Shown here: in pieces, positions 1-64,000 of the stretch
How positions within the stretch are numbered: position 1 is the stretch's first letter
Layout: each line of letters starts with the position of its first letter
Assembly (NCBI GenBank): GCA_002720745.1
Contig: PBJO01000007.1
Coordinates: 171,781 to 235,780, forward strand
DNA: 64,000 nt
Direction: 5' to 3'
Source of the DNA: Balneola sp.
Lineage (GTDB): Bacteria > Bacteroidota > Rhodothermia > Balneolales > Balneolaceae
The notes under the pieces: generated by a model
The model's database searches: none
The model's input: the letters and a program-made list of their open reading frames with translations, nothing else
Told to the model about the DNA's origin: nothing
Position numbers and translations under genes: made by a program

Positions 1-122
1 TGGTAACTCATGAAAATGAAATTGCAGAGTATGCACGGCGAATAGTTCGTCTTCGTGATGGGTTAGTTGAAAAAGATGAACTTGTCTCTAATCCTGTTTT
101 AGAAAAAGACACGGTAAATTAG
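1..122 (+). CDS. ABC transporter ATP-binding protein, C-terminal fragment
   Basis: The window opens inside a plus-strand reading frame (codons in phase from base 3) ending in TAG at 120-122. The visible 39 residues begin VTHENEIAEYARRIVRLRDG, which matches the end of MacB/LolD-type ABC ATPases: the H of the H-loop (VTHE) followed by the A..A.RI..LRDG segment. Such ATPases power lipoprotein release or macrolide-type efflux at the inner membrane, but the fragment is too short to say which. Its stop is one base from the stop of the convergent next gene. The 5' part lies outside the window. Confidence 0.8.
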   Translation, partial: VTHENEIAEYARRIVRLRDGLVEKDELVSNPVLEKDTVN

Positions 123-123
123 T

Positions 124-1146
124 TTAATTTCTTAAGCCAATGCCAATACCGCCATTAAATGTGGTGTATTCTGCTGTCGTAACTTCTGCGAATATTCTAA
201 ATATGGCAAATTTAATTTGGGCACCCGCCATTAAATGAATCCCACCATCGTAGCTCTGAGAGTAAGATACAGGGTCTGTTAAGGTATTTTGAAATATACC
301 TGAACCAATAACATAATCACCAAGCATATTTAATTCAAAAGTACCCGACTGGTAGCCGACTCCAGCGTAGGCTGATATAAATGGTAACGTTTTACCTACT
401 AAAAAATTAGTTACAATTGCTTCGGTTGAACTTTCGACACGTTGCTCATTGGCACCCTCATTAAATTCGAGATTCACCCCCATATTGAGCTGTGTATAAG
501 CGGCCATTATAGTTAGATCTATTGGTAAAAGCTTACCACCGGGGATCCATTGATTTATATCATGTTTTACACCAATCCCAAATAAATCAATCGACCCAAA
601 ATTTTTAAATGAATCAATTGGCCCAAGATTAAGTTCTTGAAAATTAACTTCGGGCACATAACGAACGGTAATATCTGTGCCTAAAAATAATCCAAGATTA
701 GCCTGAACTATTGGTGTAGGTACGTAGTGTAAATTTGTACCTCTAGGTAACGTTAAAGTAGAGTTGTCTGGTAAAGTTAGTATTTGACCACTAATACCTT
801 CTCCAGCTATAGTACTTGATGTACCCGAGCTAACGCTAATCCCTTCTAGTCCAATTGAGTTAGCATCAAACATTTGTTCAACGGTAGGAACTATAGCAAC
901 AGAAGTGCGTAATTGAAGGCTAAAACCAAGTGATTTAGTAGGTTTCGCTTTAGTAGTCCAACCTGAGTTTAATCCGGTAATAATTCCATTTGGTAATGGG
1001 CTTAAATAGGCTTTTGTTAATGCTTCAACGTTATCACCACCTGCATCTAGGAATTTCTCAATTTCTTTTAACTGTCCATGGGTGTCTTCAATAGGAGCTA
1101 AAAAAAATAATGCTGTAATAAGTAAACTTAATAGAAGTTTTTTCAT
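124..1146 (-). CDS. Exported beta-rich protein, DUF6588-like
   Basis: A 340-residue protein with a clear signal peptide (residues 1-24, lysine pair then a leucine-rich stretch, cleavage near THGQ). The rest is rich in alternating hydrophobic/polar residues, with many aromatic or leucine ends, typical of an outer-membrane beta-barrel. The layout (LKEIEKFL after the signal, then repeated GIGVKHDI-like and GAQIKFAIFRIFAEV-like strands) recalls the DUF6588 family of Bacteroidota-type bacteria; this family call is from memory of the pattern, and function is unknown. ATG start at 1144-1146. It converges on the ABC ATPase fragment (stops one base apart). Bases 1147-1350 upstream must hold its promoter, but no convincing motif was seen. 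Confidence 0.7.
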   Translation of the reverse strand: MKKLLLSLLITALFFLAPIEDTHGQLKEIEKFLDAGGDNVEALTKAYLSPLPNGIITGLNSGWTTKAKPTKSLGFSLQLRTSVAIVPTVEQMFDANSIGLEGISVSSGTSSTIAGEGISGQILTLPDNSTLTLPRGTNLHYVPTPIVQANLGLFLGTDITVRYVPEVNFQELNLGPIDSFKNFGSIDLFGIGVKHDINQWIPGGKLLPIDLTIMAAYTQLNMGVNLEFNEGANEQRVESSTEAIVTNFLVGKTLPFISAYAGVGYQSGTFELNMLGDYVIGSGIFQNTLTDPVSYSQSYDGGIHLMAGAQIKFAIFRIFAEVTTAEYTTFNGGIGIGLRN

Positions 1147-1350
1147 TGGTAGATTATCAATTTGTTACTATAGTTAGAATAACTTGTCTTTAAATTATGT
1201 AAAACCGCCTACATTTTAGTTGTTGGTTTATTGTAGAGAATTTATCGCTTACTCTTCGGCAGTTTTCATTAACCAAATGCTTTATAGCAAAATAAATATA
1301 GTGAAAGAAATAGCTGAATAGAAATTTTGTCTCATGCGTGCCCTTCAAAT

Positions 1351-2292
1351 TTAAGAGGACTCTATCATATTCAAGTAGGATAAATAGCGTGAAGGAGCTA
1401 TTTCTCCTTGGTCAACTGCTTCTAATACTCCACAAGAGGGTTCATGTATATGAGTGCATGTATTGAATTTGCAAGATTTTCTAGGTACTAACATTTCGGG
1501 AAAATACAATGATATTTCCCAATCTTCTATGTTGTACAGCCCAAACTCTCTAATACCAGGGGTATCCGCTAAATAACCTCCAAAGGGTAGGGGTACTAAT
1601 TTGGCAAAGGTAGTTGTATGCTTACCTTTATTTGAATAGCTAGAAATTTCGGAGGTTTTTTCTTCCAATCGAACATCAATTGCATTCATTAAGCTTGTTT
1701 TTCCAACGCCAGATGAACCAATAAAAACACTTGTTTTGTCCTTGATTAGTACTTTTAACTCACTGACACTCTGTGATGCCATAATACTACCCTGCAATAC
1801 CTTATACCCCAAGTTTTTATATAAACTCGCAATATGAGTCAATTCATTCATATCGGAGCTATTAGCTAAATCCAATTTATTAAAAAACAAAATAGGTGTT
1901 ACCTGATAAGCCTCACAACTCACCAAAAAACGATCAATAAAACCTGTTTTGTACTTAGGTTGTTTAATAGAACTAACTAATATAGCATAGTCTATATTGG
2001 ATACCAATATTTGTTGTCCACGCTTGCCATGTGTGGCCTTTCGAGTTACATAATTTGAGCGCTCTAATATGTTGGTAATTTTTGCAGAATTATCTTCATT
2101 TACAGTAAAATGAACATAATCACCAACAGCAATAGGATTTGTTTGGCCTGAATGAGTTTGACGAAATCTTCCGGGTAATCTAGCTGCGTAAATATCTCCA
2201 TCATTCTTTTGAATTTCATACCAACTACCAGTCGACTGTATTACTCGAGCAGTATGTATACCATAAATCTCAGACGCTGGATTTAATGGCAT
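1351..2292 (-). CDS. rsgA: Ribosome small subunit-dependent GTPase RsgA
   Basis: RsgA is a circularly permuted GTPase that helps the last stages of 30S subunit maturation in the cytoplasm. The permuted order is visible: OB-fold N-terminus, NKLD (G4), then the P-loop GSSGVGKTS (G1) and DTPG (G3), followed by the C-terminal zinc site CKFNTCTHIHEPSC (C-x4-C-x-H-x5-C). I place the start at ATG 2290-2292 (313 aa). A TTG at 2317-2319, one base after the lon stop, would add nine residues and remains possible. It follows lon directly on the same strand and is probably co-transcribed. Confidence 0.93.
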   Translation of the reverse strand: MPLNPASEIYGIHTARVIQSTGSWYEIQKNDGDIYAARLPGRFRQTHSGQTNPIAVGDYVHFTVNEDNSAKITNILERSNYVTRKATHGKRGQQILVSNIDYAILVSSIKQPKYKTGFIDRFLVSCEAYQVTPILFFNKLDLANSSDMNELTHIASLYKNLGYKVLQGSIMASQSVSELKVLIKDKTSVFIGSSGVGKTSLMNAIDVRLEEKTSEISSYSNKGKHTTTFAKLVPLPFGGYLADTPGIREFGLYNIEDWEISLYFPEMLVPRKSCKFNTCTHIHEPSCGVLEAVDQGEIAPSRYLSYLNMIESS

Positions 2293-2320
2293 GTAATGAC
2301 CATTTGAATGTTTGTGCAAC

Positions 2321-4780
2321 TCATTTCTTTATGGTATCGGGTCGTTTAAAGAATTCATAAGGTTTATTGATGGATTTTTTTTCCAATAATTTTGGTAATA
2401 CTTGGTCCATTTTTTCAACATAGGAAATAGTCAAATCTTCTATAACATCTTGTTCAATTTCGGCCACATCTTTTTCATTTTTACTTGGTAATACGACCTC
2501 TTTAATACCTGCACGTTTTGCGGCTAACACTTTTTCCTTAATTCCACCTACTGCAAGGACCAATCCCCTTAGGGTTATTTCTCCAGTTAATGCAATATCA
2601 CCTTTGACCTTTCGCTGAGTATAGATTGATGCTAAGGCACTCAAAATTGATACTCCTGCCGACGGACCGTCTTTTGGTGTAGCACCAGCGGGAACATGTA
2701 AGTGTACATCCCAATGAGTGAAGGCATTTTCTGGTATGTTAAGTTGTTTAGAATGAGCTTTTAAATAAGATAGAGCTAGCTGAGCAGACTCTTTCATAAC
2801 ATCACCCAGTTGACCAGTTATTTGTATTTTTCCACTTCCAGGACTTACACTAGCTTCTATAAATAAAATATCACCACCAAAAGGTGTCCAAGCCAAGCCA
2901 GTCGCAACACCTGGAACTTTCATTCGTTCAGCCGTATCTTTTTGAAACTTAGGCTTACCTAATAAGTCTTCAATATCCACAGCATCAACAGTGGTCTTAT
3001 CTATTTCCTCAAATGCTACTTTAGCAGCAATTCCTCTACAAACGGATGCTATTTCACGATCTAAATTTCGAACTCCAGACTCTCGAGTATATTCTTTAAT
3101 TATTTTTGCTAAACCGGCATCATTTACTGTTAATTGATCTTCTTTCAGTCCATTTCCTGAAATCTGCTTAGGAAGAAGATATTTTTTTGCTATCTGAGTT
3201 TTCTCTTCTTGCGTATATCCGCTGATCGGTATAATCTCCATTCGGTCCCTAAGCGGTGGAGGAATTGTATCCAGGCTGTTAGCTGTGGCTATGAATAATA
3301 CCTTAGATAGGTCATATTCAAGCTCCAGATAGTTATCACTAAATGTGTCATTTTGCTCTGGATCTAATACCTCCAAGAGGGCTGAGGTGGGATCTCCGCG
3401 ATAATCAGCTCCAACTTTATCAATTTCATCCAGCATAATGACTGGATTTCCTTTACCTGCTTTTTTCATTGCACGTAAGATTCTACCTGGTAATGCCCCG
3501 ATATAGGTTCGGCGATGACCTCGTATTTCGGCTTCATCGCGGATACCTCCTAAGCTGAAACGCTCAAATTCGCGGTCCAATGCACTGGCGATTGACTTAC
3601 CAAGTGACGTTTTACCCACACCAGGAGGGCCATAAAAGCATAGTATTGGTGCTTTCATATCGTTTTTAAGCTTGAGTACTGCTAAATATTCAATGATGCG
3701 TTTTTTAACCTTTTCAAGTCCATGGTGATCATCGTCAAGTATAGATTTGGCATGAGCTAAATCCAATTTATCTTTTGAGTACTCGTTCCAAGGCAAGTCT
3801 AAAATCCATTCCACATACGAATGAATAATACCATAGTTTGGTGAGGCATTGGGTGTCATTTCAAGTCGCTTTAACTCTTTTTCAGTCACCCCACGAACAT
3901 AATCTGGCAAAGTTTTTTCGGCCAACTTAGTTTTTAATTTTTGAAAATCCTGCTGTTCAGCATCTTCGCCAAGTTCTTCTTGTATAGCTTTCATTTGTTG
4001 CCGTAGAAAGAACTCTCTTTGTTGGTCATCAATGTCAGACTTAACTTTAGTTCTAATACGTTCACTTACATCTAGAACTTGAAGTTCTTGCTCTAAAAAG
4101 CCCATTATGTCTCGAAGATTTGCTGAAAATTCTTGCTGCTCAAGTAAACGTTGTTTTTCAGTTAGATCTACATTTAGATTAGACGCAATAAAATTAAGTA
4201 AAAAAACCGGGCTATTTATATTGTTGACTGCCAATGCCGCTTCAGAAGGAATATTAGGAGACTTATTTATAATGTTAGCAGCTGTTTCTTTGATATTTCG
4301 TACAGAAGCATCAAGTTCAACACCCTCAATATCCATTTTTTTTAGATATGATAAGGTTGTTGCTTTAAAATAGGGTTGCTCCTCGGTAAATTCATTAATT
4401 TTAAAAAGTGATTTACCTTGTATCACAATACTTCGAGTACCATCAGGCATTTTTATTAGTTTTAAAATTTGGGCAACGGTACCTACTCGATGAAGATCGT
4501 CATATGCTGGTTCCTCAATATTCATATCCTTTTGGGTGACTACACCAATAATTTTGTCCGCAGCATATGCATCTTTCACTAAACGCAACGATCTATCTCT
4601 ACCTACTGTAATGGGAACAACCACTCCTGGAAATAAGACGGTATTTTTTAATGGTAATATTGGTAGACTTTCAGGGACCTCAGATTCGGTAAGCGCGCGT
4701 TCTTCTTCTTCGGACATGAGAGGAATTGCTTGCTCAAAATCTTCTATATGCTCATCTGTATCGTCAAAAAAATTAATCAA
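2321..4780 (-). CDS. lon: ATP-dependent protease Lon
   Basis: A full-length Lon protease (819 aa) that degrades misfolded and regulatory proteins in the cytoplasm as a hexamer. Visible parts are the N-terminal substrate domain starting LPILPLKNTVLFPG, the Walker A GPPGVGKTS, Walker B VIMLDEID, and the C-terminal protease domain with the Ser-Lys dyad: Ser in PKDGPSAG (about residue 707) and Lys in GGIKEKVLAA (about residue 748). The only in-frame start near the N-terminus is TTG at 4778-4780, with no in-frame ATG just upstream. rsgA follows at once downstream. A possible promoter lies about 110 bases upstream. Confidence 0.97.
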   Translation of the reverse strand: MINFFDDTDEHIEDFEQAIPLMSEEEERALTESEVPESLPILPLKNTVLFPGVVVPITVGRDRSLRLVKDAYAADKIIGVVTQKDMNIEEPAYDDLHRVGTVAQILKLIKMPDGTRSIVIQGKSLFKINEFTEEQPYFKATTLSYLKKMDIEGVELDASVRNIKETAANIINKSPNIPSEAALAVNNINSPVFLLNFIASNLNVDLTEKQRLLEQQEFSANLRDIMGFLEQELQVLDVSERIRTKVKSDIDDQQREFFLRQQMKAIQEELGEDAEQQDFQKLKTKLAEKTLPDYVRGVTEKELKRLEMTPNASPNYGIIHSYVEWILDLPWNEYSKDKLDLAHAKSILDDDHHGLEKVKKRIIEYLAVLKLKNDMKAPILCFYGPPGVGKTSLGKSIASALDREFERFSLGGIRDEAEIRGHRRTYIGALPGRILRAMKKAGKGNPVIMLDEIDKVGADYRGDPTSALLEVLDPEQNDTFSDNYLELEYDLSKVLFIATANSLDTIPPPLRDRMEIIPISGYTQEEKTQIAKKYLLPKQISGNGLKEDQLTVNDAGLAKIIKEYTRESGVRNLDREIASVCRGIAAKVAFEEIDKTTVDAVDIEDLLGKPKFQKDTAERMKVPGVATGLAWTPFGGDILFIEASVSPGSGKIQITGQLGDVMKESAQLALSYLKAHSKQLNIPENAFTHWDVHLHVPAGATPKDGPSAGVSILSALASIYTQRKVKGDIALTGEITLRGLVLAVGGIKEKVLAAKRAGIKEVVLPSKNEKDVAEIEQDVIEDLTISYVEKMDQVLPKLLEKKSINKPYEFFKRPDTIKK

Positions 4781-4887
4781 AATAAATTTATCTTTGGTTT
4801 CATCACATTTGTATTGTTACAAAGCAATAAATAAGCCATACTAAGGCTAGGGAACAAAAGGGCAGATATTATTTTACCTGTCAGTAA

Positions 4888-4917
4888 TTGATAACTAATT
4901 TAATTCTTGATTGTCAA
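4888..4917 (-). promoter_or_regulatory. Candidate sigma-70-like promoter for lon
   Basis: On the minus strand a consensus TTGACA (+ strand 4912-4917) is followed after 18 bases by TATCAA (4888-4893), a 4/6 match to a -10 box. It lies upstream of the lon TTG start in a 163-base gap that holds nothing else. This is pattern matching only. If the lineage uses a Bacteroidota-type sigma factor (TAnnTTTG) this reading would be wrong. Confidence 0.3.
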
Positions 4918-4943
4918 ATTGTCACTCAATTACAGGTACCTAA

Positions 4944-6575
4944 TTAAAAACGAAGGTTAAAACCACTGAAACTGATGGAGCTAGGTAAATTTCTTCTATC
5001 ATTTTTGGATATAGGCCATCGACTGCTAAGTTCTAGTTCCACTAGCGTGCCTGCCAAACGAAAGCCGAGGGAAAGATCATTTCCCCAATTGGTAGATTGG
5101 GTATATCCACTTGATATAATAATTCCTTTGATAGGTTGTAGACTAGCACCAGTACTGTAAGTCCAACCTGGTACACTAAAAAATGTAGTAAATAAAGTAT
5201 ATTGTAAATCTGCTTGAATCGACCAACTATTCCACAGTAGGTGTATGCCTAGTTGAGTTTTAGTAGGTAATAAAACAGTGTTTTTTGTTTTGACTAAAGG
5301 GTTATTTTGTAATTGATGTAGTTGTCCATTAGCCTCTAAAAAATAAAAATACTGTTCTGGACTTCCTTCATACATTGGTAAGTTCTTGTTAATAGCAGCG
5401 TTTATATCAATAGGTTCTATTACGGCTTCTGTAAGCTCAGAGGATTCTAGATACAGTCCTTCCGCATACTCGATATATCCGATGTCAGTTACTGATAAAG
5501 CAATGCTGATCGATCTTGCTACTTTAGTGTTCTCTTTTGAAACCAAGCTAAGTTCATTGGACAGATTTCGAGTATATCGAAGACCAACATCCGTACCAAA
5601 ACCTAGGCCATCCTTGAAATCGTTCAATGAAGCAGCGTATCGATGATCTATATCGGGTATCGGGATGGTAGAACGGGTATTTCCTCGGTGTAGGCTGATT
5701 AGATAATCGGAATAGAGCCCAGCGGTTTCAATCATGAAGGATTCAAGAAGTTCATTATTCCCACTAAAGTAAGCAGACTCGGAGCGACTCATTGAACGAG
5801 ACCCTGCCATAATAAGCCTGGGACTAAAACCCAGACTAAATTGATCGGATACCGGAGTGAAATCACTGAGTATATCTAACCGTTCACTATATTTAAGTCC
5901 GACAGCAAGATAGTTTATCTCATCATGGGCCAACAACTGAGACCTTTTTAAGCCACTTAGACTAGGATAAAATTCTTTGTCGTACCACCCTCGATTCACT
6001 TGAAAGGATTGCTTAAATACATATTCCGCGTATAGTGCTATGGATAATTGCTCATTGTGAAACCCAACCGATAATAGTTCTTGAGTTATTGAAGAGCGAA
6101 AATGAGTGGGTTCCGAAGATTCCGTAAATAGCCGATTGAGTTCGCTTTGGTTTTGTGGTAAAGAATTGATCTGTGAAGCGGATATGGGTTGATAAGGCTC
6201 GTAGGTCATTAACCAACTTGAGAGATCCGATTTCTCATCTGCAGTTGTGGATATGTTTGGATTAACCATCGAGAGTAATCCCAATTTTACCGTCCATTTT
6301 TTTTCCAAATTGAATTGAAAATTAGCAGGGTTTATCCGAAGTCCATTAACCCCCGAAAGATAACTGACACCAGAACCACCCATACTGGGTAACATTGAAG
6401 GGGCACTGCCATAAATTTCAACCGTTTTTACACTTGATTTTTGAGATTGTAGCTGTGCATTAAGTCGATAGGGTTGTGCGCAAAGAATTAACACAACCAT
6501 AAAAACCCCGATGGCTAATCGCAAACCTCTAATCTCTGAATTAGGGCCAATTAGTATGTTCAATCCACTTTGCAT
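4944..6575 (-). CDS. Exported outer-membrane-type beta protein, function unknown
   Basis: A 543-residue protein with an N-terminal hydrophobic export segment (residues about 16-34, IRGLRLAIGVFMVVLILCAQ) and probable cleavage near LNAQ. The mature part starts with a segment PSMLPSMGGSGVSYLSGVNG and LRINPANF, reminiscent of DUF5723/PorV-like barrel proteins in which an NPA motif follows the first strands; many amphipathic strands follow, ending in SFSGFNLRF with a terminal phenylalanine as is usual for outer-membrane barrels. ATG start. It lies downstream of the helicase gene on the same strand, 32 bases from that gene's stop. Substrate and role cannot be told from sequence. Confidence 0.6.
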   Translation of the reverse strand: MQSGLNILIGPNSEIRGLRLAIGVFMVVLILCAQPYRLNAQLQSQKSSVKTVEIYGSAPSMLPSMGGSGVSYLSGVNGLRINPANFQFNLEKKWTVKLGLLSMVNPNISTTADEKSDLSSWLMTYEPYQPISASQINSLPQNQSELNRLFTESSEPTHFRSSITQELLSVGFHNEQLSIALYAEYVFKQSFQVNRGWYDKEFYPSLSGLKRSQLLAHDEINYLAVGLKYSERLDILSDFTPVSDQFSLGFSPRLIMAGSRSMSRSESAYFSGNNELLESFMIETAGLYSDYLISLHRGNTRSTIPIPDIDHRYAASLNDFKDGLGFGTDVGLRYTRNLSNELSLVSKENTKVARSISIALSVTDIGYIEYAEGLYLESSELTEAVIEPIDINAAINKNLPMYEGSPEQYFYFLEANGQLHQLQNNPLVKTKNTVLLPTKTQLGIHLLWNSWSIQADLQYTLFTTFFSVPGWTYSTGASLQPIKGIIISSGYTQSTNWGNDLSLGFRLAGTLVELELSSRWPISKNDRRNLPSSISFSGFNLRF

Positions 6576-6607
6576 GGTTGGTACTTCGTACTTGGTATGT
6601 CAAACAG

Positions 6608-8968
6608 CTAATCGTTTATAATCGAGAGGGGTGCTGCTTGGAGCATTAATTTTTTCTGACCTCTATTCTTGAAAAATACAACAACTTTTGTCTGTGTTCC
6701 ACTACCGCTACGGCTCATAATTTTTCCTGTACCAAATTTGTCATGAACAACCACTGCCCCAACAACAAAGGGATCCGTACCCTCATTAAGGTCATAATCA
6801 ATCCTACCTAAGGAAGAATAGCTTTTATAGGAAGGGCTTTTTCCTGCTGCATTATGTTCAATGGTATGTCCAAGACTACTTCTGCTTTTCTGAGCGCTCG
6901 CTATGTGTTCATGGCGGCTGGCTTCGCCGTCCTCTGTGTAAGAATTAGCACCTCTTGTAGACATGAAACGGTCACTACGTTGTCGAAGAGTGGTACCTGT
7001 TTCGGTTCGAACAACTGAGGTATCCACTTCATCTAAAAATCGTGATCGCATCTGACGTTGTTCTTCTCCGTATTTAAAGCGGTTGCTGCAATGACTAAAA
7101 TAAAGTCGTTCTTGGGCGCGGGTTATTGCTACATAAAACAATCTCCGTTCTTCTTCTATATCTACGTCAAAACTTTCTTTGGCTCCAACAGGAAACAAAT
7201 TTTCTTCAAGTCCCACAACAAATACTACTGGAAACTCTAAGCCCTTAGAACTGTGAACGGTCATCAAGGTAACTGCTGGTTTGCTATCATCGAATTTATC
7301 CCCGTCAGTAATGAGACTTATTTCTTGTAAAAAGGCACTTAGAGATGTTTTATTGTCTTGTTTTTCATAATAACTGATGGCATTTATGAATTCCAATATA
7401 TTTTCACGCCGCATTAAACTTTCGTGGGATTGTTCTTCTACAAGCATTTTCATGTATCCTGATTTATCTAATAAATTTCGGGTGAGTTCATGAAGCTTCA
7501 CCTCTTTTGTTGTAAGAGCCTTCCTAAATTCATTCATCATATTGACAAATTCCCTAATTCGAACTTTGGCTGGGCGGTATATCTGTGTTTCCTCTATTTG
7601 TTCTAGTAACTCCCACACTCTGAGACCTTGTTCTCGTGCACCCCTTCGCACATCATTGATTGATTTTTGACCAATACCTCTTGGAGGTTCATTAATGATG
7701 CGTATTAGATTCGTTTCATCAAATTGATTAACCAAAAGCTTTAAGTAGGCAAGTACATCCTTTATTTCTTTACGTTGATAGAATGATAAACCACCGATGA
7801 GTTGGTAATCTATTTTATGTCGCCTAAAAGCCTCTTCAAACACTCTAGATTGGTAGTTGGTTCTGTAGAGTACGGCGAATTGATTGTAATTGAGCAAGGC
7901 CTGCTGGCCGAGTTTTAAGATATATTGAGCGACCCGGTTAGCTTCATCTCTCTCATCGAAATTTTCTAGAACAGTAATAGGTTCTCCGTAATCTTTTTCC
8001 GTCCAAAGGGTTTTATCAAGTTGTTTTTCATTCTTTTTTATTATCGAATCAGCACAGGCTAAAATAGACTTAGTAGAGCGATAATTCTGTTCTAAGGGAA
8101 CCTGATGAGCATCTGTGTAATCCTGTTTGAAATTGAGAATATTAGAAATATCAGCCCCTCGAAATGAGTAGATACTTTGTGCATCATCACCCACCACACA
8201 TAAATTGTGATGTTTATCAGCTAATAATTTAGTGACTTTATACTGCGCATGATTGGTATCCTGATATTCATCTATGAGGATGTAACGAAATCTATTTTGA
8301 TATTTTTCTAATAATTCGGGATCACTATCAAATAGTTCAATGGGCAGAATTAGTAAATCATCAAAATCCATTGCATTACTATCTTTCAGTCTTTTTTTAT
8401 AAATCTTATATACCTTGGAAGTAATATCATCGAGTGTAGAGCCAATAAATTTTTTGGCATATATTTTAGGATCAATTAGTTGATTCTTTGCATCACTAAT
8501 CTTGTAGTGTATGGTTCTCGGTTTAATTTGTTTTGGGTCATAGTTGAGTTCTTGAAGAATTTGCTTTATGACAGTCTCCACATCCGAGGTATCGTAAATA
8601 GTAAAATCTTGACCAAAACCGAGTTTCTTCGCTTCTACTCGGAGTATTCTGGAAAAAACAGAGTGAAAGGTGCCCATCCACAGGTTATGAGCTGGTTCTC
8701 CAATGAGTTGAACAATACGATCCTTCATTTCTCGAGCAGCTTTATTGGTAAAGGTCAAAGCCAATATCTCTTGTGGGGCTGCTTTGAATTGCTGAAGCAG
8801 ATAAGCAATTCTATATGTCAATACCCTGGTTTTGCCCGAACCTGCACCTGCTACTATTAAAAGTGGGCCATCACTATGAGTAACCGCCTCTTTTTGTTGA
8901 GGATTTAACCCTTCCAAGAAAGAGGGTTGATTTACCTGAGAGGAAGAGGACATGATAAAACTCTTCAT
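6608..8968 (-). CDS. pcrA: UvrD/PcrA-type DNA helicase
   Basis: A 786-residue superfamily 1A 3'-5' DNA helicase acting in repair and in removing proteins from DNA. Seen: Q-motif LNPQQKEAV, Walker A AGAGSGKTRVLTYR, motif II DEYQDTN, GDDAQSIYSFRGA (motif III), QNYRST (motif IV), TVHSSKGLEF and VAITRAQERLY (motifs V and VI). The C-terminus has a small Tudor-like domain (VGAVVVHDKFGTGKI...VVVFFKNRG) characteristic of PcrA, used for RNA polymerase binding. Start is ATG 8966-8968; a second ATG five codons later (MSSSSQ) is equally good. The valS stop is only three bases upstream, so the two genes are probably one transcript. Confidence 0.95.
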   Translation of the reverse strand: MKSFIMSSSSQVNQPSFLEGLNPQQKEAVTHSDGPLLIVAGAGSGKTRVLTYRIAYLLQQFKAAPQEILALTFTNKAAREMKDRIVQLIGEPAHNLWMGTFHSVFSRILRVEAKKLGFGQDFTIYDTSDVETVIKQILQELNYDPKQIKPRTIHYKISDAKNQLIDPKIYAKKFIGSTLDDITSKVYKIYKKRLKDSNAMDFDDLLILPIELFDSDPELLEKYQNRFRYILIDEYQDTNHAQYKVTKLLADKHHNLCVVGDDAQSIYSFRGADISNILNFKQDYTDAHQVPLEQNYRSTKSILACADSIIKKNEKQLDKTLWTEKDYGEPITVLENFDERDEANRVAQYILKLGQQALLNYNQFAVLYRTNYQSRVFEEAFRRHKIDYQLIGGLSFYQRKEIKDVLAYLKLLVNQFDETNLIRIINEPPRGIGQKSINDVRRGAREQGLRVWELLEQIEETQIYRPAKVRIREFVNMMNEFRKALTTKEVKLHELTRNLLDKSGYMKMLVEEQSHESLMRRENILEFINAISYYEKQDNKTSLSAFLQEISLITDGDKFDDSKPAVTLMTVHSSKGLEFPVVFVVGLEENLFPVGAKESFDVDIEEERRLFYVAITRAQERLYFSHCSNRFKYGEEQRQMRSRFLDEVDTSVVRTETGTTLRQRSDRFMSTRGANSYTEDGEASRHEHIASAQKSRSSLGHTIEHNAAGKSPSYKSYSSLGRIDYDLNEGTDPFVVGAVVVHDKFGTGKIMSRSGSGTQTKVVVFFKNRGQKKLMLQAAPLSIIND

Positions 8969-8971
8969 TTG

Positions 8972-11665
8972 CTAGGCGTTCCATTGGGTTAATTGATGGG
9001 CTAAACTCTGAAGTCTTTGAAGAGTGTCTGCTTCTTTTTTACGTTCATTATCTACCACATGTTTCGGAGCATTTTCCACAAAATTTGTATTGGATAGTTT
9101 ATCTCGAATACTTTTTAAAAAGCCTTCTAATCTTCTGATTTCATCAGTAATTTTTACTTTTTCTTTCTCAATATCAATAAGACCTTCTAGGTTCACATAT
9201 AATTCATCAGTTCCTAGAAGTACACTAGTGGAGTGAGTTGGTTTTTCAATCGTGGTTGAGATACCAAATAATCTCACTTTTTCAAGTTTTTCAATGATCC
9301 AGAAATGGGCTTTGAGCTGCTCTGCCTGCTGACTATCCGTTGTTTTAATACCTACCTGTAATTCTTTTTTCTGGGAGATATTCATCTCCGCCCGAATATT
9401 TCTCAGAGAAGAGATCAATAACTTGTATTGTTCAAATAATTGAGCAGAAAGTCCCTGACCATCAAAGTCTATAGTGCTTGGCCATGGGCTTATGCAAAGA
9501 GCTTGCTGTGGATCCCGTTTTTGTATATACTGCCAAATTTCCTCACTAATGAAGGGCATAAAGGGATGAAGTAGCTTCATAAGTTGTTCAAAGATACCCA
9601 AAGCCAATTCTACACGATATTTATCGGGCAATTCACCGGGTAAAGTAGATTTATTAAGCTCTATGTACCAATCACAAAAATCATCCCATAGTAAGGCATA
9701 CACTTTTTTTAGGGCATCATTTATGCGGTATTGCTTGAAATCTATTTCAACGCCTTTAATGGTTTCATTAAGTCGATGCATGATCCAGGTATCTACCAAA
9801 TTGGTTGGATCAAAATCTAAATGAGGATGGTATTCCTGAACATCATCCATTTGTAGGGTAAGAAAACGAAATGCATTCCAAATTTTATTTGAAAACTTAC
9901 GACCCTGCACACATAAAGCATTATCAAATGGAAGGTCATTACCCGCTGGTGTGGCAAAAAGCATACCCATTCTTACACCATCAGCACCAAATTTTGCTAT
10001 TAAATCAAGTGGATCAGGGGAATTACCAAGACTCTTACTCATTTTTCGACCTTGTTTATCGCGAACAATGCCAGTAAAGTAGACATTCTCAAAAGGTGGG
10101 GAATGTCTATACTCGTATCCGGCCATGATCATTCGGGCGACCCAAAAAAACATAATTTCAGGAGCGGTAACCAGGTCTTGAGTTGGATAGTAATAATCCA
10201 CCTCTTTTTTTTCGTAAAAACCTTCAAATACCGAAATGGGCCACAACCAAGATGAGAACCAAGTATCTAACACATCCTGATCTTGAGCTAATTCTTCTAA
10301 GCGAAGCTCAGGGTTCTTACTTTTTTCCTGAGCTAGAAGTAATGCCTCTTCAGCTGATTTTGCTACCACAAAATCATGTTCCCCTTTACCATAATAGTAA
10401 GCTGGTATCTGATGCCCCCACCAAAGTTGTCTAGAAATACACCAGTCCTTAATATTTTCCATCCAATGCCGGTAGGTATTTTTAAATTTTGGTGGATGAA
10501 ATGTTATAGTGTCATCCATGACTCGATCCAGAGCTTGCTTAGATAACTCTTTCATTGAGACCCACCATTGTAGAGAAAGACGGGGCTCAATGACAACGTC
10601 TGTTCGTTCTGAAAATCCAATTTTATTGGTATAATGTTCCGTTTTTTCGAGTAAGCCCAACTCATCTAAGTCTTTTACGATTTGTTTTCGGGCTTCAAAC
10701 CGGTCCATTCCTTCATATATGCCAGATAACTTATTCATGCTGCCATTCGGGTTGATGATGTCAATGATGTCTAAATTATATCTTTTACCTAATTCATAGT
10801 CATTAAGGTCATGAGCTGGAGTGACTTTTAAACAACCCGTACCAAATTCTGGATCTACATAATCATCAGTAATAATAGAGACGGCTCTATTGACAATGGG
10901 AACTTGTACTTTGGCGCCCTGCAAATGTTTAAAACGAATGTCCTTTGGATGAATACAAACGGCTGAATCACCCAGCAAGGTTTCAGGGCGCGTTGTAGCT
11001 ATTAGTATATAATCCTCTGTAGGTTGTAATTGTTCATCCAAGACGTTGTAGCGAATGTAGTAAAGATGTGATTGTACCTCTTTATAAATCACCTCTTCGT
11101 CACTAAGGGCCGTTAGGGCTGCTGGATCCCAATTTATCATTCTAACATCCCGATAAATTTTCCCTCTATTATACAAGTCAATAAAAACATCGATTACGCT
11201 TTCAGAATACTTAGGATCCATTGTAAAGCGTGTGCGGTCCCAATCACAACTTGCACCTAATTTCTTTAATTGCTCTAGGATAATTCCACCATGCTTATGG
11301 GTCCATTCCCATGCATGATTCAAGAAGGCGATTCTGCTTAGATCACTTTTTTTTATGCCTTCTTTTCTGAGCTTTCGAACTACCTTTGCCTCTGTGGCAA
11401 TAGAAGCATGATCAGTACCAGGTACCCAACATGCATTATAACCGTCCATACGGGCCTTCCTCACTAAAACATCCTGAATAGTATTATTCAACATATGCCC
11501 CATATGAAGCACGCCCGTAACATTAGGTGGAGGGATCACTACCGTAAATGGTTTTTTTGAGTAATCTACTTCAGAATGAAAATATCCATTGTTTTCCCAA
11601 TACTGGTACCACTTATCTTCAACCTGTTCATGTTGGTATTGAGCAGGAATTACGGAATCTGACAC
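8972..11665 (-). CDS. valS: Valine--tRNA ligase
   Basis: Class I aminoacyl-tRNA synthetase (897 aa) that charges tRNA-Val. The HIGH signature appears as VLHMGHMLNN near residue 55, the KMSKS loop as GRKMSKSLGNSPDP in the middle, the editing (CP1) domain lies between them (TTRPETLLGD), and the C-terminal tRNA-binding coiled coil is present (DIEKEKVKITDEIRRLEGFL). Length is normal for bacterial ValRS. ATG start. It sits between rsmB upstream (10-base gap) and the helicase downstream, all in the same direction. Confidence 0.98.
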   Translation of the reverse strand: MSDSVIPAQYQHEQVEDKWYQYWENNGYFHSEVDYSKKPFTVVIPPPNVTGVLHMGHMLNNTIQDVLVRKARMDGYNACWVPGTDHASIATEAKVVRKLRKEGIKKSDLSRIAFLNHAWEWTHKHGGIILEQLKKLGASCDWDRTRFTMDPKYSESVIDVFIDLYNRGKIYRDVRMINWDPAALTALSDEEVIYKEVQSHLYYIRYNVLDEQLQPTEDYILIATTRPETLLGDSAVCIHPKDIRFKHLQGAKVQVPIVNRAVSIITDDYVDPEFGTGCLKVTPAHDLNDYELGKRYNLDIIDIINPNGSMNKLSGIYEGMDRFEARKQIVKDLDELGLLEKTEHYTNKIGFSERTDVVIEPRLSLQWWVSMKELSKQALDRVMDDTITFHPPKFKNTYRHWMENIKDWCISRQLWWGHQIPAYYYGKGEHDFVVAKSAEEALLLAQEKSKNPELRLEELAQDQDVLDTWFSSWLWPISVFEGFYEKKEVDYYYPTQDLVTAPEIMFFWVARMIMAGYEYRHSPPFENVYFTGIVRDKQGRKMSKSLGNSPDPLDLIAKFGADGVRMGMLFATPAGNDLPFDNALCVQGRKFSNKIWNAFRFLTLQMDDVQEYHPHLDFDPTNLVDTWIMHRLNETIKGVEIDFKQYRINDALKKVYALLWDDFCDWYIELNKSTLPGELPDKYRVELALGIFEQLMKLLHPFMPFISEEIWQYIQKRDPQQALCISPWPSTIDFDGQGLSAQLFEQYKLLISSLRNIRAEMNISQKKELQVGIKTTDSQQAEQLKAHFWIIEKLEKVRLFGISTTIEKPTHSTSVLLGTDELYVNLEGLIDIEKEKVKITDEIRRLEGFLKSIRDKLSNTNFVENAPKHVVDNERKKEADTLQRLQSLAHQLTQWNA

Positions 11666-11675
11666 AATGATTAAC

Positions 11676-13070
11676 TTATTTAGTTCGGATTAAAAGTACT
11701 CCAAAGTGCCCATCAGAGTCATGCTTATGAGGATAGGTTTGATATGCTAGGCCATCCTCTGTCAGCACTTCCTTAGGTACAAAATCCTCAAGGGGCTGGA
11801 GTTCAAATGTTGGATAGTTTTCTAGAAATTTCTGAACTTGCTCCATGTTTTCTTCCGGCTCTATACTACAAGTTGAATAGACTAAACGCCCACCTCTTTT
11901 TACCATGTTGGCTGCTTCTTCTAACAATTGAGTTTGAAGGTCGACTGCGTTTTTCAAACCTTCCTCGTCACGTCGCCATCGGAGATCAGCTCTTTTACTC
12001 AGTACCCCTGTCCCTGTACATGGAGCATCTAAAAGAACCGCATCAGCAAGTGGCAAAGATAACTCAAGTATGTCTCCACGTCGGATTTTTATATTTTCTG
12101 CACCAAAATTTAGAGCACTTTCAGCTAATTTTTCTAATCGCTCACCTGAAATATCAACGGCTAGTATGTCACTTTTACCCTCAGTTAAGTCAGAAATCAT
12201 GATAGATTTTGTACCAGGTGCAGCACATAGATCATAAATTTTTTCATTGGGTTTAGGATCTAAGATAAATGGGGCAAACCCCGCTGCAATATCTTGGACA
12301 TGACATATACCTTTTCTCAATAGACCTTTTTCGATAAAAGGTTGAACTGAGTGTACTTTATAAAAATTTGGCAGCCAGTCATTAGTCTTAAATTCTACAC
12401 CTAATTTTTCCATTCGAAGTTCAAAATTTGTGAGGGTAGTGCGCATCGTATTTGCCCTAACATAATAACTCGGCCTAGTATTGTTTGCTTGCATCAATTG
12501 AAAAGCTTCTCGCTCACCAAAACGGATACTCCATCGCGAAACCAGCCATTCAGGGTGGGAGAAGGTTGTCGCTACTAATTTAGTTCTATCTTTGAATTGA
12601 GGTTTCGGAATTTGTTCAATATCTCTTTGAAGATTCCGTAGTATAGCATTAATGAGGTCACCAGTTTTAGAACCCATTTTGCTTTTTCCGAGCTCTACCG
12701 CTTCATTTATGGCAGCATAGTCTGGCGTGCTGTCCATAAATAACATATCATAAATACCTAGTCGCAGGATATTTTTTAAATTAGTTTTCATTTCCGTCAC
12801 ATCGATTGTGGCGTAATGGTCAATTAAAAAATCCAGATAGCTTCGTTTTCGTAATATATTTTGTACATATTCACGAACCTGTCCACGTTCTCTAGGATCT
12901 AGTTCATCTGAAATTGAAAAATCAAGGCTTTTATGCTGATCGAAACTAATTAGTATGTCGACACTTACACTGCGCTCATTAAAAAAATTGTCCAATGGAG
13001 TAGGGATTAGGTTCTTGGGAAAATATTTATGTACGCGATAAACCGTTGAACCGGGGTCATATGTACTCAA
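11676..13070 (-). CDS. rsmB: 16S rRNA (cytosine-967-C5)-methyltransferase RsmB
   Basis: A 464-residue RsmB/Sun/Fmu protein that methylates C967 of 16S rRNA. The N-terminal third is a NusB-like RNA-binding domain (TPDYAAINEAVELGKSK), followed by the Rossmann methyltransferase domain: SAM-binding CAAPGTKS, the Cys motif DAPCTGTG, the RRDEEGLK segment and the catalytic YSTCSIEPEEN. Both cysteines needed by this RNA m5C family are present. Start at 13070 is placed by the ORF limit; the first residues are not conserved, so a slightly later start is possible. First gene of the rsmB-valS-pcrA run. Confidence 0.95.
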   Translation of the reverse strand: MSTYDPGSTVYRVHKYFPKNLIPTPLDNFFNERSVSVDILISFDQHKSLDFSISDELDPRERGQVREYVQNILRKRSYLDFLIDHYATIDVTEMKTNLKNILRLGIYDMLFMDSTPDYAAINEAVELGKSKMGSKTGDLINAILRNLQRDIEQIPKPQFKDRTKLVATTFSHPEWLVSRWSIRFGEREAFQLMQANNTRPSYYVRANTMRTTLTNFELRMEKLGVEFKTNDWLPNFYKVHSVQPFIEKGLLRKGICHVQDIAAGFAPFILDPKPNEKIYDLCAAPGTKSIMISDLTEGKSDILAVDISGERLEKLAESALNFGAENIKIRRGDILELSLPLADAVLLDAPCTGTGVLSKRADLRWRRDEEGLKNAVDLQTQLLEEAANMVKRGGRLVYSTCSIEPEENMEQVQKFLENYPTFELQPLEDFVPKEVLTEDGLAYQTYPHKHDSDGHFGVLLIRTK

Positions 13071-14959
<1,889 letters not shown>

Positions 14960-14961
14960 TT

Positions 14962-15219
14962 ATGTCAACTTTCAATGCTAAAATTTTGACACCAGTGGGT
15001 ACAGTATTCGAAGGTGAAGTCACCGGAGTACGTATGCCTGGTACGCTTGGAAGCTTCGAGATTAAACCCAATCATGCGCCTATTGTTTCTACTTTACAAT
15101 CTGGCGATGTTGCTGTTCATACAGAGTCAGGAGACTATTTATTTACTATTTCCGGTGGTATGGTAGAAATGGCTTCAAATGATTTGACATTATTAGCAGA
15201 ATCAGTGATTACTGAATAG
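14962..15219 (+). CDS. atpC: F0F1 ATP synthase subunit epsilon, short form
   Basis: Epsilon subunit of ATP synthase, 85 aa. Only the N-terminal beta-sandwich is present (FNAKILTPVGTVFEGEVTGV, the PGTLGSFEIKPNHAPIVS loop, GGMVEM and LTLLAES). The helical C-terminal domain of about 50 residues found in the usual 130-140-residue proteins is missing; the reading frame ends in a clean TAG, not in a frameshift into a continuation that I can see. Short epsilon subunits are known from Bacteroidota-like bacteria. Without the helices the classic epsilon-inhibition of ATP hydrolysis should be lacking. Confidence 0.93.
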   Translation: MSTFNAKILTPVGTVFEGEVTGVRMPGTLGSFEIKPNHAPIVSTLQSGDVAVHTESGDYLFTISGGMVEMASNDLTLLAESVITE

Positions 15220-15361
15220 TTTTTGTAGAAAGCAATAATTTTACTTAGAAATTAAGTAGCAAATAAGACTTTTGGGGCAATCCATACTTTAAAGTTTAGT
15301 TTAAAATAAAACACCAACCATACGGTGTATGAATAGTATCTATAAGGATAATTGAATAGAT

Positions 15362-17671
15362 TTACCATCCGATAGTTCCTTTATTATCATCTCCAGCCAT
15401 TTCATTACGGTTTTTGTTTGGATCCTCAGGCATAATAAAACCAGCAGGTGGATTGAATGCATCGTAGTTCCAATAGGCTTGTGGATCCTCACTCACATAG
15501 TTGATAAAAGTTCCAACAATTGGCAGTGCGGTTCTTGCACCTTGACCGATCGAGTATGCACGGTCGGTTGGAAAACGAATTCTACGGTCCTCACCACCTA
15601 CCCAAGAACCCATTACTAAATGAGGTGTCATTGCTATAAACCAGTTGTCTGCAGAATTTTGCGTGGTACCTGTTTTACCGGCAATATCCTGCCTTATACC
15701 ATAAATATTTCGTAATCTGACTCCTGTTCCATTGTAACCATCTCCGCCACGAATAACGCCACGCATCATATCTACCATTATATAAGCTGTTTCGGGACTT
15801 ATTACCTCTTGTTTATATTCTGGGTGGTATTCCACCAATATATTACCTTCTCGGTCTTCTATTCTAGTTATGGCAATTGGGTCTATATGGACTCCCTCAT
15901 TGGCAAATGCAGTATATGCACTTGTTATTTCCAGAAGTGAAACTTCAGCAGTACCTAATGCTAATGAAGGATAAGCAGGCGTTTTTGACATATTTATACC
16001 AAGATTTGAGGCCATGGCTTTAATCTTTCTAGCAGCAGGATCCAGTTTCCACAATTCATTGGTACCAGGCTCCCCTGCAATTTCAGGAAGCAAACGTACA
16101 GTGATATTATTTAGACTTCTTGCAAGTGCTTCTCGTAGACTAATGTTGATTGGTCCTGATGCTACTGTTTCATCTTTGGGCGCCCATACATTTCCATTTC
16201 TGTCATAGTATTTCGTGGGATATTTAGAGAAGGTATGATAAGGTTTATATCCATTATCAATGGCTACCGCATAAACAAAAGGTTTAAAGGTAGATCCTGC
16301 CTGCCTTCTAGCCTGATACACATGATCGAATTGTACATTTCCATAATTGGATCCACCGACCCAAGCCATGACATTACCATTGGATGGGTCAATTCCCACA
16401 AAACTTGCTTCCAATCTAGTTCTTGATTTTAAGACGGAATCAACAAACATCGAGTCTATTTTGAGACTATCCAATACGGTTTTTCGAATGGTGGTCTGAT
16501 ATGTTTGGAATCCATTTTTGTATTCGTCTGTATCTTCTAGGAAGCTATCTAAAAAAGAGGGATATTTCTCCCATAATCGATTCATATATATCTCACCTGC
16601 AGAACTTGTCCACTCTAGTTCAAAGATTTTCTGCAAAGAATCTAATTTTACTTGGATGGCTCTTTCTGCATGAGCTTGTAATCTTGAATCGATGGTAGTG
16701 TGTATGACCAGTCCATCCGTGAATAAATCGTATCCATTTTCTTGAGCCCATGGTGCAATTTTTTGGCGTATATATTCACCAAAATAGCGATTAACACGCC
16801 CCGATTTAGATGGAGGCTGATAATCTAGTTTTATTGCCATCGTGCTATAATCTTTTAGCTCAGATTCGGATATATATTTTTGCTTATTCATTAGACGTAA
16901 GACTATATTTCTTCGCTGTTTTGATCGTTCCGGAAATAATCTTGGATTGTATGCATATACTGCATTCACCGAACCTACCAATGTAGCTGCTTCCAATATA
17001 TTCAGGTTTTTTGCAGACTTATTAAAATGAGTTCTTGCAGCCGCTTCGATACCAAATGCACTGTTGGAGTATTCGACCGTATTGAAGTACATTTCAATAA
17101 TTTCTTTTTTGGTATAGTTTTTTTCAATTTGAACAGCTGTAATCATTTCTCGGAATTTTCTATTGATTGAAAAATTCTGACCAATTTCTTTGTATAAATT
17201 TCTAGCTAATTGTTGGCTCAAGGTTGACCCACCTTCAATTCTCCCTCTCAATAAATTGATTGGAATGGCTAAGGTTCTAAACATATCCATTCCCCAGTGG
17301 CTGTAAAAGCGATGATCTTCAGTAGAAATAAGAGCATTTATAGCATAGGGTGAAATATCTTGGTATCTGACCCATGTCCTATTTTCAGTAAAATATTTAT
17401 CCAGCACAACGCCATCTCTACTTCTCACTTCACTGGCAATTGCAGTATCCGGATTTTCTAGTTGATTTATAGAAGGCAGGCCTTGAAATAAAAAAAATCC
17501 ATAGGTACCAATGACTATAATTCCAAAAGTGAGCGTACTACTAACGGCAAATAGTGCCTCTCTTAACTTACTGGAAGATGTTGATCGTTTGCTAGATTTT
17601 TCAGCAATTTGTCTACGATATTCTGAATCACTGAAATAACGTTGTTGATCTATATTGTTAGGTTGTCTCAT
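15362..17671 (-). CDS. Class A penicillin-binding protein (PBP1A-type)
   Basis: Bifunctional peptidoglycan synthase, 769 aa with this start. Order: cytoplasmic N-terminus, one membrane span (about residues 40-62), GT51 glycosyltransferase (STEDHRFYSHWGMD, GGSTLSQQLARNLY, EIIEMYFNTV), then the transpeptidase with SxxK as GSTFKP, SxN as SLNN and KTG as AGKTGTTQNSADNW. ATG 17669-17671 overlaps the lpxH-like stop in an ATGA arrangement, which argues for translational coupling. A longer frame to 17725 would add 18 residues and overlap the upstream gene by 58 bases; I rejected it. The 142-base gap downstream separates it from convergent atpC. Confidence 0.93.
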   Translation of the reverse strand: MRQPNNIDQQRYFSDSEYRRQIAEKSSKRSTSSSKLREALFAVSSTLTFGIIVIGTYGFFLFQGLPSINQLENPDTAIASEVRSRDGVVLDKYFTENRTWVRYQDISPYAINALISTEDHRFYSHWGMDMFRTLAIPINLLRGRIEGGSTLSQQLARNLYKEIGQNFSINRKFREMITAVQIEKNYTKKEIIEMYFNTVEYSNSAFGIEAAARTHFNKSAKNLNILEAATLVGSVNAVYAYNPRLFPERSKQRRNIVLRLMNKQKYISESELKDYSTMAIKLDYQPPSKSGRVNRYFGEYIRQKIAPWAQENGYDLFTDGLVIHTTIDSRLQAHAERAIQVKLDSLQKIFELEWTSSAGEIYMNRLWEKYPSFLDSFLEDTDEYKNGFQTYQTTIRKTVLDSLKIDSMFVDSVLKSRTRLEASFVGIDPSNGNVMAWVGGSNYGNVQFDHVYQARRQAGSTFKPFVYAVAIDNGYKPYHTFSKYPTKYYDRNGNVWAPKDETVASGPINISLREALARSLNNITVRLLPEIAGEPGTNELWKLDPAARKIKAMASNLGINMSKTPAYPSLALGTAEVSLLEITSAYTAFANEGVHIDPIAITRIEDREGNILVEYHPEYKQEVISPETAYIMVDMMRGVIRGGDGYNGTGVRLRNIYGIRQDIAGKTGTTQNSADNWFIAMTPHLVMGSWVGGEDRRIRFPTDRAYSIGQGARTALPIVGTFINYVSEDPQAYWNYDAFNPPAGFIMPEDPNKNRNEMAGDDNKGTIGW

Positions 17672-18522
17672 AAAGAGAAAATGGGTTTTTCTTTTACTGC
17701 AAATTTGTTCATTTTTCCGTCCCAATGAGCGTGTGCCCAGCCTTGCTTGGAGTAGGTTAAAACAAGTTGATGTTCGTAATAGGGTCCGGTATTTATGTAT
17801 TGTCCTCCTGTTGTATATACGGTTCTTGCACAGTGATCATCACCAGCAACCACAACATCAATATCGGAAAAATTAAGCAGATATTTTAGAGATGAATCAA
17901 TTGTAGTTAGTGCTTTTTTTTCCTTTTTTCTACTAAAATTCGAAAAGTTTTTCATTATTGACCAAGCTTGATTGGGTGCAAAAAAAAGTTGGAATAATTT
18001 AATAAACGTTTTTGACCGTATTATTGTGTGGAATATTGGACGTTTAAGTGGAGTTATTTTATTACCATTAATTTGCGTTTTTTTTGTTGGTAGTCCATCT
18101 CCATGTATTAAACAAATCGTTTGCTTATCCAAATTGATTTTACAGCCATCTTTAAATACTGTGCAACCAATAGTTGTAAAATGCCCAGCATCCCAATAAT
18201 CGTGATTTCCTAAAATGTAGTAGGCAGAAGTAAATGATTCATTATACTGATGAAGCGTATCTAGAAGGGTAGTGCCAATGTTTGGTATTATAGTCTGATT
18301 AACAGAGTTATTATTATAAGATATTATTTGTTCATGGCTAGAGAATTCCATCCAATAGTCAAAAATATCACCCAGTAGGTAAAGGTGTATTTTTTTATTT
18401 GCGGCATAGTTAATTAGGGAGCATAGATTTCTTTCGTAGTTTTCTCCAATTGATTTAGAATTATCAAGGTGCACATCGGCCAAGAATATATGGGTTGGTT
18501 CTATTTCTTGATGTTTACTCAT
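17668..18522 (-). CDS. lpxH: LpxH-like metallophosphoesterase (UDP-2,3-diacylglucosamine diphosphatase)
   Basis: A calcineurin-like phosphoesterase of 284 aa that probably removes UMP from UDP-2,3-diacylglucosamine in lipid A synthesis. Metal-binding motifs in order: LADVHLD (D16, H18), LLGDIFDYW (D52), ILGNHDYWD (N107, H108), LIHGDG (H140, the HGD typical of LpxH), and AGDDH (H230). The last motif is normally GHxH; here the first His is Asp228. LpxH motifs GDIFDYW and HGD favour this substrate over generic phosphoesterases, but the changed ligand lowers certainty. It lies between the polyprenyl synthase gene and the PBP gene, overlapping the latter by four bases: an envelope-building group. 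Confidence 0.75.
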   Translation of the reverse strand: MSKHQEIEPTHIFLADVHLDNSKSIGENYERNLCSLINYAANKKIHLYLLGDIFDYWMEFSSHEQIISYNNNSVNQTIIPNIGTTLLDTLHQYNESFTSAYYILGNHDYWDAGHFTTIGCTVFKDGCKINLDKQTICLIHGDGLPTKKTQINGNKITPLKRPIFHTIIRSKTFIKLFQLFFAPNQAWSIMKNFSNFSRKKEKKALTTIDSSLKYLLNFSDIDVVVAGDDHCARTVYTTGGQYINTGPYYEHQLVLTYSKQGWAHAHWDGKMNKFAVKEKPIFSL

Positions 18523-18533
18523 AGACTACTTAC

Positions 18534-19508
18534 CTACTTAGAACGGTGTGTGATGAAATCGATGAGTTGGAATAATGGTTTCGTAGAGGACGGTTTAGCT
18601 ATTACAAGTAAATCATTTTTAGCCTTTGATGCATAGTCAAACATAACTTCTTTTGCATTAGAAATACCATTATTAGCTGATACAAAGTCTACAATTCTTT
18701 GTACCTCTGAGCTCCTTTTTTTTCTTTTCTTCATCAGTTTTTTAAATTGTTTAGCTTCTGATTTTTTAACTTCTTGTAAAGCCAAAATAAAAGGCAATGT
18801 AACTTTTCGCTCCACTATGTCATTACGTTTTGGTTTACCAATTTCGTTTTCTGAATAGTCGAGCAAGTCATCTTTTATTTGAAAAGCCATACCAATATTT
18901 TTACCAATATCATACATTTTAGAATGTATTTCTGGGTCATTTGAGGTTGATACAGCTCCACATTGACAGCAGGTCGCAATGAGACTAGCTGTTTTTTCCT
19001 CTATGATTCGATAATAGCGTTCTTCGGTCATGTTAAATAACCCGGCCGCCTTCAATTGCCTTAATTCGCCTTCGCTCATCTTTTGAACCGCTCTGGATTG
19101 CAATTCTAATAAGGTATGTTCTTTGTTTTCTAGTGCTATTAACAATCCTTTAGATAGCAAAAAATCACCCAATAATATACCGGCTTTATTATTCCAAATA
19201 TTATGTATAGTTACAAAGCCTCGTCTCGAATCCGCTTTATCTACCACGTCATCATGGAGTAGAGTTGCTGTATGTAATAACTCAATCATAGTTGCAGCTA
19301 CCATACTTCTTTGGTTTATTTTACCAAATAATTTTGCACTTAAGAAAACGAGTATAGGACGTACTTCTTTGCCTTTTTGTTTTATTAGGTATTTAGTTAA
19401 CACATCTAACAGCGGGACATCTGATTTGATGGTCTTTTTGAAGAACGTTCTGAAATTGTATAAATCGTTTTCTATGCTGTTTGTTATATCAGATAGCTTA
19501 ATATCCAA
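18534..19508 (-). CDS. Polyprenyl diphosphate synthase (trans, long chain)
   Basis: A 324-residue trans-prenyltransferase (IspB/HepT-like) that extends farnesyl diphosphate with isopentenyl units for quinone side chains. Both Asp-rich motifs are clear: LHDDVVDKADSRRG (first DDxxD) and QIKDDLLDY (second). KGKEVRPILVFLSAKLF matches the IPP-binding KxxRP region. The start is TTG at 19506-19508: an in-frame TAA lies immediately upstream (19509-19511) and there is no early ATG. Stop is 11 bases from the LpxH-like gene. Product chain length cannot be read with confidence. Confidence 0.9.
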   Translation of the reverse strand: MDIKLSDITNSIENDLYNFRTFFKKTIKSDVPLLDVLTKYLIKQKGKEVRPILVFLSAKLFGKINQRSMVAATMIELLHTATLLHDDVVDKADSRRGFVTIHNIWNNKAGILLGDFLLSKGLLIALENKEHTLLELQSRAVQKMSEGELRQLKAAGLFNMTEERYYRIIEEKTASLIATCCQCGAVSTSNDPEIHSKMYDIGKNIGMAFQIKDDLLDYSENEIGKPKRNDIVERKVTLPFILALQEVKKSEAKQFKKLMKKRKKRSSEVQRIVDFVSANNGISNAKEVMFDYASKAKNDLLVIAKPSSTKPLFQLIDFITHRSK

Positions 19509-19579
19509 TTAATAAAATAATCTTAGTTTTAAGTTTTATATACATAGCCCAAAAGTGAACAATTTTTTGTAAACTTAGT

Positions 19580-19620
19580 TACCTCAAATGTAGGCATAAT
19601 GTCTGTAAATTATTGAGGTA
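19580..19620. repeat. 8-base inverted repeat upstream of pfkA
   Basis: Perfect arms TACCTCAA (19580-19587) and TTGAGGTA (19613-19620) separated by 25 bases, in the 159-base divergent gap between the polyprenyl synthase gene and pfkA. The position, 48-88 bases before the pfkA ATG, suits an operator or a 5' UTR stem. No regulator is known from the window. Confidence 0.4.
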
Positions 19621-19667
19621 CGACGATTTTTCACTCAATAAATCACTCAAAAGAAGTTAGAACCATT

Positions 19668-20651
19668 ATGATGGACACGGTGATATCTACAATAGCAGTT
19701 ATGACAAGTGGTGGAGATTCCCCTGGTATGAATGCCGCGTTACGTGCAGTTGTGCGAGGGGCAAATAGATACAAACTTACAGCATGGGGTATTTATAGAG
19801 GGTATCAAGGTTTAATTGAAGACAAATTTATAGAGTTGGACTCTGAAAAAGTATCAAATATTGTTCAGCGCGGTGGTACCATACTCAAATCGGCACGTTC
19901 ACAGGAATTTAGAACTAAAGATGGACGTGCTCAAGCTGCATTAAATCTGAGAAGTAAGGGCATTGATGCATTGGTCGTAATTGGTGGCGATGGAACCTTC
20001 AGAGGTGCCAATTTACTGAGTAAAGAATACGGAATCCGTGTAATTGGTATTCCTGCAACTATTGATAATGATATCATTGGTACAGATGAAACAATAGGGT
20101 ATGATACTGCTCTAAATACCGCTATAGAGGCAATTGATAAAATTCGGGATACTGCCGATGCTCATGAACGCATGTTTTTAGTTGAAGTGATGGGTCGAGA
20201 CGCAGGATTTATAGCACTTGAAACAGGGATTGCGGTTGGTGCTGAGCTTTCTTTGCTACCAGAAGAGCTTACATCGATTAGTGATATTAAGACTCAACTT
20301 AAAGATATGCTAAAAGAACAAAAGCGTTCCTCTTTAATTGTAGTAGCTGAGGGCGATGAAACGGGAGGAGCATTAAAGTTAGCCGAAAAAATAAAGGATG
20401 ATTTCACGAAATATGATCTACGCGTATGTATTTTGGGTCACGTACAACGTGGTGGTTCTCCATCTGCTCGTGACAGAGTTTTAGCGAGTAGACTTGGTGC
20501 TTCAGCGATAAAAGTATTGATGGAAGGCCACAACGAGGTGATGGTTGGGGTGGTAAATAATGCTTTAAAGATTACACCACTCAGGGTGGCTGTAGCGAAA
20601 AAGAAAGGTCTTGATTTTGGGTTAATTGAACTAGCAAGAATGTTAAGGTAG
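19668..20651 (+). CDS. pfkA: ATP-dependent 6-phosphofructokinase
   Basis: Glycolytic enzyme phosphorylating fructose 6-phosphate (327 aa, usual bacterial length). Seen: MTSGGDSPGMNAALRA (ATP binding), VVIGGDGTFRGA, and PATIDNDIIGTDETIGYDTA with the catalytic Asp of TIDND, then GRDAGFIAL and GHVQRGGSPSA. GGDGT at the second motif agrees with ATP rather than pyrophosphate as donor. Two ATGs in a row begin the gene (19668 or 19671). pgi starts two bases after its stop, so consecutive glycolytic steps are encoded as a pair. Confidence 0.97.
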   Translation: MMDTVISTIAVMTSGGDSPGMNAALRAVVRGANRYKLTAWGIYRGYQGLIEDKFIELDSEKVSNIVQRGGTILKSARSQEFRTKDGRAQAALNLRSKGIDALVVIGGDGTFRGANLLSKEYGIRVIGIPATIDNDIIGTDETIGYDTALNTAIEAIDKIRDTADAHERMFLVEVMGRDAGFIALETGIAVGAELSLLPEELTSISDIKTQLKDMLKEQKRSSLIVVAEGDETGGALKLAEKIKDDFTKYDLRVCILGHVQRGGSPSARDRVLASRLGASAIKVLMEGHNEVMVGVVNNALKITPLRVAVAKKKGLDFGLIELARMLR

Positions 20652-20653
20652 TT

Positions 20654-21937
20654 ATGATTAAAGCGAATATCAGTAGAGCAAGAAAGTTTTTAACGGATCA
20701 GGAGTATATTCATGCGCATAGCCTTGCAAAAAAAGGACTAAATGATCTACGCCAAAGAACAGGTCTGGGATCTGAGCGGTTAGGCTGGCGTGATTTATTA
20801 GAAAAACCAAACTTAGATCTATTAGCTCAACTAACGCAATTAGGAAAAAAAATACATGATTCAGTAGATGTATTCATTGTTTGTGGTATAGGTGGATCTT
20901 ATTTAGGGGCCAAGGCTGTTATCGATGCTTTAAAACCTCCTTTTACGCCTAATGGCCCAGAAATTTTGTTTGCAGGCCATCATATGAGCGGAGCATATTT
21001 AAAGGATTTATTACTATATCTAAAGACATCTAAAGCGGATGGTTCGAGAAAAAGTGTAGTCCTAAATGTCATCTCTAAATCAGGAAATACGCTTGAAACA
21101 GCATTATCATTTCGGGTACTCAGAAAGTTTATTCATGAAGAATTTGACGATGCCGTAGAACGAATTATTTGTACAACGAGTGAACAGGACGGGGTACTGA
21201 ATGAAGTTATTGAAAAGGAAGGTTATCAAAAATTTATTATTCCATCCGATGTTGGCGGAAGATTTTCAGTTTTGACATCTGTTGGACTACTACCCATAGC
21301 AGTAGCTGGAATTTCGATTGAGGAGTTATTTGAGGGAGCGGTAAGTAATTATAAATTACTGGAAGAAAACGCAGATGTAGTATTGGAATATGCCGCACTT
21401 AGAAATGCACTTCATAGTAAGGGTATCACTATTGATATTTTTGCTTCTTTTGAGCCTGAATTACTTTCATTTGGGAGATGGATACAGCAATTATTAGGAG
21501 AGAGTGAAGGGAAAGATGGAAAAGGTATTTTCCCAGCTGTAGCTGGATTTTCAACTGATTTACATAGTTTGGGCCAATTTATTCAGGATGGTACGCGGTC
21601 ATTACTTGAAACCTTTTTAGTTGTTGATCAAGTAGACACACAATTATCGGTTCCCTCTGGTTTTGATTTCGGAGACGGCTTAGAGTATTTGGAAGGAGAT
21701 TCTTTTCATTCTATAAATTCCAAAGCTGAGTTGGGTACCATTGAGGCTCATTGTGAAGGGCAAGTTCCTATTGTTACTATTCATATGCCAGAACTAACTG
21801 CTAAATCTATTGGTGCACTTATTTATTTTTATGAACTATTGACAAGTATCTTTGTCTATAGTTTAGGCATTAATCCATTTAACCAACCTGGGGTCGAAGA
21901 TTATAAAAAGGCTATGTATCGACTATTGGGTAACTAA
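20654..21937 (+). CDS. pgi: Glucose-6-phosphate isomerase
   Basis: Interconverts glucose 6-phosphate and fructose 6-phosphate. At 427 aa it belongs to the short bacterial form. Sugar-phosphate-binding motifs are visible: GIGGSYLGAKAVIDAL, VISKSGNTLET, GGRFSVLTSVGLLPIA (Pgi signature), LLGESEGKDGKG, and the C-terminal GVEDYKKAMY with the catalytic lysine. ATG at 20654, two bases after the pfkA stop, with TAGTT spacing that suggests coupled translation. Confidence 0.97.
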   Translation: MIKANISRARKFLTDQEYIHAHSLAKKGLNDLRQRTGLGSERLGWRDLLEKPNLDLLAQLTQLGKKIHDSVDVFIVCGIGGSYLGAKAVIDALKPPFTPNGPEILFAGHHMSGAYLKDLLLYLKTSKADGSRKSVVLNVISKSGNTLETALSFRVLRKFIHEEFDDAVERIICTTSEQDGVLNEVIEKEGYQKFIIPSDVGGRFSVLTSVGLLPIAVAGISIEELFEGAVSNYKLLEENADVVLEYAALRNALHSKGITIDIFASFEPELLSFGRWIQQLLGESEGKDGKGIFPAVAGFSTDLHSLGQFIQDGTRSLLETFLVVDQVDTQLSVPSGFDFGDGLEYLEGDSFHSINSKAELGTIEAHCEGQVPIVTIHMPELTAKSIGALIYFYELLTSIFVYSLGINPFNQPGVEDYKKAMYRLLGN

Positions 21938-21948
21938 TCAATCAATAA

Positions 21949-22584
21949 GTGTCAGAAAAAAAGAAACAACAATATATCGCCATTGCTGGAAATATAGGCG
22001 CAGGTAAATCATCACTGACTGGTTTATTGGCTCAACATTTTGATTGGGAAGCTTTCTATGAATCAGTGGATGATAATCCGTACCTCGCAGATTTTTATGA
22101 AGATATGCTACGGTGGAGTTTTAATCTGCAGATTTACTTTTTATCAAGTCGTTTTCGGCATCAAAAAGATATGCTTCAAAAAGAAATTAGTCTTATTCAA
22201 GATAGAACTATTTACGAGGATGTGGAGATTTTTGCTAAGAACCTACATCAGATGAGTTTGATGAGTGATCGAGATTTTGATAATTATGAAGCTCTTTTTC
22301 ATGAAATGAGTTATTACTTACGGCCACCAGATTTGTTAGTTTATTTGAGAGCACAAGTACCCACCCTTGTCCGGCAGATTCAGCAAAGGGGGCGGGAGTA
22401 TGAGAATTCTATTCGAATTGACTACTTGGAGAGATTAAATAATTTATATGAAGAATGGATTACTAGATATCCGTATGAAAAATTAATTATTGACACTGAT
22501 GACTTAGATTTCGTGAATAATAAAGAAGATTTAGGAAGTATTATAGGCCTAATTGAACAGAGATTGTACGGTCTATTTAATTGA
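21949..22584 (+). CDS. Deoxynucleoside kinase (dAdo/dGuo kinase family)
   Basis: A 211-residue purine-type deoxynucleoside kinase, a nucleotide salvage enzyme. The P-loop GNIGAGKSS is at residues 14-22, the DRTIYEDVEIFAKNL segment carries the DRS-like substrate and catalytic motif, and YLRAQVPTLVRQIQQRGREYE holds the lid arginines. Start is GTG at 21949-21951. Substrate preference (dA, dG or dC) is not readable from motifs alone. It follows pgi by 11 bases and probably belongs to the same transcript. Confidence 0.88.
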   Translation: MSEKKKQQYIAIAGNIGAGKSSLTGLLAQHFDWEAFYESVDDNPYLADFYEDMLRWSFNLQIYFLSSRFRHQKDMLQKEISLIQDRTIYEDVEIFAKNLHQMSLMSDRDFDNYEALFHEMSYYLRPPDLLVYLRAQVPTLVRQIQQRGREYENSIRIDYLERLNNLYEEWITRYPYEKLIIDTDDLDFVNNKEDLGSIIGLIEQRLYGLFN

Positions 22585-22635
22585 TTGTACCCCATATCTA
22601 ATATCCTTATCTTACGAAGATTATATTATTTAGCT

Positions 22636-23133
22636 ATGTTGAATCTAAAGACCTATCAAATACCTTTATCCAAGAGTAATTGGACACTTACAATTCCGCA
22701 GGATTTTTTGGAAAGTGAAAAGATAGTTTTGCTAAAAGGTATTTTAAGCTTAGATATTAACAGAAGTGATCACATGATTCACATCAAATCTATGGTAACA
22801 TCATCCCTAGAATTGCAATGTGATCGCTCATTAGATACTTATATATATGAGTCACAATGTAATCTTGAGATTATATACAAAGAAGGTCTTAAAGAAGAAA
22901 AAATTGATCTGCATTCATCAATAAAAAAATTAGAAAAACATCAACAAATTATTGAGTTTGATCAAGAGGTACGTGATATGTTACTGTTATCATTGCCAAT
23001 CAAACGAATTCATCCGAGATACTTGGATGATTACGGTAATCCAAAAGAGTTATTGAATGTACAATTTGGTACTAATAATACTGAAAACTCGATTGATCCA
23101 AGATGGTATGCCTTAAAAAACATAAAAAATTAA
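22636..23133 (+). CDS. YceD/DUF177 family protein
   Basis: Preceding rpmF-plsX, this 165-residue protein sits exactly where YceD (DUF177) is found in many bacteria. It has the family's character: an N-terminal LNLKTYQIPL-like strand, a central segment with cysteine-containing ELQCDRS (the Cx12-20 region of DUF177) and an acidic C-terminal part with LLLSLPIKRIHP, where PI.P/LCp is typical. Function in family: associated with ribosomal protein L32 and 23S rRNA accumulation in some organisms. ATG 22636 is chosen; a TTG at 22585 directly after the kinase stop would add 17 residues without family support. Confidence 0.75.
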   Translation: MLNLKTYQIPLSKSNWTLTIPQDFLESEKIVLLKGILSLDINRSDHMIHIKSMVTSSLELQCDRSLDTYIYESQCNLEIIYKEGLKEEKIDLHSSIKKLEKHQQIIEFDQEVRDMLLLSLPIKRIHPRYLDDYGNPKELLNVQFGTNNTENSIDPRWYALKNIKN

Positions 23134-23150
23134 TTTAACAATCTACTAGA

Positions 23151-23330
23151 ATGGCACATCCAAAAAGAAAAATTTCCAAAGCAAGAAGAGATAAACGAAG
23201 AGCGCATCAAGCAATCTCCGAAGTCACTTTGGCAAAATGTTCTAATTGTGGGGCATTTCATAAGTATCACAATGCTTGTCCAGAGTGTGGTTACTATCGA
23301 GGAAGACAAGTTATTAGTATAAATAACTGA
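23151..23330 (+). CDS. rpmF: 50S ribosomal protein L32
   Basis: A 59-residue protein too short for many gene finders. It begins MAHPKRKISKARRDKRRAHQ, the hallmark N-terminus of L32, and has four cysteines in CSNCG and CPECG (C30, C33, C43, C46), forming the zinc ribbon of the C+ version of L32. It is preceded by yceD and followed ten bases later by plsX, the standard arrangement. No Shine-Dalgarno is evident before its ATG. Confidence 0.97.
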   Translation: MAHPKRKISKARRDKRRAHQAISEVTLAKCSNCGAFHKYHNACPECGYYRGRQVISINN

Positions 23331-23340
23331 GATCTTAATT

Positions 23341-24324
23341 ATGATTATAGCTGTAGATGCGGCTGGAGGAGATCATTACCCTAAAAACCCTATACTGGGT
23401 GCCTTAGAGGCAATAAAAGAATTTGATAATCTTACAATATTGCTCGTTGGACCAGAAAAATTAGTTCAAAGTGAACTAAGCCAACATTATTATGAGCAAT
23501 CTAGAATACAGATTTTAGATGCACCTGAGGTGGTAGATATGACCGATTCTGCGTCTTCAGCTCTTAAACAGAAGCCAAACTCTTCTATTGCAAAGGGCAT
23601 TGCGTTACACAAACAGGGTCATTGTCATGGATTTGTTAGTGCTGGTAATACAGGCGTGCTCTTAGCGGCTTCTATGTTTATTTTGGGTAAATTGGAAGGC
23701 ATATCACGTCCTACAATTGCCACTTATTATCCCTCTCTAGAGGGTTTCAGACTGATTATTGATGCAGGGGCAAATCTAGAAATAAAGCCAGAGATGGCTC
23801 TTCAATTTGCATTAATGGGACAAGTATATGCTAAAGAAATTATGGGAATTGAACAACCAAGAGTTGGATTGCTAAATGTAGGTGAAGAAGAAGGTAAAGG
23901 AACAGAGTTACTCAATGAGATATATGTAATGCTTCAGCAAATTCCCTCATTTATAGGTAATGTTGAAGGTAGAGATATTCTTGTTCCAAAAGCGGATATA
24001 TATATCACTGACGGTTTTATGGGTAACGTGGTTCTTAAATTAGGTGAATCTCTTCCAGGTATTCTGAAAACGCTTGTTTGGCAGAAAATCAAGCAAACCT
24101 CAAGTACTCCTGAAATGCTGCGTTTTGTTCAACAGATATTCTCTGAAGCATTAGCTCCCTTTGATTATGAACGTGTGGGGGGGTTGCCATTCTTAGGGGT
24201 TAATGGAACGAGTGTTGTTGGGCATGGAGGTAGTAGTCCAACGGCAATAAAAAATATGATTAAGGTAGCCATAGATTGTGTTGAGCATTCAATCAATGAT
24301 AAAATAATTGCTTCAATAATTTAA
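23341..24324 (+). CDS. plsX: Phosphate acyltransferase PlsX
   Basis: Makes acyl-phosphate from acyl-ACP, feeding phospholipid synthesis (327 aa). The N-terminal DAAGGDHYPKNPILGALEA matches the DAMGGDxxP signature, FVSAGNTGVLLAAS and RPTIATYYP follow, and the C-terminal GHGGSSPTAIKNMI is typical. It links the L32 gene to the fatty-acid cluster, as in many bacteria. ATG start. Confidence 0.96.
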   Translation: MIIAVDAAGGDHYPKNPILGALEAIKEFDNLTILLVGPEKLVQSELSQHYYEQSRIQILDAPEVVDMTDSASSALKQKPNSSIAKGIALHKQGHCHGFVSAGNTGVLLAASMFILGKLEGISRPTIATYYPSLEGFRLIIDAGANLEIKPEMALQFALMGQVYAKEIMGIEQPRVGLLNVGEEEGKGTELLNEIYVMLQQIPSFIGNVEGRDILVPKADIYITDGFMGNVVLKLGESLPGILKTLVWQKIKQTSSTPEMLRFVQQIFSEALAPFDYERVGGLPFLGVNGTSVVGHGGSSPTAIKNMIKVAIDCVEHSINDKIIASII

Positions 24325-24335
24325 CTATATCCTTA

Positions 24336-25325
24336 ATGGAACAAACTAGAGCTACAATTACATCAGTTGGACATTATCTACCTGATGATCGTTTAACCAA
24401 TCATGATTTAGAGAAGCTTGTAGATACAAATGATGAGTGGATTCGAACTAGAACAGGTATTATTGAGCGAAGAATATTAAAAGATCCTGAAAAAGCGACG
24501 TCATACATGGCGGCAAATGCAGCAAATGAGGCCTTAGAATTTACAGGTCTTACACCAGATCAAATAGATGTAATCATTGTGGCTACAGTAACACCAGATT
24601 ATATTTTTCCGTCTACTGCTTGCTTAGTTCAAGAAGCAATCGGGGCCACAAATGCCTTGAGTTTTGATCTTTCAGCGGCATGTTCTGGTTTTATCTATGC
24701 TTTAACTACTGGAGCTTCATTTATTGAAAGTGGGCGTTATAAAAATGTTTTGGTCATTGGGGCTGATAAAATGTCATCAATTGTAGATTATACAGATCGA
24801 ACCACTTGCATACTTTTTGGGGATGGTGCAGGTGCTGTTTTATTACAACCTTCGATTGATGGAACGGGAATTATTGATTCCATACATTACAGCGAAGGCG
24901 ATACTTATTGTCATCTAGTTCAAAAGGGGGGAGGTAGTCGACATCCTGCGTCTCTAGAAACTGTTGCCAAACACATGCACTTTATAAAGCAAGATGGTAA
25001 AGCGGTGTTCAAAAAAGCCACTGTAGGAATGGCGGATGTGTCAGCAGAAATAATGGAACGTAATAATTTACAACCCGAAGATATTTCTTGGCTTGTTCCG
25101 CATCAGGCGAATTTGCGTATTATTGATGCAACGGCTCGCAGAATGGGTTTAGGAATGGACAAAGTTATGATTAACATAGAACGTTATGGTAACACAACTG
25201 GAGCTACGATTCCTCTTTGTTTGTACGATTGGAAAGATCAAATGAAGAATGGTGAATCGATTATTTTAACCGCTTTTGGTGGAGGATTTACCTGGGGTGC
25301 TGTATATTTAAGCTGGGGAGGTTGA
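24336..25325 (+). CDS. fabH: Beta-ketoacyl-ACP synthase III
   Basis: Condenses acetyl-CoA with malonyl-ACP to start fatty-acid elongation (329 aa). The Cys-His-Asn triad is visible: C116 in LSAACSGFIY, H in WLVPHQANLRI and N in RYGNTTGATIP. N-terminal DEWIRTRTGI is the family hallmark. ATG start 11 bases after plsX. Its TGA stop overlaps a TTG at the beginning of fabD. Confidence 0.97.
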   Translation: MEQTRATITSVGHYLPDDRLTNHDLEKLVDTNDEWIRTRTGIIERRILKDPEKATSYMAANAANEALEFTGLTPDQIDVIIVATVTPDYIFPSTACLVQEAIGATNALSFDLSAACSGFIYALTTGASFIESGRYKNVLVIGADKMSSIVDYTDRTTCILFGDGAGAVLLQPSIDGTGIIDSIHYSEGDTYCHLVQKGGGSRHPASLETVAKHMHFIKQDGKAVFKKATVGMADVSAEIMERNNLQPEDISWLVPHQANLRIIDATARRMGLGMDKVMINIERYGNTTGATIPLCLYDWKDQMKNGESIILTAFGGGFTWGAVYLSWGG

Positions 25326-25327
25326 TA

Positions 25328-26212
25328 TTGAAGGCAATTGTTTTCCCTGGACAAGGCTCTCAATATGTGGGAATGGCATCCGAATGGTATCATGCTGAAC
25401 CAGCAGTCAAAAAATTTGTTGATCAAGCTGATGAAATACTAGGTTTTTCATTATCAAATATTATGTTTGAAGGGCCTGAAGAAAGTTTAAACCAAACTAA
25501 ATATACGCAGCCAGCACTTTATGTGCACTCTATGGCTCTATATCAGACTATTAAGATAATACCGGATTGTGTAGCCGGACACTCTCTAGGTGAATTTTCT
25601 GCATTAACTGCAGCAGGAGTTTTTTCATTTGAAGAGGGCTTAAAATTAGTTCAACTTCGTGGTCAATTAATGCAAGATGCAGGAAACCAAAGCAGTGGTG
25701 CAATGGGTGCTGTAATTGGGCTTGAAGACGATATTGTAACTCAGATTTGCAAAAAAATTTCAGAAGAATCAAATGAAACGGTATTGCCAGCGAATTTTAA
25801 TTCAAAAGGACAAATTGTTATATCTGGGCATTCAAATGCAGTTATTTTGGCATTAAAATCATTTAAAACGATCGGTGCAAAGATGGCATTACCCCTAGCT
25901 GTAAGTGGTGCTTTTCATTCACCTTTGATGCAATCAGCATATGATGAATTCAAACTTGGTCTTGAAAAAGTTTCATTTTCTGATGCGAATATACCAGTTT
26001 ACTCAAATGTAAATGCTAAACCATATAAGTCAGCTAAAAAACTAAAAAACAATATTTTACAACAAATATTAAAGCCGGTTTTATGGACTCAGACTATAGA
26101 GCATATGGTTTCTGATGGGGTCAAAGAAGTAGTTGAGCTAGGACCAGGTAAGGTACTTCAGGGGTTAGTAAAACGAATAGACAGTTCTTTACAATTAAGT
26201 GGAATACAATAA
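25328..26212 (+). CDS. fabD: Malonyl-CoA:ACP transacylase
   Basis: Transfers malonyl from CoA to ACP. Key motifs are FPGQGSQYVGM, the active-site serine in VAGHSLGEFSAL, RGQLMQDA with the arginine contacting malonate, and the catalytic His in SGAFHSPLM. Length 294 aa is usual. There is no ATG at the N-terminus; TTG 25328 gives MKAIVFPGQGSQ, matching family starts, while TTG 25322, overlapping the fabH stop, would add two residues. Confidence 0.96.
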   Translation: MKAIVFPGQGSQYVGMASEWYHAEPAVKKFVDQADEILGFSLSNIMFEGPEESLNQTKYTQPALYVHSMALYQTIKIIPDCVAGHSLGEFSALTAAGVFSFEEGLKLVQLRGQLMQDAGNQSSGAMGAVIGLEDDIVTQICKKISEESNETVLPANFNSKGQIVISGHSNAVILALKSFKTIGAKMALPLAVSGAFHSPLMQSAYDEFKLGLEKVSFSDANIPVYSNVNAKPYKSAKKLKNNILQQILKPVLWTQTIEHMVSDGVKEVVELGPGKVLQGLVKRIDSSLQLSGIQ

Positions 26213-26213
26213 T

Positions 26214-26972
26214 ATGTCAGAATATAATTTAGATCTAACAGGAAAAATTGCTCTTATTACAGGGGGTAGCCGAGGTATTGGAAAAGCTATAGCGTTAGCC
26301 TTTTCTACCAAAGGAGCTAGCGTTGCTATTACCTATGCCAACTCTTCTAGCTCAGCTGAGCAAGTAACGGAAGAAATAAATAAACTTGGTTGTGGTGCAA
26401 TCTCTATAAAGGCTAATTCATCAGATTATAACAGAGCTAATGAAGTAATTGATGAAGTTGTTCAAAAATGGGGTAAAATAGATATACTTGTAAATAATGC
26501 TGGTATTACAAGGGATGGACTCATACTTAGAATGTCCGAAGACCAATGGGATCAAGTTATTGAGACAAACTTAAAAGGAATATTTAATTATTCAAAAGCA
26601 GTGGCTAGAACTATGATGAAAAATCGCGGAGGTTCTATTATAAATATTGGCTCTATTGTAGGATTGACTGGGAATGCAGGTCAAAGTAATTATGCCGCTT
26701 CTAAAGCTGGTTTGATAGGGTTCACTAAATCATATGCCAAGGAATTAGCTTCTAGAAATATTCGAGCTAATATAGTTGCACCCGGATATATACTTACAGA
26801 CATGACGAACATACTTGATGAAAAGGTATTGGAAGATATTAAAGAAGCAACACCATTAGCTCGAGCTGGTAATGTTGAGGAAGTAGCGGCGGCGTGTTTG
26901 TTCCTTGCTTCCGACTTAAGTAGCTATATAACAGGCGAAGTTATACGAGTTGACGGCGGTATGGCCATTTAG
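26214..26972 (+). CDS. fabG: 3-oxoacyl-ACP reductase
   Basis: NADPH-dependent short-chain reductase of fatty-acid elongation (252 aa). Cofactor loop ITGGSRGIGKAIA, the NNAG motif, the catalytic Ser in NIGSIVGLTG, the YAASKAG Tyr-Lys pair, and the end EVIRVDGGMAI are all present. ATG 26214 is one base after the fabD stop. A GTG at 26199 would add five residues and overlap fabD. Confidence 0.96.
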   Translation: MSEYNLDLTGKIALITGGSRGIGKAIALAFSTKGASVAITYANSSSSAEQVTEEINKLGCGAISIKANSSDYNRANEVIDEVVQKWGKIDILVNNAGITRDGLILRMSEDQWDQVIETNLKGIFNYSKAVARTMMKNRGGSIINIGSIVGLTGNAGQSNYAASKAGLIGFTKSYAKELASRNIRANIVAPGYILTDMTNILDEKVLEDIKEATPLARAGNVEEVAAACLFLASDLSSYITGEVIRVDGGMAI

Positions 26973-27063
26973 ATGGCTATCTTAAAAGCTATTTGCGTGC
27001 AAGATATTATTAAGTTTCTTAAATTATTAAACTACTAATTACCATTAAAATAAAGGACTCATT

Positions 27064-27303
27064 ATGTCACAAGATGTAGAATCAAAAGTAAAAGAAATCA
27101 TTATCGATAAATTAGGTGTAGATGAATCAGAAGTTGTTGCTGATGCAAATTTCACCAATGATTTAGGTGCAGATTCTTTAGATACTGTAGAATTAATCAT
27201 GGAATTTGAAAAAGATTTCGATCTTAGTATTCCCGATGAGGATGCTGAAAGCATTGCTACAGTTGGTGATGCGATTAAATATATTCAAAAAAAACTCACT
27301 TAA
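27064..27303 (+). CDS. acpP: Acyl carrier protein
   Basis: Small acidic carrier (79 aa) on which fatty acids are built. The phosphopantetheine attachment serine is S38 in [12 protein letters not shown]. One of the few genes here with a visible ribosome binding site: AAGGA at 27053-27057, six bases before the ATG. The 91 bases between fabG and acpP are the longest gap in the fatty-acid run and may hold an extra promoter, suiting the high ACP demand. Confidence 0.98.
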
Positions 27304-27317
27304 TATAATTCAATTAT

Positions 27318-28562
27318 ATGAGTTCACGACGAGTTGTAATTACAGGTATAGGCGCTCTTACCCCAGTTGGGAAGAGCGCTCCTGACTTTTGGAATGGGTT
27401 ACTCTCAGGTAAAAGTGGAGCAAAAAATGTTGATAGATTCGACACAACAGGTTTTGCAACGACTTTTGCTACACAGATTGATGATTATGATCCATTAAAG
27501 CATTTTGAAAAAAAAGAAGCTCGAAAGCTAGACTATGCCACTCAATATGCGTTAATTGCAACTGATGAAGCTATAATTGATTCTAAATTAAATTTAGATA
27601 AAATAGATAAAGACCGTGTAGGAGTTCATGTTGGTACAGGAATAGGAGGTATGAAAACTTTTTTCGATCAATCTGTTTCATTTTATGAGAGAGGACCGAA
27701 AGGAGTTTCACCTTTCTACATCCCTATGTCTATACCTGATATAATCTCAGGTCAAATCTCTATTAAATATGGGTTTAGGGGGCCTAACTTTTGCGCAGTT
27801 TCAGCCTGTGCAACAGGATCCCATAATATTGGTATTGCCTATGATATGATACGTTATGGACAATCAGATTATTCGATAACTGGAGGCACAGAATCTCCTG
27901 TAACAAAAATTGGAATATCTGGTTTCAATGCCATGAAGGCGATGAGTACCAGAAACGAGGATCCTGAGTCAGCTTCAAGACCCTTTGATATAGATAGAGA
28001 TGGATTTGTTCTTGGAGAAGGCTCCGGAATTATGGTACTTGAATCATTAGATTCTGCACTAAAGAGAGAGGCTAGAATATATGGTGAAGTTGCAGGTTAC
28101 GGATACTCTGCGGATGCTTATCATATTACCGCTCCAGACCCAGAAGGAAATGGGGTTATTTTAGCCATGAAAAACGCTTTAAAATCTGCTAAGATAAGAA
28201 CAGTTGATGTTGATCATATCAACATGCACGGTACATCTACACCACTCGGTGATATAGCCGAAACAAACTCCATCAAAAAAGTTTTTGGAGATCATGCGTA
28301 TAAAATGAATTTAAATTCAACGAAATCGATGACAGGACATACCCTAGGTGCTGCAGGTGCTATTGAGTCACTTGCGGTAATTTTAGCCCTTTATCACGGT
28401 ATTGTGCCTCCGACAATTAATTTATATAACCAAGACCCACAGTGTGACCTGAATTATACCGCAAATGCTCCGGTCGCCCGTGAGCTCGACTACGCGTTGA
28501 ACAATGCATTCGGTTTTGGTGGGCATAATTCGACTCTAGTTTTTAAGCGTTATGAAGGATAA
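27318..28562 (+). CDS. fabF: Beta-ketoacyl-ACP synthase II
   Basis: Elongating condensing enzyme (414 aa) of type II fatty-acid synthesis. Cys-His-His triad: Cys in SACATGSHNIG, His in NMHGTSTPLGD, His in STKSMTGHTLGAAGA. RVVITGIGALTPVG at the N-terminus and NNAFGFGGHNSTLVF at the end are typical. It follows acpP by 14 bases and precedes rnc by three, the classic acpP-fabF-rnc order. Confidence 0.97.
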   Translation: MSSRRVVITGIGALTPVGKSAPDFWNGLLSGKSGAKNVDRFDTTGFATTFATQIDDYDPLKHFEKKEARKLDYATQYALIATDEAIIDSKLNLDKIDKDRVGVHVGTGIGGMKTFFDQSVSFYERGPKGVSPFYIPMSIPDIISGQISIKYGFRGPNFCAVSACATGSHNIGIAYDMIRYGQSDYSITGGTESPVTKIGISGFNAMKAMSTRNEDPESASRPFDIDRDGFVLGEGSGIMVLESLDSALKREARIYGEVAGYGYSADAYHITAPDPEGNGVILAMKNALKSAKIRTVDVDHINMHGTSTPLGDIAETNSIKKVFGDHAYKMNLNSTKSMTGHTLGAAGAIESLAVILALYHGIVPPTINLYNQDPQCDLNYTANAPVARELDYALNNAFGFGGHNSTLVFKRYEG

Positions 28563-28565
28563 TAG

Positions 28566-29342
28566 ATGGGTTGGATGACTCGTTTTTTATTTAGTTTTGT
28601 TAAAAAGAAACGCTTTGACAGTACGTTATTTAAGAAAAAAGAAGTTGATCCAGAAGACAAAAGATTTGAAAAATTAAGCAATATCTTGGGATTTGCACCA
28701 ACCGATACCTCCTTATACCAAAAAGCATTACGACATCGTTCCTCTACAGCACTTGAAAAATACGAAAGCTATGATTCTTATGAACGATTAGAATTTCTTG
28801 GTGATGCAGTTTTAGATCTTATTTCTGCTGAACTTCTATTTCAAAAATATCCCGAAGAAGATGAAGGGTTTTTGACAAAAACCAGAGCTAAAATGGTAAG
28901 GGGTGAAACACTTTCTACTTTGTCGAAAAATCTAGGGATAGAATCCTTGTTAGAATTTACCGATGTAAAAGGTGGAGTAACTAAATCAAAAAGTATATTA
29001 GCTGATATTTTTGAATCAATGATAGCGGCTATTTATATCACTGAAGGTTACAAAGCTACATTTAAATTTGTTAGTAAAGTGTTCGAAGAACATCTTAACT
29101 TTGATGAGTTAACCCAGATGAATGATAATTTTAAAAGTGCATTATTAGAATATGCACAAGCCAATAAATTGAGCTTGCCTGAGTATCGAGTGATAGACGA
29201 AAAAGGTCCAGGTCATAATAGAACCTTTAAGGTTGAAGTTTCCATAGGAAAAGAAGTTTTTGGTAAAGGTACAGGAAAGAGCAAGAAAAAAGCCGAGCAG
29301 GAAGCAGCAAGAAATGCACTTCAGATCTTAGATGTACAATAA
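28566..29342 (+). CDS. rnc: Ribonuclease III
   Basis: Double-strand-specific endoribonuclease (258 aa) that processes rRNA and some mRNAs. The catalytic signature YERLEFLGDAVLDLISAEL and the downstream ADIFESMIAAIY are intact; the C-terminal dsRNA-binding domain spans about residues 180-256 (ALLEYAQANKL, then KSKKKAEQEAARNAL). An N-terminal basic extension of about 30 residues (VKKKRFDSTLFKKKE) precedes the catalytic domain. ATG 28566 lies just after the fabF stop. Confidence 0.96.
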   Translation: MGWMTRFLFSFVKKKRFDSTLFKKKEVDPEDKRFEKLSNILGFAPTDTSLYQKALRHRSSTALEKYESYDSYERLEFLGDAVLDLISAELLFQKYPEEDEGFLTKTRAKMVRGETLSTLSKNLGIESLLEFTDVKGGVTKSKSILADIFESMIAAIYITEGYKATFKFVSKVFEEHLNFDELTQMNDNFKSALLEYAQANKLSLPEYRVIDEKGPGHNRTFKVEVSIGKEVFGKGTGKSKKKAEQEAARNALQILDVQ

Positions 29343-29446
29343 ACATTTAGTTATATTCTATAATATGATGATAGTTCTGGGATTGAAGTATAGATTTGCA
29401 TTACCCATACTTTATCGTATATCCAAGAATCAATAGACAGACAAAG

Positions 29447-30829
29447 ATGTTAGTCCAACTATTAAAACCCGATTTTGATGAACTAATCCAAAAAAAGGAT
29501 TGGATAGGTTTAAAAGAGGTTTTAGCTGATGTGCCTCCTGTCGATATAGCAGAGCTAATAGTGGAGTTGGATGGGGATTTAGCCGTAGTTGTATTCAGGC
29601 TATTAAAAAAGGCTATTGCTGCCGATGTTTTTGCTGAACTTCCATCTAATAAAGGAGTAATCCTACTGGAGTTATTTACCAAGCAACAACTATCAGAAGT
29701 AATGAGTAACCTGGAACCGGATGAACAGGTTGCGCTTATGGAGGAACTGCCTGGGGATTTAACCCAAAAGGTAATGAATTCTATGAGGCCGTCAGACCAG
29801 CTTCAAGTGAAGAAAATATTAGGATACCCTGAAGATTCAGTTGGTCGTTTGATGACTCCACGCTATGTCCGTGTAAAGTCTGATTGGACGGTTAAGCGAA
29901 GTATGGAGCATATACGAAAATATGCAGCCATGGCAGAGACACTAAATGTAATTTATGTGGTTAATGATCGAGAGCAATTAATAGATGACTTACGAATTAC
30001 CGAATTAATTATTGCAGCTGAAAATCAGACCATATCAAAACTTATGGATGATTCTTACACTGCTCTGCGTGTTTTTGAAGATCAAGAGGAAGCAGTCAAG
30101 ATGTTTGCTAAATATGACAGGGTAGCGTTGCCTGTAGTAGATTCTGATAATGTACTAGTTGGTATTGTTACAGTGGATGATGTTATAGATGTAGCAGAAG
30201 AAGAGATTACCGAGGATATGCAGAAAATGGCAGCCATGGATGCACTGGATGACTATTATTCTCAAACCTCCATTGCGCAAATGATAAAAAAACGCTTAGG
30301 GTGGCTTATCGTTTTATTTGTAGGTCAAATTTTAACTGCTTTAACAATGGGGCAATATGAAGAGTTACTCTCAAAAATTGTATTCTTGTCCTTTTTTGTT
30401 CCTTTAATAATATCAAGCGGTGGTAATTCAGGCGCCCAAGCTGCCACACTTATTATCCGGGCACTAGCAACGGATGATATTAGAGCAGACGATTGGAAAA
30501 AAGTATTTTTTAGGGAATTAAGCTCTGGATTAATATTAGGTCTTTTAATTGGTATTTTAGGCTTTTTAACTCTGTTGGCTTGGGATCTTGCAGCAAATGG
30601 GTATGTTGATCAACAGTCCTATCTGACCGCATCAGTAATTGGGTTAAGTTTACTTTCTATAGTTTTATTTGGTAATTTTATTGGTGCTATGCTGCCTTTC
30701 ATATTATCACGTTTAGGTTTTGACCCTGCAGTTTCATCTACACCATTTGTTGCTACTGTGGTCGATGTTAGTGGAATTATCATTTACTTTTCAATAGCTA
30801 TTTTATTTTTTGAAGAGATAATAATGTAA
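29447..30829 (+). CDS. mgtE: Magnesium transporter MgtE
   Basis: Inner-membrane Mg2+ channel, 460 aa with this start. It has an N-terminal superhelical domain (LEPDEQVALMEELPGDL), a CBS pair with VGRLMTPRYVRVK and VALPVVDSDNVLVGIVTVDDV, the plug helix and five membrane spans, ending in the pore motif STPFVATVVDVSGIIIYF. N and CBS domains sense cytoplasmic Mg2+ in this family. I choose ATG 29447 over an upstream TTG at 29396, whose added residues are not family-like. Confidence 0.94.
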   Translation: MLVQLLKPDFDELIQKKDWIGLKEVLADVPPVDIAELIVELDGDLAVVVFRLLKKAIAADVFAELPSNKGVILLELFTKQQLSEVMSNLEPDEQVALMEELPGDLTQKVMNSMRPSDQLQVKKILGYPEDSVGRLMTPRYVRVKSDWTVKRSMEHIRKYAAMAETLNVIYVVNDREQLIDDLRITELIIAAENQTISKLMDDSYTALRVFEDQEEAVKMFAKYDRVALPVVDSDNVLVGIVTVDDVIDVAEEEITEDMQKMAAMDALDDYYSQTSIAQMIKKRLGWLIVLFVGQILTALTMGQYEELLSKIVFLSFFVPLIISSGGNSGAQAATLIIRALATDDIRADDWKKVFFRELSSGLILGLLIGILGFLTLLAWDLAANGYVDQQSYLTASVIGLSLLSIVLFGNFIGAMLPFILSRLGFDPAVSSTPFVATVVDVSGIIIYFSIAILFFEEIIM

Positions 30830-30861
30830 AACAACCCCAATCAACATTTAAAAATTTTTAT

Positions 30862-31689
30862 ATGATAGTTTATCATGATTTAGTTCAACGAGTTTTAGAT
30901 CACGGTGTGCTTAAAAAAAACCGTACTGGTACGGATACAATTTCCAATTTTGCAGAGTATTACAAGGTAAATCTGTCTGAAGGCTTTCCACTTCTAACGA
31001 CTAAAAAAGTTTTTTTTAAATCCGTTATTCTAGAATTATTGTGGTATTTACGTGGCGAAGACCATATAAGATGGCTTCGTGACAAAAATAATGTTCATAT
31101 ATGGGATGCCTGGGCCGGTCAAGATGGGCATGTCGGCCCTATTTATCCAGTGTTATGGCGACGATTTCCTTTCCTTGTCGAGCATGAGAATGAAGATGGA
31201 ACTACTGAATGGAGGAGAGATGAATTTGATCAAATTCAAAATGTTATTCACATGTTAAAGACAGATCCAATGAGTCGTAGAATAGTGGTGAGCGCTTGGC
31301 ACCCTGGTTTATTACCTAAAATGGTATTACCTCCTTGCCATATCATGTACATATTCAATGTGTCTGAAGGTAAATTAAATTGTCATTTGACTCAGCGTTC
31401 GGGTGATATTGCGCTTGGAATACCTTTTAACTTAGCCTGTTATTCCGCTTTAACAATGGCAATTGCCCAGGAAGTTGGGCTTGAACCCGGAGTTTTCGCC
31501 CATACAATAGTGGATGCACATATCTATGTAAATCATATAGATGGATTAAAGCAACAATTATCTCGTCCGCCAAAGGCTCTCCCAGAACTAAAGATTGCCA
31601 ATAAACCTGTGAATATACTAGGTTTTGAGGATTTTGAACTAATTGGGTACGACCCAGATCCTTTAATTCGCTTTGAAGTAGCGGTGTAA
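30862..31689 (+). CDS. thyA: Thymidylate synthase
   Basis: Folate-dependent dUMP methylase (275 aa). The nucleophile Cys is in LPPCHIMYIF, followed by LTQRSGDIALGIPFN (phosphate and dUMP binding) and VDAHIYVNH. Some normally conserved surroundings are altered: GPIYPVLWRRF stands where GPVYGKQWR is usual, and the Gln three residues after the catalytic CH is Ile. Essential residues (Cys, QRS, Asn/Asp of dUMP binding) are kept, so it should be active. Followed by folA after 11 bases, the classic pair. Confidence 0.94.
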   Translation: MIVYHDLVQRVLDHGVLKKNRTGTDTISNFAEYYKVNLSEGFPLLTTKKVFFKSVILELLWYLRGEDHIRWLRDKNNVHIWDAWAGQDGHVGPIYPVLWRRFPFLVEHENEDGTTEWRRDEFDQIQNVIHMLKTDPMSRRIVVSAWHPGLLPKMVLPPCHIMYIFNVSEGKLNCHLTQRSGDIALGIPFNLACYSALTMAIAQEVGLEPGVFAHTIVDAHIYVNHIDGLKQQLSRPPKALPELKIANKPVNILGFEDFELIGYDPDPLIRFEVAV

Positions 31690-31700
31690 ATGTTCTATAT

Positions 31701-32180
31701 ATGAAGATTATTATTATAGCAGCACATGATCCTAATTTAGTAATTGGAAATGAGGGTTCCTTGCCTTGGCATTTTTCTGAAGACTTGAAGCATTTCAAGC
31801 GGACAACCTCAGGTTTTCCCATTCTTATGGGAAGAGGTGTTTTTGAAGAATTGGGGTCTAAACCATTGCCAAATAGGCAAAATATTGTACTTAGTACAAC
31901 TAGGAATTATGATAATGTGGCCTGTTATTCCTCATTAGAACAAGCTATTGAAGCTATAAAGCTTGAAGAGCCCTCCAAACTTTTTATTATTGGTGGTGGC
32001 GTTGTTTACAGTCAAGCCATAGAGCTAGCAGACGAAATGATAATCACTCTTGTTCACAAAGAATATGAAGGGGATACATATTTTCCAGAATATCGCTCCG
32101 AAATAGGTTTAATATGGGAGCAAACAAGTAGGATTGATAGTAATGAGAACTTTTGTTTTATACATTATACGCGCGTATAA
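31701..32180 (+). CDS. folA: Dihydrofolate reductase
   Basis: Regenerates tetrahydrofolate used up by ThyA (159 aa). N-terminal IIAAHDPNLVIGNEGSLPWHF carries the substrate loop (the PW pair followed by F), then the acidic residue in FSEDLKHFKRTT, GRGVFEELG, the NADPH-binding LFIIGGGVVYSQA and the C-terminal ITLVHKEYEGDTYFPE. ATG at 31701. It ends the plus-strand run and converges with the HD gene across a 31-base gap. Confidence 0.95.
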   Translation: MKIIIIAAHDPNLVIGNEGSLPWHFSEDLKHFKRTTSGFPILMGRGVFEELGSKPLPNRQNIVLSTTRNYDNVACYSSLEQAIEAIKLEEPSKLFIIGGGVVYSQAIELADEMIITLVHKEYEGDTYFPEYRSEIGLIWEQTSRIDSNENFCFIHYTRV

Positions 32181-32211
32181 AAAGGAACTATTACTTGATT
32201 AAAGTAGTGAC

Positions 32212-33453
32212 TTAATATTTTGGATGTATGACAAAGTATTTCTTCACGGGCTCGGTCAAAGCGATGATGTTTTTTGTATCTACAGCTTTTGAAAACTCAA
32301 TAGCTATCTCGTTGTCTAATATCCAGATACTATCATTTTTATATTTATAAGCTTCTGAAGTACTGTATTCGGTTCGAATATAGTATTTCAAACTCTCTTC
32401 ATCGCCTGGTAGTCCACTTTTTTCAAGATAAGCTCGAGTTAGTTCTTGTATCTTTTGATGGGTACTTTTTCCTGGTTTTTTTTCATAAAAGCTAGCTCGA
32501 AACAAATTCCTGTTCAAAAAGCGATGACTTAAATCCGATAAAATAGGATCTTTAGCACTCAGCCAAGTTTTAATACTTTGATATACATCATAATCATCCA
32601 ATTGAGCATAGGCGCTGATAATAGATGTGGAGATACTTTTTTTAGCTGATGGTTGCTCGCGCAGGAAATAGTTTAATTGAGTACTCCCACTTGGTACTGA
32701 TTCTCCTTGTGCAAATAAATAACGCACCCGCTTGAATATAGATCGAATGAGTGAGTCGGCACTTAATACGGTTTTATGTAGATATACCTGCATATACATT
32801 AAGCGTCGAGAAATAATATAGTTCTCGATGGCATAGATACCTTTGCGCTCAATAACAATATTGCCTTTATGGACTCGCAACGTTTTGAGTATGCGTTGAA
32901 TACCCACGGAGCCTTCCGAAACACCCGTAAAAAAACTATCTCTTTTTAAGTAGTCTAGTCGGTCTAAATCCAGCTGTGATGACACTAGTTGATGCAAAAA
33001 CTTCTTGGGATGTTGATCAGTAAAGATTTTGATGGCTGTGCTTAGTGCACCATCAAATTGTTTATTTAGCTCATGCATGATGGCTAAGCTCATCATCTCA
33101 TGCTTAAACTCACTGAGAAGTGAATGTTCAAGCGTATGAGATAGAGGGCCGTGTCCAACATCGTGTAAGAGTAAAGCGATAAGAGTGCCTTCGTACTCCT
33201 GGTTGCTGATGGTGGTATCTTTTTCGCGTAAATTATTCAACACACGTTGTCCCAATTCTAAGGCTCCTAAGGCATGGGAGAATCGAGAGTGTTCTGCTGC
33301 TGGAAAGACCAAATACCCCAGCCCTAGTTGACGTATTCTTCGCAGTCGTTGAACATAGGGGTGGTCTATTAATTGAAGAATGATTCCTTTAGGTACAGAG
33401 ATAAATCCGTGAACTGGGTCATTAAATATTATATAGCGGGTACTTTTATCCAT
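32212..33453 (-). CDS. HD-domain phosphohydrolase (dGTPase/SAMHD1-like)
   Basis: A 413-residue HD superfamily protein. The NDPVHGFISVP opening and the metal site H60 (SRFSHALGA), H97-D98 (LLLHDVGHGPLSH) and a later DLDRLDYLKRD aspartate are exactly those of the bacterial YwfO-type HD hydrolases related to dGTPases. Probable substrate is a dNTP or other nucleotide, but no test is possible here. The gene lies five bases from the stop/start of the hotdog protein upstream on the same strand. Confidence 0.85.
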   Translation of the reverse strand: MDKSTRYIIFNDPVHGFISVPKGIILQLIDHPYVQRLRRIRQLGLGYLVFPAAEHSRFSHALGALELGQRVLNNLREKDTTISNQEYEGTLIALLLHDVGHGPLSHTLEHSLLSEFKHEMMSLAIMHELNKQFDGALSTAIKIFTDQHPKKFLHQLVSSQLDLDRLDYLKRDSFFTGVSEGSVGIQRILKTLRVHKGNIVIERKGIYAIENYIISRRLMYMQVYLHKTVLSADSLIRSIFKRVRYLFAQGESVPSGSTQLNYFLREQPSAKKSISTSIISAYAQLDDYDVYQSIKTWLSAKDPILSDLSHRFLNRNLFRASFYEKKPGKSTHQKIQELTRAYLEKSGLPGDEESLKYYIRTEYSTSEAYKYKNDSIWILDNEIAIEFSKAVDTKNIIALTEPVKKYFVIHPKY

Positions 33454-33458
33454 ATTAC

Positions 33459-33902
33459 TTAATTAGGAGTGGAAGATAATAAATAGTTTAAAAGTACCTT
33501 AGATGTTGAGATTTGATCAGACAGCTCTGTTTGCAAATCGAACCAAGTTCCAATGGTTTCAGCTGTCGAACTCAATTGCTCAGTATTGGAATTGTACGCT
33601 ACTTGTAAGACATTGATTCGAGATGCATCGACCCGATCTATACTGCTATAATTGAATAAAGTATCGGAATTAAGGATTGGAGTGAGATACTCATTTGTCG
33701 ATTTTCGTAGCATAACATATCTTTTTCTTTCTATATGTTCTAACCACGCGGATATTTCCAGAGGCAATCGTATTCTGACTTTTTTGAAATAGCTATTGAA
33801 TAGGATATTATTGAAATGGGATAAGGCGTCCATATCTTTGAAGCATACCAGTACTTGAGTCCAATTTGGGAAATATTCAGGTGTATATTGTTTAGATACC
33901 AT
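33459..33902 (-). CDS. Putative 4HBT-type hotdog thioesterase
   Basis: A 147-residue single-domain protein. Near residues 20-40 it reads CFKDMDALSHFNNILFNSYF, which fits the acyl-CoA thioesterase signature (R/xFxDxDxxxHxNNxxYxxYFE) including the catalytic Asp of MDALSH. The later SSIDRVDASRINVLQV matches the strand-turn pattern of this family. The usual Arg/Val before the first Asp is Lys, and the C-terminal third (about from residue 110) is divergent and ends in a serine-rich tail. Substrate unknown. Probably co-transcribed with the HD gene. Confidence 0.65.
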   Translation of the reverse strand: MVSKQYTPEYFPNWTQVLVCFKDMDALSHFNNILFNSYFKKVRIRLPLEISAWLEHIERKRYVMLRKSTNEYLTPILNSDTLFNYSSIDRVDASRINVLQVAYNSNTEQLSSTAETIGTWFDLQTELSDQISTSKVLLNYLLSSTPN

Positions 33903-33995
33903 AAATAATTAGGAATTATACTGACATAGAAGGAGCTGAAATATGTATATTACAGAAATATAAACACCTAATAAAGTAACCTAATTTTATCACAA

Positions 33996-35072
33996 ATGAT
34001 TATTCCATCAGCGCCTGATTTCTTAGAATCTCTGTTAACAACACCAAGTCCAACTGGCTACGAAGCGGCTGGTGTGAGAGTTTGGAAAGAATATGTTGAG
34101 CGTTTTGCTGATGAGGTTACATTCGATTCATACGGTTCTTGTGCGGCCAAAGTTTTAACGCAGAAAAATGCACCGACTGTTTTAATTGAGGCGCACTGTG
34201 ATGAGATTGGAATGGTTGTTCAGCATATTACTGAGAAAGGCTTTGTGTATGTGAATAAATTAGGCGGGAGTGATTCGACTATTGCTAGGGCTAAAAAAGT
34301 GATTATTCATAATCGTAAGGCAAAAGTTGTTGGGGTCACGGGGAATACCGCAATTCACTTACAAAATCAAAAAAGTGGGGGTGGCAAAGAGCCTTCTTGG
34401 AAAGATATCTATATAGATCTAGGCGTGACATCTAGAGAAGAAGCCCTTGAACTGGTTCAAGTAGGTGATCCTATCACTTATGAAGACAACTTTGAGTTTT
34501 TGAATGATCATATACTCACCGCTAGAGCGTTGGACAATCGAATTGGTGGGTATATCGTAGCACAGGTGTTGCGGATGCTTAAAAATACATCAGAAGTTTT
34601 GCAGTTAAATGTAGTGGCGGTTAATTCTGTTCAAGAGGAAGTAGGGGGCTTTGGTGCGCGTATGATGAGTTATCGATTAGATCCAGATTTAGCTATAGTT
34701 ACCGATGTCACGCATGCCACAGATTCTCCGGGGATAGACCAGAAAGAACATGGCACAGTTAAGTTATCTCACGGACCAAGCATCCAACACGGCGGGGCAA
34801 ATCATCCTAGTGTGGTGCAGTACCTTGAAGAAGTTGCGCTAAAGCATAATATTCAAGTTCAACATGAGGCAACTAGCATTAGAACGGGAACTGATACCGA
34901 CAGTATTTTCTACCAAAAAACAGGAATACCTTCCGCTTTAATTTCACTTCCTTTGCGTTACATGCATTCTCCGGTTGAAATTTGTTCCATGCAAGATGTA
35001 GAGGCATTAATTCTGTTGATGTATGAATCGGTAGCTGGATTAAAGGCAGACCAGCGCTTTAGTGTCCATTAA
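33996..35072 (+). CDS. M42-family aminopeptidase
   Basis: A cytoplasmic metallo-aminopeptidase of the M42 (glutamyl aminopeptidase/TET) family, 358 aa. Metal ligands and catalytic residues: His in EAHCDEIGMVV, bridging Asp in ARALDNRIGGYI, the Glu pair in SVQEEVGGFGARM, Asp in VTDVTHATD, and the final His in YMHSPVEI. The GGG-KEPSW segment lies in the usual dimerisation/flap domain. It likely trims peptides left by the protein-degradation machinery. ATG start, divergent from the hotdog gene; its last 14 bases overlap the 3' end of the convergent Sua5 gene. Confidence 0.92.
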   Translation: MIIPSAPDFLESLLTTPSPTGYEAAGVRVWKEYVERFADEVTFDSYGSCAAKVLTQKNAPTVLIEAHCDEIGMVVQHITEKGFVYVNKLGGSDSTIARAKKVIIHNRKAKVVGVTGNTAIHLQNQKSGGGKEPSWKDIYIDLGVTSREEALELVQVGDPITYEDNFEFLNDHILTARALDNRIGGYIVAQVLRMLKNTSEVLQLNVVAVNSVQEEVGGFGARMMSYRLDPDLAIVTDVTHATDSPGIDQKEHGTVKLSHGPSIQHGGANHPSVVQYLEEVALKHNIQVQHEATSIRTGTDTDSIFYQKTGIPSALISLPLRYMHSPVEICSMQDVEALILLMYESVAGLKADQRFSVH

Positions 35073-36108
35073 TTGCTTTCTCTATTCTGTTGATAAGAGC
35101 ATCTTTTAAACTTGATTTAGCATTATGTCGACGAATATCTTGAATGAAAATACGGGTATAATTTTTTGTGTCAGCCATTCTAAAGGTGTCATATAGAAGT
35201 TGCCCAAAGCGTTCCCAGCTACCCTCACAACATAGTAAGGAGTGCCCATCATTAATAGCTTTATCCGCAAAAAACTCAGTATATGGGTGAGTATTATCAA
35301 GAAGAAAAACAACAACTGGATATCTTAGAGTCTTGAGTTGCTCAACATTGGAGAGCCACTCTACCGCAGCTTTAGGAGCATAATGGCGGTATTTAAGCCC
35401 AGGACTTGGTGAGCCAGTTGATGTTTTTGAAGTGTCTGTTTTTGATTGGCTGGGAGTATAATACTCAACTGAACCAAACTCAGATAGCTCCTCTGCGCTG
35501 ATAGCCCCAGGTCGGTAGATAAGCATGTCACTTTGAAATGTTCGAGAAGCAAAGGATGATTGCTGAGCGGTGGCAGAGGGATAGTTTGGCCGACATGTTA
35601 AGACGGTTGATTCAAGGCCTATAGTACAGTCACCTCCATCTAGTATTGGGAAATTTTCACCAAAATCATTCAAAACATGTTCAACTTTTGATGGGCTAGG
35701 GGTTCCAGACAGGTTGGCACTTGGAGCAACTATAGGCCCAGTTTTCTGCAATAAATTCAAACATTTGATGTGATTTGGCATTCTCACTGCAACAGTTTTT
35801 AAGCCAGCCGTTATGGCATCAGGTACGTTTCTTTTCCTTGGAAGAACTAGGGTGAGTGGGCCAGGCCAAAATTTTTTTATAATACGCAATTCAATTTCTA
35901 TCAGTGGCTTAGAGAATTCATCTAACTGATTGATAGAGCCAATGTGAATTATAAGAGGATTATCTGTTGGGCGTTTCTTTAGGCTGAATATTTCTTGAAT
36001 AGCAAGCTGGTTCGTTGCATCAGCTGCTAGTCCATATACCGTTTCCGTAGGGATTGCAACAACCTCGCCTTGTTTTAGAAGTCTTGCAGCTTGATTAGTA
36101 CTTAGCAT
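35059..36108 (-). CDS. tsaC: Threonylcarbamoyl-AMP synthase (Sua5/TsaC)
   Basis: Makes threonylcarbamoyl-AMP for the t6A modification of tRNAs reading ANN codons. It is the long Sua5 type (349 aa): N-terminal YrdC domain with VVAIPTETVYGLAADA, KRPTDNPLIIHI, FWPGPLTLVL and APSANLSGTPSPS, then a linker and a C-terminal Sua5 domain (SPGLKYRHYAPKA and RHNAKSSLKDALINRIEKA). The conserved linker motif PGxxxxHYAP supports full-length function. mfd lies two bases upstream. It overlaps the M42 gene tail to tail. Confidence 0.94.
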   Translation of the reverse strand: MLSTNQAARLLKQGEVVAIPTETVYGLAADATNQLAIQEIFSLKKRPTDNPLIIHIGSINQLDEFSKPLIEIELRIIKKFWPGPLTLVLPRKRNVPDAITAGLKTVAVRMPNHIKCLNLLQKTGPIVAPSANLSGTPSPSKVEHVLNDFGENFPILDGGDCTIGLESTVLTCRPNYPSATAQQSSFASRTFQSDMLIYRPGAISAEELSEFGSVEYYTPSQSKTDTSKTSTGSPSPGLKYRHYAPKAAVEWLSNVEQLKTLRYPVVVFLLDNTHPYTEFFADKAINDGHSLLCCEGSWERFGQLLYDTFRMADTKNYTRIFIQDIRRHNAKSSLKDALINRIEKAINGH

Positions 36109-36110
36109 AG

Positions 36111-39100
36111 CTACTGACTCTCATATATTTTTTTTAACAAATCGATAGCGTCTGATAAATTATCCACTTCTTCAAATAAAAAACGTATGGCATCATCCTT
36201 TTGAATGATGGTATGGGAATCTTCGGCTACCTTTTTGATATGATTGAGTATGTTGGTAAACAAAGGAGATTCATAATAGGAGCGTCCAAGTGCGCTTTTA
36301 ACTTTAGGGCACATACACCACATTTTACCTACTCGTAAAGTAATTTTATTAAAATATAAGTTGGAAGCATAGTATTGAAGTATTTTGCATTGCAAGAGCC
36401 TGCTAGCATCGATAGGAAAGGGTCCAAATCGATCCTCAACTTCAGATCTCCAATCTTCAATTTCCTCAACAGTATTTGCCTTGGCTAACTTTCGGTAGAG
36501 ATTTAGTCGTTCCACATTATCGCTCACATATTGTTGGGGTAATAATGCCGATTCATCCATTACTATTTGTGTTTCGGGTATGGCTAATCTCTTTTCTCCT
36601 CCTTCAAATAGATGATTAAACTCTTGTTCTTTTACTTCCTGTACAGCTTCATCCAAAATTTTAGTATACAATTCGAAACCGATATCATTTATAAAACCAC
36701 TTTGCTCCCCACCTAATATATCTCCTGCACCTCGAATATCAAGGTCACGCATAGCAATATTGAAACCAGAACCCAAATCCGAAAACTCTTCGAGGGCAAT
36801 AAGTCTTTTGCGTGCCTCTGGGGTCAATTGGTCGATGGGACGGGTAATCAAGTAGCAAAAAGCCTTACGATTAGATCGGCCAACTCGCCCTCTTAGTTGA
36901 TGTAATTCCGCTAATCCAAATCGTTCAGCATCGTTGATAATTATAGTATTAGCATTACTGATATCAATTCCGTTTTCTACAATGTTAGTTGATATAAGTA
37001 CATCGAATCGATTATTGTAAAAATCTTGAATGATTATCTCTAATTCAGCTGTTTTCATTTGTCCATGAGCATATCTGACTCTAATTTCAGGGATTAATGA
37101 ATGAATCAAATGAGTCATTTCCTCAATGTTACCCACCCGATTATGAATAAAAAATGCTTGACCACCACGAGAAATTTCCTGCACTAAAGCATCTTTAATG
37201 AGTGTTTCATCAAAAGAGTGAATTTCAGTCTGAACTGGACGTCTGTTGGGTGGAGGAGTTGTTATTATGCTCAAATCGCGTGCACCCATCAGAGCGAATT
37301 GTAAGGTTCTAGGGATTGGAGTAGCTGTAAGAGTAAGTACATCAACGGTTGCTTTCAATTCTTTTAGTTTTTCCTTGGCAGATACTCCAAATCGCTGTTC
37401 CTCATCAATGATAATTAACCCTAAATCTTTAAATATGATATCTTTGGATAATATCCTATGGGTTCCAATCAGAATATCTACTTCACCGGTTCTCACCCCA
37501 TTGAGTATTTCTTTTTGTTCTTTAGCACTCTTAAACCTTGATAACGCATCAACTTTAACTGGGAAGTCATTCATCCTCTTTCTAAATGTTTTGAGGTGCT
37601 GGTCAGCTAAGAGGGTGGTAGGGACTAGTACAGCAACTTGCTTATTATCCATAACAGCTTTAAAAGCAGAGCGTATAGCCACTTCCGTTTTTCCAAAACC
37701 AACATCACCACAGACCAAGCGGTCCATGGGTTGCTCATTCATCATATCCTCTTTGACTGCCTTTATGGCTGAATCTTGGTCTAAAGTCTCCTCAAATTCA
37801 AAACGTGCTTCCATTTCAACCTGCCATGCGTTGTCAGCTGAATAGGCAAACGCTTTTTTCATTTTCCTCTTGGCATATAACTCAATAAGATCACGTGCAA
37901 TATTTTTAACTTTTTTTCGAGTTTGGGCTTTTTTTCGTGCCCATTCACCAGAACCCAATTTGGTGACCCTAGGGGCCATTCCTTCCTTTGCTGAATATTT
38001 CTGCAATTTATGTAAGCTACTCAGATTGACGTAGAGGGTTGAATTTTCCTGATATTGCACCACGACTACTTCTTGAATTACTCCTTTTACTTCAATTTTT
38101 TTAAAGCCTGAAAATTTTCCAATTCCATAGTCCACATGTACAACATAATCACCAAGATTTAGGTCGTAGATTTCTTTAAATGATATGCCACCGGAGTACC
38201 TTCTTTTTTTAATTTTAGGGCGATGATACCGGTTAAATATCTGATGATCGGTATATACGGCCAGTTTTAGATTTTCTAAAATGAAACCTTTATTTAATGA
38301 TTGGCCCAGTAAGCTATACTTGTAGCTTGAAGATACTGCAGGGAGTAATTCTTCGAATCGCTCTACTTGACCTTGATTGTCACAACAAATATAGGTGGCA
38401 AATCCTTGTTTACTTTGTCGTTCAATATCTTCTATGACCTGCCTTATTACCCCGTTAAAGTCGGGTTGAGGACGAGCATCAAATGTAATAATCTGGTCAA
38501 ATTCGGTGGTTTCACTGAACCCAATATAACTTAGGCTTTCCGCTTTTTCACCGATAATACTCTTAAATGAAGTGGCATCTAGAAATAATTTTTTCGGAGA
38601 CAGTTCTTGGCTTTTTGGGTCATAACGTTCAACAGCATCATCATAAAGCTTTGTAAGACAGCTTAAAATTAACGACTCGTCTTTTACAACAAAGTGTACT
38701 TTCTCGCCTAAGTAGTCCAAAAAATTGTGTAAACTTTCATGCTGAATATTAGATATATCGGGTACGATTGATACTCGATCTAGAAAAGCAACCGAACGTT
38801 GTGAATCGGCATCGAATTCTCGAATACTTTCGATCTCATTGCCAAAAAACTCAATGCGGATAGGATATTCACCTGAATAAGGGTAAATATCCAAAATGCC
38901 ACCACGAATGGCTATTTCACCAGGTTCATCTACAAAACGTACATTCTTATATCCATTTAGGGTTAAATGTTCTTGAATGTGTTGAAATTGATATTCTCGT
39001 GACTTTTCGAGTTCAAGTTTAGCTGATTGAAAGGTGACAGGATCTTGTATAAAATCAAATAGTCCTTCTGCAGAACACAGGATAATAAAGTCATTCTTTT

Positions 39101-39470
39101 CAGTAATCTTTTGCAATACTTCAGTCCTTTGAACCATTGAACTGGCATTTATTATAGCGCCTGTATCGTAGGGCCTACGTTGAAGTGATGGAAAGCTGAG
39201 TACTTTTTTTATGCCTAGTTCAAGTAAGTCACTCTCAGTGACTCGCATTTCCTCATCGTTTTCACAGACATAGATAATGGGCTTTTTATGGTCAATGCCT
39301 GCAATTAAAAAAGATAGTAATGAACCTATTACTTGCTTTAACTCAACTCTTAGTGGTTTTACTCTACTAGATTGATCGGACTCAGATTTTTTGATGAGTT
39401 GGTAGTAGTGTTGAAATGAGGGATCTTGGAAAATATCTTTTACAAGATTTATCTTAGAATGATTACTCAT
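36111..39470 (-). CDS. mfd: Transcription-repair coupling factor Mfd
   Basis: A translocase (1119 aa) that removes stalled RNA polymerase from damaged DNA and recruits UvrA. Order: UvrB-like damage region, RID/CarD-like domain with GDYVVHVDYGIGKFSGF, the RecG-like helicase with Walker A GDVGFGKTEVAIRSAF, DEEQRFGV, TATPIPRTL and GRVGRSNRKA, then the TRCF C-terminal domain. I place the start at ATG 39470; a GTG at 39473 overlaps the BatA TAG by one base and would add one residue. It sits directly downstream of the BatA-like gene. Confidence 0.97.
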   Translation of the reverse strand: MSNHSKINLVKDIFQDPSFQHYYQLIKKSESDQSSRVKPLRVELKQVIGSLLSFLIAGIDHKKPIIYVCENDEEMRVTESDLLELGIKKVLSFPSLQRRPYDTGAIINASSMVQRTEVLQKITEKNDFIILCSAEGLFDFIQDPVTFQSAKLELEKSREYQFQHIQEHLTLNGYKNVRFVDEPGEIAIRGGILDIYPYSGEYPIRIEFFGNEIESIREFDADSQRSVAFLDRVSIVPDISNIQHESLHNFLDYLGEKVHFVVKDESLILSCLTKLYDDAVERYDPKSQELSPKKLFLDATSFKSIIGEKAESLSYIGFSETTEFDQIITFDARPQPDFNGVIRQVIEDIERQSKQGFATYICCDNQGQVERFEELLPAVSSSYKYSLLGQSLNKGFILENLKLAVYTDHQIFNRYHRPKIKKRRYSGGISFKEIYDLNLGDYVVHVDYGIGKFSGFKKIEVKGVIQEVVVVQYQENSTLYVNLSSLHKLQKYSAKEGMAPRVTKLGSGEWARKKAQTRKKVKNIARDLIELYAKRKMKKAFAYSADNAWQVEMEARFEFEETLDQDSAIKAVKEDMMNEQPMDRLVCGDVGFGKTEVAIRSAFKAVMDNKQVAVLVPTTLLADQHLKTFRKRMNDFPVKVDALSRFKSAKEQKEILNGVRTGEVDILIGTHRILSKDIIFKDLGLIIIDEEQRFGVSAKEKLKELKATVDVLTLTATPIPRTLQFALMGARDLSIITTPPPNRRPVQTEIHSFDETLIKDALVQEISRGGQAFFIHNRVGNIEEMTHLIHSLIPEIRVRYAHGQMKTAELEIIIQDFYNNRFDVLISTNIVENGIDISNANTIIINDAERFGLAELHQLRGRVGRSNRKAFCYLITRPIDQLTPEARKRLIALEEFSDLGSGFNIAMRDLDIRGAGDILGGEQSGFINDIGFELYTKILDEAVQEVKEQEFNHLFEGGEKRLAIPETQIVMDESALLPQQYVSDNVERLNLYRKLAKANTVEEIEDWRSEVEDRFGPFPIDASRLLQCKILQYYASNLYFNKITLRVGKMWCMCPKVKSALGRSYYESPLFTNILNHIKKVAEDSHTIIQKDDAIRFLFEEVDNLSDAIDLLKKIYESQ

Positions 39471-39472
39471 CA

Positions 39473-40471
39473 CTATACCTCTACTATTGAACGCAAAACA
39501 AATTGCTTGAGAATAAAGTAGCTAGTCATAAATAGTAGACTCAATGCTAAATATAGAGGGTAGAGATCAGTGAAATCAGTGTAGAGAATTTCTTCTACTT
39601 TAGTTCGTTCAAGAGTATCTATCTCTTGGTAAATTCTCAGTAGTTCTTGGGAATCAGTAGCTCTATAATACTTTCCACCGGTTAACTCAGCTATGCGTAG
39701 TAACATATCTTCATCTAAATCTACCTGAATATTACGGTATCTACGCCCAAAAATTGGATCATCAACCGGATATGGAGCGGTTCCTCGAGATCCTGCTCCA
39801 ATTGTATATATTTTGATATCATAAGCGATAGCTAAATCCGCAGCGGTTACGGGGTCAATTTCACCGGCGTTGTTCTGTCCGTCTGTTAATAAAATAATGA
39901 CCTTACTTTTTGCCGAACTATCCTTTAGTCTATTAACAGAGGTCGCAATACCCATTCCAATTGCCGTTCCATCCTGTATCACGCCCATTTCGACTTCATC
40001 AATAAGCTCCTTTAAGAGACGGTAATCTAGTGTTGGTGGGCAAACCGTGAAACTTTGCATAGCAAATGATACCAAACCAATACGGTCTGAGATACGCTTA
40101 TCTATAAACTCTTTTGCTACCTCTCTTGCGGCTTCGAATCGATTAGGTTTTAAATCCTCAGCTTTCATAGATGATGAGATATCCAGTGCCAATACAATAT
40201 CAATACCATCGGCATTACGTTCAACCGTAGTAAGTTGCTCTTGTGGTCGTGCTAAGGCATAAATTAAACTGGTGAGACCTAGTATAAAAAATAATTGACC
40301 TAACCAATGAAGGTGTTGCTTTCGGTTACCAGGTAAGTTTTTGAACGATTGGGTATCTGAAAATAAGAGTGCAGGTCGTTTGTTAAGAAAGAAGCGATAT
40401 AAATAAACGCCGATAATGAACGGAATAACCAGGTACGCCCAAAGCCACATTGGATTAGCAAATTCTATCAT
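39473..40471 (-). CDS. batA: BatA-like membrane protein with VWA domain
   Basis: A 332-residue inner-membrane protein with a von Willebrand factor A domain between membrane spans. N-terminal hydrophobic segments (about residues 10-28 and 58-75, YLVIPFIIGVYLYRF and LFFILGLTSLIYALA) are followed by the MIDAS motif LALDISSSMKAED, a loop threonine in DGTAIGMG and the aspartate in LLTDGQNNAGE; a C-terminal span (LYLALSLLFMTSYFILK) closes it. Bat proteins work with MoxR ATPases and DUF58 proteins in envelope stress or aerotolerance. ATG 40471 overlaps the upstream gene's TGA (ATGA). Confidence 0.88.
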   Translation of the reverse strand: MIEFANPMWLWAYLVIPFIIGVYLYRFFLNKRPALLFSDTQSFKNLPGNRKQHLHWLGQLFFILGLTSLIYALARPQEQLTTVERNADGIDIVLALDISSSMKAEDLKPNRFEAAREVAKEFIDKRISDRIGLVSFAMQSFTVCPPTLDYRLLKELIDEVEMGVIQDGTAIGMGIATSVNRLKDSSAKSKVIILLTDGQNNAGEIDPVTAADLAIAYDIKIYTIGAGSRGTAPYPVDDPIFGRRYRNIQVDLDEDMLLRIAELTGGKYYRATDSQELLRIYQEIDTLERTKVEEILYTDFTDLYPLYLALSLLFMTSYFILKQFVLRSIVEV

Positions 40472-41547
40472 TGCAAAGAGACTCCCGGTTCAGAATTTTG
40501 AGGGTAACCATGAAACTGTTCAAATTCTTGTTTATGAGCTTGAAGGTGCCTTTTATGCCGGTCAATAAGTAAATCTATGCAAGCAAAAGACTCATCTAAA
40601 AGGAGTCGAATTTGCTCTTCATTAGGCTTGTATTTGGCAAATTTGACTCGGTCTGCATTATTGAGTAGGCTCCTAATTTTTTGAATTATGGCAGTTGATT
40701 CAGCCGCCTTATTGAGGTATTCGAGTAATTCTCGAGAGGTAGATTCTAATGCTGGAAAGCCATAAAGTGTTTCATAATAATCCCGGAAGGCGTCACTGAT
40801 ACGTAAATAATAGACTTTAACATTATCATCGGTTTTAGGGAAATCATCTTTACGAATAGATTCTAGTTCATTTTGTAATTTTTGTAAGGGAGACTCATAA
40901 ACGGGTAGTTCTGCAGACTGTTTGGGCTCGATTGCTTTGTTTCGAAAGCGATAATACCACCAGAGTAATACTAAAATTGTGACTACAATGCCTAGGATTA
41001 AAACAAACAACCAGGGGTTGATAAAGTCATAATTTGGTTTAATCGGATTTAATTCAAGAGAATCGCCACGTGCTATAATTAGCTCTAGCTTTGAGCTAAA
41101 TGGTAAACGAATGGGTGGTGCTGTTATCGAAAAGGTATCCTCCTTAGCCTTGTATAATATTTGCAAACCATTTAATAACAGATCCTGGTTTCCAAAGTAT
41201 TGAAAGGTATATACAACACTATCTTCAAAAGCTGTTGATCCATAGCTTGCATTTGCAAGAATAAGACTAGGAGGAAAAGAGTTAGAATCTGGGAAGATAA
41301 TTTCATAATCTTTGCGTAAACGGCTAGCTATGGTAATTTTGAATGGAGTCGAAATGCTAATAGAGTCGGCTTCTGAATAAATTCTTTGTCCATTCTTTAA
41401 TTGGAGTTCAAATGGGTCCTCGTCATATGTGCGGGTCTGAATTTGCGCATGAAGTGTAGTGGCGCTAAAGTATGTCCATAAAATACTTAACCACAATACA
41501 TAAATATTACATCCAAAAAAGTTTTGAGAGATCTTATTAGCAAACAT
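40468..41547 (-). CDS. Membrane protein of the BatA/DUF58 cluster (BatD/DUF4381-like)
   Basis: With start ATG 41547 it is 359 aa, beginning with a signal sequence MFANKISQNFFGCNIYVLW and cleavage near LHAQ. A periplasmic beta-rich region rich in serine and acidic residues follows, then one membrane span near residues 186-207 (LFVLILGIVVTILVLLWWYYR) and a cytoplasmic helical tail (SRELLEYLNKAAESTAIIQK). This layout (export signal, Ig-like region, span, helical tail ending near the VWA gene) is that of proteins lying before BatA in Bacteroidota, sometimes called BatD or DUF4381-like. A longer frame to 41679 is possible but lacks an export signal at its end. It overlaps the BatA gene by four bases. 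Confidence 0.7.
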   Translation of the reverse strand: MFANKISQNFFGCNIYVLWLSILWTYFSATTLHAQIQTRTYDEDPFELQLKNGQRIYSEADSISISTPFKITIASRLRKDYEIIFPDSNSFPPSLILANASYGSTAFEDSVVYTFQYFGNQDLLLNGLQILYKAKEDTFSITAPPIRLPFSSKLELIIARGDSLELNPIKPNYDFINPWLFVLILGIVVTILVLLWWYYRFRNKAIEPKQSAELPVYESPLQKLQNELESIRKDDFPKTDDNVKVYYLRISDAFRDYYETLYGFPALESTSRELLEYLNKAAESTAIIQKIRSLLNNADRVKFAKYKPNEEQIRLLLDESFACIDLLIDRHKRHLQAHKQEFEQFHGYPQNSEPGVSLQ

Positions 41548-41680
41548 TTTATATATCTTTTTTAGAATAGTTGCGCTAAAAGGCTTATATGAGTTTGTAG
41601 CAATCACATTTTTTCTTTTTTTCCTTGCAGTATGTTGCATAGTTAAAGATGCATACACTCTTGTGGAATTACTAAGCAAT

Positions 41681-41771
41681 CAGAATAATCTAAAATAATA
41701 ACTATCATACTTAATTAGGTGGTTATTTTGTTTGAAATGGTAGGAATCGTGAGTAAATTTAGATTATTTTG
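41681..41771. repeat. 14-base inverted repeat in divergent gap
   Basis: Arms at 41681-41694 (CAGAATAATCTAAA) and 41758-41771 (TTTAGATTATTTTG) pair over 14 bases with one G-T position, separated by 63 bases. It lies between the BatD-like gene (minus) and the M23 lipoprotein gene (plus), where divergent promoters are expected. Could be a binding site or an RNA stem. Confidence 0.5.
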
Positions 41772-41879
41772 GAGATCTATGCAGTAATGATAATGTTTAA
41801 GAATTCAAATAAAGTGTTTGTGTTTATTCATTGTAATGCCTAGATCATTCATTTTTTAGGTATTGTATTACTATACTGT

Positions 41880-43169
41880 ATGTTCCATCACTATTTGGTG
41901 CTTTTGGCTTTATTTCTTTTTTATGGTCTTGCTGGTTGTTTGTATCAACCTCAAATGACAGAGCTTGATTCGGATACACTCAGTGAGATTCAAGAAGAGT
42001 TTCCAATCGATGGATTTGGATATGCTTCAGATATTGGAATATTAGAACGTGGTGAGATTCTAGCAAATCAAAATTTGTACGAGCTGTTAGAAGAGATGGG
42101 TGTTTCACAGCAGGTAATTTGGCAGGTATCCAATGAATTGAAGCAGAAATTAGGTTTTCGATTTTTAAAACAAAACCAAATATACTATCGATATCGAAAA
42201 CACAACAACTTTGGTGATGTACACTATGCACCCGTACTTATCCTTATGGAGTCTAATGTACGCTATATAAAAATAGATTTGAGCGATGGTATTCTTGTTC
42301 AGGCATCTGCTAAACCAATTACAATTCGAATTCGTCAGATTGAAGGGATTATTGAGTCTTCATTATATAAGTCCTTGGTATTGCAAGGTCATTCTGCAGG
42401 AGTTGGAATAGAATTAAATGAAATATTTGCCTGGCAGATTGATTTTTTCCGCTTATATCAAGGTGATAATTATCGAGCTATTTACGAAGAATTCATATCG
42501 GAAGGAGAAGTGGTTGGAGTAGGTAGAGTGCTAGCCGCTGTATTTATTCATCAAAATAGTGTGTACAAAGCATTTTATTATAAGGACGAACAGCAGCAGG
42601 GTTACTATGATTCTGAAGGAAATGGAATTCAAAAGGCTTTACTTAAAGCGCCATTTAGGTATAATCAGCGGATTAGTTCAAGTTTTAATTACAGTCGATT
42701 TCATCCTGTTTTGAAACAAAGTATACCCCATACAGGTACAGATTATGCAGCACCACTTGGAACACCTGTGATAGCTGTTGGTGATGGTGAAATAATTGAA
42801 TGCAAATATAAAGGTGCAAATGGAAATATTGTGCAAATACAGCATAATGACACTTACAGAACAGCTTATCTGCACCTAAATGGATTTGGTCCTAATATAA
42901 AAAAGGGGGTACAGGTAAAACAAGGTCAAGTGATTGGATACGTAGGTCGTACGGGAAGGGTAACAGGAGTTCATTTGCATTATACGCTGTACAAGCACAA
43001 TGTACCTATTAATTCAGTTGAGGTTAATTTACCCTCTCAAGAATCCTTATCTGAATCTGCCATTAATAAATTTAATCTTGAAGTACAAAAATATTCATTT
43101 TTATTGGGTCAAGGCAGTATTCTATCTCCTACTAATAACGACTCATACGACGTTGAAAAAAACTCATAA
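41880..43169 (+). CDS. M23-family peptidase lipoprotein (LytM-like)
   Basis: A 429-residue exported cell-wall peptidase or peptidase-like factor. It begins with a lipoprotein signal sequence: hydrophobic LLALFLFYG and lipobox LAGC, so C20 would be the lipid-carrying residue. The C-terminal M23 domain has the zinc ligands His/Asp in HTGTDYAAPLGTPV and HLHY (HxH), so an active endopeptidase is likely. The middle part is a LysM-free region of unknown fold. ATG 41880. Its last 38 bases overlap the convergent DUF58 gene. Role: peptidoglycan hydrolysis or activation, anchored in the envelope. Confidence 0.88.
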   Translation: MFHHYLVLLALFLFYGLAGCLYQPQMTELDSDTLSEIQEEFPIDGFGYASDIGILERGEILANQNLYELLEEMGVSQQVIWQVSNELKQKLGFRFLKQNQIYYRYRKHNNFGDVHYAPVLILMESNVRYIKIDLSDGILVQASAKPITIRIRQIEGIIESSLYKSLVLQGHSAGVGIELNEIFAWQIDFFRLYQGDNYRAIYEEFISEGEVVGVGRVLAAVFIHQNSVYKAFYYKDEQQQGYYDSEGNGIQKALLKAPFRYNQRISSSFNYSRFHPVLKQSIPHTGTDYAAPLGTPVIAVGDGEIIECKYKGANGNIVQIQHNDTYRTAYLHLNGFGPNIKKGVQVKQGQVIGYVGRTGRVTGVHLHYTLYKHNVPINSVEVNLPSQESLSESAINKFNLEVQKYSFLLGQGSILSPTNNDSYDVEKNS

Positions 43170-44007
43170 GAGGTTGCACATACGACTTATTAGTATGTAC
43201 AACAATAGTATCCATTTGTAATTTCACCATACGCATATCAAAAGCGTCATGTTTTGCTTTAAGCTTTGCTTGAAGATGGGCGCGCAGTTTTTTATTAGAA
43301 CTATTTACTACAACATGCTCTGCTGTTTCGGCATTATATAGTGGTAATATGCCTAAATTTGGTAGCTGTTCTTCAAATGGGTGCCGTATACTTAGGTTAA
43401 CAAGATCATGCTTTTGATTAGTTATTTTCAACGATATTTCATACTCAGAATCTTGAAAATCTGATGCTAACACAATTATGGATTTACGATTCAGTATACG
43501 ATTAACATAATTTAATGCAATGGATATGCTGGTACCATTACCTGTTGCTTTAGTAGTATAAAGCTCCCTTATAATTCTGAGTACATGTTTTTTTCCTTTC
43601 TTTGGCGGGACCACTTTTTCCACCACATCACTGAAGAGTATTAAGCCAACTTTGTCGTCATTTTGTATCGCACTAAATGCTAGTACCGCACAGATTTCAA
43701 TAGTAAATTCTGACTTATTGTATGTTCTATTGCCTAAATTACCACTATTAGAAATGTCAACACAGAGCATTAGGGTTTGTTCACGTTCTTCTTCAAAAAT
43801 TTTAATGAAAGGTTCACCCGTTCGGGCTGTAACATTCCAGTCAATTTGCCTAATATCATCTCCATACGAATAAGATCTAACCTCAGAGAAGGCCATACCC
43901 TTACCCTTGAAAGCCGACTGATATTCACCTCCAAATAGATTATTAACTAATCCCTTGGATTGTATTTCAAGTTTACGAATTTTTTTTAGGATCTCTTTTG
44001 AAATCAT
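43132..44007 (-). CDS. DUF58 domain protein (MoxR/Bat cluster partner)
   Basis: A 291-residue DUF58 protein. Visible family motif: FKGKGMAFSEVRSYSYGDDIRQIDWNVTAR (in parts: SEVRSYSYGDD and IDWNVTARTG) and FEEEREQTLMLCVDISNS, which resembles a VWA-type metal site. Such proteins act with MoxR chaperones and Bat proteins. Start ATG 44007 gives a typical N-terminus MISKEILKKIRKLE; a longer frame to 44100 is unlikely. It overlaps the M23 gene tail to tail by 38 bases. No MoxR gene lies in the window. Confidence 0.85.
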   Translation of the reverse strand: MISKEILKKIRKLEIQSKGLVNNLFGGEYQSAFKGKGMAFSEVRSYSYGDDIRQIDWNVTARTGEPFIKIFEEEREQTLMLCVDISNSGNLGNRTYNKSEFTIEICAVLAFSAIQNDDKVGLILFSDVVEKVVPPKKGKKHVLRIIRELYTTKATGNGTSISIALNYVNRILNRKSIIVLASDFQDSEYEISLKITNQKHDLVNLSIRHPFEEQLPNLGILPLYNAETAEHVVVNSSNKKLRAHLQAKLKAKHDAFDMRMVKLQMDTIVVHTNKSYVQPLMSFFQRRMSRY

Positions 44008-44130
44008 AGTAATTGGAGTTATCCAATAGTAGAAATTGTTATGTTTAAATGCATAGAAAACTAATTCACTCATTTCATTTATTGTTCCAAACATACACAA
44101 TATGACAAAAATACATTACAGTAGAACAAT

Positions 44131-44865
44131 ATGGGGTTAGAAAAAGCTACTGCAGTTGTTTTACGAACAATTGACTATCAAGAATCTAGCAAAATAATTA
44201 CCGTATTCACTGAGTCATATGGCAAGTTTGCTCTTATTGCAAGGGGTGCAAAGAAACCAAAAGGGCAACATAGCGGTATTTTAGAAGTTGGAAACACTTT
44301 AGATATAAGCTTTGCATACAAGCCAAATCGTACAGTTCAAGATTTGAGAACAGTGGACTTGGTTCACTCAGTATCTAAGCTGCGAAGAGATCTCAGAACA
44401 TGGCTTCTGTTGTTTCAAGTCTTGGAGCGAATAACCGCATTGGTTCATGAGCATGAAATCAATAAGGATTTATTCCAGCTTTTAAGCCAATTCTTGGGCT
44501 GGTTAACTAAACAAGAACAAGTACTAATACACGTGTTACCTTATATTCAAATTCGGTGTATGAGTTGCAGTGGAATTGAATTACAGCTTGAACTTACTAA
44601 AATGGCTAAGCAGTCATATTTACATATCCCGAGCGGCTTGCTTAGTGAGATATCTACTCAAACAGGAGAGAAAAAATTTAGTGAACGACAAACGAAGTTT
44701 CTCGTTGCAGTGTTATTATATAAAACAAAAGAATTTCTAACAATTGATTTAAGTAAAAATGAGTTGATTGGATTGGTTCAAAATTTGGATGCCTATTTTC
44801 ACTATCATATAGAAGGTTATAATCCACAGCGGTCTCAACAATTTTTCGATCTTTTTGTATCCTAG
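44131..44865 (+). CDS. recO: DNA repair protein RecO
   Basis: RecO (244 aa) helps load RecA onto SSB-covered single-stranded DNA in RecFOR recombination. The N-terminal OB-fold shows EKATAVVLRTIDYQESSKI and FALIARGAKKPKGQHSG, the latter an ARGARKPKS-like signature. The C-terminal part contains one CMSC pair (around residue 140) where many RecO proteins have a four-cysteine zinc site; only two cysteines are present, so zinc is probably lost. ATG 44131. Followed by the HtrA gene after a 48-base gap. Confidence 0.9.
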   Translation: MGLEKATAVVLRTIDYQESSKIITVFTESYGKFALIARGAKKPKGQHSGILEVGNTLDISFAYKPNRTVQDLRTVDLVHSVSKLRRDLRTWLLLFQVLERITALVHEHEINKDLFQLLSQFLGWLTKQEQVLIHVLPYIQIRCMSCSGIELQLELTKMAKQSYLHIPSGLLSEISTQTGEKKFSERQTKFLVAVLLYKTKEFLTIDLSKNELIGLVQNLDAYFHYHIEGYNPQRSQQFFDLFVS

Positions 44866-44913
44866 CCATTAACTTAAACAAATACACACTACATATTTAT
44901 CGTATATACATAG

Positions 44914-46482
44914 ATGGATAATATGAATATAAATCGCCGTTTAACGTACCTTCTACTATTGTTGATAGGCCTTAGCATTGGCTTTGTATGGGATAGCTAT
45001 CTAGACCGTGATTCTAAGACTATGTTTGCTGAAGTTGAATATACCTCTATTTCAAAAAGTGATAGTGTACTGATTGATGATGTGTTTCTTGAAAACATCA
45101 GTGAACGATTCCTATTTAAAAAAGTAGCCAGCAGCGTGACCTCTTCTGTAGTTTACATTGAAACTATAGTTCCGGTAGATTTGCCAGATGATGAAAATCA
45201 TAACTTTTCCGAAGATTTTTGGGATCGATTTTTACCTAAAAGTGCGCGATCAGTAGGTTCAGGTGTTATAATAAGTCAAGATGGATACATACTAACCAAT
45301 CATCACGTTATTGAAGGGGCTAGAGATGAAGGTATTCAGGTAGTGTTAAACGATAAGCGAGAATTTGAAGCATCTATTATTGGTTCGGACCCTACTACTG
45401 ACTTAGCAGTGATAAAAATACCTGCAGATAACCTTCCAGCAGCTGTTATAGGAAACTCAGATCAAGTACAAGTGGGTGAGTGGGTCATGGCTGTTGGTAA
45501 TCCTTTTAGGCTCAAAGCTACAGTAACTGCTGGCATAATAAGTGCACTGGGAAGAGACGTCCAGATAATAAATGACCGAATGAGAATCGAAAGTTTTATC
45601 CAAACCGATGCGGCAATAAATAAAGGTAATAGCGGTGGTGCCTTGGTGAATACCAGTGCTCAAATAATCGGTATAAATACTGCAATAGCCTCACAAAGTG
45701 GGAGTTATCAAGGATATGGTTTCGCTGTCCCTAGTAATTTAGCCATTAAGGTTGCCTCAGATATCATTCAATACGGGAGTGTCAGACGAGCATTAGTTGG
45801 TGTTCAGATTCAATCGGTAGACTATCGAAGAGCCTTAGAATTGCATTTACCAAATGTAGTAGGAGTGGAAATTATATCGCTAACTCCCGAAGGGCCAGCA
45901 GATAAAGCAGGACTCAAAAAAGGTGATATTGTGCTTGAGGTAAATGGATTTCCAGTGAATGCTTCTAATGCGTTGCAGGAAAGAATTGCTCTATTAAAGC
46001 CCAATACTGAAGCCCAGCTCACCATTTGGCGCGATAAAATATCCTTCGTAAGTACGGTTATTTTGGAAGAATTAGAACTTCCGGAGATTATTATAGCCCA
46101 GTCAAACTTGGAATCTAATTCACTTATGTCTCCAAAAGATAATACTATACGCCCTGAATCTTATAGCAGAGAGTTAGAGCGGGGAAGACTCTGGATTTCT
46201 ACCGATCTAGGCTTTAATATTTTAGGATTAGCTAAGCCAGAAAACCCTAATTTGTTTGATTTATATGTTCAAGAGATAGATTCAGCGTCAACTGCATTTA
46301 AACGAGGTCTTAGGGATAAGGTTGAGATTATACGTATTGATGGAGAAATAGTTCAGTCAGCTGAAGAACTACAAAAATATTTCAATAAATTAGCTGCTAT
46401 TAGGAATAAGTTAGCAGTAAAATTTGAGGTCAGAAGGGAGGATGAAAGTATACATCACATTCACATTCCATTAGATAATTAA
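44914..46482 (+). CDS. htrA: Membrane-anchored HtrA/Deg-type serine protease with two PDZ domains
   Basis: A 522-residue periplasmic quality-control protease. An N-terminal membrane segment (residues 9-26, RLTYLLLLLIGLSIGFVW) anchors it, as in DegS. Trypsin-like triad: H131 in TNHHVIEGA, D163 in TTDLAVIKI, S240 in KGNSGGALV. Two PDZ domains follow: one around GPADKAGLKKGDIVLEVNG, a second, more divergent one near residues 450-515 (SASTAFKRGLRDKVEIIRIDG). No long cleavable signal is seen. ATG 44914 or 44923 could start it. It lies upstream of a small lipoprotein gene and the amidohydrolase series. Confidence 0.92.
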   Translation: MDNMNINRRLTYLLLLLIGLSIGFVWDSYLDRDSKTMFAEVEYTSISKSDSVLIDDVFLENISERFLFKKVASSVTSSVVYIETIVPVDLPDDENHNFSEDFWDRFLPKSARSVGSGVIISQDGYILTNHHVIEGARDEGIQVVLNDKREFEASIIGSDPTTDLAVIKIPADNLPAAVIGNSDQVQVGEWVMAVGNPFRLKATVTAGIISALGRDVQIINDRMRIESFIQTDAAINKGNSGGALVNTSAQIIGINTAIASQSGSYQGYGFAVPSNLAIKVASDIIQYGSVRRALVGVQIQSVDYRRALELHLPNVVGVEIISLTPEGPADKAGLKKGDIVLEVNGFPVNASNALQERIALLKPNTEAQLTIWRDKISFVSTVILEELELPEIIIAQSNLESNSLMSPKDNTIRPESYSRELERGRLWISTDLGFNILGLAKPENPNLFDLYVQEIDSASTAFKRGLRDKVEIIRIDGEIVQSAEELQKYFNKLAAIRNKLAVKFEVRREDESIHHIHIPLDN

Positions 46483-46494
46483 TCAATATTATTC

Positions 46495-47010
46495 ATGAAG
46501 TACTTTCTATGCATCATTGTCTCCTTAATATCTTTCTATTCATGTTCTTTAACAGATACCATTACAAATCAAGATTCAATGTATTTTACATTCCCCGCTT
46601 GGTATATAACGGACGCTTATGTTAGCGATTCAACTAGTATTCATTATTTTTTGAGTTTTCAATCAGAAGATTCTACGGCTTCAGCAATTCACGGATTGAA
46701 GGAGGCAAAGATTGAGTTTATTAATAGTATAGATGACAAAGTTGAAGGAGTCAGAAATCAACAAGATGATAGGGAATTTTGGTCAAGCCCAGCTGTAATA
46801 CAGTCACTTCGAAGTAGTATATATTTGTTAATTGATGTTATGGATACCAGCAATGAAATTACCTTTAAAAAAAATGATGCCAATTATTTTGAACATTATG
46901 TACAAATGAGTCTAAAAAAAGATAAACTTATTGATGAGTTAAAAAAATCTACGGGTAATCAGCTAAGTACAAGGCAGAATTTCTGGATTAAATTAAATGA
47001 GTCCCTCTAA
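46495..47010 (+). CDS. Small putative lipoprotein, function unknown
   Basis: A 171-residue protein with a hydrophobic N-terminal export signal ending in a cysteine (ISFYSCSL), which could be lipidated, though the residues before the Cys are not ideal for a lipobox. After it comes a short region with acidic and serine-rich stretches and few aromatic residues, and no recognisable domain. ATG 46495, 12 bases after the HtrA stop, so it is likely co-transcribed. I do not recognise a family. Confidence 0.6.
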   Translation: MKYFLCIIVSLISFYSCSLTDTITNQDSMYFTFPAWYITDAYVSDSTSIHYFLSFQSEDSTASAIHGLKEAKIEFINSIDDKVEGVRNQQDDREFWSSPAVIQSLRSSIYLLIDVMDTSNEITFKKNDANYFEHYVQMSLKKDKLIDELKKSTGNQLSTRQNFWIKLNESL

Positions 47011-47084
47011 TTACACAGTTTTAAGACAAAGAACAGTGATATTATTTGTTACTTCACAATAATAATTAAAACAATACATGAACT

Positions 47085-48482
47085 ATGAAGATTAACAAAA
47101 CTTTTGTAAGTATCGTAAGTCTCTTTACTATGCTAATGGTATTGATACATACACCTTTATTGGCTCAAGATGTACCTGCACATGCCATTACTAATGTAAT
47201 AGTACATATGGCCGATGGAAGCGTCGTAGAAAATTCCAATATTGTATGGAGAAATGGAATTATTGAACAGGTCGGAGTTAACGAATCCATTCCATTTGAC
47301 GCCTTCGTAATCGACGGTGGAGATTCCCTACATGTATATCCCGGACTCATTGATGGGCTGGCCACATGGGGGAGTCCAGATATACCTCGAGATTTACCTC
47401 GATTAGAAAACCCAGGAAAACCAACTTACGATCGTGCAGGGGCTCAACCAAATAGAATACCAGCTCATTATTTGAATGAGGATAAATCAATTGAAGCTGC
47501 TATGAAAGCAGGTTTTACACTAGTTTCACTTGGATTGGATGGTCAAATGTTGCCAGGGCATATACAACCCTTTAATTTGTCTGCAGCCAAGCTCACACAA
47601 GCCCATGCTTTTTCTGACCCTTTGGCATTACAAGGTAGCTTTGATACCGCACCCGGTAGTTGGGGTAGTGGTGCTTATCCATCTACACAAATGGGAGTAA
47701 TGGCTTATTTCCGTCAGCTTATGTATGATGCCTCGGCCTTACAAGAGCATATGATGTACTTTGAAAATCACTCGGATATGAGTCAACCCGAACAAAATGA
47801 TGTATTAGAAGCTCTTTTCCCGTTAGTAAATAGAGAGTACCCTCTATTTTTCGAAGTAGATTCGAAGGAAGAAATCGAACGCATGTTTAGATTACAGGAC
47901 GAATTTGGTTTTGAGGTTGTATTGGTTTCAGCAAAGGAAGCCTCGGCCTTAAGTGAAGAATTAAAGGCACGGAATATTGCTGTTTTGGCAAGTCTTGATG
48001 TCAGAGAGATGCCAGACTGGTTAGAAAAAGAGATTAAAGAAACCGAAGCCAAAGACCAGGAAAAAAGTATATCTAGTGACGATCAAGCTGATAATCAAGA
48101 TGTTAAAAAAATGGAACTCACCGAAGAAGAATTAGTTTTTCGCTTAAAACAAAAACAGGCCTGGCAAGAAGAAATAAATAATTTAGCTACATTAGTTAAA
48201 TCGGGTATTCCCACAGGCTTTACATCTGACGGTTTGAGTCCTAACGAAATACAGAAAAAGATTAATCTAGTAACAGAATATACTTCATTATCAAAGAGTG
48301 ACCTCATTGAATTAATGACGATACAAAATGCAAACATATTAGGTATATCTAACCGAGTTGGCGCTATAAAAGAGGGCAATAGTGCGCATTTAATACTTAC
48401 TGATGGCCCTCTATTTGAAAAAGGAACTAAGATTCATGTCCAAGTTAGCCAGGGTGTGATCAATGATTTTATGGAGGACTAA
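47085..48482 (+). CDS. Exported amidohydrolase-fold protein, metal site lost
   Basis: A 465-residue protein with a signal peptide (residues 1-28, cleavage near LLAQ). It has the amidohydrolase layout: N-terminal beta part with ITNVIVHMADGSVVENS, the strand-1 motif region PGLIDGLATWG, and a C-terminal DGLSPNEIQKKINLV plus the closing GAIKEGNSAHLILTDG. The metal ligands are absent: PGLIDxHxH is replaced by PGLIDGLATW (L92, T94 for the two histidines). About 20 charged residues near residues 320-345 (KETEAKDQEKSISSDDQ) form an acidic/lysine insert. Start ATG. First of three tandem paralogues; three bases before the second. Confidence 0.75.
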   Translation: MKINKTFVSIVSLFTMLMVLIHTPLLAQDVPAHAITNVIVHMADGSVVENSNIVWRNGIIEQVGVNESIPFDAFVIDGGDSLHVYPGLIDGLATWGSPDIPRDLPRLENPGKPTYDRAGAQPNRIPAHYLNEDKSIEAAMKAGFTLVSLGLDGQMLPGHIQPFNLSAAKLTQAHAFSDPLALQGSFDTAPGSWGSGAYPSTQMGVMAYFRQLMYDASALQEHMMYFENHSDMSQPEQNDVLEALFPLVNREYPLFFEVDSKEEIERMFRLQDEFGFEVVLVSAKEASALSEELKARNIAVLASLDVREMPDWLEKEIKETEAKDQEKSISSDDQADNQDVKKMELTEEELVFRLKQKQAWQEEINNLATLVKSGIPTGFTSDGLSPNEIQKKINLVTEYTSLSKSDLIELMTIQNANILGISNRVGAIKEGNSAHLILTDGPLFEKGTKIHVQVSQGVINDFMED

Positions 48483-48484
48483 AG

Positions 48485-49867
48485 ATGAAAAATATAGTAA
48501 ACATGCTACTTTTTTTAGTTGTTTTCTCGGTTGGATCCTTGGCACAAGAAAAAGGATCGGTATTAATTCAGAATGCCACTTTAATGACGATCACCGATGG
48601 TATTATTGAAAATGGTGATGTACTTATTGTCGATGGAGTCATTACAGGTATAGGTACTGACCTTAGTGCACCTATAGGTGTAGAAGTAGTAAATGGAACT
48701 GGAAAATATGTAATGCCCGGTATTATTGATGCACACTCTCACCTAAATACAGTGAGCACAAATGAAGCAAGAAATCCTGTAACTGCAGAAGTGACAATGG
48801 AGGAATCCATTAACCCTAATAGCGTCTCTATTTATAGAGCAGTAGCAGGCGGAGTGACATCTATACATTTAATGCATGGCTCTGCTAACGTTATAGGAGG
48901 ACAGGGAGAAACCCTTAAGCTTCGCTATGGAGTGTCTCAGGATGAAATGAGATTTGCAGATGCGAAAAGAACAATTAAATTTGCATTGGGCGAAAATCCA
49001 ACCCGTGTGCACGGACAGGGAAACGGAATCCAACCAAGGACACGGATGGGTGTCGAGCAAATTATAAGGAGTCATTTTGATGAGGCGCTCGATTATAGGG
49101 TAAGAAGAGAGGCTTATTTGGTAGCTAAAGAGGCTTATGAAGGAGATAGACGAGGCAGAAGAGTACCGCCAGTACCTGTTGCCAAAAACTTGAGATATGA
49201 TGTGTTAAACGATATTATAGATGGCGAGATATTGGTTCATTGTCATTCTTATCGGGCAGATGAAATTCTGATGCTCATGCGTGTATTCAATGAATATGGC
49301 ATTAAAAACTATACATTTCAGCATGCAAACGAAGCTTTTAAGGTAGCACCAGAAATTGCTAAAAATAGCGCTTATACATCAGTATTTGCTGATTGGTGGG
49401 CGTACAAATTTGAGGTTTACTATTCCACAGCCTATAATGCTACCATTTTAAATAAAAATGGAGTTACCAATAGCATCAATAGCGATAGTAATGAACTTAT
49501 CCGACATCTAAATCATGAAGCGGCAAAAACAGTAAGATATGGCGAAACTTCTGAAGCTGATGCTCTAAAGATGATTACTATTAATCCTGCTATACAGCTT
49601 GGTATCGACAAGATGGTTGGAAGTTTGGAAGTCGGTAAGCATGGAGATATAGCCATTTGGAGTGGTCATCCGCTTAGTATTTATTCTAAAGTACAGCAGA
49701 CCTACATAGATGGCAAGAAATATTTTGATATGCTCACCGATCCAGCAGATATGAGAATTGACGTGGACAGCGATGATTCCTACAGAGAAGCGGGATTTAA
49801 TACTTTCATTCAAGGTAGAGAAGAAGATGCATGTATGAGTGATGTATTTCAGTTTATTAAACAGTAA
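48485..49867 (+). CDS. Exported amidohydrolase (imidazolonepropionase-like), intact metal site
   Basis: A 460-residue exported enzyme (signal 1-20, cleavage near SLAQ). All amidohydrolase ligands are visible: HxH in DAHSHLN (H84, H86), His in LVHCHSYRADE (H252 or H254), His in FQHANEAF (H280) and Asp in SINSDSNEL (D334). The C-terminus NPAIQLGIDKMVGSLEVGKHGDIAIWSG is the family's closing element. It probably hydrolyses an amide, peptide or ring bond in the periplasm; imidazolonepropionase-like and prolidase-like subgroups share these motifs, so substrate is open. A strong GGAGGA ribosome binding site lies inside the end of the preceding gene, just before the ATG. Middle gene of the triplet. 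Confidence 0.8.
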   Translation: MKNIVNMLLFLVVFSVGSLAQEKGSVLIQNATLMTITDGIIENGDVLIVDGVITGIGTDLSAPIGVEVVNGTGKYVMPGIIDAHSHLNTVSTNEARNPVTAEVTMEESINPNSVSIYRAVAGGVTSIHLMHGSANVIGGQGETLKLRYGVSQDEMRFADAKRTIKFALGENPTRVHGQGNGIQPRTRMGVEQIIRSHFDEALDYRVRREAYLVAKEAYEGDRRGRRVPPVPVAKNLRYDVLNDIIDGEILVHCHSYRADEILMLMRVFNEYGIKNYTFQHANEAFKVAPEIAKNSAYTSVFADWWAYKFEVYYSTAYNATILNKNGVTNSINSDSNELIRHLNHEAAKTVRYGETSEADALKMITINPAIQLGIDKMVGSLEVGKHGDIAIWSGHPLSIYSKVQQTYIDGKKYFDMLTDPADMRIDVDSDDSYREAGFNTFIQGREEDACMSDVFQFIKQ

Positions 49868-49885
49868 GTAATAAGGAGTTAAATC

Positions 49886-51205
49886 ATGAAATCAAAAAAA
49901 TGGAATCTAGTTCTTGCATTACTGTTGATAGCTTCATTCACAGTGCAGGCACAAATCACTGATAAACCAAACTTTGGTAAAATTGCCATTGTAGATGCGA
50001 CCATACACACCGTTACTGATGGGACTATAAAGAATGGTGTAATCATGCTAGATGGTGAAAAAATTGGGTACGTTGGAACAGACCGCTTAAAAGTGAGTGA
50101 TGAATATCATATAATACAAGCATCTGGTAAACATGTTTATCCTGGCTTTATGGATAGTGGAACCTCGTTAGGTTTGGTTGAAATAAATGCAGTGGCAGTA
50201 ACAGTTGATAACAGAGAAGTGGGTAATATGAATCCTAATATGTTTGCATTTACAGCCTTTAACCCACATAGTGTATCTATACCAGTTACAAGAGTAAGTG
50301 GAGTTACTCATGTCATTACGGCACCTCAGGGGGGATTAGTATCGGGTCAGGCAGCTCTTATGGATTTATGGGGCTATTCACCAGACTCTATGGCTATCGA
50401 TATTACAGCCGGTATTGTGCTAAATTGGCCGAGTATACGAAGCAGAGGTCGGGGGCCTAGAAACTTAGAACAAGCCGAAAAACGGTATAAAGAGGCTATT
50501 AGAAATCTAAACAAATTGTTAGATAACGCTCGCTTTTATGAGCAAATGATGTCTGAATATGAAGCTGATGCGTTTGAAAAAATTAAGCCAGAAAAAAATC
50601 AACAATTACAAACTATGCGTGCATTGGTTAAAGGTGAAACTCCTTTAATTATTGCAGTTTCAAGTGAAAAAGATATACTTAATGCAATAGAGTGGGCTCT
50701 CCATGAGGACAATATACCATTAAATATTATATTTGCTGGAGTTGAGGAAGGGTGGAGAGTTGCAGAGCAAATTGCAAAGGCAGAAATACCTTGCTTAGTT
50801 TCCACTCTTTACACACCCGTTCGATCATATGATCATATTCATCGACCATACGAAAATCCATCAGCACTATTGAAAGCGGGAGTAAAAGTAGCTATTATGA
50901 CTGGAGAAGTAGAAAATGTCCGTAATCTACCGTTCAATGCAGGCTATGCTGCTGCTTATGGAATGGGGACGGAGGAAGCAATAAAAGCAGTCACCATTAA
51001 TCCAGCAGAAATCTTTGGTGTTTCCAGTCTATTAGGTTCTCTAGAAGAAGGAAAACAAGCCAATTTATTTATTAGCAGTGGCGATCCATTTGAACCTCTT
51101 AGCCAAATTGAGCAAGTCTTTATAAAGGGTTATCAAATTCCAATGGACTCTCGGCACACACAATTATTTGAGGAATTTCTTGACAGAGATGCTACTCAGG
51201 AGTAA
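49886..51205 (+). CDS. Exported amidohydrolase-fold protein, metal site lost (third paralogue)
   Basis: A 439-residue exported protein (signal 1-22, cleavage near VQAQ). It has the same architecture as its two neighbours: VDATIHTVTDGTIKNGVI at the N-terminus, YPGFMDSGTSLGLVEI at strand 1 and VTINPAEIFGVSSLLGSLEEGKQ at the end. The HxH metal ligands are replaced (G92 and S94 in DSGTSLG). No second-half ligands equivalent to the intact paralogue were found with confidence. A good ribosome binding site AAGGAG (49873-49878) lies seven bases before the ATG. It may bind substrate or pair with the intact enzyme. Confidence 0.75.
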   Translation: MKSKKWNLVLALLLIASFTVQAQITDKPNFGKIAIVDATIHTVTDGTIKNGVIMLDGEKIGYVGTDRLKVSDEYHIIQASGKHVYPGFMDSGTSLGLVEINAVAVTVDNREVGNMNPNMFAFTAFNPHSVSIPVTRVSGVTHVITAPQGGLVSGQAALMDLWGYSPDSMAIDITAGIVLNWPSIRSRGRGPRNLEQAEKRYKEAIRNLNKLLDNARFYEQMMSEYEADAFEKIKPEKNQQLQTMRALVKGETPLIIAVSSEKDILNAIEWALHEDNIPLNIIFAGVEEGWRVAEQIAKAEIPCLVSTLYTPVRSYDHIHRPYENPSALLKAGVKVAIMTGEVENVRNLPFNAGYAAAYGMGTEEAIKAVTINPAEIFGVSSLLGSLEEGKQANLFISSGDPFEPLSQIEQVFIKGYQIPMDSRHTQLFEEFLDRDATQE

Positions 51206-51318
51206 TTGAGTTTCATATCCTATTTATTCTATTAATTCAACCACTCATATAAAGTTTCTTTTGGATAGTTATGATTTCATAAAAACAGTAATTTGTAAAT
51301 GGTTACTAATCTGCTTCT

Positions 51319-53103
51319 TTGTATCAATTTATTAATAAATATTTAAAGCCATACAAGTGGACTATAACACTTGGAGCTATTTTTCTGACGGCCGCTAACT
51401 TTTTCTTAGTCTGGATACCTGTCCTTATTCGTCAAACTATGGATAGAGTAGAGCAGCTAAATATAGAGCAACTCGAAGAATTATCATTATTTGATACTCT
51501 ATTCAATTCAGCACAAGGAACTATCTTGGCGATGAATGCTCTTTATTTAGTGGTAGCGGTCTGCGGCTATGGTTTCTTTTTATTTTTGACAAGGCAAACA
51601 CTTATTGTAGCGTCCCGGAAAGTGGAATATGATTTGAGAAACGATGTTTTACATGCCTTATTTAGCTTACCTTCAATTTTTTATTCCAAATATTCAGAAG
51701 GCGAAGTATACGTTCGAGCGACCGAGGATATCAACAAAGTACGAGAATATTTTGGGCCGGTGATTATGTATAGTATTAATACGGTCACAAGAGCTGGTTT
51801 TGTCATTGCTATGATGTACATAGTTAGTCGTGACTTAATGGTGTGGGCATTATTACCCTTGCCTATGTTGTCACTATTTGCCTATTGGATTACCGGGTAC
51901 ATACATAAGCATTCGATTATTATTCAGGAGCAGTACTCCAAGTTAGCAGATCAAGCGAAAGAAACCTTCTCGAGTATACGGCTAGTCAAAGCATATCATA
52001 AAGGAGAATTAGAACAGCGAAAGTTTGATTCTTTAAATGAAGAGTATAAAGAAAAAAAGCTCCGTTTAGACTTAATTGAATCTCTATTTCATCCAGGGTT
52101 AAACTTTTTGATAGGTATTTCGCTTATCATTGTTATCTGGAAAGGTGGGCAGATGGTAATCATTGAACAATTAAGCATAGGCAATATAGCTGAATTCTTA
52201 ATCTATGTAGCCTATTTAATATGGCCCGTAGCAGCATTGGGATATACAACAAACAGATTTCAAAAATCTATGGCTTCTTGGCAGAGAATAAAGATAATAT
52301 TCGAAGCTTACCATAACTTGAATAAAGATGAAGGTTTGGATACGATTAATATTAAGGGTAATATTGAGTTCAAAGACGTCGAATTCAATTATCCTGACGC
52401 AACGGTAGCGACTCTAAAAAGTATAAACTTACAAATAAAAGCTGGTACTAAAGTGGCAATCGTTGGTCGAACAGGTTCGGGAAAGAGTACCCTAGTAAAT
52501 CTATTGCCTAGATTAATTGAACCCACTAAAGGTGAAATTTTACTTGATGGGGTACCTTTAAAAGACTATTCGAAGCGATCATTACGAGATTGTTTAGGCT
52601 TTGTACCACAGGATCATTTTTTATTTTCAGATACTATAGAAGAGAATATAGGTTTTGGAATTAAAGGTGCGACAACTAAAGATATTGAATGGGCAGCATC
52701 TAAGGCACAAGTCCGTGACAATATTTTGGATTTTGATAAAAAATTTAAGACTATATTGGGTGAAAAAGGTATAACATTATCTGGGGGCCAAAAACAGCGA
52801 ACTGCTATTGCAAGAGCATTTATTAAGAAGCCAAAAATACTCATTTTAGACGATGCGTTAAGTGCGGTTGACACAAAAACAGAAGATGCAATTCTTAAGT
52901 CGCTAAGAAATGATGAGCAAAAAATTACGGTTATAATTATAAGTCATAGAATATCTACTATAAAAGACGCAGATTACATTTATTATCTAGAAGACGGGAA
53001 AGTGATGGAAGCAGGAACTCATGAAGAGTTGCTTTCACAAAGAGGAAATTATAAGTCGATGTACGACAAGCAACTAATAGAGCAAGAATTACAAACAATT
53101 TAA
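51319..53103 (+). CDS. ABC exporter half-transporter (degenerate-site subunit)
   Basis: A 594-residue fused membrane-plus-ATPase protein. Six membrane spans fill residues about 15-320, and the ATPase has Walker A GRTGSGKST (383-391), LSGGQ (487-491) and Walker B LILDDALSAVD. The catalytic glutamate that normally follows Walker B is Asp (D512), which marks the weak ATP site of heterodimeric exporters such as BmrC-type proteins. Start is TTG 51319; an in-frame TAA at 51307-51309 and lack of ATG leave no other choice. The partner half is likely the second ABC gene at 54524. Confidence 0.9.
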   Translation: MYQFINKYLKPYKWTITLGAIFLTAANFFLVWIPVLIRQTMDRVEQLNIEQLEELSLFDTLFNSAQGTILAMNALYLVVAVCGYGFFLFLTRQTLIVASRKVEYDLRNDVLHALFSLPSIFYSKYSEGEVYVRATEDINKVREYFGPVIMYSINTVTRAGFVIAMMYIVSRDLMVWALLPLPMLSLFAYWITGYIHKHSIIIQEQYSKLADQAKETFSSIRLVKAYHKGELEQRKFDSLNEEYKEKKLRLDLIESLFHPGLNFLIGISLIIVIWKGGQMVIIEQLSIGNIAEFLIYVAYLIWPVAALGYTTNRFQKSMASWQRIKIIFEAYHNLNKDEGLDTINIKGNIEFKDVEFNYPDATVATLKSINLQIKAGTKVAIVGRTGSGKSTLVNLLPRLIEPTKGEILLDGVPLKDYSKRSLRDCLGFVPQDHFLFSDTIEENIGFGIKGATTKDIEWAASKAQVRDNILDFDKKFKTILGEKGITLSGGQKQRTAIARAFIKKPKILILDDALSAVDTKTEDAILKSLRNDEQKITVIIISHRISTIKDADYIYYLEDGKVMEAGTHEELLSQRGNYKSMYDKQLIEQELQTI

Positions 53104-53171
53104 TATTAATTTAGATTCATTAGGTGTGATTTGTTGATTGCAACCACCCATGAATGTAGGGAGAAAATAAA

Positions 53172-54479
53172 ATGATAGTAGTACCACTAGGCATAGCCTC
53201 AGCAACCCCAACAGCTACAAGACATTTGCCCTCTGTAGCATTATGGCGTGAAGGCACTGTGTTTCTGTTTGATTGTGGTGAAAATTCACAAATGTGCATG
53301 TTACAAGCTGGATTAAAAAGATCTAAAATCGACAGTATATTTATTACTCATTTCGATGTGGATCATTATTCAGGTATAATGGGATTGATATCAACACTTC
53401 AGCTGCAGAGAAGAGAAAGAGAATTAAATTTAATTGGGCCAAAGGGAATTAAAAAGTTTGTTGAATGGAATCTTAACTTTTCTGGCGTTGAAATAAGTTT
53501 TGATCTCAACTTTATTGAGATAGAAGAAGATATTAAAGAAATGCGTGTGTTGAATACCGATGATTACTACGTTGAGGCCCGACCATTAAAGCATAAAAAA
53601 TTTTGTCTAGGATATCGATTTCAAGAAAAAGATAAGCCAGGTAAGGTAGACGCTGAAAAGGCCGAACAGTATGGTATTACTGAGGATAAACACTTCAAGT
53701 CTCTAAAGGCAGGTAATAATCTAACACTTAATGACGGAACTGTTATCGAATCACATGAAATTGTAGGTCATCCACGACCAGGAGATAGCTTTGCATATAT
53801 AACTGATACCGAATATTGTCCTAATGCTGTCAAATTAGCTGTAAATACTAACATTCTATATCATGAAGCTACATTTGGTAATCAATTGGCTGACAAAGCT
53901 AAAGAAACAGGACACTCTACTGCCAGAGATGCAGCTCGTGTGGCAACAGAAGCTCAAACCAAATTGTTAGTCATCGGACATTTTTCTGCCCGCTATACTA
54001 ACTTACACTTATTACTTAAAGAAGCGAGAGATGGCTTCTATCCAACATGGTTGGCTCAAGAATTACGCCCAATTTTTACAGATCCATCACATGAAAGAGG
54101 CGTTGTTGAACCAAAAGTAGATCTGATTGATTTAACCAAAAAGAAACCACACAGTAGTAGTGGTAATTATCGGGGTACAAGATCTAAGGGGGGGCGTTCT
54201 GCAGGAAGTAGACATGGTGGAAAGCGGCCCGGATCTAAAAATTTTAGATCAAGAAAAAGTAAAGATAGTGATGTTAGTGGAAATAGGGGGCGTTATGGTT
54301 CTGTTAATTATGAAGATAGAGGTGATCGATACCGAAAAAATGATGGGAGCCCTTACAGAAGTAATAATGGGAGAACCCGAGATTATAATAATTCCGATCG
54401 CACCAAAAGATATGACGACTCTAAACTAAATAAGTCTATTACACCTCGAACAGGTTACGACGATTTTAATCGGTTCTAG
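53172..54479 (+). CDS. RNase Z-like protein with Arg/Gly-rich tail
   Basis: 435 aa. The first 320 residues are tRNase Z-like: N-terminal PLGIASATPTATRHLPSV, the metal motif THFDVDHYSG (residues 59-68), H141 in PLKHKKFCLGYRF, RPGDSFAYITDTEY with D212, HEATFGNQ with HST (H248), and H270 in IGHFSARYT. The usual HxHxDH reads H60-F-D62-V-D64-H65: the second His is Asp. RNase Z cuts tRNA precursors at the 3' end. The last 110 residues are a low-complexity basic tail with repeated RG, SR and GN elements (GGRSAGSRHGGKRPGSKNF), probably disordered and RNA-binding. A GGGAGA ribosome binding site lies before the ATG. Between two ABC genes. Confidence 0.85.
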   Translation: MIVVPLGIASATPTATRHLPSVALWREGTVFLFDCGENSQMCMLQAGLKRSKIDSIFITHFDVDHYSGIMGLISTLQLQRRERELNLIGPKGIKKFVEWNLNFSGVEISFDLNFIEIEEDIKEMRVLNTDDYYVEARPLKHKKFCLGYRFQEKDKPGKVDAEKAEQYGITEDKHFKSLKAGNNLTLNDGTVIESHEIVGHPRPGDSFAYITDTEYCPNAVKLAVNTNILYHEATFGNQLADKAKETGHSTARDAARVATEAQTKLLVIGHFSARYTNLHLLLKEARDGFYPTWLAQELRPIFTDPSHERGVVEPKVDLIDLTKKKPHSSSGNYRGTRSKGGRSAGSRHGGKRPGSKNFRSRKSKDSDVSGNRGRYGSVNYEDRGDRYRKNDGSPYRSNNGRTRDYNNSDRTKRYDDSKLNKSITPRTGYDDFNRF

Positions 54480-54523
54480 ATAGTTTAATAGCTAAATTTA
54501 CAAGCTAGAAATTATAATAAGCT

Positions 54524-56296
54524 ATGGCTAATTTTTTAAAAAAAGCCGCTGATAAAACCCTTATTAAGCGGCTTTATTTTTACATACAGCCTTTTGTAGG
54601 TTATATAGCACTAGCTATTTTTTTATCCCTGGCTGCAGCTTATTTAGGAACTGTCCGACCTAAATTAACCCAAATTGCAGTCGATGAATATGTAGCGTTT
54701 GACGATTTTAAAGGGCTCTTCACTGTAATTCTATTATTGTTTGGCGCCTTAGTTGGTGAATTTATCTTACTCATGGTTAACACCTATTTAACTAGGTGGT
54801 TTGGGCAAAACGCTCTGTATTCATTGCGTAGTGCTGTGTTCAAAAAAATTCGAAGTCTTCATATTCAATATTTTGATCGGAGTCCCATTGGACGATTAAT
54901 TACCCGTACTACCTCTGATGTTGAGGCCCTCAGTGAACTCTTATCAGATGGGGTAGTTGCCATTATTGGCGATTTGTTCAGGATAATTTTTATTCTCTAC
55001 TTTATGTTTATTATGAACTGGGAGCTTAGTTTGGTCACTATTGCCATTCTACCCGTGTTATTTTATGCTACATTTTGGTTTAAGGAGCGTGTTCGTATCA
55101 GTTTTCTAAAAGTTCGTGATCAAATTGCTCATTTAAATTCCTTTGTTCAAGAACATATTAATGGGATGAAAGTGGTTCAATTATTTAATCGAGAGCAATA
55201 TCAACACGAGAAATTTCAAAAAATAAATCAGAAACATAAAGAAGCTCATGTAGAAACAATTTTTTATTTCAGCATTTTTTGGCCTCTAGTAGAGGTGCTT
55301 GCATCTTTTGCTATGGCATTAATTGTTTGGTATGGTGGGGGTAGAGCTCTAATGGGTGGGGTCAGTTTTGGTGTTTTGTTGGCTTTTATTCAATATGCCC
55401 GTCAATTTTTTCAACCAATACGCGGTCTATCAGAAAAATTTAATACTCTGCAATCTGCGCTGGCTTCTTCGGAAAGAATATTTGAAGTATTAGATACTGA
55501 ACACCAGATAGATTCACCTGATAAACCTAAAATACTTACCAATCCTAAAGGGCACATTACGTTTAACAATGTTTGGTTTAGATATAATGAAGAGGGTTCT
55601 TGGATACTTCAAAATGTGAGTTTTGAGGTTGAACCAGGTCAACACTTAGCTATAGTGGGAGCTACAGGAGCTGGAAAAACAACCATTATCAATCTACTTT
55701 TTCGGTTTTATGAAATACAAAAAGGCAATATTTGTATTGATGGAGTTGATATTAAAGAATTGGAATTATCCGAACTCCGAACGTTATTTGGACTTGTATT
55801 ACAAGACCATTCTATATTTACTGGCACGGTCTATGAAAATATAGCATTGGGTAATTCTAATATTAGTTTAGCCGATGTAAAAAAAGCTGCCGAAGATGTA
55901 GAAGCTAGTCGTTTCATAGAAAAACTACCAGGTAAATATCAGTACCAACTTCAAAAGCAAGGTTCTGCACTGTCTATGGGGCAGAAGCAATTAATTTGTT
56001 TTGTTCGAGCCTTGGTGTATAATCCTCTAATAATGGTTCTTGATGAGGCTACTTCAAGTGTTGACTCTGAAACTGAAGACTTAGTGAATATTGCCAGCAA
56101 AAAAGCAATGAAAGGTAGAACTACCATTGCTATTGCTCATCGGTTATCTACCATCCAGGATGCGCACATTATTTTGGTAATGCATAAGGGACAAATACGA
56201 GAGGTAGGTACCCATAAAGAGTTACTTAGCCATGACAATGGTATTTATCGTAAATTGTATGAGTTACAGTATAAAGACCAATCGGTTCAAGTCTAG
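54524..56296 (+). CDS. ABC exporter half-transporter (canonical Walker B subunit)
   Basis: A 590-residue half-exporter with six membrane spans and an ATPase domain. Walker A GATGAGKTT (379-387), Walker B IMVLDEATSSVD with the catalytic Glu (E508) and H-loop IAHRLST are normal, but the signature is LSMGQ (483-487) instead of LSGGQ. Together with the D512 variant in the earlier half-transporter this fits the asymmetric pair in which this subunit donates the good Walker site while its altered signature faces the weak site. Substrate unknown (lipid, drug or peptide). ATG 54524; it converges with btaB, seven bases away. Confidence 0.9.
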   Translation: MANFLKKAADKTLIKRLYFYIQPFVGYIALAIFLSLAAAYLGTVRPKLTQIAVDEYVAFDDFKGLFTVILLLFGALVGEFILLMVNTYLTRWFGQNALYSLRSAVFKKIRSLHIQYFDRSPIGRLITRTTSDVEALSELLSDGVVAIIGDLFRIIFILYFMFIMNWELSLVTIAILPVLFYATFWFKERVRISFLKVRDQIAHLNSFVQEHINGMKVVQLFNREQYQHEKFQKINQKHKEAHVETIFYFSIFWPLVEVLASFAMALIVWYGGGRALMGGVSFGVLLAFIQYARQFFQPIRGLSEKFNTLQSALASSERIFEVLDTEHQIDSPDKPKILTNPKGHITFNNVWFRYNEEGSWILQNVSFEVEPGQHLAIVGATGAGKTTIINLLFRFYEIQKGNICIDGVDIKELELSELRTLFGLVLQDHSIFTGTVYENIALGNSNISLADVKKAAEDVEASRFIEKLPGKYQYQLQKQGSALSMGQKQLICFVRALVYNPLIMVLDEATSSVDSETEDLVNIASKKAMKGRTTIAIAHRLSTIQDAHIILVMHKGQIREVGTHKELLSHDNGIYRKLYELQYKDQSVQV

Positions 56297-56303
56297 GTCT
56301 TTC

Positions 56304-56948
56304 TTACTTAATCGCTTTTATTATTCCATAATAGTATAATCCCAAAAAACCTCTCTTTGTTTCATATTCCACCGATTTAAAGCTGTATTGTAGTTTCGAT
56401 ATTATTTCTGATTGAACATAAACACCATGTAAGATCATCCAGCGATTAAACCAATCTGAAGAAGAAGAAATGAAGTCAACCACATAAAGAACACCAGTAG
56501 TGCTGAGCGTGTCATGTATAGCTTTTATACAATGATGAATATCTTCATTCATACTTATTGAGTAGGAGCATATAAAACAATTAGCTGATGAACGTTCGAT
56601 TGAATTAGACGAAAAAAATTCTTGCCTTAACTGTACATTTTTGAGGTCACTTACTTTGCTTGATGCTTTGTCTAACATATGTACAGACACATCATATCCA
56701 TAAAACATACAGTCTCTAAACTCAGGAGCTAAAGCTGCAATATGATACCCAGTACCGCATCCAACTTCAATGATAGAAAGTCTTTCATATTCTTTTTTGA
56801 TTTGTTTTAGCTCAATACGTAGATAATTATGAAACCACGCTCTTCCCCATAAAATAGCCCATCTAGTAGCATCATATAAAAGACTATTCCATCGATAGTA
56901 TCTTTTGAGATGCCATTCGGTTTTTGTGGATAACCGTGAATTATTCAT
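56304..56948 (-). CDS. btaB: BtaB-like N-methyltransferase for betaine lipid synthesis
   Basis: A 214-residue SAM-dependent methyltransferase. The N-terminus EWHLKRYYRWNSLLYDATRW is very close to BtaB proteins, and the SAM site VGCGTGYHIAAL follows near residue 62. BtaB methylates the homoserine amine three times to complete diacylglyceryl-trimethylhomoserine. It lies directly downstream of the BtaA-like gene (12-base gap), which makes the assignment much stronger than the sequence alone, since isolated methyltransferases of this size could also act on phosphatidylethanolamine. ATG start. Confidence 0.82.
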   Translation of the reverse strand: MNNSRLSTKTEWHLKRYYRWNSLLYDATRWAILWGRAWFHNYLRIELKQIKKEYERLSIIEVGCGTGYHIAALAPEFRDCMFYGYDVSVHMLDKASSKVSDLKNVQLRQEFFSSNSIERSSANCFICSYSISMNEDIHHCIKAIHDTLSTTGVLYVVDFISSSSDWFNRWMILHGVYVQSEIISKLQYSFKSVEYETKRGFLGLYYYGIIKAIK

Positions 56949-56960
56949 GATATTGGCAGC

Positions 56961-58064
56961 CTAACGGCTTAACAGATACGTACTAGAGTAACTGTAGACT
57001 TGATCGGTTTTCAATTCCTTGCGTTTCATTTGAGTTATAATAAAGCTTTTAGATGTTAGACTTTCAATCCATGGCACAGTTTCATACGAAGATCGAAAAA
57101 GTATTTTTTTAATAGATTTATATTTATTCAGTCTATTCCAAGTCTCTTTGAGTTCTGTAACGCTTTTCCGGCTTTTGTACAGCCAATCTTGATGATCTAA
57201 TAGATTAACATGACTGTAAATGTTTGATGGACTATTTTGAAGTGCATGCAACAATGAGGAGTGATTTAATGTGATTTGAAAAATAGAATTTTTTAATTGT
57301 TCAAAGTACTTTTTTTGTAAGTGTTTTGGAGCAAATTCTGAGTTATAACATCCATCCCAATATAATCGCCAATACGGATTTTGAGATAATTGCTGTTCTA
57401 CAAGAAGAGTATATAATGTGTCCTTTAAAAAAGCTAGTAAGTGGCCTATGCTCTGTTGCTGGTTTTGTGGGATACCACCAAGATATAATACCCATGGATG
57501 TATCCACCAGGAAATTGAAGAATGTTGGCTCATTTTAAACCATAGTTTCTTGAATTGTGTCTTTTTAAAATCAAGATTATCGTTATGCATTAGCTTTTTA
57601 ATGATTTCTGCAACCCCCATTCTTTGAATACTATAAAGTAACAATCGTGATAACCATCCGGTGGTACCATATCGATAAAATCCCTTCCCTGAGGGATCAA
57701 ATAGATGCTGTTTTCGCTTCCAGAATGATCTTGACGCAGGTGTCAATTCGGGTAATAAACATTCGAAATAGTGCTGGTAATGAGGCACTTTACCCAATCC
57801 AAAAAATAACCAATATACCTCGTAATCAAATAATGATATAACTAGTTTTTTTAACTCAACTAAATGCAATTGAGTTGGATTAATATCAACTGCATGTATA
57901 TTTCTAACTCCCTCTAATGAATAGTTCAAAAGGTGATCCCCTGCGCTAGCTATTGTTAATATAGATGAACTATGATCAAGTCCAAGGAGTTTTGAATCTA
58001 TCCTTACGTCTTCCCAGCTAATGGTATATATGAGTTTTTTTGAGAAAAGCTTAGGTAAACTCAT
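56961..58064 (-). CDS. btaA: BtaA: SAM:diacylglycerol 3-amino-3-carboxypropyltransferase
   Basis: A 367-residue DUF3419-type enzyme that transfers the aminocarboxypropyl group of SAM to diacylglycerol, making the homoserine head group of betaine lipids. N-terminal LIYTISWEDVRID and the SAM-binding SILTIASAGDHLLNYSLEG, then IHAVDINPTQLHLVELK, are the family hallmarks. Length is a little under the 380-400 typical of BtaA. It is the first gene of a two-gene unit with btaB, transcribed toward the ABC genes. ATG 58064. In marine bacteria this pathway replaces phospholipids under low phosphate; no pho box was seen upstream. Confidence 0.85.
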   Translation of the reverse strand: MSLPKLFSKKLIYTISWEDVRIDSKLLGLDHSSSILTIASAGDHLLNYSLEGVRNIHAVDINPTQLHLVELKKLVISLFDYEVYWLFFGLGKVPHYQHYFECLLPELTPASRSFWKRKQHLFDPSGKGFYRYGTTGWLSRLLLYSIQRMGVAEIIKKLMHNDNLDFKKTQFKKLWFKMSQHSSISWWIHPWVLYLGGIPQNQQQSIGHLLAFLKDTLYTLLVEQQLSQNPYWRLYWDGCYNSEFAPKHLQKKYFEQLKNSIFQITLNHSSLLHALQNSPSNIYSHVNLLDHQDWLYKSRKSVTELKETWNRLNKYKSIKKILFRSSYETVPWIESLTSKSFIITQMKRKELKTDQVYSYSSTYLLSR

Positions 58065-58442
58065 CGACCCTGGGTATCGCTATTACCTTGTGTATTTCTA
58101 TTTAAAAAGTTGAAAAATTCGTACATTGCAATAAAATAATAATATATGATTTGTACAAAATGAATGGAAATAACAAATCAACTGCAAGCAGTCTACGTTA
58201 TTGCATTCATTTAGCCATTAAGGTGTTTTTTCCGTCCAAAACCTAGGAATTATCTACCAAAGTAACTACTACATCAGCAGAAGCTAACCTACAATTTGGT
58301 TGCCTTAAGAATGAATATCAAAAGCAATATAGAATTTTGCGAAGAAAAGCTAGAATGCACCAAAAAAAAATATGTTAAGTGGCTTTCTTTTTGATTTGAC
58401 TACAATGAACTGAATAAATCAGAAAAGTAAATAGAATAAAAT
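58065..58442. other. 378-base divergent intergenic region between btaA and prfB
   Basis: It holds no recognisable gene; a 28-codon ATG frame at 58160 is not supported. It should contain the divergent promoters of btaA and prfB. Sequence features seen are an 8-base palindrome TTGTACAA (58151-58158) and an 8-base inverted repeat TGCAATAA (58127-58134) / TTATTGCA (58198-58205). No strong promoter match could be chosen. Confidence 0.4.
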
Positions 58443-59553
58443 ATGGCAGTTATAAATGATCAATTACAAGAATATTTTCAGCGATTAGATGCGCTGAGGG
58501 GGTATCTTTGACTATGATAAACGAAGTGTTAGAGTTATAGAGTTGACCCAGCAGACTCAGGACCCTACATTTTGGAATGATCCGGTAAATGCAAAAAAGA
58601 TAATGAAGGATTTTGGATTTCAGAAAGCTTTAATACAGGATTGGGATGCTCTGAACAGTTTGAAGGAAAGTATAATAGTCTATCTGGAATTCATTGAAAT
58701 GGGAGAATCTGTTGAGGAAGAATTGTCGGCTGAGATACAAAAGTTTCTCAACCATTTGGAAGCACTAGAACTTAAAAATATGCTCAAGGAAGAAGATGAC
58801 CATCGCAATGCTGTGGTTCAATTTAGTCCTGGTGCAGGTGGCACCGAGAGCCAGGATTGGGCTGAAATGTTGTACCGAATGTATACTCGCTGGGCCGATC
58901 AAAATGACTATAAAGTTTCGGTTATTGACTATCAAGATGGTGAGGTGGCTGGGTTAAAAAGTGCCACTATAGAAGTCCAAGGCCATAATTCCTATGGTTT
59001 TCTAAAAGCGGAAAGTGGTGTTCATCGTTTGGTACGTGTTTCACCATTCGATAGCAATGCTCGACGTCATACATCTTTCTGCTCAGTTTTTATTTCCCCT
59101 TTGGTGGATAATAACATTGAGCTCGATATAAATGAGAAAGATATCGAGCTACAACGATTTCATTCTTCAGGTGCAGGCGGGCAGAATGTAAACAAAGTGG
59201 AGACGGGAGTTCGACTGATTTGGACAGGTATATTATCTGATGGCCGAGAAGAAAAAGTAGTAGCTGAGTGTCAACAAGAACGATCCCAACTCCAAAATCG
59301 GGAAAAAGCCTTAGTTCTGTTAAAGTCTAGAATTTATGAGCTAGAGAAAGAAATACGAGAGGCTGAAAAAGCAAGATTGGAAGGAACAAAAGGAAAAAAT
59401 GAATGGGGATCTCAGATTAGAAGTTATGTATTCGATGATCAGCGAGTGAAAGATCACCGGACTGGTCATGAAACTTCCAATGTATCAGGTGTTATGGATG
59501 GAAACTTGAATGATTTTATAAAAGCTTATCTTTTAATGCAATCTCATGTATAA
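58443..59553 (+). CDS. prfB: Peptide chain release factor 2, with programmed +1 frameshift
   Basis: RF2 (about 369 aa after the shift) releases nascent chains at UGA and UAA. The gene starts at ATG 58443 and reads through codon CTT (58506-58508) to an in-frame TGA (58509-58511); shifting +1 there continues as LDYDKRSVRVIELTQQ, the RF2 sequence. The main frame holds the stop-recognition motif SPF (VSPFDSN) and the catalytic GGQ (SSGAGGQNVNKVET). An entry starting only at the TTG 58543 would miss the N-terminus. The nadB gene begins within its last eight bases. Confidence 0.95.
58496..58512 (+). promoter_or_regulatory. RF2 programmed +1 frameshift site
   Basis: Slippery CTT TGA C (58506-58512) follows an internal Shine-Dalgarno-like AGGGGG (58497-58502), spaced three bases upstream of the slip codon. 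When RF2 is scarce the ribosome pauses at UGA and slips forward, so RF2 regulates its own synthesis. The match to the classical site is complete. Confidence 0.93.
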
Positions 59554-61123
59554 ATATGACATGCTCATCATCGGTAGTGGTTTAGCTGGCCTTTCTTTTG
59601 CTTTAAAAGCTGCAAAATCTGTGCGAGTAGCGGTTATAACCAAGAATGAATTAAAAGAAACAAACACTTGGTATGCTCAAGGCGGGATTGCTGGAGTAAT
59701 GGATTTAAATCATGATTCTTTTGAAAAGCATATTCAAGATACACTAGTGGCGGGAGCTGGACTATGCGATACCAATGCTGTATCAAATATGGTACATCAA
59801 GCACCAAAACTCATTCAGGAACTTGTAGATTATGGGGTTGACTTTACCCTTAAGGGGGGACAATTAGACTTAGCTAAAGAAGGAGGACATTCTGAAAATC
59901 GAATTGTTCACGCGGCAGATGCAACTGGTAGAGTTATAGAAAATGTACTGGCAAAAAAGGTTAAAAATCACCCAAATATCGATGTGTTTGAATATCATTT
60001 TGCCATGGAATTACTTACAGAGCATTATCAAGGAACTAAGGTAGAGTATTTGCCTGAGATTCAATGCTTTGGTGTTTATGCACTTAATATAAAGTTAGGC
60101 ACTATAGAGATATTTTTAGCAAAAAAAACTGTTCTTGCAACAGGTGGGATAGGGGAAGTTTATGCTCATACCACTAATCCTACCGTCGCTACAGGGGATG
60201 GTATTGCTATGGCTTATAGGGCAAAAGCCCATATAAAACACATGGAATTCGTTCAATTTCACCCTACTACTTTACAGATACCAGAGTCTAAATCCTATTT
60301 AATAACTGAAGCTCTACGAGGTTTTGGGGCTAAATTAAGGAATTTTTCCGGGCATGCCTTCATGAAGGATTATGATTCAAGAGGCGAATTAGCCCCAAGA
60401 GATATAGTGGCTCGAGCAATCGATGATCAGCTCAAAAAACGAGGGGATAAAGCGGTTTATTTAGATGCAACCGAAATTGAATCTTCTTATTTATTAGAAA
60501 GTTTTCCAAATATAGCTAAAGAATGTGCTAAATATGGTTTAGATATTACTAAGGATAAGATTCCAGTTGTTCCTGCTGCGCATTATTTATGTGGTGGTAT
60601 ACTAGTTGATGAATTTGGACAAAGTTCAATCAAACACCTTTATGCCATAGGAGAGACGGCCTGTACTGGAGTTCATGGCGCGAATCGTTTAGCATCGAAC
60701 AGTTTGCTAGAAGCCTTGCATTATGCGGATACAGCGGCACATCATGCATTACACCACCTCACCAATGCCGAATTTGCAATTGATATACCCGTATGGGATG
60801 TAGAAGGAACTTCAAATAATAAAGAATGGATACTAGTGTCTCATAACCGTGAAGAACTACGACAAGTAATGTGGGATTATGTGGGTATTGTACGCAGTGA
60901 TATTAGACTGAAAAGGGCTTTACGTAGACAAACTTTATTATTTAATGAAGTCGAAGAATTCTACCATAAAATTAGTCTTACCCCTGAGCTGCTTGAATTA
61001 CGTAACCTTATTAGTATTTCATATTTGATCATTCAGGCAGCTATCAAAAGAAAAGAGAGTTGTGGCCTTCACTATAATGTAGATCATGAAACCCACAGAA
61101 GGCTTAGCTTAAATGATAAATAA
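59546..61123 (+). CDS. nadB: L-aspartate oxidase
   Basis: Flavoprotein of de novo NAD synthesis, oxidising aspartate to iminoaspartate (525 aa). FAD site LIIGSGLAGLSFAL, then NTWYAQGGIAGVM, SENRIVHAADATGR, the substrate loop EFVQFHPTTL, and GACTGVHGANRLASNSLLE-like ETACTGVHGANRLASNSL all present. C-terminal arginine-containing helix region is intact. ATG 59546 overlaps the prfB end by eight bases. nadA and nadC are not in the window. Confidence 0.96.
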   Translation: MYKYDMLIIGSGLAGLSFALKAAKSVRVAVITKNELKETNTWYAQGGIAGVMDLNHDSFEKHIQDTLVAGAGLCDTNAVSNMVHQAPKLIQELVDYGVDFTLKGGQLDLAKEGGHSENRIVHAADATGRVIENVLAKKVKNHPNIDVFEYHFAMELLTEHYQGTKVEYLPEIQCFGVYALNIKLGTIEIFLAKKTVLATGGIGEVYAHTTNPTVATGDGIAMAYRAKAHIKHMEFVQFHPTTLQIPESKSYLITEALRGFGAKLRNFSGHAFMKDYDSRGELAPRDIVARAIDDQLKKRGDKAVYLDATEIESSYLLESFPNIAKECAKYGLDITKDKIPVVPAAHYLCGGILVDEFGQSSIKHLYAIGETACTGVHGANRLASNSLLEALHYADTAAHHALHHLTNAEFAIDIPVWDVEGTSNNKEWILVSHNREELRQVMWDYVGIVRSDIRLKRALRRQTLLFNEVEEFYHKISLTPELLELRNLISISYLIIQAAIKRKESCGLHYNVDHETHRRLSLNDK

Positions 61124-61125
61124 TC

Positions 61126-61773
61126 ATGAAAAAGTTGGATAAAACTATATGCCGTTTGGCTATAACTGGAGAAATTGGAGCTGGTAAAAGTACAGTTGCG
61201 GGCTATATTATTCAATCAGGTATCCCAGTATTAGACTTAGATTCTATTGCAAAAAAAATAATGGTAACTGATCAATACCTGCGAGAACAAATAAAAGCTG
61301 AGTTTGGTGAGCAGGCGTATATCGGCTATGGATTAAATAAAAAATACTTGTCTGAAAAAGCTTTTAAGAAAGGTGCAGTCCATCGGTTGAATGCACTTGT
61401 ACATCCTAGAGTAGACAAAGAAGTTGCTAAATTAGAATTTAAGATTATTGAACAAGGACATAGGATAATTGCTAAAGAAAGTGCCTTATTACTTCAACAT
61501 GGTCGCCCAAAAGAGATTGATGTAGTAATTTGGGTTAAAACAAGTGAAGTGATTCGAAGAAATCGAATTAGCCAACGCCCAAACTTAAACCAAAGTGACC
61601 GAGAAGCCAGAATAAAGTATCAATCCTCTTTAAATTTGTCGCAGTATTTGAATCGGGATCGAGACAAAATTCTAGATAACAATGGAACAATGCAAAAACT
61701 TAAGGCAGAGGTCTCATCGTTAACTAAAGAACTTAAAAACGTATGCGATACCCTTTATCAATCCCATAATTGA
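61126..61773 (+). CDS. coaE: Dephospho-CoA kinase
   Basis: Final step of coenzyme A synthesis (215 aa). P-loop ITGEIGAGKSTVAGYI, the adenine/CoA segment LDLDSIAKKIM, and the lid with VIWVKTSEVIRRNRISQR are seen. ATG 61126 is two bases after the nadB stop. Its last 41 bases overlap the convergent DUF192 gene. Confidence 0.95.
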   Translation: MKKLDKTICRLAITGEIGAGKSTVAGYIIQSGIPVLDLDSIAKKIMVTDQYLREQIKAEFGEQAYIGYGLNKKYLSEKAFKKGAVHRLNALVHPRVDKEVAKLEFKIIEQGHRIIAKESALLLQHGRPKEIDVVIWVKTSEVIRRNRISQRPNLNQSDREARIKYQSSLNLSQYLNRDRDKILDNNGTMQKLKAEVSSLTKELKNVCDTLYQSHN

Positions 61774-62224
61774 TGGCATAGCCACCATTTGTTTCTACCA
61801 CATATTTAGCAGGAGCACCTGATGGGAGACCTTTTTCAGAGAAAGGGGTAGTAGAATGGTAAATACTTACTATCACACTATCTGAGTTCACATACATTAT
61901 ATCTAATGGTAGCGGTGTATTTGCCATCCAAAAACTTAACGGTTCCTCTTCTTCAAATATGAATAGCATTCCATGATTTATAGGAAGCTTTTGAACATCC
62001 ATTAGCCCTTGGCTACGCTCCATTACATCATCCGATATTTGGACCTCTACACTGCTAATTTTATTAAATTTAGTATCTAAAAAATGTACTGTTTGTTCAG
62101 GGATAACTACCCGCCCATCATAAGATCTTTGATTTGTTTTTTTACTTTCAATGCAGCTAATTGCTACAAAAAATAAATAAATCGCAGGGAGTATTAGCTT
62201 ATTTAATTTCGAAAGATTGCTCAT
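61733..62224 (-). CDS. DUF192 family exported protein
   Basis: A 163-residue protein with the DUF192 fold: QISDDVMERSQGLMDV, GMLFIFEEEEPLSFWMANTPLPLDIMYV and the C-terminal YVVETNGGYAINYGI are close to the family consensus. An N-terminal hydrophobic stretch ending AISC suggests a lipoprotein. The start can be ATG 62224 (M of MSNLSKLN) or ATG 62239, both inside the end of the next upstream gene. Function of DUF192 is unknown. It overlaps coaE tail to tail by 41 bases. Confidence 0.85.
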   Translation of the reverse strand: MSNLSKLNKLILPAIYLFFVAISCIESKKTNQRSYDGRVVIPEQTVHFLDTKFNKISSVEVQISDDVMERSQGLMDVQKLPINHGMLFIFEEEEPLSFWMANTPLPLDIMYVNSDSVIVSIYHSTTPFSEKGLPSGAPAKYVVETNGGYAINYGIDKGYRIRF

Positions 62225-64000
62225 GAGTAGTCGATCCATTGGTTATTTGAATGATGTAAGTACCTTTTGTTAAGTAGCTATTAGATGTTTGACTCCATAG
62301 ATTCCAGTTAAAGGTGTTAAATCCTTTTTCTGCATCTAATATAGTAGAGTATAAGGTCAATTCGTCCTTTTTAATTTTTATGGCAACTTCGAATGAGTCT
62401 GAAGGTTGGTTTCTTTTTCTAGTTGAGGGTTCCTGAACAAAAAATAATGCCTCAAAATCTGGTTCAAATAGGTCGCGATAGTCAACCGATCGAGTTCCCC
62501 ATCTATTAGAATATAGTACATTATCTAAGCTAAATAAGGATATTGGCTCGTTTATCCGATCAACTAACTCATGAAAAGGCTTTATATCAAGTACATAGAT
62601 ACTACGACCATGTGTTGCTACTACTAATTCTAAATCCCGAGGATGAATAACCATGTCATATGAGGCAACATTGGGGATATTGTTGAGTAGGTGCCAATCT
62701 TGGCCGTCGTTGAAACTTACATAGCTACCGTGATCCAAACCTGCGTATAAGATTTCAGGCTTTACAGGATCTTGTACTATGATATTAACCACATCATCTG
62801 GCAAATTTCCTTTAACTGATACCCATGTTTTACCTAAGTCTGTGGTTTTGTATATGTAAGTGACAAACTCATCAAAGCGATAGCCATTCAGCGAAACATA
62901 AGCTATTTCGGGATAATGGGAAGATGCGTGGAGTTCAGAAACCCAACGGTAGGCGGGAAGTCCAGCACTAACATCTACCCATGTAGCACCAGCATCAATG
63001 GTACGATGTACCTTTCCATCGTCAGTTCCAGTCCAAATTATATCAAAAGAAAGTGGTGACTCGGAAATGGTTGTTAGGGTGGAGTAGGGAACGTCTCCAT
63101 TGGGTAGATTATAGCTGAGGTCGGGACTTATAGCGGTCCAATTTTTCCCTTCATCAAACGAGCGATTCAGCCTCTGAGATCCAAAGTAAACAATATCAGG
63201 GTTATGATGGCTAAGTTCTACCGGTGTATTCCAATTATAGCGGTAACGGTCTTCACCCACTTCATGACGTGGGGTTATTCTGTAGCTTTCACCGCTCATT
63301 AAATCTCTTCGGAAATAGTTCCCATATTGAAATCCCACATAAACAATATCATTATTATCTGGATGTGGATTTACGTGCATACCATCGCCACCATAGATTC
63401 GTTCCCACGGTTGTTCCCTATTTGGAGTGTAAAGAGAGGAACCTTTCCAGGTACCATTGTCTTGCAGACCGCCATAAATATTATATGGAGTATTCATATC
63501 TACATTTACGGTATAGAATTGACCGACTGGGACTACATTATGGTGTATGAAGTTTTCTCCTCCATCTTTACTTTCATACAACCCTCCATCGTTACCCAGA
63601 AGAAGATGTTGTCCATCGTTAGGATTGATCCATAGGGCCTGATGATCCACATGAATACGCTGATTTTCAGCAATGGGCTTCCAATTACTTCCAGCATCGG
63701 TTGATTTTAGGATAGGTACACCCATAATGTAAAGAGTGTTTACATCGCTAGGATCTACACGAATTTCACCAAAATAATATCCATAGGTGAAGTAAACATT
63801 GTCTAAAGCTATGTTATGTGTTTTTTCCCATGATCGTCCACCATTGTCGGTTTTATAGACTTCAGCACCAATAATTTCAGTATCAAAAAGCTCGGCATTT
63901 GCATCGCCTAAATAGTCTGCTAGAGCACTTGGTGGATAGGTGTTAGCTGATATATCTTTTTTGACGGTTTCAGCATCATATTTAGAGGGGAAGCCATTTC
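62199..64000 (-). CDS. Sortilin/VPS10-like BNR-repeat exported protein, 5' truncated
   Basis: A large repetitive protein whose frame runs open to the window end (at least 600 residues visible). It carries many BNR-type repeats of the sortilin kind: STDAGSNWKPI, KDGGENFIH, SFDEGKNWT, TIDAGATWVDVS, TTDLGKTWVSV and FNDGQDWHLL, with the S/T-x-D-x-G-x-x-W core, and a 'VVATHGRSIYVLDI' end of the propeller. A C-terminal FNWNLWSQTS...YIIQITNGS sorting-like beta domain closes it. Such secreted propellers bind glycans or peptides; function is unknown. The upstream continuation (GAEVYKTDNGGRSWEKTHN) is also BNR-like. The DUF192 start lies within its 3' end. Confidence 0.85.
   Translation of the reverse strand, partial: NGFPSKYDAETVKKDISANTYPPSALADYLGDANAELFDTEIIGAEVYKTDNGGRSWEKTHNIALDNVYFTYGYYFGEIRVDPSDVNTLYIMGVPILKSTDAGSNWKPIAENQRIHVDHQALWINPNDGQHLLLGNDGGLYESKDGGENFIHHNVVPVGQFYTVNVDMNTPYNIYGGLQDNGTWKGSSLYTPNREQPWERIYGGDGMHVNPHPDNNDIVYVGFQYGNYFRRDLMSGESYRITPRHEVGEDRYRYNWNTPVELSHHNPDIVYFGSQRLNRSFDEGKNWTAISPDLSYNLPNGDVPYSTLTTISESPLSFDIIWTGTDDGKVHRTIDAGATWVDVSAGLPAYRWVSELHASSHYPEIAYVSLNGYRFDEFVTYIYKTTDLGKTWVSVKGNLPDDVVNIIVQDPVKPEILYAGLDHGSYVSFNDGQDWHLLNNIPNVASYDMVIHPRDLELVVATHGRSIYVLDIKPFHELVDRINEPISLFSLDNVLYSNRWGTRSVDYRDLFEPDFEALFFVQEPSTRKRNQPSDSFEVAIKIKKDELTLYSTILDAEKGFNTFNWNLWSQTSNSYLTKGTYIIQITNGSTTHEQSFEIK

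Follow-up and report, generated by a model that had tools for sequence, protein, structure and literature searches.

The question raised by this locus is why a bacterium should encode three exported amidohydrolase paralogues side by side when only one of them carries the residues of a metal site. The window, by which we mean the whole 64,000-nucleotide stretch of DNA that was analyzed, comes from a 2.17 Mb genome of Balneolaceae type (Bacteroidota), and its closest named relatives are Balneolaceae bacterium UBA2956 and UBA1514. The three genes, here called A, B and C, and the ribosome-binding sites read from the sequence are as follows.

47085..48482, + strand: gene A, exported protein of amidohydrolase fold and putative pseudoenzyme, 465 aa; elsewhere in the Bacteroidota the N-terminal half of an A–B fusion
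48473..48477, + strand: ribosome-binding site of B (GGAGG), inside the 3' end of A
48485..49867, + strand: gene B, exported binuclear metallo-amidohydrolase of the active type, 460 aa; closest structure 3ooq
49873..49878, + strand: ribosome-binding site of C (AAGGAG)
49886..51205, + strand: gene C, exported protein of amidohydrolase fold and putative pseudoenzyme, 439 aa; E99, D108, E111 and R136 conserved among C orthologues

Each of the three reading frames starts with an N-terminal hydrophobic Sec-type signal peptide that ends, as read from the sequence, in an AQ-type cleavage site. A, B and C alike score above the curated cut-off of Pfam Amidohydro_1 and match the PDB entry 3ooq (E 1.5e-59 for B, 1.1e-30 for C and 6.8e-11 for A), and the initial annotation of three tandem exported amidohydrolase paralogues at these positions is thereby borne out. 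Profile comparison with B also places A (E 4.8e-47) and C (E 3.9e-57) in the amidohydrolase fold. Only 2 bases separate A from B and 18 bases separate B from C, a tight spacing that supports the coordinated expression proposed earlier for the trio. Since the family search yields broad amidohydrolase models only, automatic annotation would label A, B and C all as hydrolases.

The fate of the metal site was followed in sequences taken from 60 Bacteroidota genome regions, 80 named loci and further regions. Each family was aligned separately and the profiles were then aligned to each other, with 142 A, 142 B and 143 C sequences. One of the A rows, that of locus L118 (6676-9588), arose as an artefact of extraction; the 970-aa A–B "fusion" at this locus was dropped, because the frame in its upstream portion is spurious and the locus has an A gene of its own. 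The positions concerned in the window are listed below.

47358..47366, + strand: codons 92-94 of A (L-A-T), at the columns of H-S-H in B by profile alignment
48734..48742, + strand: H84-S-H86 of B, metal ligands, kept in 142/142 orthologues
48977..48979, + strand: K165 of B, probable carboxylated bridging lysine (role taken from the family), 142/142
49244..49246, + strand: H254 of B, metal ligand, 142/142
49322..49324, + strand: H280 of B, metal ligand, 142/142
49484..49486, + strand: D334 of B, catalytic or metal ligand, 142/142
50159..50167, + strand: codons 92-94 of C (G-T-S), at the columns of H-S-H in B by profile alignment

All six ligands of B (H84, H86, K165, H254, H280 and D334) are thus invariant in the family alignment, and B has what characterizes catalytic members of the amidohydrolase superfamily: the HxH motif, the Lys/Glu, two His and the Asp on a (beta/alpha)8 barrel. 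In a metal-dependent bile salt hydrolase of the same superfamily, replacement of any of the equivalent H/H/K/H/H/D ligands by alanine abolishes all activity (PMC13081902). Two cysteines of B are also widely conserved, C450 near the C-terminus (window 49832-49834; 134/142 sequences) and C253 (125/142).

A and C lack this ligand set. At the ligand columns of B the window copy of A has L92, T94, E257, S282 and D382, of which D382 is the sole ligand left, and the window copy of C has G92, S94, A257, G285 and G340 and retains none. The profile alignment therefore agrees with the initial annotation, which had assigned the HxH and the later His and Asp ligands to the middle gene only and had noted the replacement of HxH in the flanking ones; K165 is additional. 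Across the families, 89 of the 142 A sequences retain no ligand, 48 retain one, four retain two and one retains three, and for C the corresponding numbers are 98 with none, 41 with one and four with two out of 143. The HxH motif is absent from every C sequence and present in a single A sequence (1/142). This HSH-bearing A orthologue, from Christiangramia sabulilitoris (L181:4284-5969), has just three of the six ligands. The pattern of loss and retention, conserved throughout the three family alignments, is not due to chance, and judged by their residues A and C are almost certainly incapable of catalysis.

Could A and C be enzymes with a metal-free or differently liganded chemistry? The purifying selection described below could be taken in this sense, as could a set of near-invariant residues in C, namely E99, D108, E111 and R136, which follow barrel strand 1 and lie near the conserved N93/E94 of B in the alignment. 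The conserved residue set of C, however, contains neither His nor Cys in the family alignment, and the near-invariant columns of the A alignment are devoid of His, Cys, Asp, Glu and Lys. An alternative ligand set in A was ruled out, as none is found among its conserved columns. We consider such a chemistry very improbable.

That the catalytic residues are gone would also suit gene-duplication relics on their way to loss. Yet A and C are intact in all complete loci, in many families, and where dN/dS against relatives could be calculated, the values (A, 0.12-0.18; C, 0.05-0.14; B, 0.05-0.08) show purifying selection on A and C. A is fast-evolving, with a mean pairwise identity of 0.31. The window genome retains both genes at a size of 2.17 Mb, and C is found in 80 of the 98 genomes of the window's order, among them two of 1.5 Mb. 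Decay was accordingly rejected on the basis of dN/dS and conservation, and the relic explanation is hardly tenable.

The conservation of the trio as a set was assessed in 148 Bacteroidota genomes drawn evenly, with counts made by hand from match tables (B-type match, E below 1e-80; C-type match, E below 1e-40). A B-type match occurs in 85 of the 148 genomes, and every one of these 85 also has a C-type match; nine further genomes have matches, mostly to a weaker second paralogue alone. A was found in all complete loci examined. The gene order is A-B-C in 110 of 110 complete unfused loci, where the intergenic gaps have medians of 3.5 and 9 nt. A single open reading frame of 981-1142 aa spans A and B at 33 loci, and C usually follows it. 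Where B is a gene of its own it carries a strong hydrophobic segment at its N-terminus; at the junction of the fusion this segment is reduced or missing, which is what a fusion with a single signal peptide would show. The initial annotation had named ligands kept by A or C orthologues elsewhere, or a lack of conserved synteny, as findings that would speak against its proposal; what we see is ligand loss across the Bacteroidota and a phylum-wide A-B-C order. A catalytically dead paralogue conserved together with an active one is what is found in enzyme-pseudoenzyme hetero-oligomers, and the retention of the trio across the Bacteroidota, often with A and B fused, makes it probable that the two dead relatives function as subunits of a single enzyme complex. 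The pairwise distances of A, B and C are correlated (r 0.86-0.96), for which shared history alone accounts.

Linkage to C is looser in places. C is unlinked from A-B and still retained in family f21 and in genome G023; in genome G043, for example, C and A-B lie far apart on the same contig (948 kb vs 1915 kb); given f21 and G023, C might act separately. A trio that is merely co-expressed, with B working alone as a homo-oligomer and A and C having separate exported functions, would accommodate these genomes, and the support for an interaction is indirect; this arrangement is nonetheless unlikely in view of the A–B fusion, the strict co-occurrence and the pair models described next.

For these models, neighboring genes in the same frame were joined with the stop codons read as Gln and predicted as one chain with AlphaFold2, using alignments of paired and single relatives. 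The pairs modelled, in each case the cognate pair, were B-C of the window (887 aa; pLDDT 81.2, pTM 0.80) and A-B of locus L164 (910 aa; pLDDT 83.5, pTM 0.81). Such pTM values are as expected for domains that are packed rather than floating, and they lend support short of proof, since joined paralogues may copy a generic dimer of the family. Together with the natural fusion in 33 loci, these confident A-B and B-C models favor the hetero-oligomer that the initial annotation had suggested from an active gene standing between two degenerate ones. PDB fold searches used the B domain of both models, and B from the B-C model matches 3ooq over 371 residues (Z 47.9, rmsd 2.0). The next fold neighbors are prolidases, carboxypeptidases, deaminases and isoaspartyl dipeptidases, with Z about 25.

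A further alternative is that A and C are secreted proteins that bind the substrate or the product, or hand it over to B, and form no stable association with B. For C this has some appeal, given the near-invariant polar E99, D108, E111 and R136 near N93/E94 of B in the alignment and its retention in lineages where it is unlinked. Against it stand the pTM of 0.80 for the B-C model and, for A, the fusion to B at 33 loci together with a pocket in which no charged residue is conserved; on balance we think this rather unlikely.

We therefore favor, with reasonable but not complete confidence, a periplasmic hetero-oligomeric hydrolase in which B is catalytic and A and C are dedicated non-catalytic subunits that pack on B. 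Physical contact between A and B is very likely, and it is likely that C belongs to the same complex. In this hydrolase B would be the sole catalytic subunit, a (beta/alpha)8 amidohydrolase with two metals that, to judge from the family, would be bridged by carboxylated K165, and D334 would be the likely proton-transfer residue. A and C, presumably ancient paralogues stripped of all or nearly all metal ligands, would hold B in its active assembly, stabilize it or shape its substrate pocket, so that the activity of B would depend on them. The A–B fusion and the lack of polar conservation in A make A more likely an obligate structural partner, and the conserved acid/Arg set of C points to it rather than A as the one that might contribute a composite pocket or a ligand site. 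In practice, B screened for activity by itself may give a negative result, and A and C may have to be added.

The window genome encodes a second adjacent pair of this kind, D and E (G000 C6:161597-164154; L002, L256). D has all six ligands and E has the first His alone, and the same is seen in the eight D/E pairs examined, with the His present in seven of the eight E proteins. The pair recurs in many Bacteroidota genomes, and D-type matches were found in about 38 of the 148. In phylogenetic analysis each of the five types, A to E, is a single group, with support of 100/99 or better. This answers the phylogenetic check proposed with the initial annotation, in that the degenerate types are conserved as such: A and C are each one group and are ligand-poor across the Bacteroidota. 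B groups with 3ooq, apart from the paralogues, in two trees (support 96/89 and 98/96), which identifies it as a 3ooq-type protein. In the tree with prolidase-type outgroups the dead A, C and E come together (84/78), as do the active D, B and 3ooq (99/92). Because the dead types cluster together, the simplest reading would be that the metal site was lost once, long ago, and that the dead types diversified afterwards; the key branch is moderately supported and is one at which long branches meet. A bolder scenario, which we put forward tentatively and think less likely to hold than to fail, is that this one loss gave rise to three dead subunit types (A and C for B, E for D), that these make obligate hetero-oligomers throughout the Bacteroidota, and that C, through E99/D108/E111/R136, helps to build the substrate site of the active subunit. 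With its fused and split forms and the parallel D/E pair, the trio offers a natural series in which to study the passage from homo-oligomeric enzymes to complexes of an enzyme with dead subunits.

Among known proteins, the Thermotoga maritima MSB8 amidohydrolase 3ooq shares its ligand motifs with B (HSH, the K in KMAFGENP, HAH, EH and D). The prolidase/carboxypeptidase group (3n2c/3feq, Cc2672 3mtw and 2qs8) has the same fold and type of binuclear site and is more distant from B (Z about 24-27), and the tree places the prolidase-type outgroups apart from the clade of A-E and 3ooq. A precedent for the dead chains is the inactive pseudo-dihydroorotase of the Pseudomonas aeruginosa aspartate transcarbamoylase, which has an amidohydrolase fold and is required for the activity of its partner enzyme (PMC7053772). 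It resembles A and C as an inactive amidohydrolase-fold chain beside an active enzyme; however, it serves an unrelated transcarbamoylase, whereas the dead chains of the trio are exported, are of two kinds and occur with an active paralogue that shares their fold. In the open-access literature, to which our search was confined (subscription papers lay outside it), we found no description of an active amidohydrolase with dead paralogues or of the Bacteroidota trio, and no papers on 3ooq or on tandem amidohydrolases. Viral relatives of A were searched for and none were found.

From its structural neighbors B is best read as a peptidase-like hydrolase that would probably act on a small amide or peptide (a dipeptide or an N-acyl amino acid, for example); for the substrate these neighbors are a weak basis. 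Genes outside the trio provided no assignment of function, as none of the neighbors recurs across the Bacteroidota. In loci of the Algoriphagus type (L194:8691-9896, L117:4066-6219) an NlpC/P60 protein and an M28 peptidase gene lie downstream of the trio, which may be a weak hint at peptide metabolism. Upstream of the trio in the window (44131-47010) are RecO, an HtrA-type PDZ protease and a small putative lipoprotein, a block that recurs in the Balneolaceae and not phylum-wide. A partial B-like match (46% identity, residues 17-289) was also observed within an open frame of unusual length (2531 codons) in another genome (G007:C2:1912776-1913540).
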